A stretch of DNA of 64,000 bases from Micromonospora sp. NBC_01813 (GTDB taxonomy: Bacteria; Actinomycetota; Actinomycetes; Mycobacteriales; Micromonosporaceae), in the NCBI RefSeq assembly GCF_035917335.1, contig NZ_CP109067.1, forward strand, positions 3,595,001 through 3,659,000, given 5' to 3'. The first letter of the stretch is position 1. Each line of letters opens with the position of its first letter. The position numbers were made by a program, and so were the translations under genes. The notes beneath the pieces were generated by a model. That model did no database searches. It worked only from the letters and a program-made list of their open reading frames with translations, and was not told the DNA's origin. Shown in pieces: positions 1 through 64,000 of this stretch.

Positions 1-1129
<1,129 letters not shown>

Positions 1130-1256
1130 GGTGACTCCTTCAGCCGTCGTGCGAAGAGAAAGCCGCCGGCTCGGCGCGAGGTCAGCGTTGACCGGCGAGG
1201 CGCTGTGGGGGTCACCCGGATTTCGTGTCGAGCATAGTGTCACACAGGGTGCTTTC

Positions 1257-1586
1257 CTACGAGGCGGGTCGAACTCGTTGGTAACCGAATCTCCGTGGCC
1301 GTGGCCAGTACCGCAGCAGCACCCGCCCGTGCACGTCGGCCACCCCGTAGGCGCGCGAGTCGTCGGCGACGAACTCGTTGTCACCCTGCAACCACCATCC
1401 GCTGTCGCACGGCCGGACCACCCGCTTGACCACCAGCAGATCGGGTCGGGTCCGGAAGGTCGCGACCACCACGTCGCCGGCTCGGACCGCCCGGCCGCCC
1501 CGGCGGACCAGCAGGGCGTCGCCGGGGCGCAGCGTCGGGGCCATCGATGGACCCCGCACCAGCACGGCAAACAGTGGTGACGGCAC
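1257..1586 (-). CDS. sodX: nickel-type superoxide dismutase maturation protease (S26 family)
   Basis: Serine protease of the signal-peptidase S26 fold, 109 residues. It contains RGPSMAPTLRPGD with the nucleophile Ser14, and LLVVKRVV with the general base Lys54. In actinomycetes this family removes the short propeptide of the nickel superoxide dismutase. It lies head-to-head with that gene 116 bp away, which fixes the assignment. The start is GTG at 1586, preceded by CGGGAGGTGTAA. No membrane anchor is visible, unlike ordinary signal peptidases, which fits action on a cytosolic precursor. Confidence 0.9.
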   Translation of the reverse strand: MPSPLFAVLVRGPSMAPTLRPGDALLVRRGGRAVRAGDVVVATFRTRPDLLVVKRVVRPCDSGWWLQGDNEFVADDSRAYGVADVHGRVLLRYWPRPRRFGYQRVRPAS

Positions 1587-1702
1587 TTACACCTCCCGCC
1601 CGGTCAGCCAGGCGAATGCGCGATAGGGTCGGCAGGGAGGGATCATCCTCCACCTTACGCGTGCCGGCGATCGTGCCGTCGGCCAACCTACGGAGGGTCC
1701 TG

Positions 1703-2110
1703 ATGCGACTTCCACGCATTCTTACTCCGCGCACGGTTGTCAGCGCCCACTGCGATCTGCCGTGTGGCGTCTACGACCCGGCGCAGGCCCGGATCGAGGC
1801 CGAATCGATCAAGGCCATCGCGGAGAAGTACCAGGCGAACACCGATCCCGAGTTCCGCACCCGGGCACTGATCATCAAGGAGCAGCGCTCCGAGCTGGTC
1901 AAGCACCACCTCTGGGTGCTCTGGACCGACTACTTCAAGGCACCGCACTTCGAGAAGTACCCGCACCTCAACCAGCTGTTCAACGAGGCCACCAAGCTGG
2001 CCGGGGGCGGCGGCGGCACGAAGGCGTCGGTCGATCCGGCCAAGGCCGACGAGCTGCTGCAGAAGATCGACGAGATCGCCAAGATCTTCTGGGAGACCAA
2101 GCAGGCCTGA
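1703..2110 (+). CDS. sodN: nickel superoxide dismutase precursor
   Basis: Converts superoxide to hydrogen peroxide and oxygen at a nickel centre. The protein is 135 residues. Residues 1-15 form the removable propeptide, and the mature enzyme would start at His16 of HCDLPCGVYDPAQARIEAES, giving the nickel-hook ligands His1, Cys2 and Cys6 and the conserved Tyr9. The remaining helices (about 32-135) match the four-helix bundle of the hexameric enzyme. The ATG at 1703 follows CGGAGGGTCCTG; an in-frame upstream start at 1547 would add a non-homologous extension and is rejected. The divergent sodX makes a two-gene maturation unit. Nickel-dependent repression by Nur is typical of the family, but I could not see a clear Nur box in the 116-bp gap. 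Confidence 0.97.
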   Translation: MRLPRILTPRTVVSAHCDLPCGVYDPAQARIEAESIKAIAEKYQANTDPEFRTRALIIKEQRSELVKHHLWVLWTDYFKAPHFEKYPHLNQLFNEATKLAGGGGGTKASVDPAKADELLQKIDEIAKIFWETKQA

Positions 2111-2117
2111 GGCGCTC

Positions 2118-2153
2118 GGCCCGGCCGGCCCGACACGCGGGTCCGGCCGGGCC
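2118..2153 (+). terminator. hairpin downstream of sodN
   Basis: An 11-bp GC-only inverted repeat, GGCCCGGCCGG and CCGGCCGGGCC, separated by 14 bases, starts 7 bp after the sodN stop. There is no T-run, as is usual in these genomes. Confidence 0.6.
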
Positions 2154-2287
2154 GGCCTTGGTCGACCCCCGATCACCTCCGGTCGGCGGGTGGCTGCGGG
2201 ACAGATCACGGTGGACCCGGAACAATTCGCTACGGATGACACCTGGAATCGATGTCAACCGGTAGAGTCCACGCGGGGGTATGCCGG

Positions 2288-2701
2288 ATGAGTTCGCTGG
2301 TCACACAATCCGAGCCGACGGTCGATGACGACGTCGTGCTACTCACTGTGCCCGCCGATGGCGGCTATCTGAGCGTTCTTCGGACCGCCACGGCCGGTTT
2401 GGCCGCCCGGTTGCACTTCGCGCTGGACGAGATCGAGGATCTGCGGATCGCGGTCGACGAGGCCTGCGCCATGCTGCTCGCGGTCGCCGCCACCGACGCG
2501 GACCTGCAGTGCCGGTTCGCGGTCACCGACGACGCGCTCACCGTCGAGGTCACGGTCGCGACGGTACGCGGGGCCAAGCTGCCGCCGGAGTCGTCGTTCG
2601 CCTGGAAGGTGCTTCGCGCGTTGACGACGTCCGCCTCGGCCACCGCCAGCGGCGGTCAGGCCAGCATCCGACTGCTGACCCGCCGGTCCGGCGGTCACTG
2701 A
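2288..2701 (+). CDS. anti-sigma regulatory factor (RsbW-type ATPase)
   Basis: A 137-residue GHKL ATPase-fold protein. The helix LDEIEDLRIAVDEACAMLLA carries the N-box-like acidic residues of the RsbW/SpoIIAB kinase family, and the C-terminal half ends in the usual beta strand (GGQASIRLLTRR). Such proteins sequester SigB/SigF-type sigma factors and phosphorylate an STAS antagonist. The start is taken at ATG 2288 (MSSLVTQSEP); an in-frame ATG at 2252 adds only 12 residues. No sigma-factor or antagonist gene adjoins, so its partner is not in the window. The classical GxGL lid is not obvious, so binding without kinase activity is possible. Confidence 0.82.
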   Translation: MSSLVTQSEPTVDDDVVLLTVPADGGYLSVLRTATAGLAARLHFALDEIEDLRIAVDEACAMLLAVAATDADLQCRFAVTDDALTVEVTVATVRGAKLPPESSFAWKVLRALTTSASATASGGQASIRLLTRRSGGH

Positions 2702-2744
2702 CCCACCGCCGGTGCGGCCGTGGCCGTACCCGCGCTGGTCCCGC

Positions 2745-3143
2745 TCAGCCGGTCCGATCCAGCTCGAAAGCACGGGTCGACGCCGGCATCACCAGTAGCG
2801 TCACTGTCGCCAGCCCGAGCCCGATCAGCGGTAGGCCGAGCCAGGCCAGACCGCCGATGGTCATGTAGTAGCCGATCGGGAGCAGCATCAACTGCAGGAC
2901 GATGGCCGGCGCTCGGGCCGCCGCCCGGCACCGGCGCACCGCCCGAGCCAGCACCGCCAGCAGCACCGCCGCACCGGCGGCGAACCCGGTGACGATCAAC
3001 GCCGACGTCAGGTCGGTGACCGTGCTGGTGAGGTCAAGGTAGGCGAGGTAGCCGGCGATCACACCCAGCGCTGCGGCTTCGCCGGCGAGCACCCAGACCG
3101 CCCAGCGCAAACTCGCCGGGGTGGACGGTGCGTCGATGGTCAC
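2745..3143 (-). CDS. small integral membrane protein (four predicted helices)
   Basis: A 132-residue hydrophobic protein with four likely transmembrane segments: residues about 12-32 (AVWVLAGEAAALGVIAGYLA), 40-65, 77-97 (LQLMLLPIGYYMTIGGLAWL) and 100-120. No catalytic motif is seen. The start is GTG at 3143 (MTIDAPSTPASLRW), with no strong ribosome site. It is divergent from the lipid-kinase gene with 42 bp between starts, so the two share a promoter region. Function is not recognised. Confidence 0.75.
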   Translation of the reverse strand: MTIDAPSTPASLRWAVWVLAGEAAALGVIAGYLAYLDLTSTVTDLTSALIVTGFAAGAAVLLAVLARAVRRCRAAARAPAIVLQLMLLPIGYYMTIGGLAWLGLPLIGLGLATVTLLVMPASTRAFELDRTG

Positions 3144-3185
3144 GGCGCCACGATACCCGCGCGTCGGCGCGATACAGTGCCGCCC

Positions 3186-4136
3186 ATGCGGGCCCTTCTG
3201 GTGGTCAATCCCAAGGCCACCACCACCAGCGAACGCACCCGGGACGTGATCGTCCGGGCACTGCGCAGCCAGGTCGACCTGTCGGTGGAGTACACCCACC
3301 GCCGGGGCCACGCCGTCGTGCTGGCCCGGCAGGCCGCGCAGGACGGATTCGACGTCGTGGTCACCCTCGGCGGCGACGGTACGGTCAACGAGGCCGTCAA
3401 CGGGCTGATGACGTCCGCACCCGCGCTGGGCCAACCACCGGGCTCGGCCGCTGACCGGCTACCGGCGCTCGCCGTCGTGCCGGGCGGATCGACCAACGTC
3501 TTCGCGCGGGCCGTCGGACTGCCGCCGCAGTGGCCGGAGGCGACCAGCGTGCTGTTGGAGGGCATGCGGGCGGGCCGCTTCCGCCGGATCGGCCTGGGCC
3601 GGGCCGACGACCGGTACTTCACCTTCTGCGCCGGGCTGGGGTTGGACGCGGCGGTGATCCGGCAGGTCGAACGGGCCAGGTTGCGGGGCAGGAAGTCGAC
3701 GGTGGGTCTCTACCTGCGTTCCACGGTGAGCGAGTTCTTCATCGGGATGGACCGACGGCATCCCGCCCTGCGGCTGGAGCGGCCAGGGGAGGCGGCCGAG
3801 GAGGACCTGGCCACGGTGGTGATCCAGAACACCGCGCCGTGGACGTACCTCGGTGACCGGGCGATCAATCCGAATCCGGACGCCTCGTTCGATCTGGGCC
3901 TGGACGTGATGGCGGTCCGCCGGCTGCGCGTGCCGAGCACCACTCGCACGTTGGCTCAGGTCGCGGCGCGGCGACCAGATCCCCGTGGGCGCCAAATATG
4001 CCGACTGCACGACTTGTCCGAATTCACGATATCCGCAACTCACCCTCAGGCCTTCCAGCTCGACGGCGATTATCTCGGCGAACGACTGAAAGTCCGGTTC
4101 GCGGCGGTCCGAGATGCCCTCAGGGTCGTCTTCTGA
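3186..4136 (+). CDS. diacylglycerol/sphingosine kinase-like lipid kinase
   Basis: Member of the DAGK catalytic family (DgkB/YegS-like), which transfers phosphate from ATP to lipid hydroxyls at the inner membrane face. The N-terminus LLVVNPKATTT, the nucleotide-binding loop VTLGGDGTVNEAVNG (about residues 58-72) and the following VVPGGSTNVFARAVGLP are the three diagnostic motifs. The C-terminal beta-sandwich ends with FQLDGDYLGERLKVRF. Length of 316 residues is normal. ATG 3186 is preferred over GTG 3177 because the motif-bearing strand starts at once; neither has a clear ribosome site. Confidence 0.9.
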   Translation: MRALLVVNPKATTTSERTRDVIVRALRSQVDLSVEYTHRRGHAVVLARQAAQDGFDVVVTLGGDGTVNEAVNGLMTSAPALGQPPGSAADRLPALAVVPGGSTNVFARAVGLPPQWPEATSVLLEGMRAGRFRRIGLGRADDRYFTFCAGLGLDAAVIRQVERARLRGRKSTVGLYLRSTVSEFFIGMDRRHPALRLERPGEAAEEDLATVVIQNTAPWTYLGDRAINPNPDASFDLGLDVMAVRRLRVPSTTRTLAQVAARRPDPRGRQICRLHDLSEFTISATHPQAFQLDGDYLGERLKVRFAAVRDALRVVF

Positions 4137-4290
4137 CACTCTCCGTGACTGAGTTACGGCTGCGGAGCGTGACGGTAGCCACGGGACACACGTGGCCGAA
4201 ATGCCTGCAGTGCAGGGCGGACCGTACTACATTGATTCTTGACTGTCGCACTCCGGGTGTCGGTGAGCGCCAGAAACCGGACAAAAGGGT

Positions 4291-4306
4291 CGTGACGTTC
4301 CTCACC
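4291..4306. promoter_or_regulatory. CRP/FNR-type dyad, upstream copy
   Basis: GTGA-CGTTCC-TCAC matches all eight core bases of the CRP consensus TGTGA-N6-TCACA. Its centre (about 4298.5) lies roughly 70 bp upstream of the transcription start expected from the TTGACA box at 4334, a classical activating position. The spacing argument is inference. Confidence 0.5.
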
Positions 4307-4350
4307 CAGTTGGACTTTTTCTGAGCGCTACTCTTGACATCGCAGGGGTT

Positions 4351-4366
4351 CGTGAAAGTATTCACA
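4351..4366. promoter_or_regulatory. CRP/FNR-type dyad, downstream copy
   Basis: CGTGAAAGTATTCACA matches nine of the ten fixed bases of TGTGA-N6-TCACA. It overlaps the putative -10 region of the promoter with TTGACA at 4334-4339, so binding here should repress. In mycobacteria the orthologous whiB1 promoter also carries two CRP (Rv3676) sites, known from the literature. Confidence 0.6.
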
Positions 4367-4559
4367 AGCGGACCGATTCACCCGGGACGTTGCCTGGATG
4401 CGCTCACCACGCGGCAGCTCGAAGCAACGTTCCACAGACTTACGTCTGCTCACGCGCTGCCGATCCAACGGACGCAATCCGTTGTTTTAGCTGCGCGGGC
4501 GCATAAAGAAAGACCAAAGCAATTACCGCCACCGATCCAGAATGAGGAGTGTTGCCGCC

Positions 4560-4817
4560 ATGGACTGGCGTCACCATGCTGTCTGCCGCGACGAGGACCC
4601 GGAGCTGTTCTTCCCGATCGGGACGTCCGGCCCCGCGATCCTGCAGGTCGAGCAGGCCAAGGCCGTCTGCCGGCGCTGCTCTGTGACCGATGAGTGCCTC
4701 CAGTGGGCACTGGAGTCCGGGCAGGATGCCGGCGTCTGGGGCGGGATGAGCGAAGAGGAGCGGCGCGCCGTCAAGCGTCGCGGTGGACTGCGAGTCCTGC
4801 GCGCTCAAACCGCCTGA
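4560..4817 (+). CDS. whiB1: WhiB-family iron-sulfur transcription factor, WhiB1/WblE type
   Basis: An 85-residue Wbl protein holding a [4Fe-4S] cluster on Cys9, Cys37, Cys40 and Cys46, followed by the GVWGGMSEEERR turn and a basic tail (AVKRRGGLRV). The N-terminus MDWRHHAVCRDEDPELFFP is near-identical to mycobacterial WhiB1 and Streptomyces WblE as I remember them. The family binds the primary sigma factor region 4 and senses NO or O2. ATG 4560 follows GAGGAGTGTTGCCGCC. It is monocistronic, with its own hairpin terminator and two CRP-like sites upstream, suggesting cAMP control. Confidence 0.95.
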   Translation: MDWRHHAVCRDEDPELFFPIGTSGPAILQVEQAKAVCRRCSVTDECLQWALESGQDAGVWGGMSEEERRAVKRRGGLRVLRAQTA

Positions 4818-4844
4818 TTCAACTCGACCACACAACGTAGGTAC

Positions 4845-4873
4845 GGCGCCCCGGAGCGAAACTCCGGGGCGCC
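4845..4873 (+). terminator. terminator of the WhiB1-type gene
   Basis: A perfect 12-bp inverted repeat, GGCGCCCCGGAG then CTCCGGGGCGCC, around a CGAAA loop, starts 27 bp after the stop codon. Confidence 0.85.
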
Positions 4874-4956
4874 GCGCATTAGCCGACTTCCGCACCTGCC
4901 AATGAGCGCCTGCTGAATTGCCGATCTGCCACCGCCCGGCTACCGGTCGCAACGGA

Positions 4957-5706
4957 TCAGGCCGCCACCGGCACGGCCGCCCGGTCCACCCGGCACAGCA
5001 CCAGCCTCGCTACCTCCGGCGCACCGGCAAGCGGAGCCGCCACAGCCACCGCGCCAGCCTCACCGGCGGACGCCGCCGCCGAGTCGTAGAGCCGGCCCGG
5101 TGCCAGAAAGTAGGCGGCGACCCCGACCCGCCGGGCACCGGCCGCCCGCAGCATCTCGACCGCCGCACCGGCCGTCGGCGGTGCCGCCGACGCGTACCCG
5201 ACCACACAGGGCACGGCCAACTCGCCACCGAGGGCCGCCGCGGCCAACGTCACCGTCTCCCGGGCCGCAGCGGACCGGGTCCCCGCCGCGGCCAGCACCA
5301 CGGCGTCGCAGTCCACCGCCGCCTGCGCGAACCGGCGCCGTAGCCCAGCGAGCAACAACGGGTCGACGGCATCAGCACCCACCGACGGGCCGAGCACCCG
5401 CGTCGTCGCCACCGGGATGCGCAGACCGTCGCGCCGCGCCGCGCGAACCACCTCAGGGATGTCCACCCGACCGTGGAACGCCTCGGTCAGCAGCAGCGGA
5501 ACCAGCGTCGCCTGCGGGTACCCGGCCGACTGCAGGTCGGCCAGCACCGCCCCGGGCCGTGGGCCGGCGTGATCCAGGTAGGCGGCCCGCACATCGACCC
5601 CGGGCCGGGCCGCGGCGACCGCCCGGACCAGCGCCCGGGTCGCCGCCGCCGCCCGCGGATCCCTGCTGCCGTGTGCCACCAGCACGATCGGCCCGGTTCC
5701 GACCAT
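4957..5706 (-). CDS. sirohydrochlorin chelatase (CbiX/SirB family)
   Basis: Probably inserts Fe2+ (or Co2+) into sirohydrochlorin, providing siroheme for the sulfite reductase encoded upstream in the same operon. The 249-residue protein has two tandem CbiX-like halves. The first begins IVLVAHGSRDPRA with the metal-binding His, and contains LLLTEAFHGRVDIP, where the second His lies. The second half begins DAVVLAAAGTRSAAARE, where the expected HGS has decayed to AAGT. This is the end of the sirA-zinc ribbon-cysH-chelatase cluster, starting 38 bp after cysH. ATG 5706 lacks an obvious ribosome site. Confidence 0.85.
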   Translation of the reverse strand: MVGTGPIVLVAHGSRDPRAAAATRALVRAVAAARPGVDVRAAYLDHAGPRPGAVLADLQSAGYPQATLVPLLLTEAFHGRVDIPEVVRAARRDGLRIPVATTRVLGPSVGADAVDPLLLAGLRRRFAQAAVDCDAVVLAAAGTRSAAARETVTLAAAALGGELAVPCVVGYASAAPPTAGAAVEMLRAAGARRVGVAAYFLAPGRLYDSAAASAGEAGAVAVAAPLAGAPEVARLVLCRVDRAAVPVAA

Positions 5707-5744
5707 CGGGTCCGGCCGGGCGGCGGACCACCCCGCCGGCCCGG

Positions 5745-6506
5745 TCAAACGTGCAGGCCGCACTCGGTCTTCTCGAACATCGCCCACCGGCCGGCACGCG
5801 GGTCCTCGCCGGCCCTGGTCCGCCGGGTGCACGGCCAGCAGCCGATCGAGGTGTAGCCCTGCTTGAACAACTCGTTCACCGGAACGCTCCACCGGGAGAC
5901 GTAGGCGTCCACGTCCGCCTGGGTCCAGGCAGCGATCGGGTTGACCTTGACCCGGCCGCGCCGCGCGTCGAAACCGACGACCGGGGTGTTCGCCCGGGTC
6001 GGCGACTCGTCGCGACGCAGCCCGGCGCCCCAGGCGTCGTACTCGCCGAGCGCCCGTTCCAGCGGCTCGACCTTGCGCAGCGCGCAGCACTCGTCCGGCG
6101 CCCGGTTGAACAACCGGGGGCCGAGCTCGCCGTCCTGCTGGCCGACGGTCATCCGGGGACGGATCGACCGCAGGTTCACCGGCATGGTGGCCGCCACCTG
6201 GTCACGCACCCGCAGCGTCTCCGGGAAGTGCAGACCGGTGTCGAGGAATACGACGTCGACGCCGGGGGCTACCCGGGAGACCAGGTGGGCCAGCACCCCG
6301 TCCGCCATCGAGCTGGTGACGCAGAACCGGTCGCCGAAGGTGTCCACCGCCCATCGGGCGATCTCCTCGGCCGGAGCCCCGTCCAGCTCCCGGCCGGCCC
6401 GCTCGGCCAACGCCCGCAGCTCGGCCGGATCCCGCCGGGTCGGCGGCCGGTCGGCGGCCGGACCGAGCCGGATCAGGCCCAGGTCGGCGGCGAGCACCGG
6501 ACTCAT
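5745..6506 (-). CDS. cysH: phosphoadenylyl/adenylyl-sulfate reductase
   Basis: Reduces APS (or PAPS) to sulfite with thioredoxin in assimilatory sulfate reduction. The 253-residue protein has the PP-loop-like VTSSMADGVLAHLV, and a cluster-binding pair (CC in DECCALRK; CxxC in GCWPC), indicating a [4Fe-4S] enzyme that prefers APS. The C-terminal catalytic ECGLH tail is present. ATG 6506 overlaps the TGA of the zinc-ribbon gene (ATGA), so translation is coupled. It sits between sirA and the chelatase. Confidence 0.93.
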   Translation of the reverse strand: MSPVLAADLGLIRLGPAADRPPTRRDPAELRALAERAGRELDGAPAEEIARWAVDTFGDRFCVTSSMADGVLAHLVSRVAPGVDVVFLDTGLHFPETLRVRDQVAATMPVNLRSIRPRMTVGQQDGELGPRLFNRAPDECCALRKVEPLERALGEYDAWGAGLRRDESPTRANTPVVGFDARRGRVKVNPIAAWTQADVDAYVSRWSVPVNELFKQGYTSIGCWPCTRRTRAGEDPRAGRWAMFEKTECGLHV

Positions 6507-6664
6507 CGGGACACCCCTCGGGCCAGCAGGCCGGTGAACTTGACGGTGAAGACCCGGGCGCACGCGTGGCACTCCCAGGCGGTGTGCGCGTCGGGATGCG
6601 GGCGGAGGTCCTCCTCCCCGCAGTACGGGCAGTAGAGCGGTGCCGCACGCGTCTCGGTGCTCAT
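6503..6664 (-). CDS. small zinc-ribbon protein of the sulfite-reductase operon
   Basis: A 53-residue protein with two CxxC knuckles, YCPYCGEEDL and WECHACARVF, spaced 17 residues apart, which should bind one Zn2+. Both ends overlap its neighbours by 4 bp (ATGA with sirA, TGATG with cysH), so it is clearly translated as part of the operon. Small Cys-rich proteins at this place are common in actinomycete sulfur operons. Its role is unproven; an accessory of the reductase or a cluster donor is inference. Confidence 0.85.
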   Translation of the reverse strand: MSTETRAAPLYCPYCGEEDLRPHPDAHTAWECHACARVFTVKFTGLLARGVSR

Positions 6665-8352
6665 CGCAACTCCTCCTCCTCGGCCCGGACGACCCACTGG
6701 GCGAACGTCTCGCCACTGGTACGGCCGGCCAGGTAACGGCGGACCACACGTTCGACGTACTCGGGCAGCTCGTCGGCGGTGGTCTTCAGACCCCGCACCT
6801 TGCGCCCGAAGCCGGCGGTCTGCCCCTGGGCCATGCCGAGCCCACCGCCGAGATGGATCTGGTACCCCTCTACCTGCTGGCCGTCCGGCCCGACCACCAG
6901 CTGGCCCTTGAGCCCGATGTCGGCGACCTGGGTACGGGCGCAGGCGTTCGGGCAGCCGTTGATGTGGATCGAGATTTCGGTGTCGTCGTCGAGCCCGGCC
7001 GACGCCAGTCGCTGCTCCAACCGGGCGACCAGCTCCGCGCCGCGCCGCTTGGTCTCCACGATGGCGAGCTTGCAGAACTCGATGCCGGTGCAGGCCATCG
7101 TGCTGCGCCGCCACGTCGAGGGCATGGCTTCCAGCCCGATCGCCCGCATGCCGGTCACCAGCGCGTCGACCCGGTCCGGCTCGACATCCAGGACCAGCAG
7201 CTTCTGGTACGGGGTGAGCCGTACTCGGCCGGAGCCGTGCTCGGCGGCCAGGTCGGCCAGCGCGGTGAGCTGGCTGCCGGAGACCCGTCCGACGACCGGG
7301 GCGGCACCGACGTAACGGCGACCGTCGGCCTGGGCGTGCACGCCGATGTGGTCGATCGGCTTGGCCGGCAGCTCCGGCGCCGGCCCGTCCAGCAGGGTCC
7401 GACCGAGGTACTCCTTCTCCAGCACCTCGCGGAACTTCTCCGGACCCCAGTCGGCCACCAGGAACTTCAGCCGGGCCCGGTGGCGCAGCCGACGGTAGCC
7501 GTAGTCGCGGAAGATGCCGACCACTCCGGCCCACACGTCGGGCACCTCGGCCAGCGGCACCCAGGCCCCGAGGCGCTGGGCGATCATCGGGTTGGTCGAC
7601 AGCCCGCCGCCGACCCACAGGTCGAAGCCCGGGCCGTGGTCGGGGTGGTCGACGCCGACGAACGAGATGTCGTTGACCTCGTACGGGGTGTCGGCGAGCC
7701 AGGAGATCGACGACTTGAACTTCCGGGGCAGGTTGGAGAACTCCTTGCTGCCGACGTACCGGCGGACGATCTCGTCGATCGCCGGGGTCGGGTCGATCTG
7801 CTCGGCGGCGGCGACGCCGGCGACCGGGCTGCCGAGCACGATCCGCGGGCAGTCCCCGCAGGCCTCGGTGGTGCCCAGCCCGACGTCTTCGAGCGCCTTC
7901 CAGATGGCCGGCATGTCCTCGACCCGGATCCAGTGCAGCTGGATGTTCTGCCGGTCGGTGATGTCGGCGGTGTCCCGGGCGTACCGCTGGGAGATGTCGG
8001 CGATGGTGCGCAGCTGGGCCAGGTTGAGCTGGCCGCCGTCGGTGCGCACCCGGAGCATGAAGAACTCGTCCTCCAGCTCGTGCGGCTCCAGTACGGCGGT
8101 CCGGCCGCCATCGATGCCCGCCTTGCGCTGGGTGTAGAGGCCCCACCAACGGAACCGCCCGCGCAGGTCGGCCGGGTCGATGGAGGCGAAGCCGCCATGT
8201 GCGTAGATGTTCTCGATCCGGGCCCGCACGTTGAGCGGATCGTCGTCCTTCTTCGTCCGCTCGTTGGGGTTGAGCGGCTCGCGGTGTCCTAGCGCCCACT
8301 GCCCCTCGCCGCGCCGGCGGCCGGGTCGGGTCGGGGTGCTGCTGCGCGCCAT
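6661..8352 (-). CDS. sirA: ferredoxin-dependent sulfite reductase (siroheme, [4Fe-4S])
   Basis: Reduces sulfite to sulfide with six electrons from ferredoxin. The 563-residue protein has two nitrite/sulfite reductase ferredoxin-like half domains and two siroheme domains. The cluster and siroheme ligands are in MACTGIEFCKLA and NGCPNACAR; RDTADITDRQNIQLHWI is the first siroheme-binding strand. ATG 8352 follows ACGGAGGACGCC. Sequence alone does not always separate sulfite from nitrite reductase, but cysH, the chelatase and the cysteine-leader context say sulfite. It is the first structural gene of a four-gene coupled operon. Confidence 0.94.
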   Translation of the reverse strand: MARSSTPTRPGRRRGEGQWALGHREPLNPNERTKKDDDPLNVRARIENIYAHGGFASIDPADLRGRFRWWGLYTQRKAGIDGGRTAVLEPHELEDEFFMLRVRTDGGQLNLAQLRTIADISQRYARDTADITDRQNIQLHWIRVEDMPAIWKALEDVGLGTTEACGDCPRIVLGSPVAGVAAAEQIDPTPAIDEIVRRYVGSKEFSNLPRKFKSSISWLADTPYEVNDISFVGVDHPDHGPGFDLWVGGGLSTNPMIAQRLGAWVPLAEVPDVWAGVVGIFRDYGYRRLRHRARLKFLVADWGPEKFREVLEKEYLGRTLLDGPAPELPAKPIDHIGVHAQADGRRYVGAAPVVGRVSGSQLTALADLAAEHGSGRVRLTPYQKLLVLDVEPDRVDALVTGMRAIGLEAMPSTWRRSTMACTGIEFCKLAIVETKRRGAELVARLEQRLASAGLDDDTEISIHINGCPNACARTQVADIGLKGQLVVGPDGQQVEGYQIHLGGGLGMAQGQTAGFGRKVRGLKTTADELPEYVERVVRRYLAGRTSGETFAQWVVRAEEEELR

Positions 8353-8408
8353 CGCGGCGTCCTCCGTGTCTGCGGGATGAACTCTCGGTGAGCGGCACGG
8401 GACGCCAG

Positions 8409-8428
8409 GGTCATCATCGACGATGACC
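8409..8428 (-). promoter_or_regulatory. hairpin between leader peptide and sirA (possible attenuator)
   Basis: Between the leader ORF stop (8485) and sirA (8352), the transcript can fold GGTCATC against GATGACC around six bases. Adjacent GC-rich runs (GCCGGCCCC and CCGGCCCGG, 8430-8450) can form competing stems, and CCCTTTTTG just after the leader stop is a short U-run. This fits ribosome-mediated attenuation, but no structure was computed. Confidence 0.35.
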
Positions 8429-8484
8429 GGGCCGGGAGGGGCCGGCGCGAGTGCCGCCCGGAACACAAAAAGGGTCGGGCGTGC

Positions 8485-8571
8485 TCAGCTGGCCGGACAG
8501 ATGGCGCTGCGGACGCGGCCGTAATCGACGTGGCGGCGAGCCACGAAGCGGCGGTCCAGTGCAGCGGTCAT
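8485..8571 (-). CDS. putative cysteine-regulatory leader peptide upstream of sirA
   Basis: A 28-codon ORF beginning MTAALDRRF and ending RRHVDYGRVRSAICPAS, with a single Cys three residues before the end. It lies 132 bp upstream of sirA on the same strand. Short peptides with an (R)RHVDxxRVxSAxC ending precede sulfur-assimilation genes in many actinobacteria and are annotated as putative leader peptides, from memory. Stalling at the Cys codon when Cys-tRNA is scarce would alter folding of the following hairpins. The start codon is ATG 8571; a longer in-frame ORF back to 8706 has no support. Confidence 0.6.
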   Translation of the reverse strand: MTAALDRRFVARRHVDYGRVRSAICPAS

Positions 8572-8706
8572 GACATGGATGTTGCCACATCCGTACCGGT
8601 CAGACCAGCGCACCGTAGCCGACATCCCACATGACGGGCGATCTGTGGCTGGGCTCACCTGCTTCGGGTGGTCGGGTCGTCCGATCCGGGTGACCCACTG
8701 ACCCAC

Positions 8707-10308
8707 TCACCTGCGGGCCAGTGGAACCACCAGGACCGCCTCGGTGCCACCGCCGGCCCGGTTGCGCAGCTCGATGGTGCCCCGTAGCTCGCCGGTGGCC
8801 AGGGCCCGAACGATCTGCAGGCCGAGCCGGCTGCCGGCGTCTGCGTCGAAGTCCGCCGGCAGGCCCTTGCCGTTGTCGGCCACGGTCACGTGCAACTGCT
8901 TGCGGAACCGGTGCACGGCCACCACGACCTCGGCGGCCGCTGAGGGCTCGGCGATGGGCTCAGCCGCCGCCCGGGCCGCCGCGGTCGCTGGATCGACCGT
9001 GTCACCGGCTGACGGACCGGCGGCTTCGCCCGGACCGGCGGCTTCGCCGGCTGGTGCGAAGCCGTGCTCGACGGCGTTGAGTAGTAGCTCGTTGAGCACC
9101 ATCACCAGCGACGTGGCGATCTCCGCGGGCAGCACGCCGAAGCTGCCCTCGCGACGCATCGCCACCGGAACCTCGGTCGCCGCGACCTCGGTGGCCGCGC
9201 TGGCCACCCGATCGACGATGCCGTCGAACTCGACCGACTCGTCGCCGGACATGGCGAGCGTCTCGTGCACGAGTGCGATCGACGCGACCCGCCGTACCGA
9301 CTCCTCCAGGGCCGCCCGGGCCGCCGGCAGCTCGACCCGGCGGGCCTGCAGTCGCAGCAGCGCCGCCACGGTCTGCAGATTGTTCTTCACCCGGTGGTGG
9401 ATCTCCCGGATGGTGGCGTCCTTGGTGATCAGGGCTCGGTCCCGGCGGCGGACCTCGGTGATGTCGCGGACCAGCACCAGGGCCCCGATCGGCACGCCCG
9501 CCGGCATCAGCGGCAACGCCCGGGTCAGCATGGTGGCGCCACGGGCCTCGATCTCCTTGCGTGCCGGTGCCTCACCGCGCAGCGCGGCCAGGATCCGGTT
9601 CGCCGCGTCGGTGCCTTCGAGCGGGTCGTCGGCGAGCCGGTGGGCCAGCGCGGCGAGGTCCTCGCCGACCAGATGGGCGGCGAAGCCGAGCCGACGGAAC
9701 GCCGACTGGGCATTCGGGCTGGCGTACGTGGTCTTGCCGCCGGCGTCCAGCCGGATCAGCCCGTCACCGACCCGGGGCGCCGAGGTGGTCTCCCCCGGAT
9801 GCCGCACCGGCGGGAAGGTGCCGTCGGCGACCATCTGGGCGAGATCGTCGGCGGTGGTCAGGTAGTTGAGCTCGAGCTGGCTGGGCGTACGCGCGGTGGA
9901 CAGGTTGGTGTCCCGGCCGATCACCGCGATGATCCGCCCGGTCTGCCCGTCGGCGCCGCGCAGCCGGACCGGCATCGCCTCGTGCCGGGCGGGGGTGTTG
10001 CCGTACCAGACCGGGTCGCCTTCGCGCCAGATCCGTCCCTGGCGGTACGCGATGGTCAGGTGCGCCACCTCGGGGCCGTCGACGGTGCGCCCGACCTGGT
10101 CGTCCTGATAGGCGGTCGGGGCGGTGGTGGGGCGGACCTGCGCCACGCACAGGAACGCGCCGTAGTCGTCGATCGGCACCCAGAGCAGCAGGTCGGCGAA
10201 GGACAGGTCGGACAGCAGCTGCCACTCGCCAGCGAGCCGGTGCAGGTGGTCGACGTCGACCGGCTGCAGGGTGGTGTGTTCCTCGACGAGATCGCGCAGG
10301 GTGGACAC
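8707..10308 (-). CDS. pdtaS: PdtaS-type sensor histidine kinase
   Basis: A soluble 533-residue kinase without transmembrane segments. Residues about 1-150 form a GAF-like sensor, about 170-290 a PAS domain (IRLDAGGKTTYASPNAQSAF ... VLVRDITEVRRRD), and about 300-380 a HisKA_2 dimerisation domain with the phospho-acceptor His in IREIHHRVKNNLQTVAALL. The HATPase_c domain has N-box NELLLNAVEHGF and G-box VADNGKGLP. An Ala/Glu/Pro-rich insert of about 40 residues splits it between the N and G boxes, absent from the mycobacterial protein. PdtaS normally phosphorylates the ANTAR antiterminator PdtaR, which is not in the window. GTG 10308 is the start. Confidence 0.9.
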   Translation of the reverse strand: MSTLRDLVEEHTTLQPVDVDHLHRLAGEWQLLSDLSFADLLLWVPIDDYGAFLCVAQVRPTTAPTAYQDDQVGRTVDGPEVAHLTIAYRQGRIWREGDPVWYGNTPARHEAMPVRLRGADGQTGRIIAVIGRDTNLSTARTPSQLELNYLTTADDLAQMVADGTFPPVRHPGETTSAPRVGDGLIRLDAGGKTTYASPNAQSAFRRLGFAAHLVGEDLAALAHRLADDPLEGTDAANRILAALRGEAPARKEIEARGATMLTRALPLMPAGVPIGALVLVRDITEVRRRDRALITKDATIREIHHRVKNNLQTVAALLRLQARRVELPAARAALEESVRRVASIALVHETLAMSGDESVEFDGIVDRVASAATEVAATEVPVAMRREGSFGVLPAEIATSLVMVLNELLLNAVEHGFAPAGEAAGPGEAAGPSAGDTVDPATAAARAAAEPIAEPSAAAEVVVAVHRFRKQLHVTVADNGKGLPADFDADAGSRLGLQIVRALATGELRGTIELRNRAGGGTEAVLVVPLARR

Positions 10309-10338
10309 CCTTGTAGCCTGCCATGCCCGGCGGTGCTG

Positions 10339-11451
10339 TCACCGGGTGGCGGTCACCTTGGCCAGGCCACGCGGGGCGTCCGGGTCCTCGCCACGGGCCA
10401 CCGCCAACGCCAACGCGAGTCGCTGGGCCGGCAGGATGTCCAGCAGCGGGGCGTAGCGCTCGTCGACGTCGGGCAGGGTGATCGCGGCCGCCGGCCGGTC
10501 CGCCGCCGCCGCGCCGGCCGGGTCCGCCCCGGCACCGATGACGAGTACGTCGGCCCGCCGCTCGCCGAGTCGGCGCAGCACGTCGCGCATGGCGGCGCCA
10601 CCGGGGCCGGACCCGACCACGGCGATCACCGGCACGTCGGGGTCGGCCATCGCCAGCGGGCCGTGCAGCAGGTCGGCTCCGGAGAAGGCGAGCGCCGGCA
10701 GGTACGACGTCTCCATCAGTTTCAGGGCGGTCTCCCGCGCGGTCGGGTAGGCGTACCCGCGCCCGGTGGTGACCAGCTGGGCGGCGAATCGGTAGCGGGG
10801 CGCGAGGTCGGTGGCGGTGGGGTCGGCGAGCACCCGCTCGGCCAGGCCCGGCAGCGCGTCGAGCGCGGCCCGTTCGGCCGCCGGCAGCGCGCCGTCACCG
10901 CCGGCCCGGACACCTTCGACGAGCATCAGCAGGGCGAGCAGTTGCGCGGTGTACGTCTTGGTGGCGGCGACCGCGCGTTCGTGCCCGGCCGCGATGTCCA
11001 CCGTCAGCTCGGCGGCGGTGGCGAGCGCGGAGTCCGGGGTGTTGGTCACCGCGACGGTGAGTGCCCCCTGGTCGCGGGCCACCCGCAGCACCTCGGCGAG
11101 GTCCGGCGAGCCCCCGCTCTGGCTGACGCCGACGACCAGCGCGTCGCGCAGGTCGGGCCGGGCGCCGAACAGGGTGATCGCGCTGGGCGAGGCGAGCCCG
11201 GCGGGCAACCCCAGGCGGATCTCGGTGAGGTACGCGGCGTACAGCGCGGCGTGGTCCGAGGTGCCCCGGGCGGTGAACACCACGTGCCGGGGTTGGCGGC
11301 GGACGATCGCGGCAGCGACCTCGGCGATCGGACCGGCATGGTCACGTTGCAGCAGCCGGGCGTAGCCGCCGGGTTGTTCGGCGATGTCAGCGGCCATCCC
11401 GGTGCCGGCCGTCGGCTGTGGCCGGTCCGTTCCCGACTTCTGCTGCGACAC
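10339..11451 (-). CDS. SIS-domain sugar-phosphate isomerase-like protein
   Basis: Two SIS domains as in the isomerase half of GlmS, or in AgaS/NagB-II-type deaminases. The first begins VVFTARGTSDHAALYAAY with the phosphate-binding VVGVSQSGGSPDL and AATKTYTAQ; the second carries TGRGYAYPTARETALKLMET and VPVIAVVGSGPGG. There is no glutaminase domain, so a free-ammonia glucosamine-6-phosphate deaminase or isomerase role is likeliest. Length is 370 residues from GTG 11451, chosen because GGAGGTCGTC precedes it. It is divergent from the TPR gene, and 30 bp separate its stop from the pdtaS start downstream. Confidence 0.85.
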   Translation of the reverse strand: MSQQKSGTDRPQPTAGTGMAADIAEQPGGYARLLQRDHAGPIAEVAAAIVRRQPRHVVFTARGTSDHAALYAAYLTEIRLGLPAGLASPSAITLFGARPDLRDALVVGVSQSGGSPDLAEVLRVARDQGALTVAVTNTPDSALATAAELTVDIAAGHERAVAATKTYTAQLLALLMLVEGVRAGGDGALPAAERAALDALPGLAERVLADPTATDLAPRYRFAAQLVTTGRGYAYPTARETALKLMETSYLPALAFSGADLLHGPLAMADPDVPVIAVVGSGPGGAAMRDVLRRLGERRADVLVIGAGADPAGAAAADRPAAAITLPDVDERYAPLLDILPAQRLALALAVARGEDPDAPRGLAKVTATR

Positions 11452-11624
11452 GACGACCTCCAGGTGATCTTGCGCGATAGAGCTCAAAGCATGCTCATTC
11501 TTGCACTCTAATAGCGCTATCCGCAACGAAGTGAGCAGCAACGCGCAGGGTGGGACGATCCACGTTCCGTGCCCTAGGCTGCCGAAGCCAGGAGGGACGA
11601 GCACGCTACGAGGATCGGAAGAAC

Positions 11625-13424
11625 GTGTCCGAGGGATTGCACGACCCACGGCTGGCCGCCGAGGGCGAGCTGGCGCTGGCGCGGATGGCACTCGACGAGG
11701 GTGACTACCGGCACGCGGCCGACCACGTCGCCGGCGCGATCACGCACGCACCCACCATGCCCGAGGTGCACGAGATGCTCACCCGGCTGGCCATCCGGGC
11801 CGGCGGCGGCGGGCTGGAGCTGTTTCCGCTGGACGAGCACGTCTTCATCGGCGCCGTCGTGGCCCGGGCGCACCTGCTGGCCGCCGCCGGCCGAGCCGGC
11901 GAGGGCCTCGAACTGCTGGCCGCCGCCACCGGACACGCGCCGACCGTCGACTGGGCGGGCGTGCCCTGGGTCGGCGCCGCAGACCTGCCGGACCGGCTGG
12001 AGCCGGACCAGATCGCCATCGTGCTGATGCAGATCTGCGCCAGCGTGCCCGACCCGGTGCCGCCCGCCGACCGCCCACCACTGCTGCCGTACCTGCGGCT
12101 CGCCGAGCACGCCACCGCCACCCACGCCGGGCACGGGCTGCTGCTCGGCGCCAGCTCCGCCCTGGCCCGCCGGCTCGGCGAGGTCCCCACCGCGCTCGAC
12201 TGGGCGGTTCGGGGTGTCCGGGCCGAGCCGTCCAAACTGGCCGAGGTGTGGCTCGGGTACGCGTACCGCAGCGCCGGCCGCACCAGCGACGCGATCGCCG
12301 CGCTACGCCGGGCCAGCGCACACGATCCCGACGACCTGTCCATCTACGCCGACATCGCCGGCACCCTGGCCGACGCCGGTCGGCTCGACGACGCCATCGA
12401 CTGGATCGACCAGGCTCTCGCCCGCAACCCGACCTTCGACTGCGCGGTGCACACCGCACACCGGCTGCGCTACCAGCGTGACGGCGAACTTCGCCATCTG
12501 GTCGCCCTCGCCGACTTCCAACGCGACCACCCCGACGACTCGCACGAGCACCACGACCTGGCCGAGTGCTGCCACGACCGGCCCTGGCTCGCCCGGCTTC
12601 CGGCGGCCGGCGGCACCGTCGTCGCCACCATCGAGCAGGCCCTCACCCGCGGCCTGGTGCCGACCAGGCTGTCGCTGCGCCACCCCGAGCCGCCCAGCGC
12701 GATGCGGCTGCTGCGCACCGAGTTCCCCGGGCTGCCGGTCACCGTGGAACGGACCCCCAGCCCCGACCCCCGGCAGCCACGGCGCACCTCGGTCCGGCAG
12801 CTGTGGAACTACGCCGGCTGGCAGGCCGATCCGGCCGTCGACCGGCCGTCGACGCTCGCCAGCGAGCGGATCCGGCAACTGGCCCAACCCGTCTGGCACC
12901 ACCCGCCGGCGGCGTACGACACCGCGGTCACCCTCGCCACCCTCGATGTGGAGGACCTGCTCGGCCTGTTGGTGCACCCGCCGTCGCCGCCGAAGGAGGC
13001 CGAGATCGACCCGGCGGGCTGGCTGCGGTGCGTACAGGCATGGGCCTGCCTGGGGATGCTGCACCACCGCACCGACGAACCCTGGCCCGACTCGACGCGA
13101 CGCCGGATGCTCATCGACGTGGCGTGGGGGGTCGAGGACTGGGCCGCCGAGGCCGCCGTGTTCGCGCTGGTCACCGCCGCGTGGGTGGATCCGGCGGTAC
13201 GCCCGGACGTGGCCCGGGTGGTGGCCGAGCGGTTCGCCGACGCGGTCGACGTCGCAGGTCACCGCAGCATGCCGATCCTGTGGTCGCTGGCCCACCTGGC
13301 GTTGGCGACCCCGGATCTCGACGATCGGACAGCGGCCGCGGCCCGTCGGATCGCCGGCCGGTCGGCGCGGATTCCCCGCCAACGCCGGCCTGGGCTGATC
13401 CGCCGGCTGCTGGGTTGGCAGTAG
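11625..13424 (+). CDS. TPR-repeat protein of unknown role
   Basis: A 599-residue cytosolic protein. Helical repeats of TPR type are clear at about residues 7-50 (LAAEGELALARMALDEGDYRHAADHVAGAI) and 185-265 (VWLGYAYRSAGRTSDAIAAL, YADIAGTLADAGRLDDAIDW). The C-terminal 250 residues are another helical region, and a basic tail ends RLLGWQ. No catalytic motif is seen. The start is GTG 11625. It stands alone, convergent with the biotinyl carrier gene, with 9 bp between stops. A scaffold or protein-protein adaptor role is inferred from the repeats only. Confidence 0.75.
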   Translation: MSEGLHDPRLAAEGELALARMALDEGDYRHAADHVAGAITHAPTMPEVHEMLTRLAIRAGGGGLELFPLDEHVFIGAVVARAHLLAAAGRAGEGLELLAAATGHAPTVDWAGVPWVGAADLPDRLEPDQIAIVLMQICASVPDPVPPADRPPLLPYLRLAEHATATHAGHGLLLGASSALARRLGEVPTALDWAVRGVRAEPSKLAEVWLGYAYRSAGRTSDAIAALRRASAHDPDDLSIYADIAGTLADAGRLDDAIDWIDQALARNPTFDCAVHTAHRLRYQRDGELRHLVALADFQRDHPDDSHEHHDLAECCHDRPWLARLPAAGGTVVATIEQALTRGLVPTRLSLRHPEPPSAMRLLRTEFPGLPVTVERTPSPDPRQPRRTSVRQLWNYAGWQADPAVDRPSTLASERIRQLAQPVWHHPPAAYDTAVTLATLDVEDLLGLLVHPPSPPKEAEIDPAGWLRCVQAWACLGMLHHRTDEPWPDSTRRRMLIDVAWGVEDWAAEAAVFALVTAAWVDPAVRPDVARVVAERFADAVDVAGHRSMPILWSLAHLALATPDLDDRTAAAARRIAGRSARIPRQRRPGLIRRLLGWQ

Positions 13425-13433
13425 CCGGCCGGA

Positions 13434-13649
13434 CTAGCCGATGACGGCGATCAGGTCGCCCTCCTGGATCACGTCACCCTCGTTGACGGCGAGCTGCTGC
13501 ACCACCCCGTCGGACTCGGCGACCACCGGAATCTCCATCTTCATCGATTCCAAGATCACCAGGGTGTCGCCGTCGGAAACGGTGTCGCCAGCGGCGACGA
13601 CCACCTTCCACACGTTCGCCACCATCTCGGCCCGGATCTCCTCGGCCAT
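13434..13649 (-). CDS. biotinyl/lipoyl carrier protein (TB7.3-like)
   Basis: A 71-residue stand-alone biotin-carrier domain with the biotinylation motif ESMKMEIPV; Lys36 is the expected attachment site. It begins MAEEIRAEMVANVWKV after AAGGAGGGCCGGCAG. From memory it matches mycobacterial TB7.3 (Rv3221c), which also adjoins the SigH/RshA genes. Its carboxylase partner is not encoded nearby. Confidence 0.93.
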   Translation of the reverse strand: MAEEIRAEMVANVWKVVVAAGDTVSDGDTLVILESMKMEIPVVAESDGVVQQLAVNEGDVIQEGDLIAVIG

Positions 13650-13853
13650 CTGCCGGCCCTCCTTCGTCCGCCGGCCGCCGCCGGGCCTGCTGTCTGGCAC
13701 CCCGACCGACGCCGGATCTGGCGTCCCGACGCCGCTCCCGACAGGTGAACGGTATCGAACCTAGTGCCCGCCCCGCATGCCGGTCGCTACCTCGGCCTAG
13801 CATCAACAGGTCAGCTCCCGGTCCACGGGAGGCACCGTCCGACGGGAGGGCAG

Positions 13854-13928
13854 ATGGCCAAGAAGGCTCGTAAGAAGAAGGCCCGTAAGAAGAGCGCGGC
13901 CAACCACGGCAAGCGCCCCAACTCCTGA
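13854..13928 (+). CDS. 50S ribosomal protein bL37
   Basis: A 24-residue, extremely basic peptide: MAKKARKKKARKKSA followed by ANHGKRPNS. Eleven of 24 residues are Lys or Arg. Mycobacterial bL37 is also 24 residues and ends in ANHGKRPN(x), known from ribosome structures. The ribosome site GGGAGGGCAG lies just before ATG 13854, and a strong hairpin follows the stop. It is too short for ordinary gene callers and stands alone on the plus strand between two minus-strand genes. Confidence 0.88.
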   Translation: MAKKARKKKARKKSAANHGKRPNS

Positions 13929-13935
13929 TGTCGGT

Positions 13936-13979
13936 GGGGGCCGCCGGTCGAGGCCGGATGGCCTGGACCGGCGGCCCCC
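13936..13979 (+). terminator. terminator after bL37 gene
   Basis: A perfect 14-bp inverted repeat, GGGGGCCGCCGGTC and GACCGGCGGCCCCC, encloses a second small stem (AGGCC/GGCCT). It starts 8 bp after the bL37 stop. Confidence 0.85.
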
Positions 13980-14007
13980 ACCGGATCACCCAACACATAT
14001 CCGCCGA

Positions 14008-14057
14008 GATCAGTCGGGCAGGTACTCCCGCCGGATCAGTCGGGCAGGTACTCCCGC
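14008..14057. repeat. 26-bp tandem duplication at the 3' end of rsrA
   Basis: Two adjacent copies of a 26-bp unit beginning GATCAGTCGGGCAGGTACTC (starts 14008 and 14034), identical over 24 bp. The rsrA stop codon (14036-14038) lies in the second copy, so the first copy is a non-coding echo of the gene end. Confidence 0.9.
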
Positions 14058-14329
14058 GAGTCGGCGTCGAAGACGAACTCGCTGAGCTTGGCCCGGAGCC
14101 GCTCCCGCAGCTCGGCCGGTGCGGTCTCGTTGCCGCAGCAGCGGGCGACGAGCGCCTTGACCTCCTGCTCGATGCCGAACTCACGCAGGCAGGGAGAGCA
14201 TTCGTCCAGGTGGTGCCGGATCAGCTGACGCCGGTCCTCGGCACATTCCAGGTCCAGGTAGAGGTAGACCTCGGCGATCACCTGACGGCAGTCCTGGTCG
14301 AACGAGTCACCGTCGTGCACGGCCGTCAC
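14036..14329 (-). CDS. rsrA: zinc anti-sigma factor, RsrA/RshA type (ZAS, redox switch)
   Basis: A 97-residue anti-sigma factor that binds SigR under reducing conditions and releases it on disulfide stress. The zinc/redox motif HHLDECSPC (HxxxCxxC) is at about residues 39-47, and there is an additional Cys pair in ARCCGNE. The GTG start at 14329 overlaps the sigR TGA by 4 bp (GTGA), so the two are translationally coupled. The 3' end lies in a 26-bp tandem duplication. Confidence 0.93.
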
Positions 14330-14940
14330 ACCTCCTGTCCGGCTGCGGCAGGCTTGGTGCTCCGGGCTCGGTTGACGCCCCGGTCGGCGGCGTAGCGCTC
14401 CAACATGCCGCGCAGGTTCCGTCGCCCACGGTGCAGCCGGGACATGACCGTCCCGATCGGAGTGTTCATGATGTCGGCGATCTCCTTGTAGGAGAAGCCT
14501 TCGACGTCAGCCAGGTAGACGGCGAGCCGGAAGTCCTCCGGCAACTGCTGCAGCGCGTTCTTGACGTCGCTGTCGGGCAGCCGCTCGAGAGCCTCGGTCT
14601 CCGCCGACTTCAACCCGCTGGAGGTGTGCGACTCGGCCGCGGCGAGCTGCCAGTCGGTGATCTCCTCGGTGGGCGCCTGGACCGGCTGCCGCTGCCGTCG
14701 ACGGTAGGAGTTGATGTAGGTGTTCGTCAGGATGCGGTAGAGCCAGGCCTTGAGGTTGGTGCCCTCCTCGAACTGGTGGAAGGCGGAGAACGCCTTCAGA
14801 AACGTCTCCTGTACCAGGTCCTCGGCGTCGGCCGGGTTGCGCGTCATCCGCAGCGCGGCGGCGTACAACTGGTCGACGAAGGGCAACGCGTCGCGCTCGA
14901 ACCGCGTGCGACGCTCGTCTGTCCGCTCTGATCGAGTCAA
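14326..14940 (-). CDS. sigR: ECF sigma factor SigR/SigH (disulfide stress response)
   Basis: A 204-residue group-4 sigma factor directing thiol-oxidative and heat stress genes. Region 2 contains [20 protein letters not shown] and [18 protein letters not shown]; region 4 is [20 protein letters not shown] with the helix [18 protein letters not shown] 14940 ([17 protein letters not shown]) is chosen for the short form, because GAGGGGGGACGAGCGG precedes it and the length then equals the family norm. The frame stays open for another 185 codons upstream, and a second plausible start at GTG 15243 is described separately. rsrA follows with a 4-bp overlap. Confidence 0.92.
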
Positions 14941-15243
14941 CCGCTCGTCCCCCCTCGACTGTCCCGCCGAGGATACGCGCACGGACCGACCGGCAGATGC
15001 GGTTCGGTCAGGTGTGCCCGCGCTCACCAACTGTCTGGCAGGCTGTCCGGTGGCCCGAGCGGTCGCCGTAGGCCGGGTGGTCGCGGTGGGCACGGCCTCG
15101 GCCGGGCGTCGGGACGACGAGCCGGGTACGGCGAGACCTTCCAGGGTCGAAAGCTCGGGCGTCCGGTCGAGAACGCCGCGCAGCTGCTGGCCGATGTCCG
15201 GACCCCCTGCGGCCCGCGTTCCGGCCCGTATCTGGATTCGCAC
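14941..15243 (-). other. in-frame N-terminal extension of sigR (putative long form)
   Basis: The sigR frame remains open upstream of the TTG start. A GTG at 15243 with AAGGGGGCGGAACCG before it would add 101 residues starting [16 protein letters not shown] and rich in Ala, Thr, Arg and Pro. A SigR-like promoter lies 41-67 bp upstream of that GTG. Streptomyces makes an unstable long SigR' from such an upstream start (literature). Here it is inferred from start signals and the open frame only; no other gene occupies the region. Confidence 0.45.
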
Positions 15244-15283
15244 CGGTTCCGCCCCCTTCGTCGAACTGCTTCCCGGGGGGTGT

Positions 15284-15310
15284 AACACCGGGTGGGCGGT
15301 CGGGCATTCC
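15284..15310 (-). promoter_or_regulatory. SigR-type promoter upstream of the long sigR start
   Basis: The minus strand reads GGAAT, 19 bases, then GTT, close to the GGAAT-N18/19-GTT consensus of SigR/SigH. Transcription would begin near 15276, giving a leader of about 33 nt to GTG 15243. This would be the autoregulatory promoter known for sigR in relatives. Identified by eye. Confidence 0.5.
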
Positions 15311-15498
15311 AGCACGCTGGCGGCGGCTCCGGCGTACTCACCCGTCCCGGCTCCGGTGCCGTTGATGGGCACCGGAACCGGGAGGGGCCTGGGAGTTCCC
15401 GCGGCGGTGTCGCCACCGCGGCGTGGCCGGGCGCCGGCTCGGCGCCACGGACACCCGATGCAACGACATGCGTGGTCCGACGGACACGGCCACAACGC

Positions 15499-16143
15499 TC
15501 AGGGTCGGGCCCAGCCGTGTCGGGCGAGCCACCGCACCACCGCAGCGGCAATCCCGTCCGGGTCGCCCTTGAGGTCGTGCCGCTCCCCCGGGCGGAGAAC
15601 GACCTCCCGGTCAGGGCCGGGCGGTGGTACGCCGAACGGGTCCCGGTCACCGTTGACGACCAGAGTGGGCCGGCCGGTGTCGAGCTCGTCGATCCGGGAA
15701 CGTTCGGGTCGCCCCGGTGGGTGCAGCGGGAAGGCGAGGGCGACCACACCCGCGGCGGCCACCACCGACGCGGTCCGGCAGGCGACCCGGGCGCCGCTGG
15801 AGCGCCCGCCGACGATCAGTGGCGGCAGCGGATCGAAGCCGGCGACCACGGCGGCGACCACGGCACGCCAGGCGTCGTCCAGGTGTCCGGCGGGAGCCGG
15901 CGCGCGGCGGCCGGCGACCCGGTACGGCTGGGTCACCCGGGCCACGGCGACCGCTGCCCGGCTCGCGGCGACGGACAGCGCGGACAGGTCCGCTGCGTCC
16001 ACGTCACCGCCGGCGCCGTGCCCGAGGACGAGCAGGCCGACCGGCGCCGCCCGAGGGACGACGAGGTCGACGCGGGCCGGTCCACGCGGCGTGTCCACCA
16101 TCTGTCGGGCGACGGCCGGTTCCGCCGGGTCGATTTCCACCAC
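15499..16143 (-). CDS. alpha/beta-hydrolase (dienelactone hydrolase/KANL3-like family)
   Basis: A 214-residue alpha/beta-hydrolase-fold protein. GLLVLGHGAGGDVDA is the oxyanion strand, GGRSSGARVACR carries the nucleophile elbow (G-R-S-S-G), VVNGDRDPFG supplies the acid, and the final GERHDLKGD the catalytic His. The substrate is unknown. The start is uncertain: GTG 16143 (MVEIDPAEP) or ATG 16101 (MVDTPRGPARVDL), and the latter fits the family N-terminus. It lies between the second WhiB gene and sigR on the same strand. Confidence 0.82.
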   Translation of the reverse strand: MVEIDPAEPAVARQMVDTPRGPARVDLVVPRAAPVGLLVLGHGAGGDVDAADLSALSVAASRAAVAVARVTQPYRVAGRRAPAPAGHLDDAWRAVVAAVVAGFDPLPPLIVGGRSSGARVACRTASVVAAAGVVALAFPLHPPGRPERSRIDELDTGRPTLVVNGDRDPFGVPPPGPDREVVLRPGERHDLKGDPDGIAAAVVRWLARHGWARP

Positions 16144-16178
16144 CGGGTCATTGTGCCGTCTCGGCGCCGGTGCTTCGG

Positions 16179-16571
16179 TCAGCTCAGCGGCACCAGGGTG
16201 AGCATCCGGTCGCGCACCAGTGGGCCCGGCTCGTCGACCACCGCCGCGTCGGGCCCGCCAGCGCCCTGCCAGGCAACCTGCATCGCCCGGCGCTCCCGGG
16301 GCGTGGTGGCTCCCCACACACCGTGGCTGTCCCCGGCGTCCAACGCCCAGGCCAGGCACGGCCCCTGCACCCGGCAGGTCCGGCAGAGCGCCACGGCCGC
16401 GTCGGCTGGTTCGCTCGGCGCGGGAAAGAACGTCTCCGGATCGACGCTCTGACAGACGCCGCGGGTCCGCCAGGCCTCGTCGAGCTGCCGCTCCGCCATC
16501 GCCCTGAGCAGCCTGGGATCGCGGCGTGCGGCAGCCACCTCGTGTGGACGGGGCATTCGCGCCCGGGTCAT
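16179..16571 (-). CDS. WhiB-family transcriptional regulator (second paralog)
   Basis: A 130-residue Wbl protein with four cluster cysteines, Cys40, Cys63, Cys66 and Cys72 (GVCQSVDPETFF; ALCRTCRVQGPCLAW), then the turn GVWGATTPRERR. The N-terminal extension of about 35 residues (MTRARMPRPHEVAAARRDPR) makes it longer than the WhiB1 type. No AT-hook of the WhiB7 kind is present, so the subfamily is not assigned. ATG 16571 follows the ideal site GGGGGAGGTGGGTAA. The 264-bp AT-richer upstream region (16572-16835) probably holds its promoter. Confidence 0.9.
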   Translation of the reverse strand: MTRARMPRPHEVAAARRDPRLLRAMAERQLDEAWRTRGVCQSVDPETFFPAPSEPADAAVALCRTCRVQGPCLAWALDAGDSHGVWGATTPRERRAMQVAWQGAGGPDAAVVDEPGPLVRDRMLTLVPLS

Positions 16572-16835
16572 TTACCCACCTCCCCCGTGGGATCATAGAC
16601 ATTGATCAAAGTCGCTTGATTGGATCGAATCGAAATCCACTGTCGGCGCTGGTTTCTATCGCACTTCGCGGCCATCAGACAAGGGGCAGCATCGATTCTG
16701 GGGAAAAATCGACCCGGCGATTCGGTCTCAACTCTGGCAAATCTCCGCACCGGTAGTTGCTCGAACACGCAGAGCAAGCTCCCCGAGCGGGCGGCTCGCG
16801 TGGGAGCGGTACCATGGTCGGGTCGGAACAGCGAG

Positions 16836-17642
16836 TCAGAACAGCTCAGTCTGGGCCGACCCAGCCGATCCGCCCGGCCCATCCCCCGGAACGACCCGTC
16901 GCACCAGTTCAGCGCCGTTGTTGCGGACGTTGCCGACAGCGGCACCGACCGGGCGGATCTCTATGCCGTCGAGGTAATTGCCATCCGGTGGGGCCAGCAA
17001 CGCGGTCCCGTCCACATCCGGGTCCAGCCATTCCGACCAGCGATCCATCGGCAACAGCAGCGGCATTCGATCATGAACCTCGGCCAGCGGCCCGACCGCC
17101 GAGGTGGTGATCACGCTACTGGTCACCAGCGGCTCCGGCCGGCCCCAGACCGACCAGATGCCGGCGAACGCCAGCACCTGGCCGTCAGCGGGCGTCATGA
17201 AGTACGCCTGGGCACCACCGCGCCGGCCACCCGGCGCACGCACCCATTCGTACCAGCCGTCGGCGGGCACCAGGCACCGACGCCGGGCGAACGACGGTGC
17301 GAAGGCCCGGCTCGTGGCCACCGTCTCCGCTCGTGCGTTGATCATGCGGGCGCCGATCTTCGGGTCGGTCGCCCAGGGCGGCACCAGCCCCCACCGCGCC
17401 AGGCCCAGAATCCGACAGGCGGGCGCGCCGCGCCCGTCGCCAGCGGCGGCAACCCCATCGCCGCCCGCCGCCGCAGACTCGCGCTCAGCGGCTTGATCGC
17501 GCCGCGACAGGCGCACGATCGGCACCGGATCCGTCGGCGCCACGTTGTAGTCGCCGACCAGCGGCGCAGGGGTGTCGTCCAGCGCCTCGAACAGCGCGGT
17601 GAGATCCGCCGCGCTGCGCGTGGTCGCGTACCGCCCACACAT
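16836..17642 (-). CDS. SRAP (SOS response-associated peptidase, YedK/HMCES family)
   Basis: Forms a covalent thiazolidine link to abasic sites in single-stranded DNA, shielding them from cleavage. The mature N-terminal Cys2 is present (MCGRYATTRSA). The conserved YNVAPTDPVPIV, NARAETV and RRCLVPADGWYEW (Glu of the active site) motifs are intact, and HDRMPLLL carries the catalytic His. Length of 268 residues includes a roughly 20-residue Ala/Gly insert after RRDQAAERE. It starts 48 bp from aroA, divergently. Confidence 0.94.
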   Translation of the reverse strand: MCGRYATTRSAADLTALFEALDDTPAPLVGDYNVAPTDPVPIVRLSRRDQAAERESAAAGGDGVAAAGDGRGAPACRILGLARWGLVPPWATDPKIGARMINARAETVATSRAFAPSFARRRCLVPADGWYEWVRAPGGRRGGAQAYFMTPADGQVLAFAGIWSVWGRPEPLVTSSVITTSAVGPLAEVHDRMPLLLPMDRWSEWLDPDVDGTALLAPPDGNYLDGIEIRPVGAAVGNVRNNGAELVRRVVPGDGPGGSAGSAQTELF

Positions 17643-17690
17643 GTGGCCCAGGGTAGTCGGTGCCGACCCGACCGTTGGCACACTGTACGG

Positions 17691-18989
17691 GTGCCCGAAC
17701 TGACGAAGCTCCAGCCGCACCAGCCGTGGACCGCCCCCCTGGCCGCCGGGCCGGTACGCACCAGCCTGCGCCTGCCCGGCTCGAAATCGATGACCGCCCG
17801 CGCGCTGGTGCTCAGCGCGATCGGCACCGGACCCGCCACCATCGCCTGGCCGCTGCGCGCCCGGGACACCACGCTGATGGCCGCCGGCCTGGCCGCGCTG
17901 GGCGTCGGGGTGGAGACCGGCCCGGACGAACGCTGGTCGGTGCGGCCGGCCGCACTGCGCGGCCCGACGCAGATCGACGTCGGACTCGCCGGCACCATCA
18001 TGCGCTTCCTGCCGGCCGTCGCCGGACTGGCCGACGGCCCGGTCGACTTCGACGGCGACCCGCACTCCCGCTCCCGCCCACTCGGCCCGCTGCTGGACGG
18101 GCTGCGCGAGGTCGGCCTGCGGATCGACGCCGCGCCCGGCGGAGGTCTGCCGATGACCGTGCACGGCACCGGGGAGGTGCCCGGCGGCGAGGTACGTGTC
18201 GACGCCTCGGGATCCAGTCAGTTCGTCTCCGGTCTGCTGCTGGCCGCCCCGAGGTTCACCAACGGGGTACTGGTCCGGCACGTCGGTCCCACCCTGCCGT
18301 CCGCGCCGCACGTGCGGATGACCGTCCGGATGCTGCGGGCAGCCGGGGCCGTCGTCGACGACTCGACGCCCGACACCTGGCGGGTGGAGCCGGGCGAGTT
18401 GCCTGGCCACGACTTCACCGTGGAGCCGGACCTCTCCGGGGCGATGCCGTTCTTCGCGGCGGCGCTGGTCACCGGCGGCGAGGTCACGCTGACCGGCTGG
18501 CCGGCCGAGAGCGCCCAGCCGGTGCGGCAGCTGATCGAGCTGATCGAGCAGCTCGGCGGCACCGCGACGGTCGGACCGACGGGGCTCACCGTCACCGGCA
18601 CCGGCATCGTGCACGGCCTTACCGCGGACCTGCGTGAGGTCGGCGAACTCACCCCGGTGCTCGCCGCGCTCGCCGCGCTCGCCGACTCCCCGTCGCGGCT
18701 GACCGGGGTGGCGCACATCCGTGGGCACGAGACCGACCGGCTGGCCGCCTTGGCCACCGAGCTGTCCGGGCTCGGCGCGCAGGTCACCGAGTTGCCCGAC
18801 GGGCTGCAGATCGACCCGAAGCCGCTGCGCGGTGGCGCGTTCCGCACCTACGACGACCACCGGATGGCGCACGCCGCCGCCGTACTCGGGCTGCTGGTGC
18901 CCGGCATCGAACTCGACGACGTCGGCTGCACCGCCAAGACGCTCCCGCAGTTCCCGACACTATGGTCAACCGTGACAGCCGGCATGTGA
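17691..18989 (+). CDS. aroA: 3-phosphoshikimate 1-carboxyvinyltransferase (EPSP synthase)
   Basis: Condenses shikimate-3-phosphate with PEP in the shikimate pathway. 432 residues from GTG 17691, a length normal for the family. LRLPGSKSMTARALVL binds PEP/S3P (the usual Asn-Arg is Thr-Ala-Arg), LAGTIMRFLPAVA is the LxGTxxRF loop, DASGSSQFVSGLL and RTYDDHRMAHAAAV are the S3P and PEP contacts. There is no clear ribosome site, so a leaderless transcript is possible. A longer in-frame ORF to 16620 overlaps the SRAP gene and is rejected. The stop lies in a 37-bp tandem repeat. Confidence 0.95.
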   Translation: MPELTKLQPHQPWTAPLAAGPVRTSLRLPGSKSMTARALVLSAIGTGPATIAWPLRARDTTLMAAGLAALGVGVETGPDERWSVRPAALRGPTQIDVGLAGTIMRFLPAVAGLADGPVDFDGDPHSRSRPLGPLLDGLREVGLRIDAAPGGGLPMTVHGTGEVPGGEVRVDASGSSQFVSGLLLAAPRFTNGVLVRHVGPTLPSAPHVRMTVRMLRAAGAVVDDSTPDTWRVEPGELPGHDFTVEPDLSGAMPFFAAALVTGGEVTLTGWPAESAQPVRQLIELIEQLGGTATVGPTGLTVTGTGIVHGLTADLREVGELTPVLAALAALADSPSRLTGVAHIRGHETDRLAALATELSGLGAQVTELPDGLQIDPKPLRGGAFRTYDDHRMAHAAAVLGLLVPGIELDDVGCTAKTLPQFPTLWSTVTAGM

Positions 18990-19066
18990 CCGGGAGAAAC
19001 AGCCGACGGTGACCGCCGGCACGTGACCGGGAGAAACAGCCGACGGTGACGGCCGGCGGCGACCGG
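18972..19066. repeat. 37-bp tandem repeat across the aroA stop codon (about 2.6 copies)
   Basis: Units start at 18972, 19009 and 19046, each beginning GTGAC(A/C/G)GCCGGC; the first two continue with GTGACCGGGAGAAACAGCCG, and the third is truncated. The aroA TGA (18987-18989) is inside the first unit. Confidence 0.9.
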
Positions 19067-19115
19067 AGCGCACTGGCAGACTCATCACCCGGAGACGGTA
19101 GAGAGGAGCACTGTC

Positions 19116-20192
19116 CTGGCCGGCAGACGCAGGGAGTACGACGAGGACGACGTACGGATCCGCCCGGGGCGGGCGTCGCGCCCGCGTACCCGCAACCGGC
19201 CGGCGCACGGCGACGCGGTCGACGGCTTCGTCGTCACCGTCGACCGCGGCCGGTACGGCTGCGTCCTCGCCGATCCGGCGGTGCCCGACCCCGAGACCGG
19301 CGCTCCGCCGGTGGTGACCGCGATGCGGGCCCGGGAACTCGGCCGCCGGGCGGTCGTGGTGGGTGACCGGGTCGGTCTGGTCGGTGACGTCACCGGTGAC
19401 CCGGGCAGTCTCGCCCGGATCGTGCGGATCGACGAACGCGTGTCGGTGCTGCGCCGCACCGCCGACGACGACGACACCACCCCGGAAGGGCGACTCGAAC
19501 GGATCGTGGTCGCCAACGCCGACCAGTTGGTGATCGTCAGCGCGCTGGCGGATCCGCCGCCACGGACCGGCTTCATCGACCGCTGCCTGGTCGCCGCGTA
19601 CGACGCGGGGATCGCCCCGGTGCTCTGCCTGACCAAGGCCGATCTCGCCAGCCCGGAACAGGTGATCGACTACTACCGCGACCTCGACCTGGAGTTCGTG
19701 CTCTGCCGCCCCGGCAGCGATCTGGCCGACCTGCGCCAGCGCCTGGCGGGTCGACTGTCGGTGCTGGTCGGGCACTCCGGCGTCGGCAAGAGCACCCTGG
19801 TCAACCGGCTGGTCCCGGAGGCGCTGCGGGCGGTCGGCACGGTGAGCGCGATCGGTCGAGGGCGGCACACCTCGTCCAGCGCGGTGGTGCTGCGACTGCC
19901 CCGGGTCATGGTCGACGGCGACCCGGGCTGGATCGTCGACACGCCCGGGGTACGCAGCTTCGGGCTTGCCCACGTGTCGGCGGAGAGCCTGCTGCACGGC
20001 TTCGCCGACCTCGTCGAAGGCAGCGTCGACTGTCCACCGGGCTGCGAACACACCGGCGAAGCCGAACAGTGCCGGCTGGCGGGCTGGGTCGCCGCCGGCA
20101 ACGCCGACGGGCGCCGGCTCGCCTCGTACCGCCGGTTGTTGGATTCGCGGGGCGGTGACGCCGAGCCCGGACGGGGCACCGCTCGGGAATGA
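19116..20192 (+). CDS. rsgA: ribosome small subunit-dependent GTPase A
   Basis: Circularly permuted GTPase assisting late 30S maturation. The order is an OB-fold (about 1-100), G-domain with TKAD (G4) before GHSGVGKST (G1) and DTPGVRSFG (G3), and a zinc knuckle CPPGCEHTGEAEQC. The frame has no ATG, GTG or TTG between an in-frame stop at 19047 and GTG 19281, which would remove half of the OB-fold. CTG 19116 (then AGRRREYDEDDVRIRPG) follows GAGAGGAGCACTGTC, the only good ribosome site, and gives a normal 358 residues. The non-standard start is inference from this. hisN follows. Confidence 0.88.
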   Translation: MAGRRREYDEDDVRIRPGRASRPRTRNRPAHGDAVDGFVVTVDRGRYGCVLADPAVPDPETGAPPVVTAMRARELGRRAVVVGDRVGLVGDVTGDPGSLARIVRIDERVSVLRRTADDDDTTPEGRLERIVVANADQLVIVSALADPPPRTGFIDRCLVAAYDAGIAPVLCLTKADLASPEQVIDYYRDLDLEFVLCRPGSDLADLRQRLAGRLSVLVGHSGVGKSTLVNRLVPEALRAVGTVSAIGRGRHTSSSAVVLRLPRVMVDGDPGWIVDTPGVRSFGLAHVSAESLLHGFADLVEGSVDCPPGCEHTGEAEQCRLAGWVAAGNADGRRLASYRRLLDSRGGDAEPGRGTARE

Positions 20193-20199
20193 TCGTCAC

Positions 20200-20215
20200 C
20201 GCGCCGGCTGGCGCG
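20200..20215 (+). terminator. short hairpin after rsgA
   Basis: CGCGCC-GGCT-GGCGCG, a 6-bp GC stem 7 bp after the stop, followed by ATCTT. Weak. Confidence 0.35.
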
Positions 20216-20272
20216 ATCTTGAGCGATGGGACTCCTGAACATCGCGTTCGGTAATCAGATACCTTTCCGGCC

Positions 20273-21064
20273 ATGGCCCGGTACGCCGACGATCTCTCGC
20301 TCGCCCACATGCTCGCCGACACCGCGGACTCGATTTCGATGGCCCGGTTCCGGGCGCTCGACCTCGGTGTCGAGTCGAAGCCCGACCTGACCCCGGTCTC
20401 CGACGCGGACACGGCGGTGGAGAAGGCGCTGCGGGCGACGCTGGCCCGGACCAGGCCCCGCGACGGGGTGCTCGGCGAGGAGTTCGGCGCATCCGTCGCG
20501 GCGGCCGGCCCGGGGAATCGACAGTGGGTGATCGATCCGATCGACGGCACCAAGAACTTCATCCGGGGCGTACCGATCTGGGCCACGCTGATCTCCCTGA
20601 TGGAGGGCGACCAACCGGTCGTGGGCCTGGTGTCGGCGCCCGCGCTCGGCCGCCGCTGGTGGGCGGCGATCGGGCACGGCGCGTACGCCGGTCGGCACAC
20701 CGCCGCCGCCACCCCAATCAAGGTCTCCGGGGTACGCCGCCTCGCCGACGCCAGCTTCTGCTACTCCTCGCTGACCAGTTGGGAGGAGCTGGGCCGGCTG
20801 GACGCGATGCTGGACATCATGCGCGGGGTGTGGCGCAGCCGCGCGTACGGCGATTTCTACGGCTACATGCTGGTCGCCGAGGGTGCCGTCGACGCGATGG
20901 TGGAGCCGGAGCTGTCGCTGTGGGATCTCGCGGCGCTGATCCCGATCGTCACCGAGGCCGGTGGCACCTTCACCGACCTGGCCGGACGGGCCGGTCCCGG
21001 CGGCGGCAGCGCGGTGGCCAGCAACGGCAAGCTGCATTCCGACCTGCTGCACCGCCTCGGCTGA
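20273..21064 (+). CDS. hisN: histidinol-phosphatase (inositol-monophosphatase type)
   Basis: Dephosphorylates L-histidinol phosphate in histidine synthesis. The 263-residue protein has all metal-site motifs of the IMPase superfamily: GEEFG, DPIDGTKNFIRG and ELSLWDLAALIPIVTEAGG. Among actinobacterial members, the FIRGVPIWATLISLM stretch and length favour HisN over inositol phosphatase, though dual use is possible. ATG 20273; no clear ribosome site, leaderless expression possible. Confidence 0.88.
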   Translation: MARYADDLSLAHMLADTADSISMARFRALDLGVESKPDLTPVSDADTAVEKALRATLARTRPRDGVLGEEFGASVAAAGPGNRQWVIDPIDGTKNFIRGVPIWATLISLMEGDQPVVGLVSAPALGRRWWAAIGHGAYAGRHTAAATPIKVSGVRRLADASFCYSSLTSWEELGRLDAMLDIMRGVWRSRAYGDFYGYMLVAEGAVDAMVEPELSLWDLAALIPIVTEAGGTFTDLAGRAGPGGGSAVASNGKLHSDLLHRLG

Positions 21065-21130
21065 CCACCGGCGACGCGCGACGGGCCGGGGCGGACCAGA
21101 GCCGCCGATGCCACCGTCTATCCTCGCCGG

Positions 21131-22243
21131 GTGACATCGACCGGTTGGTGCTTCCTTGCGGCAATGGTCATCACTTACGGTGTCGCGCACCTGTTCCAGG
21201 CGATCGCCGCAGCCCGCACCACGGTCCGGTTCTGCTTCGATCCAGGGCTGTTGCTGCGCCTGATCCGCCAGCGGGTCTACCTGCTGGGGATCGGCTGCCA
21301 GATCGCCGCGTTCGTGCTCGCCTTCCTGGCCCGGCGGGATCTGCCGTTGTTCCTGGTCCAGGCGAGTGTGGCCGCCGCACTCGGGGTCACCGCGCTGCTC
21401 GGGGTGCTGACGCTGGGCTGGCGGCTGCCGGCAGCCGAGATCGTCCTGCTGGTGCTGCTGTTGATCGGGGTGAGCGCGCTGGTCGTCGCCGCCCGCCCGG
21501 CACCGGCGCATCCCCTCGGCCCGCGTGCGGTGGCCACCATCGCCCTGGCCACGGTCGTGATCGCCGCGCTCGGCGCGCTCGCCGCCCGACTCACCGGGCC
21601 GATGGCCTCGGTCCTGCTCGGCCTGCTGGCCGGGTTCGCGTTCTCCGCCGCCGCGGTCGCCTCCCGGCCGCTGGCCGGGACCGACACCTACCGGGAGTTC
21701 CTCACCGAACCGCTGCTGTACCTGCTGATCGCGCATTCGGCGATCGGCCAGTGGCTGATCGCCCTGGCGATGCAGCGGGGCTCGGTGACGGCGGCGATCG
21801 CGGCGATGGACGCCGCCGGTGCCGTTCCCGCCGCCGTCGTCGGCCTGCTGCTGCTCAACGACAAGATCTGGCCGGGTCGGGAGTGGCTGGCCGCGACCGG
21901 CTTCCTGATCACCCTGGCAGCCGTGCTGGGCATGACCCGGTACGCGACGGCGCAGCATGCCGGCGATCCCGCGCTCGCGCTACCAGCGCCCAGGCCAGCC
22001 GCCGACGAGACAGCGGCCCGGCCAACCGCCGACCGGGCAGCGACCCGGCCAACCGCCGGTCAGGCGGCGCGGACCGGGGTTGCCGCCGGTGCGGTGGCCG
22101 CCTCCGCCGCCTCCGCCGCCCCGATCGCCACCAGGTCGAGCTCCACCTCGACCGGTTCGACCGAGTCGCCGTCCGGCGTCACCACGGCAGGACTCGACCC
22201 GGTCGGGACCAGTACGCCGCGTACCCCGAGCACCCGCTGGTAG
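21131..22243 (+). CDS. multi-pass membrane protein, DMT/EamA-like, with low-complexity tail
   Basis: A 370-residue protein. Residues 1-275 hold eight or nine hydrophobic helices in EamA-like order (AAMVITYGVAHLFQAIAAA, LLGIGCQIAAFVLAFLA, ending WLAATGFLITLAAVLGMTRY). The last 95 residues are an Ala/Thr/Ser/Pro-rich cytosolic tail. No transport substrate can be assigned. The start is GTG 21131. The tail-encoding DNA overlaps the 3' end of the convergent glycosyltransferase gene by 184 bp, which is unusual. Confidence 0.78.
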   Translation: MTSTGWCFLAAMVITYGVAHLFQAIAAARTTVRFCFDPGLLLRLIRQRVYLLGIGCQIAAFVLAFLARRDLPLFLVQASVAAALGVTALLGVLTLGWRLPAAEIVLLVLLLIGVSALVVAARPAPAHPLGPRAVATIALATVVIAALGALAARLTGPMASVLLGLLAGFAFSAAAVASRPLAGTDTYREFLTEPLLYLLIAHSAIGQWLIALAMQRGSVTAAIAAMDAAGAVPAAVVGLLLLNDKIWPGREWLAATGFLITLAAVLGMTRYATAQHAGDPALALPAPRPAADETAARPTADRAATRPTAGQAARTGVAAGAVAASAASAAPIATRSSSTSTGSTESPSGVTTAGLDPVGTSTPRTPSTRW

Positions 22244-23427
22244 AGCCGCTCCACCGCGGCGGCGGTCCGTTCCCAGCTGTACCGGCAGCGGACCCGGTCG
22301 ATCGCGGCATGCCCGTACGCGAACCGTTCCGCGTCGTCGGCGAGCAGTCGGCGCAGGGTGACGCCGAGGGCCCGGACGTCCCCGGCCGGCACCAGCCGCC
22401 CGGTCACCGCGTCCACCACGCAGTCGGCGACGCCACCACGGGCGTAGCCGACAACCGGTATCCCGCAGGCCATCGCCTCGAGCGCGACGGTGCCGACCGG
22501 CGCGTACCGGCTGGCGCAGACCACGACGTCCACCGACCGGTACAGCTGCGGCATCTCCTCGGCGGGCACCGCGCCGACCAGTTCGACCTGCTCCGCGACG
22601 CCGCAGCGGCCGGCCAACTCCCGCAACCGGCGGGCACCCGGATCCCCGTCCAGGTCGGCTCGGCCCGGGCCACCGGCGATGAGCAGATCAACGTCGCCGA
22701 CCAGCCGTAGCGCCCCGATCAGATCGTCGTGACCGGCACCGGGAATGAGCTCACCGACGGCGAGCATCCGGCGGCGGCGCCGCGTCGGCGGGTCGTTGGC
22801 GGGAGCGAACCGCTTGGTGTCCACCCCGGGTGGGATCATCACCACCGAGGCGCGGTCGCGGCCCATCCGGGCGATCTCGTCGACCTCCTCGGTGCACTGG
22901 GCGATCGCCACGTCGACGACCCGGCTCAGCGCCCGTTCCAACGCGATGCGCGCCTGCGGTCCTCTGTAGTCACCGCCCAGTTGGCGCAGCTGATGATTGC
23001 CGATGCTGTGGAAGGTCTGCACCAGCGGTACACCGCCGCTGTGGTTCACCGCGCTGGCCGCGGCGAGCCCGCCCGGCCAGAAATGGCCGTGCACCACGTC
23101 CGGGGTCCACGTCTGGTCGTCCCATTGCCGCGCCAGCCAACGCCCGAACTCCGGCAGGTGCGTCACCAGGTCGCCGGTGCCGAGCCGGGCCGGCGGGCCG
23201 ACCGGTACCCGGACCAGTTGGTACCCGTCCCGCTGGCAGAGCTGTGGCAGGTCCGGTTCGGTCCACCGTTGGAAGACCCGTACGTCGTGACCGAGCTCCG
23301 CCAACTCGGCGGCGAGCCGGGCGATGTGCTGCCACGTCCCGGTCAACGGCTGTCCGCCGCCGTCGAGACGTCCAGGGTCATCGCCGATGGAAGCTCCACC
23401 GTGTGCTGACACCAGGCCTACGCGCAT
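22060..23427 (-). CDS. glycosyltransferase family 4
   Basis: A GT-B fold retaining glycosyltransferase, 455 residues. The N-terminal domain starts MRVGLVSAHGGAS with DGGGQPLTGTWQHIARLA (sugar-acceptor loop). The C-terminal domain has PPGVDTKRFAP, and VCASRYAPVGTVALEAMACG with the E-x7-E-type motif. Closest in kind to MshA-like or sucrose-synthase-like actinobacterial enzymes; donor and acceptor are unknown. ATG 23427 follows CGGAGGTGAAG. The last roughly 45 residues are an acidic/Ala-rich tail that overlaps the convergent membrane-protein gene. Confidence 0.88.
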   Translation of the reverse strand: MRVGLVSAHGGASIGDDPGRLDGGGQPLTGTWQHIARLAAELAELGHDVRVFQRWTEPDLPQLCQRDGYQLVRVPVGPPARLGTGDLVTHLPEFGRWLARQWDDQTWTPDVVHGHFWPGGLAAASAVNHSGGVPLVQTFHSIGNHQLRQLGGDYRGPQARIALERALSRVVDVAIAQCTEEVDEIARMGRDRASVVMIPPGVDTKRFAPANDPPTRRRRRMLAVGELIPGAGHDDLIGALRLVGDVDLLIAGGPGRADLDGDPGARRLRELAGRCGVAEQVELVGAVPAEEMPQLYRSVDVVVCASRYAPVGTVALEAMACGIPVVGYARGGVADCVVDAVTGRLVPAGDVRALGVTLRRLLADDAERFAYGHAAIDRVRCRYSWERTAAAVERLYQRVLGVRGVLVPTGSSPAVVTPDGDSVEPVEVELDLVAIGAAEAAEAATAPAATPVRAA

Positions 23428-23592
23428 CTTCACCTCCGTTGGCTCGTCACGGTTGGTAGCGGTTCTTTCTAACCTCTGCCGTACGGCCGAACACCCGGTT
23501 CCGCCGAGCACCACCCTGGGGTGAGGCGCGAGGGTGAGGTGCGACCACGCACTCCGACGGTATGACCGGGCCAAACCGGGGTACCTGTACGT

Positions 23593-24453
23593 ATGGCAGC
23601 GACCAGGACGCAGAGCAGCCGCATCCACCCATCGGGTACGTCGGCGCGGCGGGCGACCGCGCCCGAGGCGCGCGGCGAACGATTCGATCGGGGCCCGGAC
23701 CGGGTACGGGTGACCGCGCCGCTTCGTTGCGTGTTGGAGTGCGACCCGACGGATCCGGTGATCCGGCTGCTCGGGGTGCTCGACCGACGCAACGTCGCCG
23801 AGGTACGCGACGCGCTGCTGCGTTGTCTGGCCGACCGGGCGGCGCCGGTCGCGGTGGACGTGTCCGCGCTGCGCGATGTCGAGCCCACCGCACTGCTGCG
23901 GTTGGCCGAGGCCGCGGCTGAGGTGGCCGACTGGCCGGCCGGCGGTTTCGTCTGCTGCGCGCCGGCACCTGGCACCGAGCGGCGGTGGGCGGCGACCGGC
24001 GTCACGGTGCTGCCGGATCGCCGGCTCGCCACCGCGCTACTGGCCGGCGCGCCGTCGGCCACCGCGCTGGGCCTCGATCTCGAGCCGGTCGCCGGTGCCG
24101 CCCGCGCGGCCCGGGAACTGCTGGCGCAGGCCAGCCTGCGGTGGAACATCCCACAACTGATCGAACCGGCCGCCCTGGCGCTGACCGAGATGGTGAACAA
24201 CGTCGTACTGCACGCCGGCACTGCGATGTCGGTCCGCGTCGGTTTCCGTGACGGCTGCCTGCGGCTGTCGGTACGCGACGGCAGCGCTGCCCGGCCGGCG
24301 CCCGCCCGACCGGTGCCGCCGACCGCGCTGGGCGGGCGGGGGATGCTGCTGGTCGGCTCGGTCGTGCGGCGGTGGGGCTGCAGCCCGCTCGGCGACGGAA
24401 AACTGGTCTGGGCGGTGCTCGAGCCCGCCGATCATCCACGGGAAGGGTTCTGA
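23593..24453 (+). CDS. STAS domain fused to anti-sigma ATPase domain
   Basis: A 286-residue regulatory protein. Residues about 45-145 form an STAS domain (VIRLLGVLDRRNVAEVRDALL ... VAVDVSALRDVEPTALLRL), as in anti-anti-sigma factors. Residues about 175-280 form a GHKL ATPase fold with N-box ALTEMVNNVVLHAG and LSVRDGS as the G1 region. Antagonist and anti-sigma modules in one chain suggest a self-contained partner switch. GTG 23710 could be the true start, removing a disordered 39-residue N-terminus. Another small gene follows 1 bp later. Confidence 0.82.
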   Translation: MAATRTQSSRIHPSGTSARRATAPEARGERFDRGPDRVRVTAPLRCVLECDPTDPVIRLLGVLDRRNVAEVRDALLRCLADRAAPVAVDVSALRDVEPTALLRLAEAAAEVADWPAGGFVCCAPAPGTERRWAATGVTVLPDRRLATALLAGAPSATALGLDLEPVAGAARAARELLAQASLRWNIPQLIEPAALALTEMVNNVVLHAGTAMSVRVGFRDGCLRLSVRDGSAARPAPARPVPPTALGGRGMLLVGSVVRRWGCSPLGDGKLVWAVLEPADHPREGF

Positions 24454-24454
24454 G

Positions 24455-24898
24455 ATGCGTTCTTCCGGCCCGACACGGTTCGCGCTGGTGCTGCTCGGCA
24501 CGGCGGTGGGCTATCTGATCGGCCGACGGATGCGGTCCGGCGGCGGCACGACCGGCAGCACGACCGGCAGCACCACCGGTGGCACGACCGCGACTGGCCC
24601 GCTCACCGCCACCAGCGATGGCGATGGTCGCTGGTGGGGCCGGCAGCCGGTTCCCACGGTGGTGGGGCCGCCGTTGGGGCGCTCGGTCGGGCGCCCCGCC
24701 GACGAGGACTTCGCCGCCGACACGGTGAGCGGATCGTCGGCGACGACCGCTTCGCATCCGTACGAGGTGCCTCCGGGCCGGACCACGGCGAAGCCGGCGG
24801 CTCCGGTGGGAGACCCGGTGGTGCCCACCGGCGCCGCGGGCGACGACGGACCGCGGCCGCTACGCCGGCGACCGGACCGACCGGGTACGGGTGTGTGA
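24455..24898 (+). CDS. small protein with N-terminal membrane helix and disordered tail
   Basis: A 147-residue protein. Residues 8-24 (RFALVLLGTAVGYLIGRR) are one hydrophobic segment; then come Gly/Thr repeats (GGGTTGSTTGSTTGGTT) and a polar, Pro-rich tail without domain features. It starts 1 bp after the STAS/ATPase stop with GGAAGGG before ATG, so it is co-expressed. Function unknown. Confidence 0.7.
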   Translation: MRSSGPTRFALVLLGTAVGYLIGRRMRSGGGTTGSTTGSTTGGTTATGPLTATSDGDGRWWGRQPVPTVVGPPLGRSVGRPADEDFAADTVSGSSATTASHPYEVPPGRTTAKPAAPVGDPVVPTGAAGDDGPRPLRRRPDRPGTGV

Positions 24899-24926
24899 CC
24901 CCTGCGGTCGCGGGTAATGGGACGGC

Positions 24927-25511
24927 ATGCGTGAAGACGACTTCCCCCGGCCGGTTTCCGACACGGAGTCCGAAGGGATTCCCGAGACCGCCGACGACGA
25001 CTCGACCGCGTACGACGACGTGGCCAGCGGCCGCGAGGCGGACGGGCCGGATCCGGCGAGCATCCCGGGCGACGTTCCGGTGGCGATCGACCATTTCGGC
25101 AACACCGCTCAGGAGCAGCGCGACGGGGAGTCGCTGGACTACAAGGTCGCCCGGGAGTCGTTGGACCAACCGGTGACCGACCTGCTCGGCGGCCCGGCGG
25201 ATCCGGCGCTGGGTGACGAGGCGGACGGCGAGCAGGCCCGGGCCCAGGCACAGCGCGACGCCGATGTGCTCGACCCGGGGCCGTACTCGAATCCCGACTC
25301 GCCGGTGTCGGTGTACGACCACGGCCGGCTCGGCGGCGCGGCCGGTGACGGCGTGGTGGGCCGGCTGGTCGAGGCCGACGAAGGCGCGCACACCGACGAC
25401 GAGCCGGACTCGGTCGCGATGGACGCCGGCGCGGCCGGTGGCGGTGCCACCGCCGAGGAGCTGGCCATCCACGAGACCGAGCCACCGATCGACCGGCCGA
25501 TCGACCGCTGA
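24927..25511 (+). CDS. DUF5709-like acidic protein
   Basis: A 194-residue, strongly acidic, probably disordered soluble protein. The repeated-looking segments SLDYKVARESLDQPV, DGEQARAQAQRDADVLDPG, and the ending EELAIHETEPP are features of the DUF5709 family of actinomycetes. Role unknown. ATG 24927. Probably the last gene of the STAS unit (28-bp gap). Confidence 0.75.
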   Translation: MREDDFPRPVSDTESEGIPETADDDSTAYDDVASGREADGPDPASIPGDVPVAIDHFGNTAQEQRDGESLDYKVARESLDQPVTDLLGGPADPALGDEADGEQARAQAQRDADVLDPGPYSNPDSPVSVYDHGRLGGAAGDGVVGRLVEADEGAHTDDEPDSVAMDAGAAGGGATAEELAIHETEPPIDRPIDR

Positions 25512-25527
25512 GGCCGAAAAGGGGCGG

Positions 25528-26202
25528 TCAGTCGCCCAGGCCCTGCTCGATCGCGTACCGGGTGAGTTCGACCCGGTTGTGCAGTTGCAGCTTGCCGAGG
25601 GTGTTCTGTACGTGGTTCTGCACCGTCCGGTGCGACAGCCCCAACCGGGCGGCGATCTGCTTGTACGACAGCCCTTTGGCGACCAGCCGCAGCACCTCGG
25701 TCTCCCGTTCGGTGAGCTGCGGCTCGTCGCCGCCCGGGTCCGGGGTCGCGGCGAGTCGCCGGTACTCGCCGAGGACCAGTCCGGCCAGGCCTGGGGTGAA
25801 GACGGTGTCACCGGCGGCGGTACGCCGGACGGCGTCGAGGAAGTCCGCCGGGCTGGCCGACTTGACCAGGTAGCCGGTCGCCCCGGCCTTGACCGCGTCG
25901 AGCACGCTCTGCTGCTCGCCGCTGGCGGAGAGCATCAGCACCCGGACGCCGGGATGAGCAGTCAGCAGGCCACGGATCACCTCGACGCCGGAAATGTCGG
26001 GCAACTGCAGGTCCAGCACGACGACCTGGGGTCGGGCGGCGGCGCAGATCCGGACCGCCTGTCGGCCCTCGCCGGTGGTCGCGACGACCTGGTGGCCGGC
26101 CTCGGCCAGGTCCCGCGCGACGCCTTCACGCCACATCGGATGGTCGTCGACCACCATCACCCGGATCGGCTCCACCGGTTGCTCCGCCGCGCTGGCTGCC
26201 AT
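25528..26202 (-). CDS. NarL/FixJ-type response regulator
   Basis: A 224-residue regulator. The receiver domain has VMVVDDHPMWREG (acidic pair), phospho-acceptor Asp in VVVLDLQLPDISG, and Lys in GYLVKSASP. The C-terminal LuxR helix-turn-helix is LTERETEVLRLVAKGLSYKQ onward. It lies 16 bp downstream of its kinase gene on the same strand and is certainly its partner. Confidence 0.93.
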   Translation of the reverse strand: MAASAAEQPVEPIRVMVVDDHPMWREGVARDLAEAGHQVVATTGEGRQAVRICAAARPQVVVLDLQLPDISGVEVIRGLLTAHPGVRVLMLSASGEQQSVLDAVKAGATGYLVKSASPADFLDAVRRTAAGDTVFTPGLAGLVLGEYRRLAATPDPGGDEPQLTERETEVLRLVAKGLSYKQIAARLGLSHRTVQNHVQNTLGKLQLHNRVELTRYAIEQGLGD

Positions 26203-26218
26203 CTCTGTCCCGCTCCCG

Positions 26219-27508
26219 TCAACGGGGCACCGGTCCCGGCACCCGCAGTTCGATCTCCGTACCCTCGCCCGGAGCGGAGACGATCCGCACCGTGCCACCG
26301 ACCTCGGCGATCCGTCCCCGGATCGACTGGCTGACACCGAGCCGGCCCTGGGCCGCCGCCTCGGCCAGCCGGCCGGGTGCGATACCGCGTCCATCGTCGC
26401 GGATCGACACGGTAACGGCGTCCGGCTCCTGCTCGATGAGCACCCATACCTGTACGTCCGGCCCGCCGTGGCGGATGGCGTTGTCGACGGCCGCGCCCAG
26501 CGCGGCACCGAGTTGGGTGGCGACGTGACCGGACAGCAGGACCGGACCGGCCGGTTCGGCGATCGACACCCGGGGTGCGGCGTACCGGGCGACCACGGTC
26601 CGCAGATCGGCGGCACCGGCACCGTCCGCGTCGATCCCCGCCGCTGCGACGCCGTCCGCCCCGGCTGCCGAGGCCCGGGACCCGTGCCCGGCCGCCGCGT
26701 GTCCGAGCAGTGCGGACCCGGCCGCCGCGTGTCCGAGCAGTGCGGACCCGGCCGCCGACGACGCGACCCGGCTGGTCACCAGGGTCCGCAACGCCGCCTC
26801 CTGCTCCCCCGCCAGCCGGGCCAGTTCGCCCGCTTCACCGTCGAGGTGGGCCCCACGACGGGCGACCATGGCCAGCACCTGAAGCACCGAGTCGTGGATG
26901 TCGCGGGCCAGCCGTTCCCGTTCCCGGGTGGCGGCGGCGAGTTCGCGGGTCGCCGCCTCCAGCTCGACCGCCCGCTGCAGCCGGTCCTCGGCGGCGACGA
27001 TGAGCCGGGCGACGTGACCCACCACGACCCCGGCGAGCAGCATCAGCACTCCCGGGGTGACCGACGACTCGTTGAGCCGCTCCCGTACGGCCAGGTCGGC
27101 GGCGGCGAGGACCAGTGCGGCGACCACGCCGAGTCGGCGGCCGCCGGCGACGGCCCAGGCCAGCACCGGACCGGCGAGCCAGGCGACGCCGAGAGTGGGC
27201 ACCCCGTCGGCGAGGGCGGCCCGCCCGATGATCCACGGGCTGACCAGCAACGTGGCCAGCGCGATCAGCAGGTCGGCGGCGAACAGCGGCCAGCGGCGCC
27301 AGCGGGGGCGCGCGTAAGCCCACGTCGCGGCGATCGTCCAGGCGACTATCGCCAGCAGCACCGGGATCGCGACGACGGGGTGGGCGTAGTCGACGGCGTT
27401 TCGGCCGTACAGCACCAGCACGTAGCCGAGGGCGGCGAACCGGAAGACCGCGATCGCGCGCCACAGCGGGACGATCAGGGTGCCCTCCGGCGAGGGGGTC
27501 CCACGCAC
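26219..27508 (-). CDS. NarL-type sensor histidine kinase (HisKA_3, MacS-like)
   Basis: Membrane kinase with about five N-terminal helices (residues 10-155) and a HisKA_3 domain with phospho-acceptor His in RERERLARDIHDSVLQVLAM. The HATPase_c domain has N-box AAVDNAIRHGG and G-box IRDDGRGIAPG. An Ala/Gly-rich linker contains an in-frame 30-bp duplication (SALLGHAAAG twice). GTG 27508 (MRGTPSPEGTLIVPLWRA) is preferred; an upstream GTG at 27562 adds a hydrophilic stretch. No ligand can be predicted. Confidence 0.88.
   Translation of the reverse strand: MRGTPSPEGTLIVPLWRAIAVFRFAALGYVLVLYGRNAVDYAHPVVAIPVLLAIVAWTIAATWAYARPRWRRWPLFAADLLIALATLLVSPWIIGRAALADGVPTLGVAWLAGPVLAWAVAGGRRLGVVAALVLAAADLAVRERLNESSVTPGVLMLLAGVVVGHVARLIVAAEDRLQRAVELEAATRELAAATRERERLARDIHDSVLQVLAMVARRGAHLDGEAGELARLAGEQEAALRTLVTSRVASSAAGSALLGHAAAGSALLGHAAAGHGSRASAAGADGVAAAGIDADGAGAADLRTVVARYAAPRVSIAEPAGPVLLSGHVATQLGAALGAAVDNAIRHGGPDVQVWVLIEQEPDAVTVSIRDDGRGIAPGRLAEAAAQGRLGVSQSIRGRIAEVGGTVRIVSAPGEGTEIELRVPGPVPR
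26691..26758. repeat. 30-bp in-frame tandem duplication inside the kinase gene
   Basis: Units 26691-26720 and 26721-26750 are identical and an 8-bp third copy follows. They encode a repeated SALLGHAAAG in the linker before the ATPase domain; this is a site prone to slippage. Confidence 0.9.
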
Positions 27509-27645
27509 CCGAAGACGATGGCACACGCTTCCTGGCAGGTGGCCGGTGGGCAGCGGGGACACGCCGGATCAAGATGCGTTTCCCCACCGGTCAACGTAGG
27601 GTGACAATGCCGCGAAGCACCTGACGATCAGCAGCCGGATGGGCC

Positions 27646-28143
27646 ATGACCGACGCAGATCCCCCGTCATCGCGTACGGTCGTGCCTATCGACCCGATGG
27701 AGCTGCTCAGCGAGACCTTCGACCGGGGCCAGGTCACCGACCTGCGGCACCGGGTGGCGTCCTGCGCCACCTCGGCCGGGATGACCGGCCAGCGGCTCGA
27801 CGATTTCGTCCTCGCCGTCAACGAGTTGATCACGAACGCGGTGCGACACGGCGGTGGGCGGGGGCGGCTGCAGATGTGGCGTGACACGCGGTCGATGTTC
27901 TGCGAGGTCTCCGACAGCGGCCAAGGCATCGGTTCGGACCAGTTGCACAACCGGGAGCGGCCGGCGCCGAACACCGCCGGCGGCTGGGGGCTCTGGCTCA
28001 CCGAGCGGTTGACCGACACGATGGCGGTCGCCACCGGGCCGGACGGCACCACGGTCCGGGTCAGTCTCAGTCTGTCCGGCGGCGGCCCCGGCACCGGAGT
28101 CGGCACCGACGTCGACGATCCGGTCGGCCAGCAGCGGCGCTGA
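27646..28143 (+). CDS. anti-sigma regulatory factor (RsbW-type ATPase)
   Basis: A 165-residue GHKL ATPase with N-box FVLAVNELITNAVRHGGG, G1 box EVSDSGQGI and G2-like GGWGLWLTERLTD, intact enough for ATP binding. It is the third RsbW-like protein of the window. Such proteins restrain SigB/F-like sigma factors or act as stand-alone switches. ATG 27646. The convergent prs gene ends 9 bp later. Confidence 0.87.
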   Translation: MTDADPPSSRTVVPIDPMELLSETFDRGQVTDLRHRVASCATSAGMTGQRLDDFVLAVNELITNAVRHGGGRGRLQMWRDTRSMFCEVSDSGQGIGSDQLHNRERPAPNTAGGWGLWLTERLTDTMAVATGPDGTTVRVSLSLSGGGPGTGVGTDVDDPVGQQRR

Positions 28144-28152
28144 CCGACCCGC

Positions 28153-29100
28153 TCAGCTGAACAGTGCGCTGACCGACTCGCCGTTGTGAATCCGCCGCAT
28201 CGCCTCGGCCAGTGCCGGCGCGACCGAGAGCACCTGCAGTTTGGGCACCCGCTTGCTGTCCGGGATCGGCACGGTGTTCGTGCAGACGATCTCCATCACG
28301 CCGTCCTGGCTGCTCAGCCGGTTCAGCGCGTCGCTGGAGAACAGGCCGTGGGTGCAGGCGATCCGGATCGAGCGGACCTTGAGCTCCCGCAGGTGGTCGA
28401 TGAGTTCGATCACCGTACTGCCTTTGGCGATCTCGTCGTCGAGCACGATGACGTCCCGGTCGACGACGTCACCGATGACGGCGCTGATCTGCACCCGGTC
28501 GTCGCTGAACCGCTGCTTCGCGCCGGCCGCGACCGGCAGGCCGAGCATCCGGGCGAAGGCGGCCGCTTCCTTGGCGTTGCCGAGGTCGGGTGAGACGACG
28601 ACGGTGTCGGCCAGTTCGTGGTTGCGGAAGTGGGCGGCGAGTTCGCGCAGCGCGTGCAGGTGGTCGACGGGGACGCTGAAGAAGCCGTGCACCTGCGGTG
28701 AGTGCAGGGTCATCGCGAGGACCCGGTCGGCGCCGGCGGCGACCAGCAGGTCGGCGACGAGCCGGGCACCGATGGAGATCCGCGGGGCGTCCTTCTTGTC
28801 GGACCGGGCGTACGCGTAGTGCGGCAGTACCACGGTGATCCGGCCGGCGGAGGCACCCCGGGCGGCGTCGAGCATCAGCAGGAGCTCGACCAGGTGCTCC
28901 TGCACCGGCGGCACCAACGGTTGGATCAGGAAGACGTCCCGCTCGCGGCAGTTCGCCTGCAGCTGCACCTCCAGGCAGTCGTTGGCGAACCGGGAGACCC
29001 GCACCGGATGCAGTGGGACGTCGAGGTGGGCGCATATCTCGGCTGCCAGCCCGGGGTGGGCGCTGCCACTGAACACTGCGATGTCGCGCACGAGGTGCAT
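28153..29100 (-). CDS. ribose-phosphate diphosphokinase, divergent paralog
   Basis: PRPP synthetase fold, 315 residues. Conserved: RFANDCLEVQLQANCRERDVF, PHYAYARSDKKDAPR (ATP site), TLHSPQVHGFF (metal His). Altered: the ribose-5-phosphate/PRPP loop, normally DDMIDTxGT, is DDEIAKGST, and the catalytic flexible loop is shortened around AGAKQRFSDDRVQ. The usual biosynthetic prs would be elsewhere, next to glmU, so this is a second copy with changed kinetics or substrate. There is no operon partner. ATG 29100 has no ribosome site, so a leaderless mRNA is possible. Confidence 0.85.
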   Translation of the reverse strand: MHLVRDIAVFSGSAHPGLAAEICAHLDVPLHPVRVSRFANDCLEVQLQANCRERDVFLIQPLVPPVQEHLVELLLMLDAARGASAGRITVVLPHYAYARSDKKDAPRISIGARLVADLLVAAGADRVLAMTLHSPQVHGFFSVPVDHLHALRELAAHFRNHELADTVVVSPDLGNAKEAAAFARMLGLPVAAGAKQRFSDDRVQISAVIGDVVDRDVIVLDDEIAKGSTVIELIDHLRELKVRSIRIACTHGLFSSDALNRLSSQDGVMEIVCTNTVPIPDSKRVPKLQVLSVAPALAEAMRRIHNGESVSALFS

Positions 29101-29180
29101 CGTAGGTCAGCCCGGGACCAGCGCGGGCAACGGGCGGCAAATCAGGTGAGATCGATCTATTGACAGCAGATCCATCCATC

Positions 29181-29202
29181 AGGAAACTTTGTTAACTGTT
29201 AA
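29181..29202 (+). promoter_or_regulatory. AT-rich palindromic element upstream of the glucanase gene
   Basis: AGGAAACTTT followed by TTAAC-T-GTTAA, a perfect 5-1-5 palindrome, 32 bp before the ATG in otherwise GC-rich DNA. Similar AGGAAA/TTAAC elements occur before secreted glycoside-hydrolase genes in relatives (memory, not verified). A repressor site or the promoter itself are both possible. Confidence 0.4.
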
Positions 29203-29233
29203 TGAACCTCGATGTTGGAAGTGACGGTGGACC

Positions 29234-30469
29234 ATGCCCACTGCCCGTCGACTACTCGCACTCGCCGCGTCCGCCCTGATGCTCACCGCCGGGCTGGCGA
29301 TCGTCGGCACCCCGACCGCCCACGCCGCCGTCGGACCACTCACCTGGTCCGACGAGTTCAACGGCGCCGCCGGCACCGCCCCCGACCCGGCCAAATGGCG
29401 CCGCGACATCGGCGGCGGCGGCTGGGGCAACAACGAGCTGCAGTACTACACCGACAGCACCAGCAACGCCGCCCACGACGGCAACGGCAACCTGGTCATC
29501 ACCGCCCGCCGGGACAACCCCGCCGGCTACGGCTGCTGGTACGGCAGCTGCCAGTACACCTCCGCGCGGCTGCTCACCAACGGCACCTTCACCCAGGCGT
29601 ACGGCCGGTTCGAGGCCCGGATCAAACTCCCCCGCGGCCAGGGCATCTGGCCCGCGTTCTGGATGCTCGGCGACAACTTCCGCGATGCCGGCTGGCCGGA
29701 CAGCGGCGAGATCGACATCATGGAGAACATCGGCCGCGAGCCGTCCACCGTGCACGGCAGCCTGCACGGCCCCGGCTACTCCGGCGGTGCCTCGGTGACC
29801 GGCAGCTACACCCTGCCCGGCGGCCGGGCGCTCGCCGACGACTTCCACGTCTTCGCCGTCGACTGGGCCCCCGACTCGATCTCCTGGTCGATCGACGGCA
29901 CCGTCTACTCCCGCAAGACCGCCGCCGACCTGCGCGGCAACCGCTGGGTGTTCGACCACCCGTTCTTCATGATCCTCAATGTGGCGGTCGGCGGGAGCTG
30001 GCCGGGCTCACCCGACGGCAGCAGCACCTACCCGCAGCAGATGCTGGTCGACTACGTCCGGGTCTACGCCCACGACAGCGGCGGCACCGGCGGCGGCCGG
30101 ATCACCGGGGTCGGCGGCAAGTGCGTCGACGTCGCCGCCGCCGGCACCGCCAACGGCACCGCCATCCAGCTGTACGACTGCAACGGCACCACCGCCCAAC
30201 GCTGGACCTGGGCCGCCGACGGCTCCGTCCGAGCCCTCGGCAAATGCCTGGACGTCGCCGGCGGCAGCACCGCCAGCGGCACCCGCGTGCAGTTGTACGA
30301 CTGCAACGGCACCGCCGCCCAACGCTGGGTCTTCTCCAGCGCCAACGACATCGTCAACCCGCAGGCCAACAAGTGCCTGGACGCCAACGGCGGCGGATCC
30401 GCCAACGGCACCCTGCTGCAGATCTGGGAGTGCTCCGGCAACCCCAACCAGAAGTGGCAGCGCTCCTGA
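29234..30469 (+). CDS. secreted GH16 endo-beta-1,3-glucanase with ricin-type lectin domain
   Basis: Extracellular laminarinase-type enzyme, 411 residues. A signal peptide spans 1-31 (cleavage after TAHA). The GH16 domain runs from about 35 to 275, with catalytic motif GEIDIMENIG (nucleophile Glu159, Asp161, acid/base Glu164) and GGGGWGNNELQYYTD in the substrate cleft. A RICIN (CBM13-like) beta-trefoil, about 288-411, has three QxW repeats (AQRWTW, AQRWVF, NQKWQR) and regular Cys pairs. The ribosome site is weak. Domain order and signal peptide indicate degradation of fungal or plant beta-1,3-glucan. Confidence 0.95.
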   Translation: MPTARRLLALAASALMLTAGLAIVGTPTAHAAVGPLTWSDEFNGAAGTAPDPAKWRRDIGGGGWGNNELQYYTDSTSNAAHDGNGNLVITARRDNPAGYGCWYGSCQYTSARLLTNGTFTQAYGRFEARIKLPRGQGIWPAFWMLGDNFRDAGWPDSGEIDIMENIGREPSTVHGSLHGPGYSGGASVTGSYTLPGGRALADDFHVFAVDWAPDSISWSIDGTVYSRKTAADLRGNRWVFDHPFFMILNVAVGGSWPGSPDGSSTYPQQMLVDYVRVYAHDSGGTGGGRITGVGGKCVDVAAAGTANGTAIQLYDCNGTTAQRWTWAADGSVRALGKCLDVAGGSTASGTRVQLYDCNGTAAQRWVFSSANDIVNPQANKCLDANGGGSANGTLLQIWECSGNPNQKWQRS

Positions 30470-30507
30470 TCTGAGCCGTGCGCAGGCGACTCGGCGCTCA
30501 GCTCAGC

Positions 30508-31482
30508 TCAGCCGAGTTGCTTGCGCACGAACTCGATCGACAACTGGTCGAAGTGCGCCCGGCCACCCTCGTGCCCGTCCCACTCGTACACCTCGATCTC
30601 CTTCGGACCGGCGTACGCGTGGTATGCGGCGAAGACCGTCGACGGCGGGCAGGTCTGATCCATCAGCGCGGCGCTGAACAGCGCCGGCGCGCTCGCCCAC
30701 GGCACCAGATGCGCGGCGTCGACGTAGTCGACCGTGGTGAACGCGGCCGCCGCCCGCTCCGGCTGCACCCGGCAGAACCGGACCAGTTCGTTGTACGGAT
30801 CCGCGTCGGTGATCGTCACCGCCCGCCGGATCTGGCACAGGAACGGCACCCGGGACACCACCGCCGACACCCGGTCTCCGGCCAGCGCGGCGGCGGCCAG
30901 CGCCAGCCCGCCACCCTGACTGGTGCCGACCACTGCCAGCCGGGACCCGTCCACGCCGGGCAACTCGGGGGCGATCTCCACCGCCCGCGCCGCGTCGGCG
31001 ATCAACCGCCGGTAGTAGTAGCCGGCCGGATCCAGCACTCCCCGGGTCAGATAGCCGGGAGTGGCCGGCCCGGAACCGTCCGGACCGGCGTCCGGGGTGT
31101 CGCCGCCGCGCCACGAACCGCCCTGACCCCGGGTGTCCATCACCAGATGGGCGTAGCCGGCCGACGCCCACAGCAACCATTCGTGCGGGCGGCCACGGCC
31201 CCCGCCGTACCCGATGAACTCGACGACGACCGGCAGCGGCCCGGCGGCACCCGACGGCACGTTGAGCCAGGCCTTGATCTCCTGACCGGCGAAGCCGGTG
31301 AAACTCACGTCGTACGTGGTGATCGAGCGCAGCGGGGTGTCCACCGCGGTGACCACCGGCGGCGCCGCCATCGACCGGGCGTCGGACAACGTGTCGTCCC
31401 AGAAGGCGCGCAGATCCGCCGGTGGGGACAGCTCGGGCTGGTAGCGCCGCAGCTCATCGAGGGGAAGATCGAACCAGGCCAT
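30508..31482 (-). CDS. acetylxylan esterase / cephalosporin-C deacetylase family (CE7)
   Basis: A 324-residue alpha/beta-hydrolase. The family signature RGQGGS and [15 protein letters not shown] (nucleophile Ser) are present, with Asp in [15 protein letters not shown] and the final His in WDGHEGG. There is no signal peptide, so it is intracellular, removing acetyl groups from imported oligosaccharides. ATG 31482 is preferred over GTG 31491. It is convergent with the glucanase gene, 38 bp apart; both serve polysaccharide use. Confidence 0.92.
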
Positions 31483-31546
31483 GGGCGGCACGCTACCAGC
31501 GCCAGCTCAATGGTTGGGCCCCTACTTTTCACCGCATACTGACCGG

Positions 31547-33112
31547 ATGACCGAGCAGACCGGCCGGGCCGCCACGGCGCGGTACATCGCCGCCATCGAT
31601 CAGGGCACCACCTCGTCACGGTGCATCGTCTTCGACGCCAGCGGCTCCATCGTCACCATGGCGCAGCGGGAACACCGGCAGATCTTCCCCCGGCCGGGCT
31701 GGGTGGAACACGACGCCGACGAGATCTGGACCAACGTCGAACAGGTGGTCCGGCAGGCACTCGCCGACGCCGACATCAGCGTCGCGGCGGGCATCGGCGC
31801 TGGCGCTGGCGGCGGCGGCGCTGGCGGGCTGGCCGCGATCGGCATCACCAACCAGCGGGAGACGACGGTGGTGTGGGACCGGGCCACCGGCCGGCCGGTG
31901 CACCACGCCATCGTCTGGCAGGACACCCGCACCGGGCCGCAACTGCACCGGCTCGGCGACGCCTACGGCGAACAGCGGCTACGGGAACGCACCGGGCTGC
32001 CGCTGGCGACGTACTTCGCCGGGCCGAAGGCGATGTGGCTGCTGGAGCACGTCGACGGCCTCGCCGAGCGGGCGCAGCGCGGCGAGGTGCTGTTCGGGAC
32101 GATGGAATCCTGGCTGATCTGGAAACTGACCGGCCGGCACGTCACGGACGTCACCAACGCCAGCCGCACCCTGCTGATGGACGTGCACACCCTGCGCTGG
32201 GACGACGAGATCCTGTCCGCGGCGGGCATTCCGGCCGCGATGCTGCCGGAGATCGTTCCGTCGGCCACGATCTACGGTACGGCGGACGCCAACGTCGCCG
32301 GCGGGGCGCTGGCCGGCGTACCGGTCGCCAGCGCGCTCGGTGACCAGCAGGCGGCCCTGTTCGGGCAGACCTGTTTCCAGCCCGGCGAGGCCAAGTGCAC
32401 CTACGGCACCGGTAGTTTCCTGCTGCTGAACACCGGCACCAGCGCAGTCACCTCCCGGCATGGGCTGCTGACCACGGTGGCGTACCAGATCGGCGACGAG
32501 CCGGCCCATTACGCGCTCGAAGGGGCGATCGCGGTGACCGGGTCGCTGGTGCAGTGGCTGCGCGACAACCTGGGCCTGATCTCCAGTGCGGCGCAGATCG
32601 AGGAGCTGGCACGCACCGTCGACGACAACGGCGGCTGCTACATCGTGCCGGCGTTCTCCGGACTGTTCGCCCCGCACTGGCGGGCCGACGCCCGGGGCGT
32701 GGTCGCCGGGTTGACCGGCTACATCACCAAGGGGCATCTGGCGCGGGCGGTGCTGGAGGCCTCGGCGTGGCAGACCCGCGAGGTGGTCGACGCGATGAAC
32801 GCCGACTCGGACGTGGCGCTGCGCCGGCTGCGGGTCGACGGCGGGATGACCGCCAACGGGCTGCTGATGCAGTTCCTCGCCGACGTACTCGACGTGCCGG
32901 TGGTGCGGCCGGCGGTCAGCGAGACCACCTGCCTCGGGGCGGCGTACGCGGCCGGGCTGGCGGTCGGCTTCTGGCCGGACCTGGAGACGTTGCGCGCCCA
33001 GTGGCGGGCCGACGCGCACTGGCGCCCGGCGATGGAACCGGCACACCGCGACCGCGAGTACGCCCAGTGGCGCAAGGCCGTCACCCGCACCCTCGACTGG
33101 GTCGACGACTGA
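31547..33112 (+). CDS. glpK: glycerol kinase
   Basis: Phosphorylates glycerol to sn-glycerol-3-phosphate. FGGY kinase of 521 residues with [16 protein letters not shown] (phosphate-1), [16 protein letters not shown] (glycerol-binding Arg-Glu), [15 protein letters not shown] (phosphate-2) and [17 protein letters not shown] (adenosine). An insert of roughly 16 Gly/Ala residues (GAGAGGGGAGG) interrupts the loop before AIGITNQRE; its effect is unknown. ATG 31547. No glpF or glpD lies beside it. Confidence 0.95.
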
Positions 33113-33159
33113 CCCACCCCGCCCCGCCCCACCCCGCCCCACCTCCCGCGACGACCCAC

Positions 33160-33237
33160 CTCCCGCGACGATCTTGCAGTTATCGAGAGCATTTGTCGGG
33201 ATTGTCCATCGATAAGTGCAAGATCGCCGAGCGGGAG
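33160..33237. terminator. long inverted repeat between glpK and aspS-like genes
   Basis: Arms 33169-33186 (CGATCTTGCAGTTATCGA) and 33209-33226 pair at 17 of 18 positions. The flanks CTCCCGC (33160) and GCGGGAG (33231) extend the stem. It is AT-richer than its surroundings and lies between two convergent genes, so it can end transcription from both sides. Confidence 0.65.
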
Positions 33238-33248
33238 ACGTGTCAGGG

Positions 33249-34553
33249 TCAGGGGGCGAGGCGGTGCAGGTCGCGCGGGAATAGGGTGACCTGCCGGATG
33301 TTCGGTACGTCGAGCAGCCGGGCCACGAACCGTTCCAACCCGAACGCGAACCCGCCGTGCGGCGGCATGCCGTACCGCATCGCGTCCAGATAACCGGCGT
33401 ACGGCGTCAGGTCGGTCTCACCCCGCTCGGCGAGCGCCCGCACGTAGTCGCCGTACCGGTGCAGCCGTTGCCCGCCGCTGACCAACTCCACGCCCCGGAA
33501 GATCAGGTCGATGGCGCGCGAGTAGCCGGGCCGGGCCGGGTCCGGATGGGTGTAGAACGCCCGGTGCCGGGTCGGGTAGCCCTCGACGAAGACGAAGTCG
33601 CTGCCGTGCTCGCGCAGCGCCCACTGCCCCAGCCAGCGTTCGTGCTCCGGTGCCAGGTCCGACTCGCCGGTCACGTCCCGGCCGGTCGCCGCGCTGATCA
33701 TCTCCAGCGCGTCAGCGAAGTGCACGATCACCGGCTCGGCCGGCAACGCCGGCAGCCGTACGCCGAGCAACTCCACCGCCGGCCCGGCTCGCTCGGTGAC
33801 CGCCGCCAGCATGCCGACGACGGTGGCGTGGCAGGCGGCGATCACGTCCCGGTGGTCGTCGACGAAGCCGAGTTCGGCGTCGAGCGACGTGTAGGAGGCC
33901 AGGTGCCGGGCGGTGTCGCTCGGCTCGGCCCGGAACACCGGCCCGACCTCGAAGACCCGTTCGAAGACGCCGACCATGATCTGCTTGTACAGCTGCGGGG
34001 ACTGGGCAAGGTAGGCGCGTCGACCGAAGTAGTCGAGGGCGAAGACGTTCGCGCCGCTCTCGGTCGCCGTACCGACGATCTTCGGGGTGTGGATCTCGAC
34101 GAAGCCCATGCTGGTCAGGGTGTCCCGGAAGCCGGCGACGGCGGCGGCCGATATCCGATGCGTGGCGGCCAACTTCGGGTGCCGCAGCGCGACCGGCGCG
34201 TGGTCCAGGATCGTCGGCAGGTTGGCCCGCAGGTCCGGCCGATAAAGATCAAACGGTACGGGCACCGCCGGGTCGGTCAGCGGCGTGACCGACGGTTCGA
34301 TGATCTCGACGCCACCGGGGGCGGCCGGTTGGGCGGTCGCGGTGCCGGTGACGGTGACCGTGGTCTCCTCCGGCAGGCGTTCGAGCTGGGCCCGTACCGC
34401 CGGGTCGGTGACGACGACCTGGGCGAGCCCGGCGGCGTCGCGCAGGATCAGGAAGGCGACGGATTTCAGCAGCCGCCGCCGGTGAATCCAGCCAGCCAGC
34501 CGTACGGGCTGGCCAACGTGGGCGGGGAGTTGAGCGGAAAGGATGCGTTGCAT
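33249..34553 (-). CDS. aspartyl-tRNA synthetase, archaeal type (no GAD domain)
   Basis: Class IIb synthetase of 434 residues, far shorter than the roughly 590-residue bacterial AspRS because the GAD insertion is absent. It has an OB-fold (VRLAGWIHRRRLLKSVAFLI), motif 2 region VGPVFRAEPSDTARHLASYT with Asp-specific QSPQLYKQ, and motif 3 GFAFGLERFVARLL. Archaeal-type enzymes may charge both tRNA-Asp and tRNA-Asn. A housekeeping bacterial aspS probably exists elsewhere, so this is a second copy. It is preceded by a probable T-box, and the ATG at 34553 follows GGAGGAGGTCACCACC. Confidence 0.9.
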   Translation of the reverse strand: MQRILSAQLPAHVGQPVRLAGWIHRRRLLKSVAFLILRDAAGLAQVVVTDPAVRAQLERLPEETTVTVTGTATAQPAAPGGVEIIEPSVTPLTDPAVPVPFDLYRPDLRANLPTILDHAPVALRHPKLAATHRISAAAVAGFRDTLTSMGFVEIHTPKIVGTATESGANVFALDYFGRRAYLAQSPQLYKQIMVGVFERVFEVGPVFRAEPSDTARHLASYTSLDAELGFVDDHRDVIAACHATVVGMLAAVTERAGPAVELLGVRLPALPAEPVIVHFADALEMISAATGRDVTGESDLAPEHERWLGQWALREHGSDFVFVEGYPTRHRAFYTHPDPARPGYSRAIDLIFRGVELVSGGQRLHRYGDYVRALAERGETDLTPYAGYLDAMRYGMPPHGGFAFGLERFVARLLDVPNIRQVTLFPRDLHRLAP

Positions 34554-34559
34554 GGTGGT

Positions 34560-34845
34560 GACCTCCTCCGGTGTGCGCAACGCGTCCCCAGAGAGGTGTG
34601 GGCGAGCGGGATCCTCGCGGTGCCACCACACCTTCGCCGTGCCACCGCGTGGTGTACGCGGCACAGCCTTCGCTTACCCGTGACGTGGGCGAGTCGGCGG
34701 GAGTCTACTGAGCCCGGACGGGCTGTTCTTTCCCGCAGCTCAGGAGGGTCTTCACGGCTGGGCCGGAGTCCGCCCTCTCAGCTGTGGGCGGCTCTCTGTC
34801 ACTCCGGTGAGCACAACCGCTACTCGGCTCCGTCGTCGCTGTTGC
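34560..34845 (-). promoter_or_regulatory. T-box riboswitch upstream of the AspRS gene (probably translational)
   Basis: The leader contains TGGCACCGCG at 34616-34625, an exact match to the T-box core TGGNACCGCG that pairs with the free CCA end of uncharged tRNA. Upstream lie the stem-I hallmarks GAGTA (34821-34825), an AGAGAGCC bulge motif and CTGAGAGGG. A possible specifier GAC (Asp) occurs in GTGAAGACCCTCC. ACCTC (34593-34597) after the T-box can pair with the ribosome site GAGGAGGT, and no terminator U-run is seen, suggesting control of translation as in other actinobacterial T-boxes. No structure was computed. Confidence 0.75.
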
Positions 34846-35062
34846 CTGCAGACGTTAGCCGCTGACCGTCGCCGTCCGCATCCAGAATTCCGTCGCGCCG
34901 GCGACGTTTCGTGTTGCCGTACCGGCACGTGATCTTCCCGGAACGTGTATCGCGGGCGTATCGAAAAACGCATACGCCACCGCAACGGGCGTGCGTCTTG
35001 GATCAGGAACGAACCAGGGCGCAGCACTCGTCAGCGCACGGTTCGTCGACCGGGAAAGGAAC

Positions 35063-36331
35063 ATGATCATGGAATCGGATTCCGCACGTGGTGTCGACCG
35101 ACGCCGGCTCGTCAAATGGGGCGGGGTGGCCGCCGCCGGGGTGGCGGCGGCCGGTGGGCTGCTGGCCGGACCCCGGCTCGGCCACGCCGGCTCGGCGGCC
35201 GCCGACTCCTCCGGGCACGGCCGGATCCCGCCGGAGACCCGGCCCGGCGGAGCCTACGACCGGTACGTGGCGCGGCTGGCCGCCGAGGGCAAGTTCTCCG
35301 GCGTCGTGCTGCTGTCGTACCGGGGTCGCACGGTGTTGTCACGCAGCTACGGTATGGCCGACAAGGAGAGGGGGATCCGCAACCACTCCGGTGTCGCGTT
35401 CAACCTCTCCTCGGGCAGTCAGCCCTTCTTGTCGGTGGCCGTCCTGCAGTTGGTGCAACAGGGCCGGGTGACGCTGTCGGACCCGGTGGGCATCCACCTG
35501 TCGGGCCTCGCCGGAGAGATCGGTGAACAGGTGACCATCCACCACCTGCTCACCAACACGTCCGGGCTCGACGCCCCGATGCCGGACTGGCAACGCGTCT
35601 TTCACAGCCGGGAGGAGGTGCACGAGTACAACACGCAGTGGGTCCGGCAGGCGAGGCTGGTGGGGGTCCCCGGCGCCGGATCCAATGGCCACCTTCCCGG
35701 CGGCGGCGTCGGCCTGGCCATGGCCGCGCAGATCGTGGAGGCCGTGTCCGGCATGACGTTCTGGGATTACGTGCACGAGCGTGTCTTCGGGCGCTGCGGG
35801 ATGAGCGGTTCGGCGTTCTACACCAGGGAGCAGTGGCTCACCGACGAACACATCGCGCACCCGTACATGCTGCAAGCCGATGGCAGCGTGGTGGACGCCG
35901 TCCGCAACCTCGACAAGGGCAGTCTGGACCCGAACATCCTGGGCCGGAATCCGGGCCGTGGCTTCATCGGCTACGCCTCCGCCGACGGCTTCGCCACCGC
36001 ACCGGACCTGGTCCGGTTCGCGCAAGCGCTACGCGACGGCACGGTGCTGGACCGGCCCTACGCCGACGTGTTCGCCGGGGCCAAGCTCCCCGGCCCGAAC
36101 CCCACGTCGTACGAGGCGTACACCATGCCGGTCAGCATCATCAACGGCCAGTGGGTGATCGGGCGCGGCGGCGGGGCCGGGGGCGTCGGCGCCAACTGGA
36201 GCATCTACCCGGACACCGGGTGGGTCGGTGTCGTCCTGAGCAACCAGGATGGCGTGCCGCTATTGGACATCTGTCTGCAGGAGGCCGCAGCCATCACCGG
36301 CGCGCCGGTCAACCCACCCGGCGGCGGCTGA
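35063..36331 (+). CDS. Tat-exported beta-lactamase-fold protein lacking catalytic residues
   Basis: A 422-residue member of the serine beta-lactamase/DD-peptidase (class C-like) family. Residues 10-42 are a Tat signal (DRRRLVKWGGVAAAG). The fold is well preserved (FSGVVLLSYRGRTVLSRSYG; HHLLTNTSGLDAP; GWVGVVLSNQDG). Yet SxxK is S117-G-S-Q120, YxN is replaced by GSNGHLPGG at 206-214, and HxG is GRGG with Arg368. All three active-site motifs are lost, so hydrolysis is unlikely; a binding or sensing role is inference. ATG 35063 follows GGGAAAGGAAC. A two-component pair follows 66 bp downstream. Confidence 0.85.
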   Translation: MIMESDSARGVDRRRLVKWGGVAAAGVAAAGGLLAGPRLGHAGSAAADSSGHGRIPPETRPGGAYDRYVARLAAEGKFSGVVLLSYRGRTVLSRSYGMADKERGIRNHSGVAFNLSSGSQPFLSVAVLQLVQQGRVTLSDPVGIHLSGLAGEIGEQVTIHHLLTNTSGLDAPMPDWQRVFHSREEVHEYNTQWVRQARLVGVPGAGSNGHLPGGGVGLAMAAQIVEAVSGMTFWDYVHERVFGRCGMSGSAFYTREQWLTDEHIAHPYMLQADGSVVDAVRNLDKGSLDPNILGRNPGRGFIGYASADGFATAPDLVRFAQALRDGTVLDRPYADVFAGAKLPGPNPTSYEAYTMPVSIINGQWVIGRGGGAGGVGANWSIYPDTGWVGVVLSNQDGVPLLDICLQEAAAITGAPVNPPGGG

Positions 36332-36397
36332 GGTGATGGCTGAGCGGTCCGATTTGCAGCGGTCAACGACATCGAGCGCCGGTCATAGGCTCAGGGC

Positions 36398-37093
36398 ATG
36401 CGCGTACTGATCGTGGAGGACGAGCCCTACCTGGCCGAAGCCGTCCGCGACGGGCTGCGGCTGGAGGCGATCGCCGCCGACATCGCCGGTGACGGCGACT
36501 CCGCCCTGGAACTGCTCAGCGTCAACTCCTACGACCTCGCGATCCTGGACCGCGACATCCCCGGCCCTTCCGGCGACGACATCGCCCGGCGAATAGTCGC
36601 CTCCGGCAGCAACATCCCGATCCTCATGCTCACCGCCGCCGACCGGATCGACGACAAGGCTTCCGGATTCGAGCTCGGTGCCGACGACTACCTCACCAAA
36701 CCGTTCGACCTGCGGGAACTCGTCCTGCGGCTGAGGGCGCTCGACCGCAGACGCGGGTACCCCCGGCCCCCGGTCCGTGAGATCGCGGGACTGCGGCTCG
36801 ACCCCTTCCGCCGGGAGGTCTTCCGCGACGGACGCCACGTCGCGCTCACCCGCAAACAGTTCGCCGTGCTGGAAGTCCTCGTCACCGCGGAAGGCGGGAT
36901 CGTCAGCGCCGAAGAGTTGCTGGAACGGGCCTGGGACTGCAACGCCAACCCCTTCACCAACGCCGTACGCATCACCGTCTCCGCACTGCGCAAACGGCTC
37001 GGCGAACCATGGATCATCGCCACGGTGCCCGGCGTCGGCTACCGGATCGACACGGCAGCCGGTGCCGGGCGGGCGGGCGGGGACGGTGCGTAG
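36398..37093 (+). CDS. OmpR/PhoB-type response regulator
   Basis: A 231-residue regulator with receiver domain (VLIVEDEPYLAEA; phospho-Asp in LAILDRDIPGP; Lys in YLTKPFD) and winged helix (LTRKQFAVLEVLVTAEGG, NAVRITVSALRKRLG, TVPGVGYRI). ATG 36398. The kinase gene follows at once. The degenerate lactamase gene upstream is in the same direction, so it may be its target or sensor partner. Confidence 0.93.
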   Translation: MRVLIVEDEPYLAEAVRDGLRLEAIAADIAGDGDSALELLSVNSYDLAILDRDIPGPSGDDIARRIVASGSNIPILMLTAADRIDDKASGFELGADDYLTKPFDLRELVLRLRALDRRRGYPRPPVREIAGLRLDPFRREVFRDGRHVALTRKQFAVLEVLVTAEGGIVSAEELLERAWDCNANPFTNAVRITVSALRKRLGEPWIIATVPGVGYRIDTAAGAGRAGGDGA

Positions 37094-37103
37094 GGAACCC
37101 GGT

Positions 37104-38207
37104 GTGAGCGTCCGTCTCAAACTGACCCTCAGCTATGCCGGATTCGTCATGCTGGCCGGCGGCTTGCTTCTCGTCACGGTCTGGCTGTTCCTCCTGCGTT
37201 ACGTGCCGGAGGTGATCGCCAACCCCCAGACGCCCGGACCCGACCGTTCCCGGCTGCCCGTCCCCGTGTTGTTCGTACCGAACCGCTCCGACCTGTTGGA
37301 CGCCTTCACCCCGAGGGCAGCCGCAGCGTTGGCCTTCCTGCTGATGTTCGGCCTCCTCGGTGGATGGGTTCTCGCCGGCCGCATGCTCGCGCCACTGACT
37401 CGCATCACAGATGCCACCCGCGTGGCGGCGGACGGAACACTGTCCCACCGGATCCGCCTGGCGGGCCGCCAAGACGAATTCCGGGAACTCTCCGACGCGT
37501 TCGACTCGATGCTCGAACGACTCGAGTCCCACGTCGCCGAACAGCGGCGGTTCGCCGCGAACGCATCCCATGAACTGCGCACCCCGCTCGCGATCTCGCA
37601 GACGCTGCTCGACGTCGCCCGCACGGATCCCGCACGGGGGCGGGACGAACTCATCGATCGATTGCACACCGTCAACCGGCGGGCCATCGACCTCGCCGAG
37701 GCCCTTCTGCTGCTCAGCCGCGGCGACCGCGAAATCCTCGCCCGCGAGAGTGTCGACCTCTCCCTCCTGGCCGAAGAAGCCACCGAAACGCTGCTTCCCC
37801 TCGCTGAACGGCGCCGGATCACGCTGGACGTCACCGGCGGGGCGGCCTACGTCTGCGGCTCCGTCGAACTCCTGCTGCGGATGGCGACGAACCTCGTCCA
37901 GAACGCCATCGTCCACAACCTCCCCGACGGCGGCGGCACGGTGATGGTCCACACCGAGGCGAGGGGCGACACGAGCGTGCTGCGGGTCGAGAACACCGGT
38001 CGCCGACTCCCGGCAGACCTGGTACCGACCCTCACCGAACCCTTCCAGCGCGGAACAGATCGGGTACGTACCGACGAACACGCCGGCGTCGGCCTCGGCC
38101 TGTCCATTGTGCGCAGCATCGTCCACGCCCACGACGGGGCTCTCGACCTCGTCGCCAGACCCGACGGCGGTCTCCTCGTCACAGTCCGGCTGCCCGGCCC
38201 GCCGTAG
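37104..38207 (+). CDS. sensor histidine kinase (HAMP, HisKA)
   Basis: A 367-residue kinase. Transmembrane helices lie at about 12-32 and 78-98 with a short roughly 45-residue extracellular loop; then HAMP (LAPLTRITDATRVAADG), HisKA with NASHELRTPLAISQTLL, N-box NLVQNAIVHN and G-boxes ENTGRRLP and GVGLGLSIV. GTG 37104 (MSVRLKLTLSYAG) is preferred over GTG 37086, which overlaps the regulator, because AGGGAACCCGGT precedes it. Confidence 0.92.
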   Translation: MSVRLKLTLSYAGFVMLAGGLLLVTVWLFLLRYVPEVIANPQTPGPDRSRLPVPVLFVPNRSDLLDAFTPRAAAALAFLLMFGLLGGWVLAGRMLAPLTRITDATRVAADGTLSHRIRLAGRQDEFRELSDAFDSMLERLESHVAEQRRFAANASHELRTPLAISQTLLDVARTDPARGRDELIDRLHTVNRRAIDLAEALLLLSRGDREILARESVDLSLLAEEATETLLPLAERRRITLDVTGGAAYVCGSVELLLRMATNLVQNAIVHNLPDGGGTVMVHTEARGDTSVLRVENTGRRLPADLVPTLTEPFQRGTDRVRTDEHAGVGLGLSIVRSIVHAHDGALDLVARPDGGLLVTVRLPGPP

Positions 38208-38237
38208 AGTCCAGGCAGAGGAACCGTCCATAGGCTT

Positions 38238-39002
38238 TCATCGGTCTCGCTCCACGGGCAAGTCGGCTGGCTTGCGCCAGACGGAAACGTGTTTGTCGCT
38301 GTCGGAGGTGAACGGCGAGCCGTCCCAGTCCGCCACCCGCCGCTCCAGCATCAGGCCGGCGAGCCGGGCCATCAGGTCACACTCGGCCGGCCAGATGTAG
38401 CGGAAGTTGCTGTAGCCGTAGCTGGCGCCGCCGTCGTCGCTGCGCCGGTAGTGGTGCGAGGTTCCCTGCTGGGTGACCATGTCGTAGGTGTCGAAGCCGA
38501 CATGCCGGTCCGTCACCGCGAACGGCACCGCCGTCTGCCCCGGTGGGAATCGCCGGATGCCCGGCACCCACAACTCGACGACGAAGCGCCCACCCGGCGA
38601 CAGGTGCCGGGCCGCGTTGCGGAAGCACTCCACCTGCTCGTCCTGCGTACGCAGGTTGCCGATGCTGTTGAACACGACGTACACCAGGGAAAACTGCCCC
38701 GGAACCGTCGCCGTCGCCATGTCGCCGACGACGACCGGCAGGTCTTCTGCCGCCGGGACCTTGCGGCGTAGCTGGTCGGCCATGTGCTGCGACAGCTCGA
38801 TCCCGGCTACCGGGATGCCCTTCGAGGAGAGTGGGATCGCCACCCGGCCGGTGCCGATCGCGAACTCCAGCGCGGAACCGGTGCCGGCCAGTTGCGCCAG
38901 AAAGTCGACCGTGGGGTCCAGCACCTGCGGGGCGAACATTTCGGCCGAGGTGCGGTCGTACCCCTGCGCCGTCTCCTCGTCCCACAGGTCACTACTCGTC
39001 AT
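38238..39002 (-). CDS. class I SAM-dependent methyltransferase
   Basis: A 254-residue Rossmann methyltransferase: ALEFAIGTGRVAIPL (motif I), VAGIELSQHMADQLR, VVGDMAT, and VYVVFNSIGNLRTQDEQ (motif IV region). The N-terminal DLWDEETAQGYDRTSAEMF is typical of small-molecule methyltransferases. Substrate unknown. ATG 39002; its promoter region abuts the mer-like operon on the other strand. Confidence 0.85.
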   Translation of the reverse strand: MTSSDLWDEETAQGYDRTSAEMFAPQVLDPTVDFLAQLAGTGSALEFAIGTGRVAIPLSSKGIPVAGIELSQHMADQLRRKVPAAEDLPVVVGDMATATVPGQFSLVYVVFNSIGNLRTQDEQVECFRNAARHLSPGGRFVVELWVPGIRRFPPGQTAVPFAVTDRHVGFDTYDMVTQQGTSHHYRRSDDGGASYGYSNFRYIWPAECDLMARLAGLMLERRVADWDGSPFTSDSDKHVSVWRKPADLPVERDR

Positions 39003-39077
39003 GGGCGCGATACTCGACGCACATCTACGCTCGCACAAGTCATTTACGACCATCGAGCGGGCGTAGCGCGGTCACGG

Positions 39078-39108
39078 TTGCATCCGGTATCTGAGTACAG
39101 GGTTACCG
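39078..39108 (+). promoter_or_regulatory. MerR-type promoter of the mer-like operon
   Basis: TTGCAT (39078) and a weak TTACCG (39103) are separated by 19 bp, the long spacer typical of MerR-controlled promoters. The spacer holds the dyad CCGGTA-N6-TACAGG, the same design as known Hg operators (GTAC-N4-GTAC). The ATG of the first gene is at 39116, so the transcript would be nearly leaderless. Confidence 0.55.
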
Positions 39109-39115
39109 TCATTCC

Positions 39116-39463
39116 ATGACTGAGACGAAAGCCCAGGTCGACGGGTCGTGGGGGCCGCCGACGTGCACGTTGCCGACTGCGGAGCAGCCGCTGCGGCTGG
39201 CCGAATTCGATTACCTCTTCGCCTCGGCGGTGTCCGGCGTAGCGCGGGTCGACCGGACACGAGTTCGGCTGGACCTGCGGCCCGAGCCGACGCTGGCCGC
39301 GCGGGCGGCGGATCTGATGATGCGGGAGAGCGACTGCTGCTCGTTCTTCACCTTCACCCTGACGGCTACCGGCGGACAGCTCGCCTTGGATGTGGCGGTG
39401 CCGGCGGGGCACGTCGATGTGCTCGATGCCCTGGCGGCCCGTGCGGCCGGTGGCCGGCCGTGA
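39116..39463 (+). CDS. small protein of the mer-like operon
   Basis: A 115-residue soluble protein with the motif MMRESDCCSFFTFTL (adjacent Cys pair followed by aromatic residues), a possible soft-metal site, and another Cys in PPTCTLPTAEQ. Proteins of this kind sit beside MerR genes in several actinomycetes (memory). Its stop overlaps the merR-like GTG. Role unknown; metal handling is inferred from position and Cys. Confidence 0.75.
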   Translation: MTETKAQVDGSWGPPTCTLPTAEQPLRLAEFDYLFASAVSGVARVDRTRVRLDLRPEPTLAARAADLMMRESDCCSFFTFTLTATGGQLALDVAVPAGHVDVLDALAARAAGGRP

Positions 39464-39906
39464 GTTCCGGCCTGCGGTCTGGGCAGGTGGCCGAGGCAGC
39501 CGGGGTCAACCAGCAGACACTGCGCTACTACGAGCGGCGAGGGCTGCTGGCCGAGCCCGACCGGACACTCGGTGGGCACCGGCTCTACCCACCGGAGACC
39601 GTCACCGTGCTACGGGTGATCAAGACCGCGCAGCGGCTCGGCTTCACCCTCGACGAGGTCGCCGAGCTGATGGATATGGGCACGCACCGGCATGGCCGGC
39701 GCTCCGAGGCCGGATTGCAGGCCCGCGCGCGGGCGAAGCTGGCCGAAGTGGAGCAGCGGATCGCCGACCTGGCGGTCATCCGGGACACCCTGCGCGAAGC
39801 GGTCGCTGCCGGTTGCGACGACCTGGTGGCCTGCGCCGACAGCCCGTGCTGCCCGTTGCCGTTCGTCGAACTCACCGTCAAGGAGACCGATCATGTCGAG
39901 GCTTAA
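39460..39906 (+). CDS. MerR-family metal-responsive regulator (mercury type)
   Basis: A 148-residue MerR protein. The winged helix is VNQQTLRYYERRGLLAEP and HRLYPPETVTVLRVIK, followed by a dimerisation coil. The effector end AAGCDDLVACADSPCCPLPF has Cys residues spaced as in Hg(II) MerR proteins, so mercury or a similar thiophilic metal is the likely signal. GTG 39460 overlaps the preceding stop; the next gene overlaps its end by 14 bp. Confidence 0.9.
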   Translation: MSSGLRSGQVAEAAGVNQQTLRYYERRGLLAEPDRTLGGHRLYPPETVTVLRVIKTAQRLGFTLDEVAELMDMGTHRHGRRSEAGLQARARAKLAEVEQRIADLAVIRDTLREAVAAGCDDLVACADSPCCPLPFVELTVKETDHVEA

Positions 39907-40204
39907 TCCACGCCGAGCGTTGCCGTCCGGCCTGACCGGGCTGGCCGGGGTCGCGTGCGCGGCCTGCTGCCTACTGCCGCTGCTGCTGGCGGCCGGGCTG
40001 ATTGGTGGTGCCGGCTGGGCGGCCGCGACCCGCGCGATGCCGGCGGTCGCGGTCGGCCTAGCCGGCGCAGCCGGTGCCGCCTGGTGGTGGGCGGCCCGCC
40101 GGGTCCGTCGGCACCGCGCCGGGTGTGCCGGTGGCGGCTGCGGGTGCGGCGGTACGGCTGGTCCGCAGGCGCCTGAGGAGATCTCGGTAGGGTCCTCGTC
40201 GTGA
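39893..40204 (+). CDS. small Cys-rich membrane protein, MerT/MerC-like
   Basis: A 103-residue protein with two to three helices. The first ([22 protein letters not shown]) contains CxxCC as in mercury importers, and the C-terminus has CAGGGCGCGG, another cysteine cluster. AAGGAG precedes ATG 39893. Together with the MerR gene this suggests metal transport across the membrane, yet no mercuric reductase lies near. Confidence 0.7.
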
Positions 40205-40533
40205 CCGTCGCGCGCTCCCTCATCCTGTTCGTCCTCGCCGCCGTCGCCGAGATCGGTGGGGCGTGGCTGATCTGGCAGGGCTGGCGGGAGCACCGCGGCC
40301 TGCTGTGGATCGCCGCCGGGGTGATCGCGCTCGGGCTGTACGGGTTCGCGGCGTCGTTGCAGCCGGATCCGAACTTCGGTCGAATCCTTGCCGCCTACGG
40401 CGGGATCTTCGTCGCCGGTTCACTCGCCTGGGGCGTCGTCGTGGACAAGTTCCGGCCGGACCGCTGGGACATCACCGGCGCGGTGATCTGCCTGATCGGC
40501 GTCGCCGTCATCATGTACGCCCCACGCGGCTGA
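40201..40533 (+). CDS. YnfA/UPF0060 family membrane protein
   Basis: A 110-residue, four-helix protein ([20 protein letters not shown] ... [20 protein letters not shown]), the whole length matching YnfA, a relative of small multidrug transporters. GTG 40201 overlaps the stop of the preceding gene (GTGA), making it the fourth gene of the operon. Transport of organic cations or metals is possible. Confidence 0.9.
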
Positions 40534-40692
40534 ACCGCGAAGACCACGCTGCCAGCAATACTCCTGCGCCCGGTGGTGCTCCTGGAGCCGGCGGTACTCC
40601 TGGAATCGGGAAGTGTTCTTCTTACGTCGGATGCGCGACTTTACCGGCGTACCGGGCAGAAATCGACGGTGACGACCCGGCAAGCTCCTCCG

Positions 40693-41622
40693 ATGTCCCG
40701 CCCCGCCACGGTGCCCCGCGAGTTGAGCTTCGAGCCGTTCTCCGGCAGCCGCGCCATCGCTGCCGGCCTGATCACCCGGCGGATGCTCAACGGCCCGCAC
40801 TGGCGCCGCATCCTCCCCGACGTCTACGTACACGAAAGCTCGTACGACCCCGACGACCATCGCATGTGGTGCAGAGCCGCCGCCGCGCGACTGCCGCCCG
40901 GCGCGGCGATCCACGAACTCAGCGCAGCCTTTCTGTGGGGGGTTGATCTTCTGCCGCTACGCGGCCCGAGACAGCCGGTGGTGCCGGTACACATCGCCCT
41001 GCCAAAGACCGCCAGGCAATACTCACATCCCAGGGTAAAGTCCGCATACCGGATGCTCGCCTTTGACGACATCACGTCTCTGAGTGGACTCCCCTTGACC
41101 ACCGGAGTCCGTACAGCGTTCGACCTGGGTCGCTCTTTACCGCGTGCTGATGCGCTCGGCGCCCTCGACACCGTCCTACGCCGCCGCCTTGTCACGCGCG
41201 CGCACCTCGCGGCGTACATCGACACCCGCCCCAGGCTGCGCGGACTGCAGCAGGTCCGGGAGCTCCTCGCCCTCGCCGAGCCGTTGAGCGAATCGCCGAT
41301 GGAGAGCCGCCTCCGCCTGCTGCTGCACGACGCCGGCCTGCCGAAACCTACGCCGCAGTACGAGGTACGGGACGCCCCGCTGGGTGGGAAGGGACGGTTC
41401 ATCGCCCGGGTCGACCTAGCGTACCCACAGTGGCGGATCGCCATCGAGTACGAAGGTGACCACCACCGGGAGCGAGCGACGTTCCGCAAGGACGTGTACC
41501 GCTTCAACGCGCTCCGCGAAGCCGGCTGGCTGGCGCTGCGCTTCACCGCCGACGACGTACTCCGCAGGAAAGAACAAGTCGCACAAAAGGTACGGCACGC
41601 GATCGCCGAACGCACCACCTGA
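40693..41622 (+). CDS. DUF559-type protein with AbiEi-like N-terminus
   Basis: A 309-residue protein. The N-terminal 100 residues (SRAIAAGLITRRMLNGPHWR ... AAIHELSAAFLWG) resemble AbiEi-type antitoxin/winged-helix modules. The C-terminal 100 residues are a Vsr/PD-(D/E)XK-like nuclease fold: RVDLAYPQWRIAIEYEGDHH with the Asp and Glu, then REAGWLALRFT. This family is widespread and multi-copy in actinomycetes; no toxin gene is next to it. Nuclease activity is unproven. ATG 40693. Confidence 0.82.
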   Translation: MSRPATVPRELSFEPFSGSRAIAAGLITRRMLNGPHWRRILPDVYVHESSYDPDDHRMWCRAAAARLPPGAAIHELSAAFLWGVDLLPLRGPRQPVVPVHIALPKTARQYSHPRVKSAYRMLAFDDITSLSGLPLTTGVRTAFDLGRSLPRADALGALDTVLRRRLVTRAHLAAYIDTRPRLRGLQQVRELLALAEPLSESPMESRLRLLLHDAGLPKPTPQYEVRDAPLGGKGRFIARVDLAYPQWRIAIEYEGDHHRERATFRKDVYRFNALREAGWLALRFTADDVLRRKEQVAQKVRHAIAERTT

Positions 41623-41635
41623 CCACATCGCGCCC

Positions 41636-41696
41636 GTCGAGGTGACGCTGACGCACGCTATTTTCGCGTTTTAGCGTGCGTCAGCGTCACCTCGAC
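41636..41696. terminator. perfect 25-bp inverted repeat, likely bidirectional terminator
   Basis: Arms 41636-41660 (GTCGAGGTGACGCTGACGCA...) and 41672-41696 are exactly complementary around an 11-bp loop, TTTTCGCGTTT. It sits between the convergent DUF559 and DUF397 genes; the DUF397 stop falls inside the loop/arm border. Confidence 0.85.
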
Positions 41697-41940
41697 ACCG
41701 AAGCGCCCTCACGAAGCCAGACCAGGAATCGCCGGAGAAAGACAACACCGGGCCGTACGGATCCTTCGAGTCCCGCACCGCGACGCCAAGCGCACCAGAG
41801 ACACCATGCTCAGCGAGCCCAGCCACCCCAGTGAGCCCAGCCACCTCGACACAGTTGGAGTTGGAGCCGCTGCGGCTCGACTTACGCCACGTCCGGCCCG
41901 ACAGGTCAGCTGCGTCCATCCTCGCCTCACTCACGCTCAT
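41671..41940 (-). CDS. DUF397 protein
   Basis: An 89-residue protein with the family signature TWRKSSRSGSNSNCVEVA, then VAVRDSKDPYGPVLSFSGDSW. It carries an insert (GLTGVAGLAEHGVSGALG) not in the minimal family. DUF397 proteins act with the XRE-DUF5753 regulator encoded upstream, here overlapping by 14 bp. ATG 41940. Confidence 0.9.
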   Translation of the reverse strand: MSVSEARMDAADLSGRTWRKSSRSGSNSNCVEVAGLTGVAGLAEHGVSGALGVAVRDSKDPYGPVLSFSGDSWSGFVRALRCRGDADAR

Positions 41941-42772
41941 ATTCTGCCGCGAGCCGGGCCACCAGGTCGATCGACTCGGCCGGGCTCAGCGCCACCGCGA
42001 GCAGCCTATCCAGTTCCTCGCGAAAGAAGCTCACCTCCTCGGGCTCCTCCAGGAACAACCCGGAGATCTTGTGCTCAAGGTGCACGACCGTCCGGTCACG
42101 CGGGAAGTCGAGGATGGCGAACGCGCCGTCCAGTCCCGTGTAGCCGCCGACCGACGACGGCACCACCTGCAGGGTGACGTTCGGGCGGTCGGCGGCGTCT
42201 ACGAGATGCCGGAGTTGCCGACCCATCACCCACGCACCGCCGAGCGGCCGACGCAACGCCGCCTCGTCCAGGATCGCGTGCAGTGCCGGTGGTTCGGACC
42301 TCGCCAGGATGGCCTGGCGCCCGAGCCGAGCGGTGACTCTGGTTTGGGCGTCGGCCTCCGGAACGCCACAACCTCGCAATACCGCCCTCGTGTAGTCGGG
42401 AGTCTGCAGCAGACCCGGTACGAGCAGCGGTTCGAAGTCGAAGATCGCCGACGCCTCGGCCTCCAACTGGATCAACGTCCGGGACTCCACTGGGAGACCG
42501 CCAAGCACCTCCCACCAGCCGGGCTCGGAGCGCTCTGACATGGCGAGCAGCCGCTGCCGTTCCTCACCGGTCACGCCGTAGATGACCAGCAGGGATGCGA
42601 CGTCCTCCAACTTGCTGCCCTGCCGACCGGTCTCCATCCTGGACAACTTCGACGCCGGCCAGCCGAGTCTCGCCGCCACCCCACGGACGCTCAGCTTCCT
42701 GCCCTGCCGCAGGGTGCGCAGTTCGCCAGCGAGGCCACGGATGGCGATGGTGGGCGGCGTTGGCTTGGTCAT
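41927..42772 (-). CDS. XRE-family regulator with DUF5753 (Scr1-type)
   Basis: A 281-residue regulator. The N-terminal HTH is ELRTLRQGRKLSVRGVAARLGWPASKLSR; the DUF5753 domain includes FEPLLVPGLLQTPDYTRAVL and VTLQVVPSSVGGY. Such pairs with DUF397 act in development and antibiotic control in Streptomyces, some resembling toxin-antitoxin pairs. ATG 42772 follows CAGGAGGATTTTG. Divergent from a small gene at 42879. Confidence 0.93.
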   Translation of the reverse strand: MTKPTPPTIAIRGLAGELRTLRQGRKLSVRGVAARLGWPASKLSRMETGRQGSKLEDVASLLVIYGVTGEERQRLLAMSERSEPGWWEVLGGLPVESRTLIQLEAEASAIFDFEPLLVPGLLQTPDYTRAVLRGCGVPEADAQTRVTARLGRQAILARSEPPALHAILDEAALRRPLGGAWVMGRQLRHLVDAADRPNVTLQVVPSSVGGYTGLDGAFAILDFPRDRTVVHLEHKISGLFLEEPEEVSFFREELDRLLAVALSPAESIDLVARLAAEYERE

Positions 42773-42878
42773 CAAAATCCTCCTGTCCCCAACCTCTTGA
42801 CACGAGGCTACCGCCGTAGCCATGTTGTATGCAACGTTGCTTCCCCGAGAGATACAGCTTGAGTGAGGTGAGCCAGTG

Positions 42879-43244
42879 ATGTTGGTGAAGGTGCGGGCGT
42901 ACGACCCGGCGGACAGCCCGGGGCCGATCCCGTCGGTGATCGACCACTTCCGGCCGGGCCCGGACCTGCCCGAACAGCTCAGCGAGGCGGAGCACACGGC
43001 AGCCCGATACACGGTGATCCTGCTGCCGCCGGAGGAAGCAGAGGTCCTCGATCTTGGCCGGGAGAACCCGGGGCTCAAGCTCTACCTGGACCACCACTGG
43101 GAGGCGGACGTAGTCGACCTCGATCAGGCGGCGACGCTGATCTCCGAGCACTGCGGCAAGCCGGTCACGCTGGTCGAGCACCGGGCCGACCTCTGCTACT
43201 GGACGGCCCATGTGGACCTGCCCTACGCCGACGGCGGGAGCTGA
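42879..43244 (+). CDS. conserved small protein of unknown function
   Basis: A 121-residue soluble protein without recognised domain: MLVKVRAYDPADSPGPIPSV, LPPEEAEVLDLGRENPGLKL, and an acidic centre. ATG 42879 follows GAGGTGAGCCAGTG. It shares the 106-bp promoter region with the XRE-DUF5753 gene and may be its target. Confidence 0.65.
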   Translation: MLVKVRAYDPADSPGPIPSVIDHFRPGPDLPEQLSEAEHTAARYTVILLPPEEAEVLDLGRENPGLKLYLDHHWEADVVDLDQAATLISEHCGKPVTLVEHRADLCYWTAHVDLPYADGGS

Positions 43245-43295
43245 CGCGCTGGCCAGCCCGGCGACCTGTACGCAACAGCCGCCTGCAGACAAGAC

Positions 43296-43333
43296 GTCTG
43301 CCGGGCTGGCCGACCACGGCCAGCCCGGCAGAC
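43296..43333. terminator. bidirectional terminator
   Basis: A perfect 16-bp inverted repeat, GTCTGCCGGGCTGGCC and GGCCAGCCCGGCAGAC, around GACCAC. It lies between convergent genes ending at 43244 and 43363. Confidence 0.85.
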
Positions 43334-43362
43334 GGCATCGAGGCAGCAGGCAGCGCGGTTTC

Positions 43363-44004
43363 TCAGGGTGACGGCGTGCGGTGGGCCCGGACGACGAAGT
43401 CGTGGATGGTCAACTGCTTCGAGTCGTGGTGCACCTCGCGGGTCCGGGACTCCGCGACGGCCACCTCCCACTGCGCGTCCGGCAAGGAATTGGCGACGGC
43501 GTCCAAGCCAATCGACGCCGTACGGGGAGCATGGGCTGCCGAGTGGGTGTCGGCGTGGTCGTGGCCGACGACCAGCAGTGTCCCGCCATCGGCGACGGCA
43601 GCGGCCAGCCGTGCCACGAACTGGTCGAACGGCAGATCGGGGTGCACGTACTGACTGGTCACCAGGTCGTAGCGCTGCGACGGCTCCCAACTGGTCAGGT
43701 CGGCGGTGAGCCAGGTGATGCGCTGCGAGACGCCCGATTCCTGCTGCGCGGCGAGCTCCTTGGCGCGGCTGACCGCAGTTGACGAGGCGTCGACGGCAGT
43801 CACCTGCCAGCCTCGGCTGGCGAGCCAGATCGCGTCGGCGCCGGTGCCGCAGCCCGCGTCGAGCGCCGTACCCGGGGGCAGGTCCGCAACCTCGGCGACC
43901 AACTGTGGTCCTGGCCAGACGTGTCCCGTCGGGAGTGCCTGATAGTGCTGCTCCCACCAGTCGGCGCTGAACGCGGGATGATCGGTGTGGGTCTCGTTGC
44001 TCAT
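43363..44004 (-). CDS. class I SAM-dependent methyltransferase
   Basis: A 213-residue methyltransferase with WWEQHYQALPTGHVWPGPQL, motif I TALDAGCGTGADAIWLASRG, VTAVDASSTAVSRAKELA and motif IV DLVTSQYVHPDLP. Resembles thiopurine/tellurite-type methyltransferases (TehB-like). Divergent from the XRE-cupin regulator gene 100 bp away, which probably controls it. Confidence 0.87.
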   Translation of the reverse strand: MSNETHTDHPAFSADWWEQHYQALPTGHVWPGPQLVAEVADLPPGTALDAGCGTGADAIWLASRGWQVTAVDASSTAVSRAKELAAQQESGVSQRITWLTADLTSWEPSQRYDLVTSQYVHPDLPFDQFVARLAAAVADGGTLLVVGHDHADTHSAAHAPRTASIGLDAVANSLPDAQWEVAVAESRTREVHHDSKQLTIHDFVVRAHRTPSP

Positions 44005-44104
44005 GTCTCGACGGTAGTGAGCCTTCCGGTAACTGGAAGAGTTCATGCGGTTTCCGCAAGAATGTGCGGCACAACAGCGGGGCCCGACGTCGGTCGCACC
44101 TAGC

Positions 44105-44704
44105 ATGGTGGGCGTGTCAGAGGTCGAGCTTTCCGACGTGGTCCGGCAGCGCATCCGTGGTCTGCGGCAGGCGCGCGGCTGGAGTCTCGACTCGCTCGCC
44201 GCCCGGTGCCACCTCAGCCCGTCCACGCTGAGCCGCATCGAGACCGGTCACCGACGGATCGACCTGGACCAGCTCGTCGCCCTGGCCAGGGCGCTGGACA
44301 CCACGATCGATCAGCTGGTCGAGCCGGTCGACGACGCCGACGTGATCATCCGGCCCATGAAACACCAGGAGCCGGGCCTGGCCACCTGGGTGTTGTCGCG
44401 CAGCTCAGGGCAGCCCGGCGGCAGCATGGTGGCGAAGATGCGGATCACTCCGGAGCGGCGTACCGGCCCGGGGCATCTGAGCGTGCACCCCGGGCGGGAG
44501 TGGTTCTTCGTGCTCAGCGGCACCGCGCTGCTGCATCTGGGTGAGCGGCAGATTCCGGTCGGCCCGGGGAACGCGGCGGAGTTCTCCACGATGATCCCGC
44601 ACTCGATCGGCGCGGTGAACGGTCCGGTCGAGATCCTCACCATCTTCGACCAGGACGGCGAGCGGGCACACGCCCAATCGTCGGGCGACGCACCGACCAG
44701 CTGA
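44105..44704 (+). CDS. XRE-family regulator with C-terminal cupin domain
   Basis: A 199-residue protein: HTH (RQRIRGLRQARGWSLDSLAA ... LSPSTLSRIETG) and a cupin barrel from about residue 110 (GPGHLSVHPGREWFFVLSGTA, PGNAAEFSTMIPHSIGAVNGP), where His and Glu may bind a ligand or metal. ATG 44105 or GTG 44114 could be the start. Likely autoregulates and controls the divergent methyltransferase gene. Confidence 0.88.
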   Translation: MVGVSEVELSDVVRQRIRGLRQARGWSLDSLAARCHLSPSTLSRIETGHRRIDLDQLVALARALDTTIDQLVEPVDDADVIIRPMKHQEPGLATWVLSRSSGQPGGSMVAKMRITPERRTGPGHLSVHPGREWFFVLSGTALLHLGERQIPVGPGNAAEFSTMIPHSIGAVNGPVEILTIFDQDGERAHAQSSGDAPTS

Positions 44705-44755
44705 GCGATGGGCGGGCCTTGCCGCAGATACTGCAACTGTTGCCCGGAGGTGATC

Positions 44756-45013
44756 ATGGCGAACGGCCACAGCGTCTCGGCCGTCCCCGCGCACGCGGAG
44801 CTGACAACTCAGCAGGCAGCCGAACTGCTCAACGTCTCCCGCCCATATCTGATCGGCCTGCTGGAGTCAGGTGAGATCCAGTTCCGCAAGGTGGGCACCC
44901 ACCGGCGAGTCCTCGCTGGATCACTCCTGGCGTACAAGCACCGAGACGACGCGCGTCGCCGTGCCGCCGCCGACGAACTGACCCAACTCGCCCAGGAGAT
45001 GGATCTCACCTGA
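44756..45013 (+). CDS. excisionase-family DNA-binding protein (antitoxin-like), orphan
   Basis: An 85-residue protein with a MerR-like wHTH of the excisionase kind: [37 protein letters not shown]. In actinomycetes this family is usually the antitoxin directly upstream of a PIN toxin. Here the next 66 bp run into the convergent purC gene, with no PIN domain. GGAGGTGATC precedes ATG 44756. It is orphaned or works alone. Confidence 0.82.
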
Positions 45014-45079
45014 GCGCGGAGGGCTCGGGGTCTGCGTCGCCGAGTTGCGCGCTCGGCGGTAGCGGCGAGGAACCGGGGC

Positions 45080-45910
45080 TCACCAGGTGTGGCCGGTGAT
45101 CCGTTCGTAGACCTCGACGTAGCGGGCCCGGGTCACCTCGACGATCTCGGCTGGCACCTCCGGTGCCGGCGGGCGCTTGTCCCAGCCGGTGCCGGCGGCC
45201 CAGTCCCGCACGTACTGCTTGTCGAAGGAGAACTGCGCGCGGCCCGGCTGGTACGCGTCGGCCGGCCAGAAGCGCGACGAGTCGCTGGTCAGCACCTCGT
45301 CGGCGAGGACCAGGGTGCCGTCCGGCGCCCAACCCAGCTCGATCTTGGTGTCGGCGACGACCAGGCCGCGTTCGGCGGCGAGCGCCGCACCCCGCCGGTA
45401 GACGTCGAGGGTGATCTGCCGCAGCCGGTCGGCGGTTTCCGCGCCGACCTGGGTGACCACATCGGCGTACGTGATGAACTCGTCATGCTCGCCGACGGGC
45501 GCCTTGGTGGTCGGGGTGAAGATCGGCTCGGGCAGCTTGGATGCCTCGACCAGGCCGTCAGGCAGCGCGACGCCGGAGACCGAGCCGGACTTCTCGTACT
45601 CCTTGAGCCCGAGGCCGGTCAGGTAGCCACGGGCGATGCACTCGACGGGCACCATGTCCAGGCGGCGGCAGCGGATGGCCCGGCCGGCGAACTCGGCCGG
45701 TACGTCGATAGCGGAGACGACGTGGTTGGGCACCAGGTCGGCGAGTTGTTCGAACCACCACAGCGACAGTGCGGTGAGCAGTTTGCCCTTGTCCGGGATG
45801 GGGGTGGGCAGCACCACGTCGTAGACGCTGATCCGGTCGGAGGCGACCAGGATCAGGTCGTCGCCGTCGGCGTACACGTCCCTGACCTTGCCTGAGTGCA
45901 GCAACTCCAC
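45080..45910 (-). CDS. purC: phosphoribosylaminoimidazole-succinocarboxamide synthase
   Basis: SAICAR synthetase of purine synthesis: joins CAIR and aspartate with ATP. 276 residues with LLHSGKVRDVYADGDDLILVASDRISVYDVVL, VPVECIARGYLTG, the signature VVADTKIELG and LADEVLTSDSSRFW. GTG 45910 is taken because it gives the usual N-terminus, though no ribosome site precedes it. No other pur gene is adjacent. Confidence 0.94.
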   Translation of the reverse strand: MELLHSGKVRDVYADGDDLILVASDRISVYDVVLPTPIPDKGKLLTALSLWWFEQLADLVPNHVVSAIDVPAEFAGRAIRCRRLDMVPVECIARGYLTGLGLKEYEKSGSVSGVALPDGLVEASKLPEPIFTPTTKAPVGEHDEFITYADVVTQVGAETADRLRQITLDVYRRGAALAAERGLVVADTKIELGWAPDGTLVLADEVLTSDSSRFWPADAYQPGRAQFSFDKQYVRDWAAGTGWDKRPPAPEVPAEIVEVTRARYVEVYERITGHTW

Positions 45911-46127
45911 GCCGGCAAGTACATCATGACGACGGACCGGGACAGCCGGGTGCCCGTCCGCCCAGGGCTGGGGGCGGACGGGCTGGCCAGGCTGGGGCGG
46001 TTCGGAGGACCTGGCCGGGTGGCCGCCGCGCCGCCGAAGGTTCCCGGGCCGGCGGCGCGGCGGTGCTGGGGCGGTGCTCGGCCTACCGACGGGCACCGGT
46101 GGCACGGATTCGTTGGCCGGAAAGTAC

Positions 46128-46143
46128 TGGAAAGCGCTTTCCG
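46128..46143. promoter_or_regulatory. LacI/CcpA-type palindromic operator
   Basis: TGGAAAGCGCTTTCCG: the inner 14 bases are a perfect palindrome with a central CG, as in LacI/GalR-family operators of sugar genes. It lies between purC and the sugar-binding lipoprotein gene, about 80 bp upstream of the TTGACA box at 46223, and points to sugar-responsive control of the latter. Confidence 0.6.
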
Positions 46144-46222
46144 CACCCGGAACGCTACGTCCGCAGCTCATACATGTCAATACATCTATCAATCGCAAGT
46201 CGGTGACCACCCAGACAGACCG

Positions 46223-46251
46223 TTGACATCCGGCGTGCCCGCTTGTGTTAA
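46223..46251 (+). promoter_or_regulatory. promoter of the sugar-binding lipoprotein gene
   Basis: A consensus TTGACA at 46223-46228, 17 bp, then TGTTAA at 46246-46251; the start codon follows at 46299. Confidence 0.5.
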
Positions 46252-46298
46252 ATGGTCCAGCGCCGACCGGCAAACCCGGCCTTGATCAGGAGAAACCC

Positions 46299-47612
46299 GT
46301 GTCATCATCGCCCATCTCGACACGCGGAGCACTCGTCCGAGCACTGACAGTCGCATTGCTCGTCGCCATCGGACTCACCGCCTGCGCCACCGTCGACGGC
46401 GAGGAGGCCGACGACGAGGGCCGGCCGGTCGAGATCTCCGTCTTCTGGTGGGGGGCGGAGCGGCGGGCCGAGCTGACCCAGCAGGCGCTCGACGTGTACG
46501 CCGGCCGCCACCCAGGCGTCACGTTCAAGGTGACCTGGCAGGGCAACAGCGGCTACTACGACCGGCTCTCCAGCGAAGCCGCCGGCGGCAACGCGCCCGA
46601 CCTGTTCCAGATCGACGACAACTACCTGACCGAGTACGCCGAACGCAACGTGGTGCTCGACCTCACCCCGTACGTCGAGGACGGCGAACTCGACCTTTCC
46701 GGCTTTCCGAGCAGCCTCGTCCAGTACGGACAGATCGCTGGCCGTACGGTGGGCGTGGCCGCCGCCGCCAACACACCCGGGATGGTCTACAACAAGACGC
46801 TGCTCGCCGAGCTCGATGTCGAGGAGCCGACCATCGGCATGACCTACGACGAGCTGATCGACTGGGCCGCCGAGATCACCGCGCTCACCGGCGGCGAGGT
46901 GGCCGGCACCATGGACCCGTCCGGCGACTACAAGGCGCTGTGGCTGTGGCTGCGGACCCAGGACAAGGAGCTCTACCAGGGCCGGCAGTTGGGCTTCGGC
47001 GTACAGGATCTGACCGCCTGGTTCGAGTTGTGGGCGCAGGCACGGGCGGTCGACGCCACCCCGACCGCCGAGCTCGTCAAGTTGGCGAACAGCGGCGACG
47101 TGACCCAGCAACTGGTCGCCACCCGGGACGCGGCCACCTCCTTCATGTGGTCGAACCAGCTCGCCGAGCTGCAGAAGCACACCAGTGACGATCTCGGTGT
47201 GGTGTCCTACCCTGGCGACCCGCAGGGCCAGTGGGCCCGTGCCTCGATGTACTGGTCGGGGTTCCGGGGCACCCGACACCCGGACGTCGTCGTCGACGTC
47301 ATCGACTTCCTGGTCAACGACCCGCAGGCCGGCCGAATCCTGGGCACCGAGCGTGGTCTCAGCTCCAACCTCGATGTCCGTGAGATCGTCCAGTCCACGC
47401 TCGCCGACGAGAAGATGAAGGCGTCGGTCGCTTTCGAACAGCAGATGGCCGAGCTGTTCGGTTCGGCTCCGGTCCCGCCACCGCGCGGACACACCAAGAT
47501 CCGGTCACTGCTGATCATCGCGGCGGAGTCGGTGCAGGGCGGCCAGGCAACACCGCAGGAAGCAGCCGAACGGTTCGTCGCGCAGGCCAACGCGGACCTG
47601 TCCGCCAGCTGA
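46299..47612 (+). CDS. ABC sugar transporter substrate-binding lipoprotein
   Basis: A 437-residue extracellular solute-binding protein family 1 member. The lipoprotein signal ALTVALLVAIGLTAC has lipobox Cys29. The mature domain shows ISVFWWGAERRAEL and PDLFQIDDNYLTEYAERNVV, typical for di- or oligosaccharide binding. GTG 46299 follows CAGGAGAAACCC. The expected two permease genes do not follow; the next gene is a regulator, so it must use components encoded elsewhere. Confidence 0.92.
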   Translation: MSSSPISTRGALVRALTVALLVAIGLTACATVDGEEADDEGRPVEISVFWWGAERRAELTQQALDVYAGRHPGVTFKVTWQGNSGYYDRLSSEAAGGNAPDLFQIDDNYLTEYAERNVVLDLTPYVEDGELDLSGFPSSLVQYGQIAGRTVGVAAAANTPGMVYNKTLLAELDVEEPTIGMTYDELIDWAAEITALTGGEVAGTMDPSGDYKALWLWLRTQDKELYQGRQLGFGVQDLTAWFELWAQARAVDATPTAELVKLANSGDVTQQLVATRDAATSFMWSNQLAELQKHTSDDLGVVSYPGDPQGQWARASMYWSGFRGTRHPDVVVDVIDFLVNDPQAGRILGTERGLSSNLDVREIVQSTLADEKMKASVAFEQQMAELFGSAPVPPPRGHTKIRSLLIIAAESVQGGQATPQEAAERFVAQANADLSAS

Positions 47613-47680
47613 CCCCCGCCGGACGTCCAGCTGATCCCCGCCGGACGTGCAGCTGATCCTCGCCAGACATCCAGCTGATC
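47605..47680. repeat. 22-bp tandem repeat at the end of the binding-protein gene (3.5 copies)
   Basis: Units at 47605, 47627, 47649 and partial 47671, each like CCAGCTGATCCCCGCCGGAC plus GT; the first contains the gene's TGA, and the third has decayed. No ORF uses it. Confidence 0.9.
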
Positions 47681-47760
47681 ACGCAGGCCGGCATAGCCGC
47701 CCGGACACCTCGCACCGTCCACCCGGGTCGACCGGGATCACGCCAACAGGCGAGATGGGC

Positions 47761-47775
47761 GTAACAAGCAGTTAC
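47761..47775. promoter_or_regulatory. palindrome GTAAC-N5-GTTAC, upstream copy
   Basis: GTAAC-AAGCA-GTTAC, 53 bp before the start of the XRE-TPR gene. The same arms recur just after that gene, suggesting an autoregulatory operator. Confidence 0.55.
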
Positions 47776-47828
47776 ATTTGTCGACGTCACGCCGTTCGAT
47801 CCGTACCGTCGGCATGGGAGGTACTCCG

Positions 47829-49025
47829 ATGCCGGAGGATTACATCGGCCTGCGGGTCGCGCGGTGGCGTGACATCGCCGGCATGACGCAGCAACAACTC
47901 GCTGCCGAGATCGGGGTCAGCCGCGAGTACGTTTCCATGATCGAGAACGGCAAGCGGGCCGTCACCAAGCGTTCCATGCTGATCGCGCTCGCATCCGCCC
48001 TCGGCGTATCCACGATGGATCTCACCGCGCAGCCGTATCTGCCGCGCTCGCGTAACGACCTGGCGCTGTACGCCGCCGTACCGGCGATCCGCAAGGCGAT
48101 GGACGACGACGAACCGGCCGTCGCACGGCCGGCGGCGCACCTCGCCGCCGAAGCGGACCGGGCGATGCGGGCCCGGATGGCCTGCGACAACCCGACGCTG
48201 GGTATCCTGCTCCCCCGGTTGATCGCCGAGATCCGCTCCACCGCCAACGTCGACGACAACCCGGCGGCGCTGCGCATCGCCGTCCAGACACTGGTCACCG
48301 GCTCGCTCGCGCTCAAACCACAGGGGCACGTCGACCTGGCGATGCGGCTCGCCGAACGGGCCGTGGTGGCCGCCAAGCTGACCGGCGACCCGGCCTGCCA
48401 GGCGGCCGCCGCGTACGCGCTGGCCCAGGCGATCCTCGCCACCGGCCTGCGGAAGCGGTCCTGGAACCTGGCCCGCACCGCCGCCGAGGAGATGCAAACC
48501 CATCTCGATACGGACGAAGGCCGGGCCTGGTACGGCATGCTGCACCTGCACGCCGCGCTCGCCGCCGCCAGCCTCAGCCAGCACGACGTCGCCGAGGTGC
48601 ACGTCACCGAGGCCGAGGACGTGGCCCGGCGGACCGCTGGCGACCCGTGGCGGATGGAGTTCACCTCGGCCAACGTCGCGGTGTGGCGGGTCGGGGTGGT
48701 GCTGGAGAACGGCGAGCCGGGCCGCGCACCGGAGCTGGCCCGCAAGGTGGACCAGAGCGCGCTGCGCACTCCGCAGCGCCGCGCCCGGCTGCACATGGAC
48801 GCCGGTCGCGGGTTCCACGCCGCCAAACGCAACGACGAGGCGGTCCGGGCGTTCCTGCGGGCCGAGGCGATCGCCCCGCACGAGACCCGCAGCCGGGCCA
48901 CCGTACGGGAGATCATCGCGCACATCGTGCGGGACTCGTCGCCCCGTGGCGGCTCCGACGAACTGCGGCAACTCGCGGTACGGATGGGAATCGATCCACT
49001 CTCGCCGGAGGAGCACGCAACGTAA
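47829..49025 (+). CDS. XRE-family regulator with TPR-like C-terminal domain
   Basis: A 398-residue regulator. The HTH (LRVARWRDIAGMTQQQLAAE, SREYVSMIENGKRAV) is at residues 8-62; the rest is a helical TPR-like array (ALRIAVQTLVTGSLALKPQG ... ARLHMDAGRGFHAAKRNDEA), as in peptide-sensing RRNPP-like or BldD-type actinomycete regulators. ATG 47829 follows GGGAGGTACTCCG; ATG 47814 lies inside that ribosome site. Flanked on both sides by GTAAC-N5-GTTAC. Confidence 0.88.
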   Translation: MPEDYIGLRVARWRDIAGMTQQQLAAEIGVSREYVSMIENGKRAVTKRSMLIALASALGVSTMDLTAQPYLPRSRNDLALYAAVPAIRKAMDDDEPAVARPAAHLAAEADRAMRARMACDNPTLGILLPRLIAEIRSTANVDDNPAALRIAVQTLVTGSLALKPQGHVDLAMRLAERAVVAAKLTGDPACQAAAAYALAQAILATGLRKRSWNLARTAAEEMQTHLDTDEGRAWYGMLHLHAALAAASLSQHDVAEVHVTEAEDVARRTAGDPWRMEFTSANVAVWRVGVVLENGEPGRAPELARKVDQSALRTPQRRARLHMDAGRGFHAAKRNDEAVRAFLRAEAIAPHETRSRATVREIIAHIVRDSSPRGGSDELRQLAVRMGIDPLSPEEHAT

Positions 49026-49036
49026 CCGCTCGTTAC
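49022..49036. promoter_or_regulatory. palindrome GTAAC-N5-GTTAC, downstream copy
   Basis: GTAAC-CGCTC-GTTAC overlaps the stop codon of the XRE-TPR gene and lies 207 bp before the next small gene, so the regulator may control that gene too. Confidence 0.5.
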
Positions 49037-49242
49037 GCAAAATCCACGTAAGAGCTTCTATCGTCATATGTACGGGGTGCGGCGTCGGGTGTCAGTGGAG
49101 AGCCCCCAGCGTCGCACCCCGGCTCCGTGTCGCGCTACGGCGCACCGTGATTCGCCCGGCACCCCGTGGCCGTCGACCCTCGGTGCCGGTGGCTCGCCGC
49201 GCCCAGCATGCCGTGATCGGCTCTGTCGTCAAGGGAGGGACC

Positions 49243-49410
49243 ATGGTCTCGTACGACGAGTACCTCTTCGCCGTCGCGGCGACACTGGCCCGCCGGCATC
49301 GCCCACAGTGGTCGTGGCGCAGGTGGCGCCGGACCTGCCGGTGCGGTGCCGAGCTTCCCTGCCGCGCCCTGCACCGGGTGCCGATCAACCGGGGCCACTG
49401 GCCACGATGA
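49243..49410 (+). CDS. small Cys-containing basic protein
   Basis: A 55-residue protein, MVSYDEYLFAVAATLARRHR then WRRWRRTCRCGAELPCRALH with three Cys (CRC and one further), possibly a zinc site. An excellent ribosome site AAGGGAGGGACC precedes ATG 49243. It follows the XRE-TPR gene and its operator copy and is probably a target. Function unknown. Confidence 0.65.
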   Translation: MVSYDEYLFAVAATLARRHRPQWSWRRWRRTCRCGAELPCRALHRVPINRGHWPR

Positions 49411-49431
49411 CCGGACCGGCGGGTCGCAGCC

Positions 49432-50067
49432 TCACCGCCCGGTCAGCCGGTAGCCGGCCAGACCCGCACCGGCCACCAGGATCCCCACGGCGAACACCGC
49501 CTGTGGCAGGCTCGCCCCGCCGCCGCTCGACCGCTGCTCGTCCGCAACGGCCACTGGCAGCGGCGCGAGCACCGCGTTCGTGGCGATCAGTGACGGTGCC
49601 GGCCGTTCGGCGTCCGGCTCGGCGCCCAGCCAGTCGTAGCTGTCCCCGTCGGCGCACCGCTGCACCGACGGGAACCAGAACGTCTGTCCGACCGTTCCGG
49701 TGAGCCGGACCAGGACCGCGAACTCGACGTCGCCGGCGGCGATCTGCGCCGCGTCGATCGCCGGGCCCGTCCAGACCACCCGGCGGGGTGTGACGTCCGC
49801 GCTCCAGCCGGCCGGCTGCCCGGTGGCCGCACCGGCGATCGCCCCGTCCGGCATGTCGACCGCGAGTTCGGTGGTGTCCGCGTTGTCGCAGCCATGGTCG
49901 AACGTGAAGGTCAGGGTGGTCGCGCCGGCACCGTTGGGCTGCGCCGCGGCAAGCTGGGTGTGCGCGGCGGCGGGTGCCGCCAGCCAGATCGACGCGGCGG
50001 TGAGCGGGGCGATGGTCAGCGTCGCCGCGGCGACCAGCGCCACGGCCCGTCGTCGGGCAGGTTTCAT
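49432..50067 (-). CDS. YcnI/DUF1775-like secreted, membrane-anchored protein (second copy)
   Basis: A 211-residue protein with a signal peptide ending AAPAAAHTQL (mature His near position 1, as in copper-binding YcnI). The DUF1775-like beta domain includes TLTFTFDHGCDNADTTELAV and GWSADVTPRRVVWTGPAI. A C-terminal anchor is LPQAVFAVGILVAGAGLAGY. ATG 50067 overlaps the CopC-CopD stop by 4 bp. It is the last gene of a three-gene copper unit. Conserved Trp-His brace details were not checked. Confidence 0.82.
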   Translation of the reverse strand: MKPARRRAVALVAAATLTIAPLTAASIWLAAPAAAHTQLAAAQPNGAGATTLTFTFDHGCDNADTTELAVDMPDGAIAGAATGQPAGWSADVTPRRVVWTGPAIDAAQIAAGDVEFAVLVRLTGTVGQTFWFPSVQRCADGDSYDWLGAEPDAERPAPSLIATNAVLAPLPVAVADEQRSSGGGASLPQAVFAVGILVAGAGLAGYRLTGR

Positions 50068-51830
50068 CGGATCTCCACCGGGATGGTCGCGATCGGGCTG
50101 TCGAACCGGGACGTACGGGCGTTGACCCTGATCTCCCAGAGCCCGGGCAGCGGGAAGTCGGCAACCGCCTCGTACCTGCCCGCGCCGACCTGGGCGAGCC
50201 GGCGTTCCAGCGGGCCGATGCCGATGTCGGGCTGGGTCACCGTCACCGTCGGCGGCGCTACCGGCTCCAGCGGCTGCCCTGCGGGGTCGAACAGCGCCAA
50301 CTCCAACGCGTTGATGCCGGTCGCGCCGGGGGTGATCCGGATCTCGACCCGGTTGTCGCCGAGCGCTCCGTCGACGGTGATCGTCTGTTCGCCGGCCGGT
50401 CCGGTCGCGTCGGCCGCCGGCTCGGATCCGGCTGGCGTACTGGTCGGATCGCGGGTGACCAGGACGCCGGTCGCGGCCAGCACCGCGACGAGCAGCACTG
50501 CTTCGACCCGTACGGTGCGACGCAGCGACCGGAACGCGGCGGCCTCGGTGTCGGGCTTCGCGGTACGCGGCACCAGCCGGTACCGGTTCCATCCGGCGAT
50601 GCCGACGAGCACTCCCACCGCCGCCACCTTGGCGAGCAGCACCTGCCCGTAGGTGGTGCCGAACAACGCCGACCAGGAGCCGACGATCCGCCAGCCGAGC
50701 AGCACCCCGGCGACCGCGAGCACCGCGACCAGAAAGGCGGCCGTCTGGGAGAACGCGACCACCACGCCAGCCCGGTCCAGCACCGTCGGTGCCGGGCCAG
50801 GGTCTGCCGGGTCTGCCCGATTGGACAGCAGCTGACTCAGGCCGAGAATGCCGCCGAGCCAGACGGCGGCGGTCACCAGGTGCAGCAGGTCACTGCCCAG
50901 CACCAGCCAGGCTGGGCCGAAGCTACGGGTGTGGCCGATGATCATCAGCGAGCCGAGGGCGAGTCCGGCGCCGGCGAACACCGCCGCCCCGGCGGGCCGC
51001 CGCCACCGGCCGCCGGCCCCGGTCAGGCCGATGCCGGCGAGGACGGCGACGACACCGATGCCGGCGAGACCGGTGGTGAGACCGAGGTCGGACGCGTACC
51101 CGGTCCGCCACGGGGCGGTCCCGGCCAGGGCGGTGACCTCCGCCGCGTCCTGCCAGGCGGTGGTGACCGGCGGCATCACGACCAGCGCGGTCAGCGCCAC
51201 CGCCCCGAACAATCGGATCACCCGGGTCTGCCTACGACGCAGCCGGCCGGCCAACGCCGCGCCGGCCGGCCCGCGCAGGAACGCCAGCCCGAACACGGCC
51301 AGGCCGACGCTGCCGAGCACCCCGATGTAGATCAGCGCCTCGGTGAGCGGGCGCAGCACCTGCAACGCGGTGTCCGGCTCGCTGACCGGGATGGCGACGC
51401 TGCCGGAGCTGGGTGCCCCGATCGCGAAACTGAACCCACCGGCGACCGGGTGGCTGTCCGCCGAGATCACCCGCCAGCTGACGACGTACGTACCGTCGGC
51501 CATCTCGGCCGGCAGGGCGATGAGGACGGTGCTGTCGACGGACCGGGCGGTGGTCTCGATGGGGGTGCCGGCGGCGTCGAGCACCTGGATGCCGTCCGGG
51601 CGTACCTGGACCGGCTCGTTGAAGGTCAGGGTGACCGTCTGCGGTGCCTCGGTGAGCAGCCCGCCGTCGGCCGGGTCGTTGGTGAGCAGGGTGGCGTGCG
51701 CGGCGGCCGGGCCGGCCACGGCCAGCGCGAGCAGCACACCGAGCAGCGTCCCGGGTACGGCGAGACGGAGGATCGACCGGGCAGGGAGAACCGGCTGCGC
51801 CCTGCGGCGCAGCCGGTAGCGGTGACCCAC
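50064..51830 (-). CDS. CopC-CopD fusion protein (copper resistance/uptake)
   Basis: A 588-residue protein. A signal peptide ends PAAAHATLL, exposing the His of the Cu(II) site. The CopC domain is about 45-140 (TVTLTFNEPVQVRPDGI, YVVSWRVISADSHPVAGGF with DSHP). Then come about eight to nine transmembrane helices of CopD (HLVTAAVWLGGILGLSQLL). A C-terminal extracellular YtkA-like beta domain (about 490-588) ends FDSPIATIPVEIR. GTG 51830 is 2 bp past the preceding stop. It moves or buffers copper at the membrane. Confidence 0.92.
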   Translation of the reverse strand: MGHRYRLRRRAQPVLPARSILRLAVPGTLLGVLLALAVAGPAAAHATLLTNDPADGGLLTEAPQTVTLTFNEPVQVRPDGIQVLDAAGTPIETTARSVDSTVLIALPAEMADGTYVVSWRVISADSHPVAGGFSFAIGAPSSGSVAIPVSEPDTALQVLRPLTEALIYIGVLGSVGLAVFGLAFLRGPAGAALAGRLRRRQTRVIRLFGAVALTALVVMPPVTTAWQDAAEVTALAGTAPWRTGYASDLGLTTGLAGIGVVAVLAGIGLTGAGGRWRRPAGAAVFAGAGLALGSLMIIGHTRSFGPAWLVLGSDLLHLVTAAVWLGGILGLSQLLSNRADPADPGPAPTVLDRAGVVVAFSQTAAFLVAVLAVAGVLLGWRIVGSWSALFGTTYGQVLLAKVAAVGVLVGIAGWNRYRLVPRTAKPDTEAAAFRSLRRTVRVEAVLLVAVLAATGVLVTRDPTSTPAGSEPAADATGPAGEQTITVDGALGDNRVEIRITPGATGINALELALFDPAGQPLEPVAPPTVTVTQPDIGIGPLERRLAQVGAGRYEAVADFPLPGLWEIRVNARTSRFDSPIATIPVEIR

Positions 51831-51832
51831 GC

Positions 51833-52585
51833 CTACGCGGCCTTCCTCGTCCGCTGCAGCGCCAGGGCACCGGCGATGAAGCCGAGCAGCCCGAAGATCA
51901 GTCCGATCCAACCGAGCAGCGAGTTCGGACCGGATTCGGTGGTCGAGCTGGCCGTGGTCGCCTCGGTTGAGTCACCGTCGTCGGACCCTTCGCCGGACCC
52001 TTCGTCGGTTCCGTCGCCGGACCCGTGGTCGCCGTCCTCGGTGGCTGCGGTGACGACGAACGACGGCGCCGGGTAGTCCAACTCGCCGCTGTCCTGGCCG
52101 GCCTCCGGCACCTGTGCCCAGGCTGCCTCACCCTGTTCACAGGTCTGAATCGCGGGGAAGATCAGCTCCTCGCCGGCGGCGTCCGGCAACTTCAGCGACA
52201 GCTCGAAGACGTCCCGGTGGCCTTCGGGCAACGGGGTCTTGGCGGTGTAGACGACCTCGGCCACCCGCTCGGTGAGCTCGTTGCCGTGGCTGTCGGTGAC
52301 CGGCGGATCGAGCTCCGCCATCACCTTCTCGACCGTCCAGCCCTGGTTGATGGTCGGCGTGACCGCGTTGATCAGGTCAGGAATCTGGATGGCGACCTTC
52401 GTGGTGGACGAGCCATCGCAGCCGTGCGGCACCGACACGGTCAGCACGGTGTACGAGTCGGCGGTCGTCACGGTGGGGGTGACCGTCACGTGGGCTGCCG
52501 CCGGTGCGGTGGCGAGCAGCACGACACCGCCGGCGAGGGCGGCGACGGCGCCGGCACGCGCGACGTGCCGAAGGGTGGAATGCAT
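51833..52585 (-). CDS. YcnI/DUF1775 copper-binding protein (first copy)
   Basis: A 250-residue protein. A signal peptide ends APAAAHVTVTP, giving the YcnI N-terminal His. The domain continues VLTVSVPHGCDGSSTTKVAI, INQGWTVEKVMAELDPP and YTAKTPLPEGHRDVFELSL, as in YcnI. An acidic Asp/Gly/Glu/Ser linker precedes the anchor SLLGWIGLIFGLLGFIAGAL. ATG 52585 is the operon head. It should deliver or store Cu(II) for CopC-CopD. Confidence 0.92.
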   Translation of the reverse strand: MHSTLRHVARAGAVAALAGGVVLLATAPAAAHVTVTPTVTTADSYTVLTVSVPHGCDGSSTTKVAIQIPDLINAVTPTINQGWTVEKVMAELDPPVTDSHGNELTERVAEVVYTAKTPLPEGHRDVFELSLKLPDAAGEELIFPAIQTCEQGEAAWAQVPEAGQDSGELDYPAPSFVVTAATEDGDHGSGDGTDEGSGEGSDDGDSTEATTASSTTESGPNSLLGWIGLIFGLLGFIAGALALQRTRKAA

Positions 52586-52687
52586 CGATGGGGACCTTTC
52601 GTCTGTCGGCCCGCCCAGGTGCCTGTGGGCAGGTGGGGCTTTCGCATTGGTCGGATGCGTCGGCCGTCTGGTTCCCGACAGTTGCGA

Positions 52688-53332
52688 CTACTTGCCGTCC
52701 GGTCCGCCAGGGCCGGAGGTCCCCGGTCGCCGTGGTACCCGCCACATCGGCCACAGCGGCGGCCCGCCCGGCAGGTGGATGGGTTCGCTGGCGACGTACC
52801 CGTGCCGGTGGTAGAGGCCCCGGTTGCGCGGCGTGGTGGCCTCCAGATAGGCCGGTACGGCGTGTTGGTCGAGCTCCTGATGCTGGTGACGCAGCAGCGC
52901 GGTGCCGACTCCCCTGCCCTGCAGCCAGGGGGTCACCCCGAGGTACGCGAGGTAACGGTGTGGCTGCTCCGGCTGGTGTTCGCGCAGCACGGCGTCGAGT
53001 ACCGCGACCCGGTGCTGCCAGATGCCCGCCGCGAGCAGCAGTCGGCGCTGGTGCACGGTGACCTGGCCGGCCGGACCCGGTCGATCGCGCGGGTACCAGA
53101 TGGCGACCCCGCTGAAGCGGCCGGCGACGTGCACGGTCGCTCCCGAGTCGATGGCCTGCTCCAGTTCGATGGTGAACAGCGTGCGGAAGGTGGTGACCCG
53201 GGCGTCGATGTCCCCGACGAGCCACTGGGACACCGGCGAGATCAGAAACGCCTCGGTGAGCAGCGTCGCGGCCTGCACTATGTCGGCGGGGGTGGCATTC
53301 CGAACGGTCGTCGCCGGCGTGGTGGCGTTCAT
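52688..53332 (-). CDS. GNAT-family N-acetyltransferase
   Basis: A 214-residue acetyltransferase with N-terminal TVRNATPADIVQAATLLTEAF and the acetyl-CoA loop LGVTPWLQGRGVGTALL followed by AYLEATTPRNRGLYHRHGY. The acceptor is unknown. ATG 53332 follows TTGGAGTACGCC. Confidence 0.88.
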   Translation of the reverse strand: MNATTPATTVRNATPADIVQAATLLTEAFLISPVSQWLVGDIDARVTTFRTLFTIELEQAIDSGATVHVAGRFSGVAIWYPRDRPGPAGQVTVHQRRLLLAAGIWQHRVAVLDAVLREHQPEQPHRYLAYLGVTPWLQGRGVGTALLRHQHQELDQHAVPAYLEATTPRNRGLYHRHGYVASEPIHLPGGPPLWPMWRVPRRPGTSGPGGPDGK

Positions 53333-53458
53333 GGCGTACTCCAATTGGGTGATGACCAGGCAGGCGGACAGGCGGACTCCGTGGCGGACTGGTCGGCTGG
53401 CTGACGGGCTGAGCGGGTCACGGACGGCCGGGGCCGGGTTGCCGGGCGTACTGGGGGT

Positions 53459-54088
53459 TCAGGCGCGCCCGGAGAGCACCGTGTTGCCGACGGCGGCGCT
53501 GGTCTGCAGCAGCAGGTCCCGCAGTGCCGGCGCCAGCGTGGTGCGCAGCAGGTCGTCGAGGTGGCGGCCGGTCTCCGGCTCAGCCCCGTCGAGCAGGTGG
53601 TTGTCCAGTCCGGTCTGGACGGAGAGTCCGGCGAGGAACAGGTCCGGCTCGTCGAGGTGCTCCAGCCGACGCAGCCGCAGCGACAGCCGCGCCCATGGCC
53701 AGGCCGCCGCGTTGATGTCCACCGGGACGTACACGGTGCGGGTCCGCAACAGGCGGCGGATCCGCTCGGGTCGGACGACACCGGCCGTGACCAGCCGCTG
53801 GGCCACGTGGTTCGGTGCCCGCTCGGACAGTACGGTCAGCCACAGCCGTACGGCGGTGTGTTCGGGCTCGTCGAGCAGCAGCCGCAGCGCCGACCGACCG
53901 AGCGGGTCGGTCGGTGCCGCCGGGTTCACCACCCAGACGTGCCCGGCGTCGATGGTGACCGCCCGCACGGTGACCAGTTCGGCCAGGACCGCGCTGGCCA
54001 GGCCCAGCCCGACGGCCCGGGGGTGCAGGCGGGCACGGCCGGTGACATCGTGGTGGGCGAGCAGGAAGAACTCATCGGCGAGCAGCAC
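53459..54088 (-). CDS. GPP34/GOLPH3-family phosphoprotein
   Basis: A 209-residue, mostly helical protein: LLADEFFLLAHHDVTGRARL at the N-terminus, and AVGLGLASAVLAELVT. It matches bacterial GPP34 proteins related to the PI4P-binding Golgi protein. Multi-copy in actinomycetes; one role proposed is membrane binding. GTG 54088 lies within the end of the preceding gene, so translation is coupled. Confidence 0.87.
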   Translation of the reverse strand: MLLADEFFLLAHHDVTGRARLHPRAVGLGLASAVLAELVTVRAVTIDAGHVWVVNPAAPTDPLGRSALRLLLDEPEHTAVRLWLTVLSERAPNHVAQRLVTAGVVRPERIRRLLRTRTVYVPVDINAAAWPWARLSLRLRRLEHLDEPDLFLAGLSVQTGLDNHLLDGAEPETGRHLDDLLRTTLAPALRDLLLQTSAAVGNTVLSGRA

Positions 54089-54377
54089 CGTCCACCGCCC
54101 GCTGACCCGGCTCCGTTGCGCGTCGCACCGCGGCGACGCTCACCAGTGCCTGTTGGCAGGGTTGGTGGTCGGGGCGGCAATCCACATGGTGCCCGTCGAC
54201 CCATACCCATTGGCCGTCGTAGCTGCGTGCGGACGTGGTCCGCACCTGGGTGATCAGCAACTCGAACGGCTCCCCGGGTACGGGGCCACGACCGTACCGC
54301 CACTCGGATGGGGTGAATCGGAGCACCGTTCCCGGCGACAGCTCCGGTATCAGCACGTCTTCAGCAAAATATGTCAT
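54072..54377 (-). CDS. hypothetical protein coupled to GPP34 gene
   Basis: A 101-residue protein, MTYFAEDVLIPELSPGTVLR, then WVWVDGHHVDCRPDHQPCQQ with two Cys and His residues that could hold a metal. It overlaps the next gene by 17 bp. Not recognised. Confidence 0.6.
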   Translation of the reverse strand: MTYFAEDVLIPELSPGTVLRFTPSEWRYGRGPVPGEPFELLITQVRTTSARSYDGQWVWVDGHHVDCRPDHQPCQQALVSVAAVRRATEPGQRAVDGAARR

Positions 54378-54506
54378 ATTTAGTCCAGCCCGATCATCGA
54401 CCCGCAAACTGGTACGCGAGGTCGTCCGGGTCGCCGGTGGGCGATCCGGATGCGGTCGTCAATGATGAAGGTGCGGGTCGGGGGAGAGCACTTCAGCGGA
54501 CAGCGG

Positions 54507-54887
54507 TCACGTGGACCAGATGAATTCCAACTCCTCGGCCGCGCCGCCTATCCGTACCGCCGCCAGGACCCGCCGGAATATCACCGGAAGATCATTGGCA
54601 GCGACACAGGTCAGCAGCTCCGGGTGCTGCGCCTCGACGGCGTTGTACACGAGTCGTTCGACCGTCAGCGCATCCACCGGACTCAGCCGGCAGCCGCAGG
54701 GAGCACCGTACACGCGGCCGTTGAGCCTCGACATCGGGATCATTTGCCGTTCGCAAGTTGCACAGAACAGGAGCCCGGCCAGCGATGGCTGAAGGCAGCC
54801 GGCGGGAAGATTCAGTGCAGTAATCCGAATATCGCTCAACTCGGCGCCGTCGGTGATCTCATGGCGCGTGCCACGGCTCTTGGCCAT
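54507..54887 (-). CDS. stand-alone recombinase-like zinc beta-ribbon protein
   Basis: A 126-residue protein with LPAGCLQPSLAGLLFCATCE, then a CGC knuckle in YGAPCGCRLSPVDALTVERL. CxxC ... CxC followed by a helix is the layout of the zinc beta-ribbon of large serine recombinases, but no catalytic domain is present. ATG 54887 follows GAGGAGTTGGCG. Either a domesticated fragment or a small DNA-binding protein. Confidence 0.62.
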   Translation of the reverse strand: MAKSRGTRHEITDGAELSDIRITALNLPAGCLQPSLAGLLFCATCERQMIPMSRLNGRVYGAPCGCRLSPVDALTVERLVYNAVEAQHPELLTCVAANDLPVIFRRVLAAVRIGGAAEELEFIWST

Positions 54888-55417
54888 CGCCAACTCCTCA
54901 CCCTGGATCACCATCGATCGCCCGCCATCGGCGTACGCAGATCGAGTCTGCCAGGGCACCCACAGTGGTGCAATGCTTAACGCGCCGGTGAAACCACGAC
55001 GAAAGTTTGAAAACGCGAAATACCTGCAGGTTCACCTTACGTCCCGGCCCGGCGCCGGCACGGATATCGTCATCCGGTCACCGAACGGAGGACCGGGTAT
55101 CGCCGACCAACGAGGACGCTCGTCGCACCGGCCGACTCCGAAAGCTCGTCGGCTTCCGATAGGCTGCATCTCCCACGCATCGCGCGGGTGAAATCCGGTG
55201 GCCGGCGAGATCCCTCCCCATCACCAAAGTCCCGCCGGCCACCGCCACCCGCCTCGTCCGACCTTGATCGACAATCGGCTGAGCCACGCCCCGGACCACG
55301 ACGGCCGACGTCACTGTCCGGGCCGGCTCGATCGCCGCGATCGGACAGTCACTAGGCCGAGGGTGACCGGCGTGGCCGGTCACCCTCGGGTCGTACGGTG
55401 CGGGACGTGCGTTCAGG
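54888..55417. other. 530-bp intergenic stretch
   Basis: Apart from the hairpin at 55358-55388, I see no gene: ORFs here are short, lack ribosome sites and overlap in several frames. A weak promoter for the zinc-ribbon gene probably lies at the low-coordinate end. Confidence 0.5.
55358..55388 (-). terminator. terminator of the minus-strand DUF4360 gene
   Basis: A perfect 13-bp inverted repeat, CGAGGGTGACCGG and CCGGTCACCCTCG, around CGTGG, 29 bp beyond the stop codon. Confidence 0.8.
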
Positions 55418-56065
55418 TCACGGGCAGGGCTGCCAGGCCAGGTGGTACATCGTCTCGATGCTTCCGTCGGTCGAGTCCATCGTCAGGAAGCTGGCCTCCG
55501 TCGACGTTCCCTTGCTGAGGCGCAACTCCGTGTTGATGTTGAGGTTGCGGTGTTCGCCGCAGGGGTGCCAGACCACGGAGGCGATCGGCACCTCGTCGCT
55601 GACCATCCAGTTGTCGTCCAGCGGCGCGGGGATCGGGTGGTTGCTGTAGGTGCTCTGCGTCATGCCCTGGAAGTAGTAGTTGGCCCGGGCCGAGGCGATG
55701 GCCCCCTGGTTGAGCAGCCCGTACCCCCGGTAGTCCACCTTGACGATCGCGAAGGTGTAGCCGGCCGGGGCGTGGACCAGGACGTTGAGTTGGCAGTTCC
55801 GGCGGCCGGCGGTGGCCGAGATGCCCGGACCTGCCTCGACGAGGTAGTCGCTGTAGATGGTGGTGAAGGCGGTGTTGTCCGGGGAGACGGCGACGTCCGC
55901 GGTGCCCGGCCGGCAGCCGGAGCCAGCCATCGCTACCAGATCGATCACAACCTGGTCCGTGGGTGGGTCATCCATGACTCCCCTAGCAGACGCTGGCGCC
56001 CCGGCGATCAGCGTTGAAGCGAGCAGCGCAAGCACCACGCCGCCACGCGTCAGCAGTTTACGCAT
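55418..56065 (-). CDS. secreted DUF4360 protein (copy A)
   Basis: A 215-residue secreted protein with signal peptide 1-28 (VLALLASTLIAGAPASARG). The DUF4360 domain follows: VIDLVAMAGSGCRPGTADVA, NCQLNVLVHAPAGYTFAI, and WHPCGEHRNLNINTELRL with Cys spaced for disulfides. ATG 56065 follows GGAGGAGGTTTC. A paralog is transcribed in the opposite direction 484 bp away. DUF4360 proteins have no known activity. Confidence 0.88.
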   Translation of the reverse strand: MRKLLTRGGVVLALLASTLIAGAPASARGVMDDPPTDQVVIDLVAMAGSGCRPGTADVAVSPDNTAFTTIYSDYLVEAGPGISATAGRRNCQLNVLVHAPAGYTFAIVKVDYRGYGLLNQGAIASARANYYFQGMTQSTYSNHPIPAPLDDNWMVSDEVPIASVVWHPCGEHRNLNINTELRLSKGTSTEASFLTMDSTDGSIETMYHLAWQPCP

Positions 56066-56549
56066 GAAACCTCCTCCGATGCAGGAAACGACGCTACCTG
56101 CAGGACAAGCTACGTACAGACATAGACGTCTGTCAACGTAAATTTGTTTGAGATCTATTGGAACGAAACTAAAGTCGATTCGACTCCCCGCCGCCACTTC
56201 GAGATCACCCGCCAGAGGTGGGCACACAAGGTCCACGTAGCACATGACACCCAGCAGCGATGGGTTACATCCGCTGTCACACAGGGGATACATGACTCGA
56301 TCTTGTTGGCCTTGACGCCGCCACGGTCCAGCTCAAGGCCCAACCAACTAGTTGATCACATTGATGACCACAGATGCTTGCAGGTTTCGTTCAGCGTCGC
56401 TACCATCCTTTCGCAGAACGCCACCGAAACGCTCCACTCCACCCAGCAGCGGCCTGTCCCAAGGTCGACACGCGAACATCCTGCGGGCTGTTCGGCGACG
56501 AAGCACGTGTTCTATTCGGTTAACACCAACTGCCCCCGAGAGGAACAGA
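56066..56549. promoter_or_regulatory. shared upstream region of two divergent DUF4360 genes
   Basis: 484 bp, clearly AT-richer than the window average, without a gene. It holds the palindrome ACAGAC-ATAGAC-GTCTGT at 56116-56133, near the promoter expected for copy A. Long, AT-rich and between secreted paralogs, it may bind regulators or nucleoid proteins. Confidence 0.45.
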
Positions 56550-57200
56550 ATGAAAAAAGACCTCGTCGGCGCGAGACACGGAATCTTCGCCGTACTCGGC
56601 ACGGTTCTCGCGTTGACCCTGTCCGTACCGGCCCACGCCGCCCCGGCCGGGCCCAGCAACGCACCGGAGAGCCAGATCACCGTCGAGGTGCTGGCAGCGA
56701 ACGGATCGGGCTGCTCGCCCGGCACCGCCTGGGTCGTCGCCAACTCCGACAACACCGGGTTCCGCATCCGTTACTCCAACTTCGTCGCCGCCGCCGGCCA
56801 CGGCGTCGACCTGACCTCCAGCCGGAAGAACTGCCAGCTCGGCGTCCTCGTCAAGGTGCCAGCAGGCTGGACCATCGCGGTCGCCACCGCCGACTACCGC
56901 GGCCGGGCCCGAATCCCCACCGGCGCGACTGGTCGCCAACGCACCCACTACTACTGGCAGGGCTCCTCCGAGAGCAGCCGCACCGACGCCACCTTCGGCG
57001 GCCCGTACAACGGCTTCTGGTCCACCGAGGACGCCGCGCCGGCGCTGTTCTACCTGCCCTGCGGACAGCAGCGGGTGCTGAACATCAACACCGAGCTACG
57101 GGTGGACGCCGGCACCGCGACCACGACGGCCAGCATGTCGATGGCCACGAGCGAGGGCGACGTCGACACCCTGTTCAACCTCAAATGGGAGCAGTGCTGA
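56550..57200 (+). CDS. secreted DUF4360 protein (copy B)
   Basis: A 216-residue paralog of copy A. Signal peptide (about 1-31) is VLGTVLALTLSVPAHAAPAG. Shared landmarks are VEVLAANGSGCSPGTAWVVA, NCQLGVLVKVPAGWTIAVAT, and LPCGQQRVLNINTELRVDAG. ATG 56550 follows GAGAGGAACAGA. Roughly one third of residues seem identical to copy A by eye. A 14-bp terminator follows. Confidence 0.88.
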   Translation: MKKDLVGARHGIFAVLGTVLALTLSVPAHAAPAGPSNAPESQITVEVLAANGSGCSPGTAWVVANSDNTGFRIRYSNFVAAAGHGVDLTSSRKNCQLGVLVKVPAGWTIAVATADYRGRARIPTGATGRQRTHYYWQGSSESSRTDATFGGPYNGFWSTEDAAPALFYLPCGQQRVLNINTELRVDAGTATTTASMSMATSEGDVDTLFNLKWEQC

Positions 57201-57250
57201 TTCCCTGAACCCGGCTCCATGACGCACGGCGTCTGCGCGCCACAGCCCGA

Positions 57251-57282
57251 TGGGCGCGGGCAGGTTCACCTGCCCGCGCCCA
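57251..57282. terminator. bidirectional terminator
   Basis: A perfect 14-bp inverted repeat, TGGGCGCGGGCAGG and CCTGCCCGCGCCCA, around TTCA, between the convergent genes ending at 57200 and 57325. Confidence 0.85.
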
Positions 57283-57324
57283 CGCGCCGCCGACTCCGCA
57301 CCGGGTTCAGCCCATGGTGGTCGG

Positions 57325-58275
57325 TCAGCTTCGTCCCGGCACCGGCACCGGTGGTCGCCAGCCGTCGCGGTACCCGATCGGGCCGTCGCCGCCCTGCCCC
57401 GGTCGCTGTTCGCCGTGCCAGCTGCCCGGCACCGGCTCGGTCCGGATCACCGCCGGGCGTTCGACGAGTACGCAGGTCTCCTCCCCCGGCCACCACCAGC
57501 CGGTGGACCGGGCCAACGTCGCCCACTCGTCGAGCTGCGCCTCGTCGGCCCGCCGGTACTGGGCCAGCCCGACCCGGCGTAGCACGTCGTAGTACGCGAT
57601 CCACGGCGCGTCCTGCTGGCCGTACCAGGCGGTTGGCACCGGCCGGTGCCCGACGGCCGCGAGCGTCGCGCGGACCGGCAGGTAGAAGCCGTCGGCCAGG
57701 CTGGTCAGCAGCGCGTCGTGGACCCCTTGCCGCAGGACGACCCGCAGCGGTACGCCGGCCGCGAACGCCTCCGCCGGCGGCAGTACCGGCCACTTCGGGC
57801 CGGCTCCGTCCTGCTTCTTCCCGGCGTCGGTCTTCCGGATGTCCTTGCTGCGGGCGTCCCTCTTGCGGCCGGCCGGTGGTGGAGTCAGGTCGGGATGGTC
57901 GGCACCGGAGTCCAGCGCGCTGCGCAGCCGGGACAGCCCGGCGGCGATGTCGCTGGTCAGCGGTGGCTTCCCGGCCGGGGGCCGACCTCTGATCCACTGC
58001 TGGAGGATCTCGTGGGTGGGCAGACCGGCCAGCAGCGGCAACGCCTGACGGGGTGAGTCGACCCAACGGAACCGGGGTCGGCGGCGGGAGTGCCGGGCAT
58101 AGATTCGGGACAGAACGTCCTCTGTGGCGGCCCGGTCGGCCGGGGCGGTGTCGAGCCCGTGATCGAGCCACTCGCGCCGGACAGGTTCGGCCAGCCGCCA
58201 ATAGGCGACGGCCCGATCGAACAGGGTTGCGGGGGAGGTGATGCGGGCGGCGTCACGCCGCACGGGCGCGGTCAC
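57325..58275 (-). CDS. hypothetical protein
   Basis: A 316-residue soluble protein. It has a basic linker (PAGRKRDARSKDIRKTDAGK) between two helical parts; the C-terminal part contains LPVRATLAAVGHRPVPTAWY and a Trp-rich WWWPGEETCVLVERPAVI. Proteins ending in a similar VLVERPxxI motif are common unknowns in actinomycetes. GTG 58275 start. No catalytic pattern is seen. Confidence 0.68.
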   Translation of the reverse strand: MTAPVRRDAARITSPATLFDRAVAYWRLAEPVRREWLDHGLDTAPADRAATEDVLSRIYARHSRRRPRFRWVDSPRQALPLLAGLPTHEILQQWIRGRPPAGKPPLTSDIAAGLSRLRSALDSGADHPDLTPPPAGRKRDARSKDIRKTDAGKKQDGAGPKWPVLPPAEAFAAGVPLRVVLRQGVHDALLTSLADGFYLPVRATLAAVGHRPVPTAWYGQQDAPWIAYYDVLRRVGLAQYRRADEAQLDEWATLARSTGWWWPGEETCVLVERPAVIRTEPVPGSWHGEQRPGQGGDGPIGYRDGWRPPVPVPGRS

Positions 58276-58512
58276 CGCACGAGGGCGGATCCGCCCTTCC
58301 GGTAGGAAGTGATCATGTCCACCATGGTGACGGATCGCGACGCCGGCCGCAACCAGCTACCGACCCACCGGAGCTCAAGATCCCCGACTCGGTCGGGTGC
58401 GACCCGCTGACCAGCCGATTCCTCACCGCCCGGCAGCCGGATAACGTGGCCGGGCGCTGGCGATACGCAGCAGACCGATCTGACGTGGCAGGTAAGTGAG
58501 GTTCCCGGCCCG

Positions 58513-59211
58513 ATGAACAGCCCGTCACCTCCCGAGGCCAACCGGGATTCCCGTACGGCGACAACGACGACGCGACGGAGTCGCACCCGGGCGATCGTCG
58601 TGGCGATCGTCGTGGTGCTCCTCGTGCTTGCCGTCGTCGTCGCCACGGTCTGGTATCTCAATCGTTCAGCATCGGAGGCCACGCAGGTCAGCCTGCCTGC
58701 CGCGCCGTCGGCGTCCGCGTTGCCGTCGCAGTTGCCGTCGGGCGATCCGGCCGGGTCCGGATCGCCCGTCGGGGAGCTGTTCATCACGCCGAACGGGATC
58801 GGCGCGCTGCGGATCAGTCAGAGCGTCGACGGGTTGACGCAGGCTGGCAGTCTCGGTCCCGATGCTGATGACTTCTGCCCGGATCGGCTCGTCGGTCAGG
58901 ATGAGCTGTCGGGAGTGGTGGTCTACACCGCCGAGGACGACAGCGCCTCGCTGATCCTCGTCGGCACCGCGCCGCTGTCCACCGCCGAGGGCGTCGCGGT
59001 GGGCAGCACGAGCGCGCAGCTGCGCGAGGCGTACGGCGAACAACTCGATCGGCACACCGCCGCGAACAACCCGTACGCGGAGAACTACCTGGTCAGCGAC
59101 GGCACGTCGGCGATCGGTTTCACGGTTTCCCAGGACGCGGTCGACAAGATCCTGGTGGCTCCGGCAGACGTGCTTCGGGCGGTGTTCGACGTCGGGGAAC
59201 TCCACTGCTGA
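58513..59211 (+). CDS. single-pass membrane-anchored extracellular protein
   Basis: A 232-residue protein: a basic cytosolic N-terminus, a helix at 27-48 (AIVVAIVVVLLVLAVVVATV), a Ser/Pro/Ala linker, then a globular domain (ITPNGIGALRISQSVDGLTQ ... FTVSQDAVDKILVA) with two Cys. The domain recalls small lipoproteins of unknown function. ATG 58513 after GAGGTTCCCGGCCCG. Confidence 0.68.
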   Translation: MNSPSPPEANRDSRTATTTTRRSRTRAIVVAIVVVLLVLAVVVATVWYLNRSASEATQVSLPAAPSASALPSQLPSGDPAGSGSPVGELFITPNGIGALRISQSVDGLTQAGSLGPDADDFCPDRLVGQDELSGVVVYTAEDDSASLILVGTAPLSTAEGVAVGSTSAQLREAYGEQLDRHTAANNPYAENYLVSDGTSAIGFTVSQDAVDKILVAPADVLRAVFDVGELHC

Positions 59212-59281
59212 CCCGGCCGGGTGATCCTGCCGGGCACGGCGGACGCGGCCGGACCGCCCCGGCCACGCCCGCCGCCACCGG

Positions 59282-59968
59282 TCATCCCTGGGTGTAGAAC
59301 TCCCGGGGGTCTCGGGCCAGCGACGCCTTCACGGCGGTGGCCGCCTCGTCGGCGAGCACCTCCCACTCGCCCGCCTCGAGACCGTCCAGTGCGGCCTTGA
59401 CGATCACCGCCGGGTCGCTCTTCGGCACGTCGTAGCCGGCCATCATGTCGGTGTCGGCGGCACCCAGCAGCAGACCGGTGACCTGGGTGCGTTGGCCGGC
59501 CAACTCCAGGCGTACGGCATTGGTGAGGTTCCACTCGGCCGCCTTCGCCGCCGCGTACCCGCCAGCGCCCGGGTAGGCGCTCCACGACAGTGCCGACAGC
59601 ACGTTGAGGATCGCCCCGTCGGCCAACTGCGGTGCGAAGGCCCGGATCATGGCGAGCGTGCCCCAGAAGTGGGTGTCCAGCTCCCGGCGGATCAGGTCGA
59701 GCTCACCTGAGACCAGGTCGGCGCCGGTGGACACCCCGGCGTTATTGACCAGCAGGGTGACGTCGCCGGCGGCCTGCGCGGCGGCGGCCACCGACGCCGG
59801 GTCGGTGATGTCCAGCGGCAGGACCAGCACGCCGGGCAGGTCGACGGTTTCGGGTCGGCGGGCGGTGGCGTACACCTTGGCACCGCGTTCCAGTAGTTGG
59901 ACGGCGAAGTGGCGGCCGAGACCACGGTTGGCCCCGGTGACCAGGGCGACTGCTCCGGAAATCTGCAT
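59282..59968 (-). CDS. short-chain dehydrogenase/reductase
   Basis: A 228-residue NAD(P)-dependent oxidoreductase with VTGANRGLGRHFAVQ (cofactor), VNNAGVS, catalytic Ser in VLSALSWSAYPGAGGYAAAK with Tyr and Lys (YxxxK). Substrate unknown. Divergent from a MerR gene across a dyad that is probably the MerR operator. Confidence 0.9.
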   Translation of the reverse strand: MQISGAVALVTGANRGLGRHFAVQLLERGAKVYATARRPETVDLPGVLVLPLDITDPASVAAAAQAAGDVTLLVNNAGVSTGADLVSGELDLIRRELDTHFWGTLAMIRAFAPQLADGAILNVLSALSWSAYPGAGGYAAAKAAEWNLTNAVRLELAGQRTQVTGLLLGAADTDMMAGYDVPKSDPAVIVKAALDGLEAGEWEVLADEAATAVKASLARDPREFYTQG

Positions 59969-59982
59969 GCCGGTACGCTAAA

Positions 59983-60003
59983 ACCTGACGTTGACGTCAA
60001 AGG
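59983..60003. promoter_or_regulatory. MerR-family operator between SDR and merR-like genes
   Basis: ACCTGACG followed by the perfect palindrome TTGACGTCAA and AGG; arms CCT(t)GACGT and ACGTC(a)AGG are near-symmetric. It is 16 bp before the MerR start codon and 15 bp from the SDR start, ideal for joint control. Confidence 0.6.
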
Positions 60004-60018
60004 CAAGGAGCAGTGACC

Positions 60019-60411
60019 GTGGTCACCTTTCGCATCGGAGACCTGGCGGCCCGCGCCGGCGTGAGCACCCGGGCGCTGCGCTACTACGAGGAACAGGGGC
60101 TGCTGGCCGCCCAGCGCAGTCCGGCCGGCCAGCGTCACTACCCGGAGTCGGCCGTCGAGCGGGTCAGGCTCATCCAGATGCTGTACGCGGCGAACCTGTC
60201 CAGCCGGACCATCGCCGACCTGATGCCCTGCGTCGACGCCAAGGTCAACACGCCGGAGTCGCGGGCCCGGCTGGCCGCCGAGCGGGACAGGATCGACGCG
60301 CAGATCGCCGAGCTGACCGCGGCCCGCCGCCGGCTGGACGAGGTGATCTCGCTCTCCGAGCACCCGGCCAGCGGCTGCGCGTACGAGTCCGCCCCGGCCG
60401 CCGCCGGCTGA
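60019..60411 (+). CDS. MerR-family transcriptional regulator
   Basis: A 130-residue MerR protein: RIGDLAARAGVSTRALRYYE, HYPESAVERVRLIQMLYAAN and a coiled coil (AAERDRIDAQIAELTAARRR), ending with a single C-terminal Cys (SGCAYES). The effector is unknown. GTG 60019 lies 8 nt after AAGGAG, so it is preferred over GTG 60013, only 2 nt away. Confidence 0.88.
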   Translation: MVTFRIGDLAARAGVSTRALRYYEEQGLLAAQRSPAGQRHYPESAVERVRLIQMLYAANLSSRTIADLMPCVDAKVNTPESRARLAAERDRIDAQIAELTAARRRLDEVISLSEHPASGCAYESAPAAAG

Positions 60412-60471
60412 TCCGGTAACCGGGCCAAGAATCCCATCGACGGTACGCGTACGCTCTGGCACACTCCGAAC

Positions 60472-61077
60472 ATGGACGACGCCATGGCGCACACCACGGC
60501 ACCCCGCCAACTGTCCACTGCCGAGCTTGCCGCCGGGCTCGCCGAGGTGGCCCGCTCCCCGCGCAGCTCCGGCACGCTGGACCTGGTGGTCCGCCGACCG
60601 GCCGTCGACGAGCGGGAGCTGTTGGCCGAGGGCACGCTCGACGTCACCGCAGGACTGGTCGGCGACACCTGGGCGCAGCGCGGCAGCTCGGCGACCGACG
60701 ACGGGTCGGCCCACCCGGACCGTCAGCTCACCGTGATGAACTCCCGGTTCGTCCGGTTGGTCGCCGGCGACGACCCGCAGGACTGGGGGTTGGCGGGCGA
60801 TCAGCTCTTCGCCGACCTCGACCTGCACTCCGACGCGCTACCGGCCGGCACCCGGCTGGCGGTGGGCGACGAGGCGGTCATCGAGGTGACGGCCGAGCCA
60901 CACAACGGGTGCGTGAAGTTCGCCGACCGCTACGGGCGCGACGCGCACAAACTGGTCTGGAGCGAGCAGGGTCGCCAGGCCCGGCTGCGTGGCCTGTACG
61001 CACGCGTCGTGGTCGCGGGCGTCATCCGCCCAGGGGACACGATCCGGGTGCTCGGCCCGGCCGGCAGCTCAGCTTAG
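60472..61077 (+). CDS. MOSC-domain protein
   Basis: A 201-residue MOSC (molybdenum cofactor sulfurase C-terminal) domain protein. Conserved are NSRFVRLVAGDD, a GDQLFADLDL segment, and the Cys-bearing EPHNGCVKFADRYG. The Cys is thought to handle sulfur or Moco in this family. ATG 60472 directly after the MerR gene (60-bp gap). It overlaps the convergent SDR gene by 9 bp. Confidence 0.88.
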   Translation: MDDAMAHTTAPRQLSTAELAAGLAEVARSPRSSGTLDLVVRRPAVDERELLAEGTLDVTAGLVGDTWAQRGSSATDDGSAHPDRQLTVMNSRFVRLVAGDDPQDWGLAGDQLFADLDLHSDALPAGTRLAVGDEAVIEVTAEPHNGCVKFADRYGRDAHKLVWSEQGRQARLRGLYARVVVAGVIRPGDTIRVLGPAGSSA

Positions 61078-61962
61078 GGACAGCAGGTCGGCGCTGTCGG
61101 CCCACAGGGCATCCCGGGCGTCGTCGCGCCGGGCCAGTTGGGATGGCGTGGTCCAGGTGAGCTGGTTGCCGACGACGCGGGCGTAGTAGTGCCCCGGTGG
61201 GGCCGCGACGGTGCCGATCGTGAGGTCGGTCAGGGCTGCGGCGACCGCCGTACGGCTGTTGAACCGGGACATCAGGCGGGTCGCGCCGCCGAGCAACCGC
61301 CAGGTCAGCCGGAGGGCCGGCGGGGTGTCGCGTAGCAGCCCGGTGCCAGGGGTCGGTCCGGGGTCGAACGCCAGGACCTGCCAGTGCCCGTCGCGGGCCT
61401 CGGGCCGGGCGGCCAGCGCCCGCGCGGTCAGGATGTTGCACAACTTCGACGAGGTGTACGCCCGACCACCGGCCGATCGTGGGTCGGTGTCGCGCTGCGG
61501 GTCGGTCTCGGGGCGGGCCAGCAGGCGGGCGTCCGCGTGTCGTGGCGGCGTCGGCAGGAACGTCTTGAGGTCGGGGTCGTGGGTGCCGCTCGTGGTGAGG
61601 ATGATTGTCGCCTTCGGACCGAGGTGCGGCATCAGCAGCCGGATCAGCAGGTAGTGCGCGAGGTGGTTGACCGCGAAGGTGGTCTCGAAGCCGTCGCCGG
61701 TGCGCCGGTCGCCGGTGCGGAAGCTGAGGCCGGCGTTCAGGACGAGGGCGTCGATCCCGGTGCCGTCGAGCCGGTCGATGACGGCCTGCGCGAAGGCGCG
61801 CACGCTGTCCAGCCGGGCGAGGTCCAAGGGCAGCGCGTCGGGGTCGGTCGGTGCGGTGCTGCGGGAGCCGGACAGGACCCGGGTGCCGGGTCGCGCGGCC
61901 AGCCGGGCCCGGGCGTCCGCGCCGAATCCCGAGGTGCCGCCGGTCATCACGATGGTCTTCAC
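61069..61962 (-). CDS. SDR-family oxidoreductase (protochlorophyllide-reductase-like subgroup)
   Basis: A 297-residue SDR with VMTGGTSGFGADARARLAAR (cofactor), LVLNAGLSFRTG, and AYTSSKLCNILTARAL (YxxxK). The long C-terminal part is as in retinol-dehydrogenase-like members. Divergent from tetR, with a dyad of TetR type overlapping its start region; the TetR protein probably represses it. Confidence 0.88.
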   Translation of the reverse strand: MKTIVMTGGTSGFGADARARLAARPGTRVLSGSRSTAPTDPDALPLDLARLDSVRAFAQAVIDRLDGTGIDALVLNAGLSFRTGDRRTGDGFETTFAVNHLAHYLLIRLLMPHLGPKATIILTTSGTHDPDLKTFLPTPPRHADARLLARPETDPQRDTDPRSAGGRAYTSSKLCNILTARALAARPEARDGHWQVLAFDPGPTPGTGLLRDTPPALRLTWRLLGGATRLMSRFNSRTAVAAALTDLTIGTVAAPPGHYYARVVGNQLTWTTPSQLARRDDARDALWADSADLLSLS

Positions 61963-61968
61963 GGTTCA

Positions 61969-61997
61969 GACAATATGAGTGACCCACTCATGTTGTC
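61969..61997. promoter_or_regulatory. TetR operator between SDR and tetR genes
   Basis: GACAA-T-ATGAGTG, ACC, then CACTCAT-G-TTGTC: 12 of 13 arm positions pair. A half-site CACTCATG recurs at 62012-62019. It lies 7 bp before the SDR start codon, so occupancy blocks that gene and perhaps tetR itself. Confidence 0.75.
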
Positions 61998-62041
61998 AAA
62001 CGGAGTCTTTCACTCATGTTCGTCTGCTGGATAATGCCCCG

Positions 62042-62701
62042 GTGACCACCACTTCCTCCTCGCCGTCGCCGTCGGAGCCGTCGATGTCGGAGCCGTCGGA
62101 GCCGTCGCCGCAGCCCAAGCGGATGCGGGCCGATGCCCAGCGCAACCGGGCCCGGATCCTGGCCGCCGCCGAGCAGGTCTTCGCGGCGGCCGGCCCGTCG
62201 GCCTCGACCGAGGATCTCGCCGAACTCGCCGGAGTGGCGATCGGCACCGTCTTCCGGCACTTCCCGACGAAGGCCGCCCTCATCGAGGCGGTGTTCGTGT
62301 CCCGGCTGCAGGAGATCACCGCCTACGCGCGGGAGATGGCCGCCGTCGAGGACGTCGGCGCCGGCTTCTTCGCGTTCTTCACCGAGGCCGTCCGGCAGTC
62401 GACGGTCAAGCACGCCTTCACCGACGCCATCGACTCCGGCGACGAGGCGATGGCCGCGGTATGGGCGGCGATCGCCACCGCCGGCGCCGACCTGCGCGAC
62501 GCCGTCGGCGAACTGTTGGCCAAGGCGCAGCAGACCGCAGCGGTACGCCCGGACATCGCCACGCCCGAGTTGATCGGGTTGATGATCGGCACCGCACGGA
62601 CCCTGGAACACGTCGGCCCGGATACGGAGAGCCAGCAACGAGTCCTCACCGTCCTGCACGACGGACTCAAGCCCCAGCCCGGCCCAGCACTGTCAACGTA
62701 G
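62042..62701 (+). CDS. TetR-family transcriptional regulator
   Basis: A 219-residue regulator. A disordered Ser/Pro/Glu N-terminus (about 20 residues, repeated SEPS) precedes the HTH: RARILAAAEQVFAAAGPSAS, LAELAGVAIGTVFRHFPTKA. GTG 62042 is used; ATG 62083 would drop the disordered part. The C-terminal ligand domain is typical. The stop codon lies within the operator of the next gene. Confidence 0.9.
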   Translation: MTTTSSSPSPSEPSMSEPSEPSPQPKRMRADAQRNRARILAAAEQVFAAAGPSASTEDLAELAGVAIGTVFRHFPTKAALIEAVFVSRLQEITAYAREMAAVEDVGAGFFAFFTEAVRQSTVKHAFTDAIDSGDEAMAAVWAAIATAGADLRDAVGELLAKAQQTAAVRPDIATPELIGLMIGTARTLEHVGPDTESQQRVLTVLHDGLKPQPGPALST

Positions 62702-62709
62702 TGTTGACA
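62691..62709. promoter_or_regulatory. palindrome TGTCAAC-N5-GTTGACA, copy 1
   Basis: TGTCAAC-GTAGT-GTTGACA, perfect 7-bp arms. It spans the tetR stop and ends 2 bp before the start codon of the small HTH gene, so binding must affect that gene's expression. Confidence 0.65.
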
Positions 62710-62711
62710 CG

Positions 62712-63197
62712 GTGGATGCGGTACGGGCAGAACTCGCAGCGGTACGGGTCGCACGGGAGCAGCTCGACGAACGCGAACTGGGGCTGATCGAGCGAGCCCG
62801 CCTCGCCGGGCAGACGTGGACGGCGATCGCCCAAGTGCTCGGGCTGAGCAGTCGTCAGGCCGCACAGCAGCGCCACCAGCGGCTGGTATCGGCGATGCGG
62901 TCACGGCGACGGCGCGCCGATCTCGACTACGCCGCCGGCCTGACCCAACTGCGCGCCGCCCTCGCCGAGCTCGAACGCTGGATCACAGTGGACCGACTGT
63001 GGGACGGTCGTTTCGCCCGCGCCGCGTTGGTCCGGGCAACCGTCTCCGCCGCGCTCGACGCGCCACCAGCGGGTTTGTTCGCCCTGGCGGTGCACGTCAC
63101 CGAGGACCTGGCGGCGAACACCGTCGAGCTACCCGCGCCGGCACGGTCCGCCCTCACCAGTTGTCAACGAATCGTTGACACACGTCGCAAGGGTTGA
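62712..63197 (+). CDS. small HTH protein, probable regulator of the adjacent MFS gene
   Basis: A 161-residue protein. Residues 1-55 form a DNA-binding-like HTH (ELGLIERARLAGQTWTAIAQ, LGLSSRQAAQQRHQRL), resembling sigma region 4/AsnC-type helices; the rest is helical (RAALAELERWITVDRLWDGR). GTG 62712, with no ribosome site beyond the operator, suggests a leaderless transcript. Identical palindromes flank the gene. It probably represses itself and the MFS gene. Confidence 0.75.
   Translation: MDAVRAELAAVRVAREQLDERELGLIERARLAGQTWTAIAQVLGLSSRQAAQQRHQRLVSAMRSRRRRADLDYAAGLTQLRAALAELERWITVDRLWDGRFARAALVRATVSAALDAPPAGLFALAVHVTEDLAANTVELPAPARSALTSCQRIVDTRRKG
63162..63180. promoter_or_regulatory. palindrome TGTCAAC-N5-GTTGACA, copy 2
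   Basis: TGTCAAC-GAATC-GTTGACA, with the same arms as copy 1 and pairing extended by one base (TGTCAACG/CGTTGACA). It lies in the last codons of the HTH gene, 49 bp before the MFS start. Confidence 0.65.
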
Positions 63198-63229
63198 TCC
63201 GTCCAGGCTCAGCTTGGAACATCGCCAGT

Positions 63230-64000
63230 GTGCCCACCCGCAATACCGCACTCTTCGTTGCGACTTCCGTCCTGTCCGGATTCGGCAGCAACGCCATGGC
63301 ACTCGTCACCGCCGTCTGGCTGCTGGACCTGACCGGTTCCAGCAGCCTCGCCGCGCTCGCCGGCCTCGGCGTCTACGCCCCGACACTGGCTGGGCCGTGG
63401 CTGGGACGGCTGCTCGACCGGCTGCCGCGCCGACCGGCCGTGATCGTCGTGAACCTGGCGATGGCCGGCATCCTGCTCAGCCTGCACCTGGTGCGCGGCC
63501 CGGGTGAGACCTGGCTGCTCTTCGCGGTCTCCCTCGCGTACGGCATCGGCATTGTCCTGCGCGACGCCGGCGAGACGGCACTGCTGCCGGCGGCGGTGGA
63601 CGCCGGTCGGATCGCCGCCGTCAACGGCTGGCGCTCGAGCGCGATGGAGGGCATGAAGCTCGTCGCGCCGCTCGCCGGGGCCGGACTCTACGCCTGGCGA
63701 GGCGGGGCAGCTGTCGCCACCATCAGCGCCGTCGCTCTGGTCGTCGCCGCAGTCCTCTACGCGGCCCTGCGACTCGTCCCGCACCGGTCGCTACCGCCTG
63801 CGGACCGGACCGGCGTCAGCGGTGCCGTGTTTCGCGGAAACCGAATGCTCACCGTCACCGTTGGGCTGGCCGCCGTCGCCATCGCCACGTCGGGATTCCA
63901 GACGGCGGCCACCTACGCCGTGGTCACGGACGTGCTCGGCCGGCCGGCGACCGCCCTCGGGGCGCTCAGCGCGGCCCAGGGTGCTGGGTCGATCGCCGCA
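63230..64000 (+). CDS. MFS transporter (C-terminus cut by window edge)
   Basis: 257 codons of a major-facilitator protein with about seven membrane helices: LFVATSVLSGFGSNAMALVT, ALAGLGVYAPTLAGPWLGRL (motif A-like LLDRLPRRP follows), and AAVDAGRIAAVNGWRSSAME. It resembles efflux carriers of the MFS_1 type. GTG 63230 (MPTRNTALF) begins 32 bp past the HTH gene, under palindrome copy 2. Drug or metabolite export is likely; the substrate is unknown. Confidence 0.85.
   Translation, partial: MPTRNTALFVATSVLSGFGSNAMALVTAVWLLDLTGSSSLAALAGLGVYAPTLAGPWLGRLLDRLPRRPAVIVVNLAMAGILLSLHLVRGPGETWLLFAVSLAYGIGIVLRDAGETALLPAAVDAGRIAAVNGWRSSAMEGMKLVAPLAGAGLYAWRGGAAVATISAVALVVAAVLYAALRLVPHRSLPPADRTGVSGAVFRGNRMLTVTVGLAAVAIATSGFQTAATYAVVTDVLGRPATALGALSAAQGAGSIAA

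Follow-up and report, generated by a model that had tools for sequence, protein, structure and literature searches.

We think it very probable that the leader of aspS2 in Micromonospora sp. NBC_01813 senses uncharged tRNA-Asp as a translational T-box and controls a spare aspartyl-tRNA synthetase, AspRS2. The gene lies in the window, by which we mean the whole stretch of DNA analyzed (64,000 nucleotides of contig NZ_CP109067.1, positions 3,595,001 to 3,659,000). A T-box architecture, an Asp codon, a competing Shine–Dalgarno (SD) helix with covariation, the identity of the gene, and its being a second copy can all be read from the sequence, and from these we infer tRNA binding by the leader, the switch itself, and the role of the enzyme as an inducible spare. 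The leader belongs to a known kind of T-box; the series of reduced relatives described below is what is new.

Architecture of the aspS2 leader

When a 601-base stretch was searched with the Rfam T-box model RF00230, the full model (1–219) matched at 34595–34845 on the minus strand (48.8 bits, E 1.1e-9), and in a search of the whole 7.63-Mb genome the same leader (E 3.4e-9) was the sole match at E <= 0.001. Because its score lies below the Rfam gathering score of 93, the leader is absent from a routine scan, and the window-wide RF00230 scan at the gathering score listed nothing. A sequence-only reading of this DNA had proposed a T-box with the exact core and Stem I hallmarks, to be checked by Rfam and covariance, and both checks agree with it: besides the core, we could place Stem I, a K-turn region, AGUA, the AG bulge, Stem II, the IIA hairpin, Stem III, and the antisequestrator (Table 1), and the leader covaries with its relatives as a T-box fold. 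In an alignment of 35 diverse leaders with 58 pairs, 86.2% of cells were paired versus 76.8% after shuffling, double changes occurred in 40 of the 58 pairs versus 25.1, and the covariation score was 0.260 versus 0.129, with none of 500 shuffles reaching the observed value for any of the three measures. Stem I, Stem III, and the antisequestrator were backed by covariation; pairing was poor in helix 4 (distal Stem I, 51.3% of cells) and helix 7 (inner Stem II, 44.9%). The strands that we take to be the kink-turn of Stem I were assigned from the motif.

The leader appears to start near 34845, just 3' of a −10-like hexamer; among the reduced leaders described below, TAnnnT stood 10 to 32 nt 5' of the hairpin picked by our script, which is not always the decoder, in 27 of 34. 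The folding energy of the leader was no lower than that of shuffled sequences (z −0.23; 35 of 100 shuffles equaled it or fell below it), so the case for a T-box leans on the covariance model and the comparison with relatives. Given this value and the mixed hairpin probabilities of the reduced leaders, we dropped minimum-free-energy (MFE) folding as evidence.

Table 1 The aspS2 gene and the elements of its leader, in window positions
Feature	Positions	Strand	Basis
-10-like hexamer TAACGT, candidate promoter	34852–34857	−	Immediately upstream of leader; weak, TAnnnT is permissive
Stem I, long canonical form	34736–34841	−	RF00230 alignment; covariation of helices 1–5, helix 4 weak (51.3% of cells paired)
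Stem I kink-turn region, 5' strand	34830–34839 (3' strand 34738–34744)	−	Sequence and model alignment
Distal AG-bulge region CAGAGAG	34790–34798	−	RF00230 alignment; nearly invariant across 35 leaders
Specifier codon GAC (Asp)	34748–34750	−	Position from T-box model; GAAGAC columns invariant in the 35-leader alignment, whose rows were picked for GAAGAC
Stem II with S-turn-like GAAC / AGUAGA	34698–34735	−	Model alignment, covariation; missing in 20 of 35 aligned leaders
Stem IIA/B element, hairpin CCC..GGG	34667–34690	−	RF00230 alignment, covariation
Stem III	34636–34668	−	Helix 9: 95.1% of cells paired, double changes in 6 of 7 pairs
Antisequestrator GGUGUGG..CCACACC + GCGAG..CUCGC	34595–34632	−	Helices 10 and 11: 99.2% and 94.8% of cells paired
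T-box core TGGCACCGCG	34616–34625	−	
T-box bulge UGGC, complementary to tRNA-Asp GCCA end	34622–34625	−	Sequence and model alignment
Anti-SD ACCUCUCUGGGG	34586–34597	−	Overlaps antisequestrator 3' arm; partner-swap test
SD GGAGGAGGU	34561–34569	−	Sequence
aspS2 start codon	34551–34553	−	
aspS2, archaeal-type non-discriminating-type AspRS, 434 aa, without GAD domain	33249–34553	−	NF003483, Pfam, 1n9w

tRNA specificity and mode of control

The sequence-only reading had left open whether the specifier matches tRNA-Asp or tRNA-Asn, and the codon GAC settles this for Asp. The tRNA-Asp of the same genome has anticodon GTC, loop CUGUCAA, and discriminator G, and both T-box contacts fit it: GAC with GUC and UGGC with GCCA, where the CCA is assumed, not being genome-encoded. 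A tRNA-Asp sequence pattern matched 18 of 18 genomes, and ARAGORN identified tRNA-Asp in 12 of 15 loci scanned, with none in the three from genome G880. We considered that the T-box might instead sense tRNA-Asn, or tRNA-Asp and tRNA-Asn together, and so monitor the indirect Asn pathway, as the non-discriminating type of the enzyme might suggest. Two leaders point in this direction: the long-Stem-I leader L025 apparently carries AAC (GAACAACACTCC), as does L021, with loop CGUAACGAA versus CGUGACGAA in its close relative L022. Against this, GAAGAC occurs in the window leader and in 96 of the 144 leaders having the core by regular expression (regex), GAC occurs in 23 of the 24 aligned hairpins of reduced leaders (alignment A2, below), and the window leader shows no sign of a second codon. 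We therefore regard tRNA-Asn sensing as very improbable, and for the window leader we set it aside on its GAC codon.

The T-box of Clostridium acetobutylicum, which Saad reportedly described in 2012 and 2013, is said to govern redundant tRNA-dependent amidation in a Firmicute and to read tRNA-Asn in a two-codon form. The window system shares with it the link of a T-box to Asp/Asn transamidation and to redundant genes; it differs in that the codon shown is one for Asp and the gene downstream is AspRS2, standing alone.

Control at the level of translation, as the sequence-only reading had it, is best supported, because the anti-SD that overlaps the antisequestrator covaries with the SD across lineages and because no terminator-like site lies on the minus strand. 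The same reading had noted a segment able to mask the ribosome site, and this can now be made specific: ACCUCU of the anti-SD, whose ACC sits in the antisequestrator 3' arm, can pair with GGAGGU of the SD. Among 141 leaders with a recognizable 3' arm (39 after deduplication), true anti-SD:SD duplexes averaged −15.4 kcal/mol versus −13.4 (standard deviation 0.38) when partners were swapped, and none of 200 swaps was as strong. Such pairs include CACCUCC with GGAGGUG in L106, extended by GGUU with AACC, CCUCCAGG with CCUGGAGG in L156, and AUCUCC with GGAGAU in L213. By plain pair count, the covariation score of the six-pair core of this helix was reached by 116 of 500 shuffles; the core hardly covaries because the SD is nearly invariant.

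In the 94-nt 3' part of the window leader, the SD is paired in the predicted free MFE structure (−38.4 kcal/mol); the fold with the antisequestrator forced lies 1.9 kcal/mol higher, a difference of the kind that a tRNA could shift. With the antisequestrator forced, the predicted fold keeps GCGUUGC paired to the start-codon region, which is undesirable for a simple ON state and counts against the model. This GCGUUGC (34577–34583), kept in many Micromonosporaceae leaders, is complementary to AUGCAACGC (34545–34553) at the start codon; we did not take the 7-bp match as evidence since it pairs in the forced ON state too.

The leader could alternatively work by transcription attenuation, intrinsic or Rho-dependent, and not by ribosome-site masking. 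Most of the T-boxes described are transcriptional (PMC7583486), and GC-rich hairpins follow the core in T-boxes of some Chloroflexota and Bacillota relatives. The scan of 34400–35000 found no terminator-like site on the minus strand, against two on the plus strand, and intrinsic termination was set aside on this ground, with Rho dependence left as an improbable alternative. With the covariation of anti-SD and SD also speaking against it, attenuation appears very improbable, and we conclude that control is at translation.

In the mechanism that we propose, uncharged tRNA-Asp would pair through its GUC anticodon with the Stem I GAC specifier and through its GCCA end with the UGGC bulge, which would stabilize the antisequestrator, keep ACCUCU off the SD, and allow aspS2 to be translated. 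Charged tRNA-Asp would make no second contact, so that the sequestrator would form and aspS2 would be off. The product, a second AspRS beside the housekeeping GAD-type enzyme, could then, with GatCAB and no AsnRS found, provide Asp-tRNA-Asp as well as the Asn-tRNA-Asn precursor at times when aspartate or the main enzyme runs short.

Actinobacterial ileS T-boxes are described as translational, with a short Stem I and an apical-loop specifier (PMC7583486, PMC1262725), and a few translational T-boxes retain a long Stem I (PMC7583486), as the window leader does. As in these ileS T-boxes (Mycobacterium, Nocardia), a specifier and a UGGN bulge would read the tRNA here and an antisequestrator would compete with SD masking; unlike them, the window leader pairs tRNA-Asp with aspS2 and has a full-length Stem I with an AG bulge. 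Glycine T-boxes are described as being without Stem II (PMC7583486), and several long-Stem-I leaders of our set (such as L209 and L216) likewise run Stem I directly into Stem III. The latter differ in being Asp-specific and translational, and the reduced leaders also lack the long Stem I.

AspRS2, its gene, and its distribution

The sequence-only reading had described the enzyme as archaeal-type, GAD-less, and a second copy that may also charge tRNA-Asn, and had suggested looking for a full-length bacterial aspS and for gatCAB; its description holds, and a GAD-type AspRS and GatB were found. NCBIfam model NF003483 (aspartate--tRNA(Asn) ligase) matched AspRS2 with 508.8 bits (cut-off 353), the narrower TIGR00458 scored 346.9, just under its cut-off of 368.4, and Pfam found tRNA_anti-codon and tRNA-synt_2 domains only, with no GAD. 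The closest solved relative is Thermus thermophilus AspRS2 (1n9w). His24 and Pro79, anticodon-reading positions that we take as marks of non-discriminating archaeal AspRS, are each kept in 157 of 161 AspRS2 rows, five of which are non-actinobacterial. A search of the same genome with AspRS2 (E <= 0.001) gave five matches, namely, itself, the full GAD-type AspRS (two matches), an asparagine synthetase A-type protein, and a lysyl-tRNA synthetase, with no AsnRS among them. Each of the 38 AspRS2 genomes examined had a single GAD match and a single GatB match, which argues that AspRS2 is a spare copy. From the family assignment, the two residues, the lack of an AsnRS among the matches in this genome, and the presence of GatB, its tRNA specificity is probably relaxed, that is, the enzyme is probably non-discriminating, and the spare could feed both Asp- and Asn-tRNA formation. 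The likeness to T. thermophilus AspRS2 (1n9w, 3kfu) extends to an apparently non-discriminating, archaeal-type, GAD-less enzyme standing beside a bacterial AspRS; unlike in the window, the T-box core is absent within 450 nt of the gene in all three Thermus loci fetched (L074, L076, L086).

The asparagine synthetase A-type protein (L003, C1:1231920–1232891; NF005052, 417 bits, cut-off 368) is encoded in an apparent operon with methylaspartate-mutase-like and glutamate-synthase-like genes, names that we read from the translations.

Several observations concern the origin of the window copy. In a quick tree, its AspRS2 groups with Streptosporangiaceae and Virgisporangium (SH-aLRT 100), apart from most of its own family; the protein is 83% identical to one from Acrocarpospora; and the gene is not beside lipB or lipA, unlike 15 and 14, respectively, of the 24 loci compared. 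Acquisition of aspS2 by horizontal transfer along with its leader is probable.

T-box-controlled spare synthetases are known elsewhere; thrZ is one. AspRS2 might accordingly be a drug-insensitive enzyme induced against natural AspRS inhibitors and not a general starvation spare. The spare is phylogenetically of another type than the main enzyme, as such a role would favor, and Bacillus subtilis tyrZ, which figures in the reference list of PMC9437257, is a further example of such a spare. By our reading, no biosynthetic cluster is evident beside aspS2 in the listed window stretch, and the recurring neighbor in relatives is lipB (15 of 24 loci), not an antibiotic cluster. A role tied to an antibiotic cluster thus finds no support in the neighbors seen, and we consider drug insensitivity a doubtful explanation. 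The general starvation spare remains our reading: the leaders suggest that, across a large actinobacterial group, a putatively broad-specificity AspRS is switched on when Asp charging fails.

Within the family to which the window belongs, 291 of 354 genomes had an AspRS2 match (E <= 1e-60); the corresponding figures were only 21 of 394 for genomes sampled evenly across the class and 32 of 149 for genomes sampled from family f41 (E <= 1e-90 in both). This spread within the family, and the remodeling of the decoding domain in relatives, lay beyond the view of the sequence-only reading. A T-box was counted in 147 of 151 actinobacterial AspRS2 leaders, the 151 being 159 loci minus six duplicate upstreams and two under 280 nt. 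The core was found in 144 by a regex estimated to match a few percent of random upstreams; we subtracted L208, judged a chance match, and added by eye L204 with GGCAUCGCG and L151, L152, and L154 with ACCGGG, compensated in the helix. Neither regex nor reading found a core in L134, L163, and L214. Among 42 distant loci (L045–L086), the core matched in three only, at 230, 309, and 385 nt from the gene (450 nt upstream covered in most).

Individual leaders showed further variation. In L151, L152, and L154, ACCGGG stands in place of the normally constant ACCGCG, and the facing strand has changed to match (GGGAG/CUCCC), a natural compensatory change of the antisequestrator. The Micromonospora-type leaders L014, L119, L121, and L204 carry an inverted-repeat-like GGAAGGGCCCC...TTAAC in Stem II, which looks like the insertion of a small repeat element. 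The Bacillota AspRS2 leader L041, which has a T-box core, shows GGC (Gly) where its relatives read GAC (GAATGGCCCTCCGGAG). In a Dojkabacteria MAG (L081, 4625–4793), a T-box-like core, GAAGGTGGCACCACC, with a T run after it stands ∼230 nt before the AspRS gene (RF00230 15.8 bits, E 0.44). Genome G880, the source of L025, has fifteen matches to the 3' half of tRNA-Asp scattered over its contigs; ARAGORN called no tRNA at the three such loci scanned (L248, L253, L254), and the copies are possibly attachment sites of integrative elements.

Reduced leaders and the GAC hairpin

With some reserve, we favor the view that in as many as seven lineages actinobacterial Asp T-boxes repeatedly collapsed into a minimal hairpin decoder, possibly acting by UGACR/UGUCA kissing, and that this module can also precede the gene for GAD-type AspRS, which has the same function without being an ortholog. 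As proposed, the minimal decoder is a hairpin of three to seven pairs with a 7- to 9-nt loop, NNU-GAC-R, and without K-turn, S-turn, or long Stem I; it lies 65 to 112 nt (160 in L198) 5' of the UGGN bulge of an ordinary antisequestrator. As many as five base pairs (UGACR with UGUCA) could link this loop to nucleotides 33–37 in the anticodon loop of tRNA-Asp, and the resulting kissing complex would take over the docking role of Stem I and Stem II. A quick tree was built from 101 AspRS2 rows, with poor support at 31 of its 97 inner branches; with leader classes assigned by us, Stem I changes between long and reduced forms at least 10 times on it.

A set of 25 representative reduced leaders, in part closely related to one another, was examined for hairpins in which a 7- to 9-nt loop bears, where it would be expected, U and then a codon. 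U-GAC loops were present in 18 of the 25 versus 0.59 expected from dinucleotide shuffles, and the next codon, CGG, reached five; in one of the 18 (L104), the hairpin scored is apparently not the decoder. With a minimum stem of four pairs, GAC was found in 15 of 25 (0.42 expected). Among the misses, L198 has the hairpin upstream of the stretch tested, and L021, L022, and L159 have a 9-nt loop on a three-pair stem that failed the G+C filter. An apical-loop specifier was thus seen in the reduced leaders, not clearly so in L013, L104, and L153.

Alignment A2, which spans 17 bases and has 24 rows, 19 of them distinct, drew on leaders already showing hairpins, and this biases its percentage paired; for family f41 it takes in every reduced leader that was fetched, 12 in all. 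The loop, [ACG][ACG]U[GA]AC[AG]NN, is near-fixed, and the stem varies by compensation (GAGG/CCUC, GGAG/CUCC, GGGG/CCCC, GGGA/UCCC, GGCG/CGCC), with 15 cells showing double changes versus 4.3 after shuffling and a covariation score of 0.576 versus 0.210 (0 of 500 shuffles).

The reduced leaders could instead be decaying T-boxes that no longer read tRNA, their GAC hairpins being incidental. The predicted closing-pair probability of the hairpin was below 0.1 in eight leaders (L013, L159, L162, L175, L192, L199, L223, L227), as decay would predict, and RF00230 picks up just one of 19 reduced leaders. The probability was intermediate in another eight (L016, L140, L156, L164, L184, L191, L218, L228) and at least 0.81 in L113, L114, L129, L157, L158, L165, L167, L194, L200, L224, and L225; for L021, L022, L104, L185, and L188, the script took other hairpins and the values say nothing of the decoder. 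Decay sits poorly with the excess of U-GAC loops over the next codon and over expectation, with compensatory stem changes beneath a near-fixed loop that include all 12 fetched f41 leaders, with the retention of antisequestrator and anti-SD, and with the hairpins of two leaders found by their core only (L255 and L256, below). We consider it unlikely and keep to the minimal decoder.

Regex and reading detected neither a K-turn nor an S-turn signature in up to seven lineages, of which three (f51 and two branches of f41) join at forks with poor support: f41 (12 leaders), f51 (1), g56 (7), g59 (2), g18/20/65 (3), and the Catellatospora-type (11). One K-turn regex match in f41 (L224) was judged spurious, and six GUAGA regex matches beside GAGGCC in the Catellatospora-type were judged not to be S-turns. 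A K-turn-like signature is retained in three Nocardia-type leaders (with one GUAGA regex match, L022) and in L104, L013, and L153, and both signatures occur in g57 (3) and g24 (1). The reduced Asp leaders thus resemble the short-Stem-I ileS T-boxes in their apical-loop specifier, and many are without the K-turn and Stem II S-turn described for the solved ileS structures (PMC10651847).

The lipB and lipA neighbors (one of each verified against NCBIfam) occur at long-leader loci, such as L096, L097, and L105, as well as at reduced ones (L016, L104, L108, L113), and this synteny argues for remodeling in place. The reduced leaders are natural, ready-made test RNAs with full-length relatives of the same gene for comparison, those of the Micromonosporaceae even having the lipB neighbor in common, and an apparent AAC in one Nocardia species with GAC in a close relative offers a natural specifier difference. 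Most are missed by the Rfam model. For Actinobacteria, TBDB relied on a class II model of its own (PMC7778990), and it may already list the long-Stem-I Asp members. In the titles and abstract openings covered by our partial literature search, we found no account of an Asp T-box with AspRS2 or of a minimal T-box in actinobacteria.

An element of the same kind also precedes two GAD-type AspRS genes. In a core-only scan of the 394 class-wide genomes, 21 matched, 17 of them with the core directly upstream of AspRS2; the pattern misses four of the 21 AspRS2 genomes (G383, G505, G687, and the AspRS2 locus of G695). By reading, the matches in G386 and in G695, the latter away from its AspRS2, look like coding sequence. 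In G502 and G677, neither of which has an AspRS2 match at E <= 1e-90, the gene that follows the core encodes an AspRS of the bacterial GAD type, with NF001750 scores of 648.8 and 643.9 bits (cut-off 443) and a Pfam GAD match. Their leaders, L255 and L256, were found by the core alone and not selected for a hairpin, and 5' of the core they carry GGUGG[CGUGACGAC]CCACC and GGCGG[CGUGACGCC]CCGCC, respectively. The presence of the element before GAD-type AspRS in two genomes independently fits an Asp signal.
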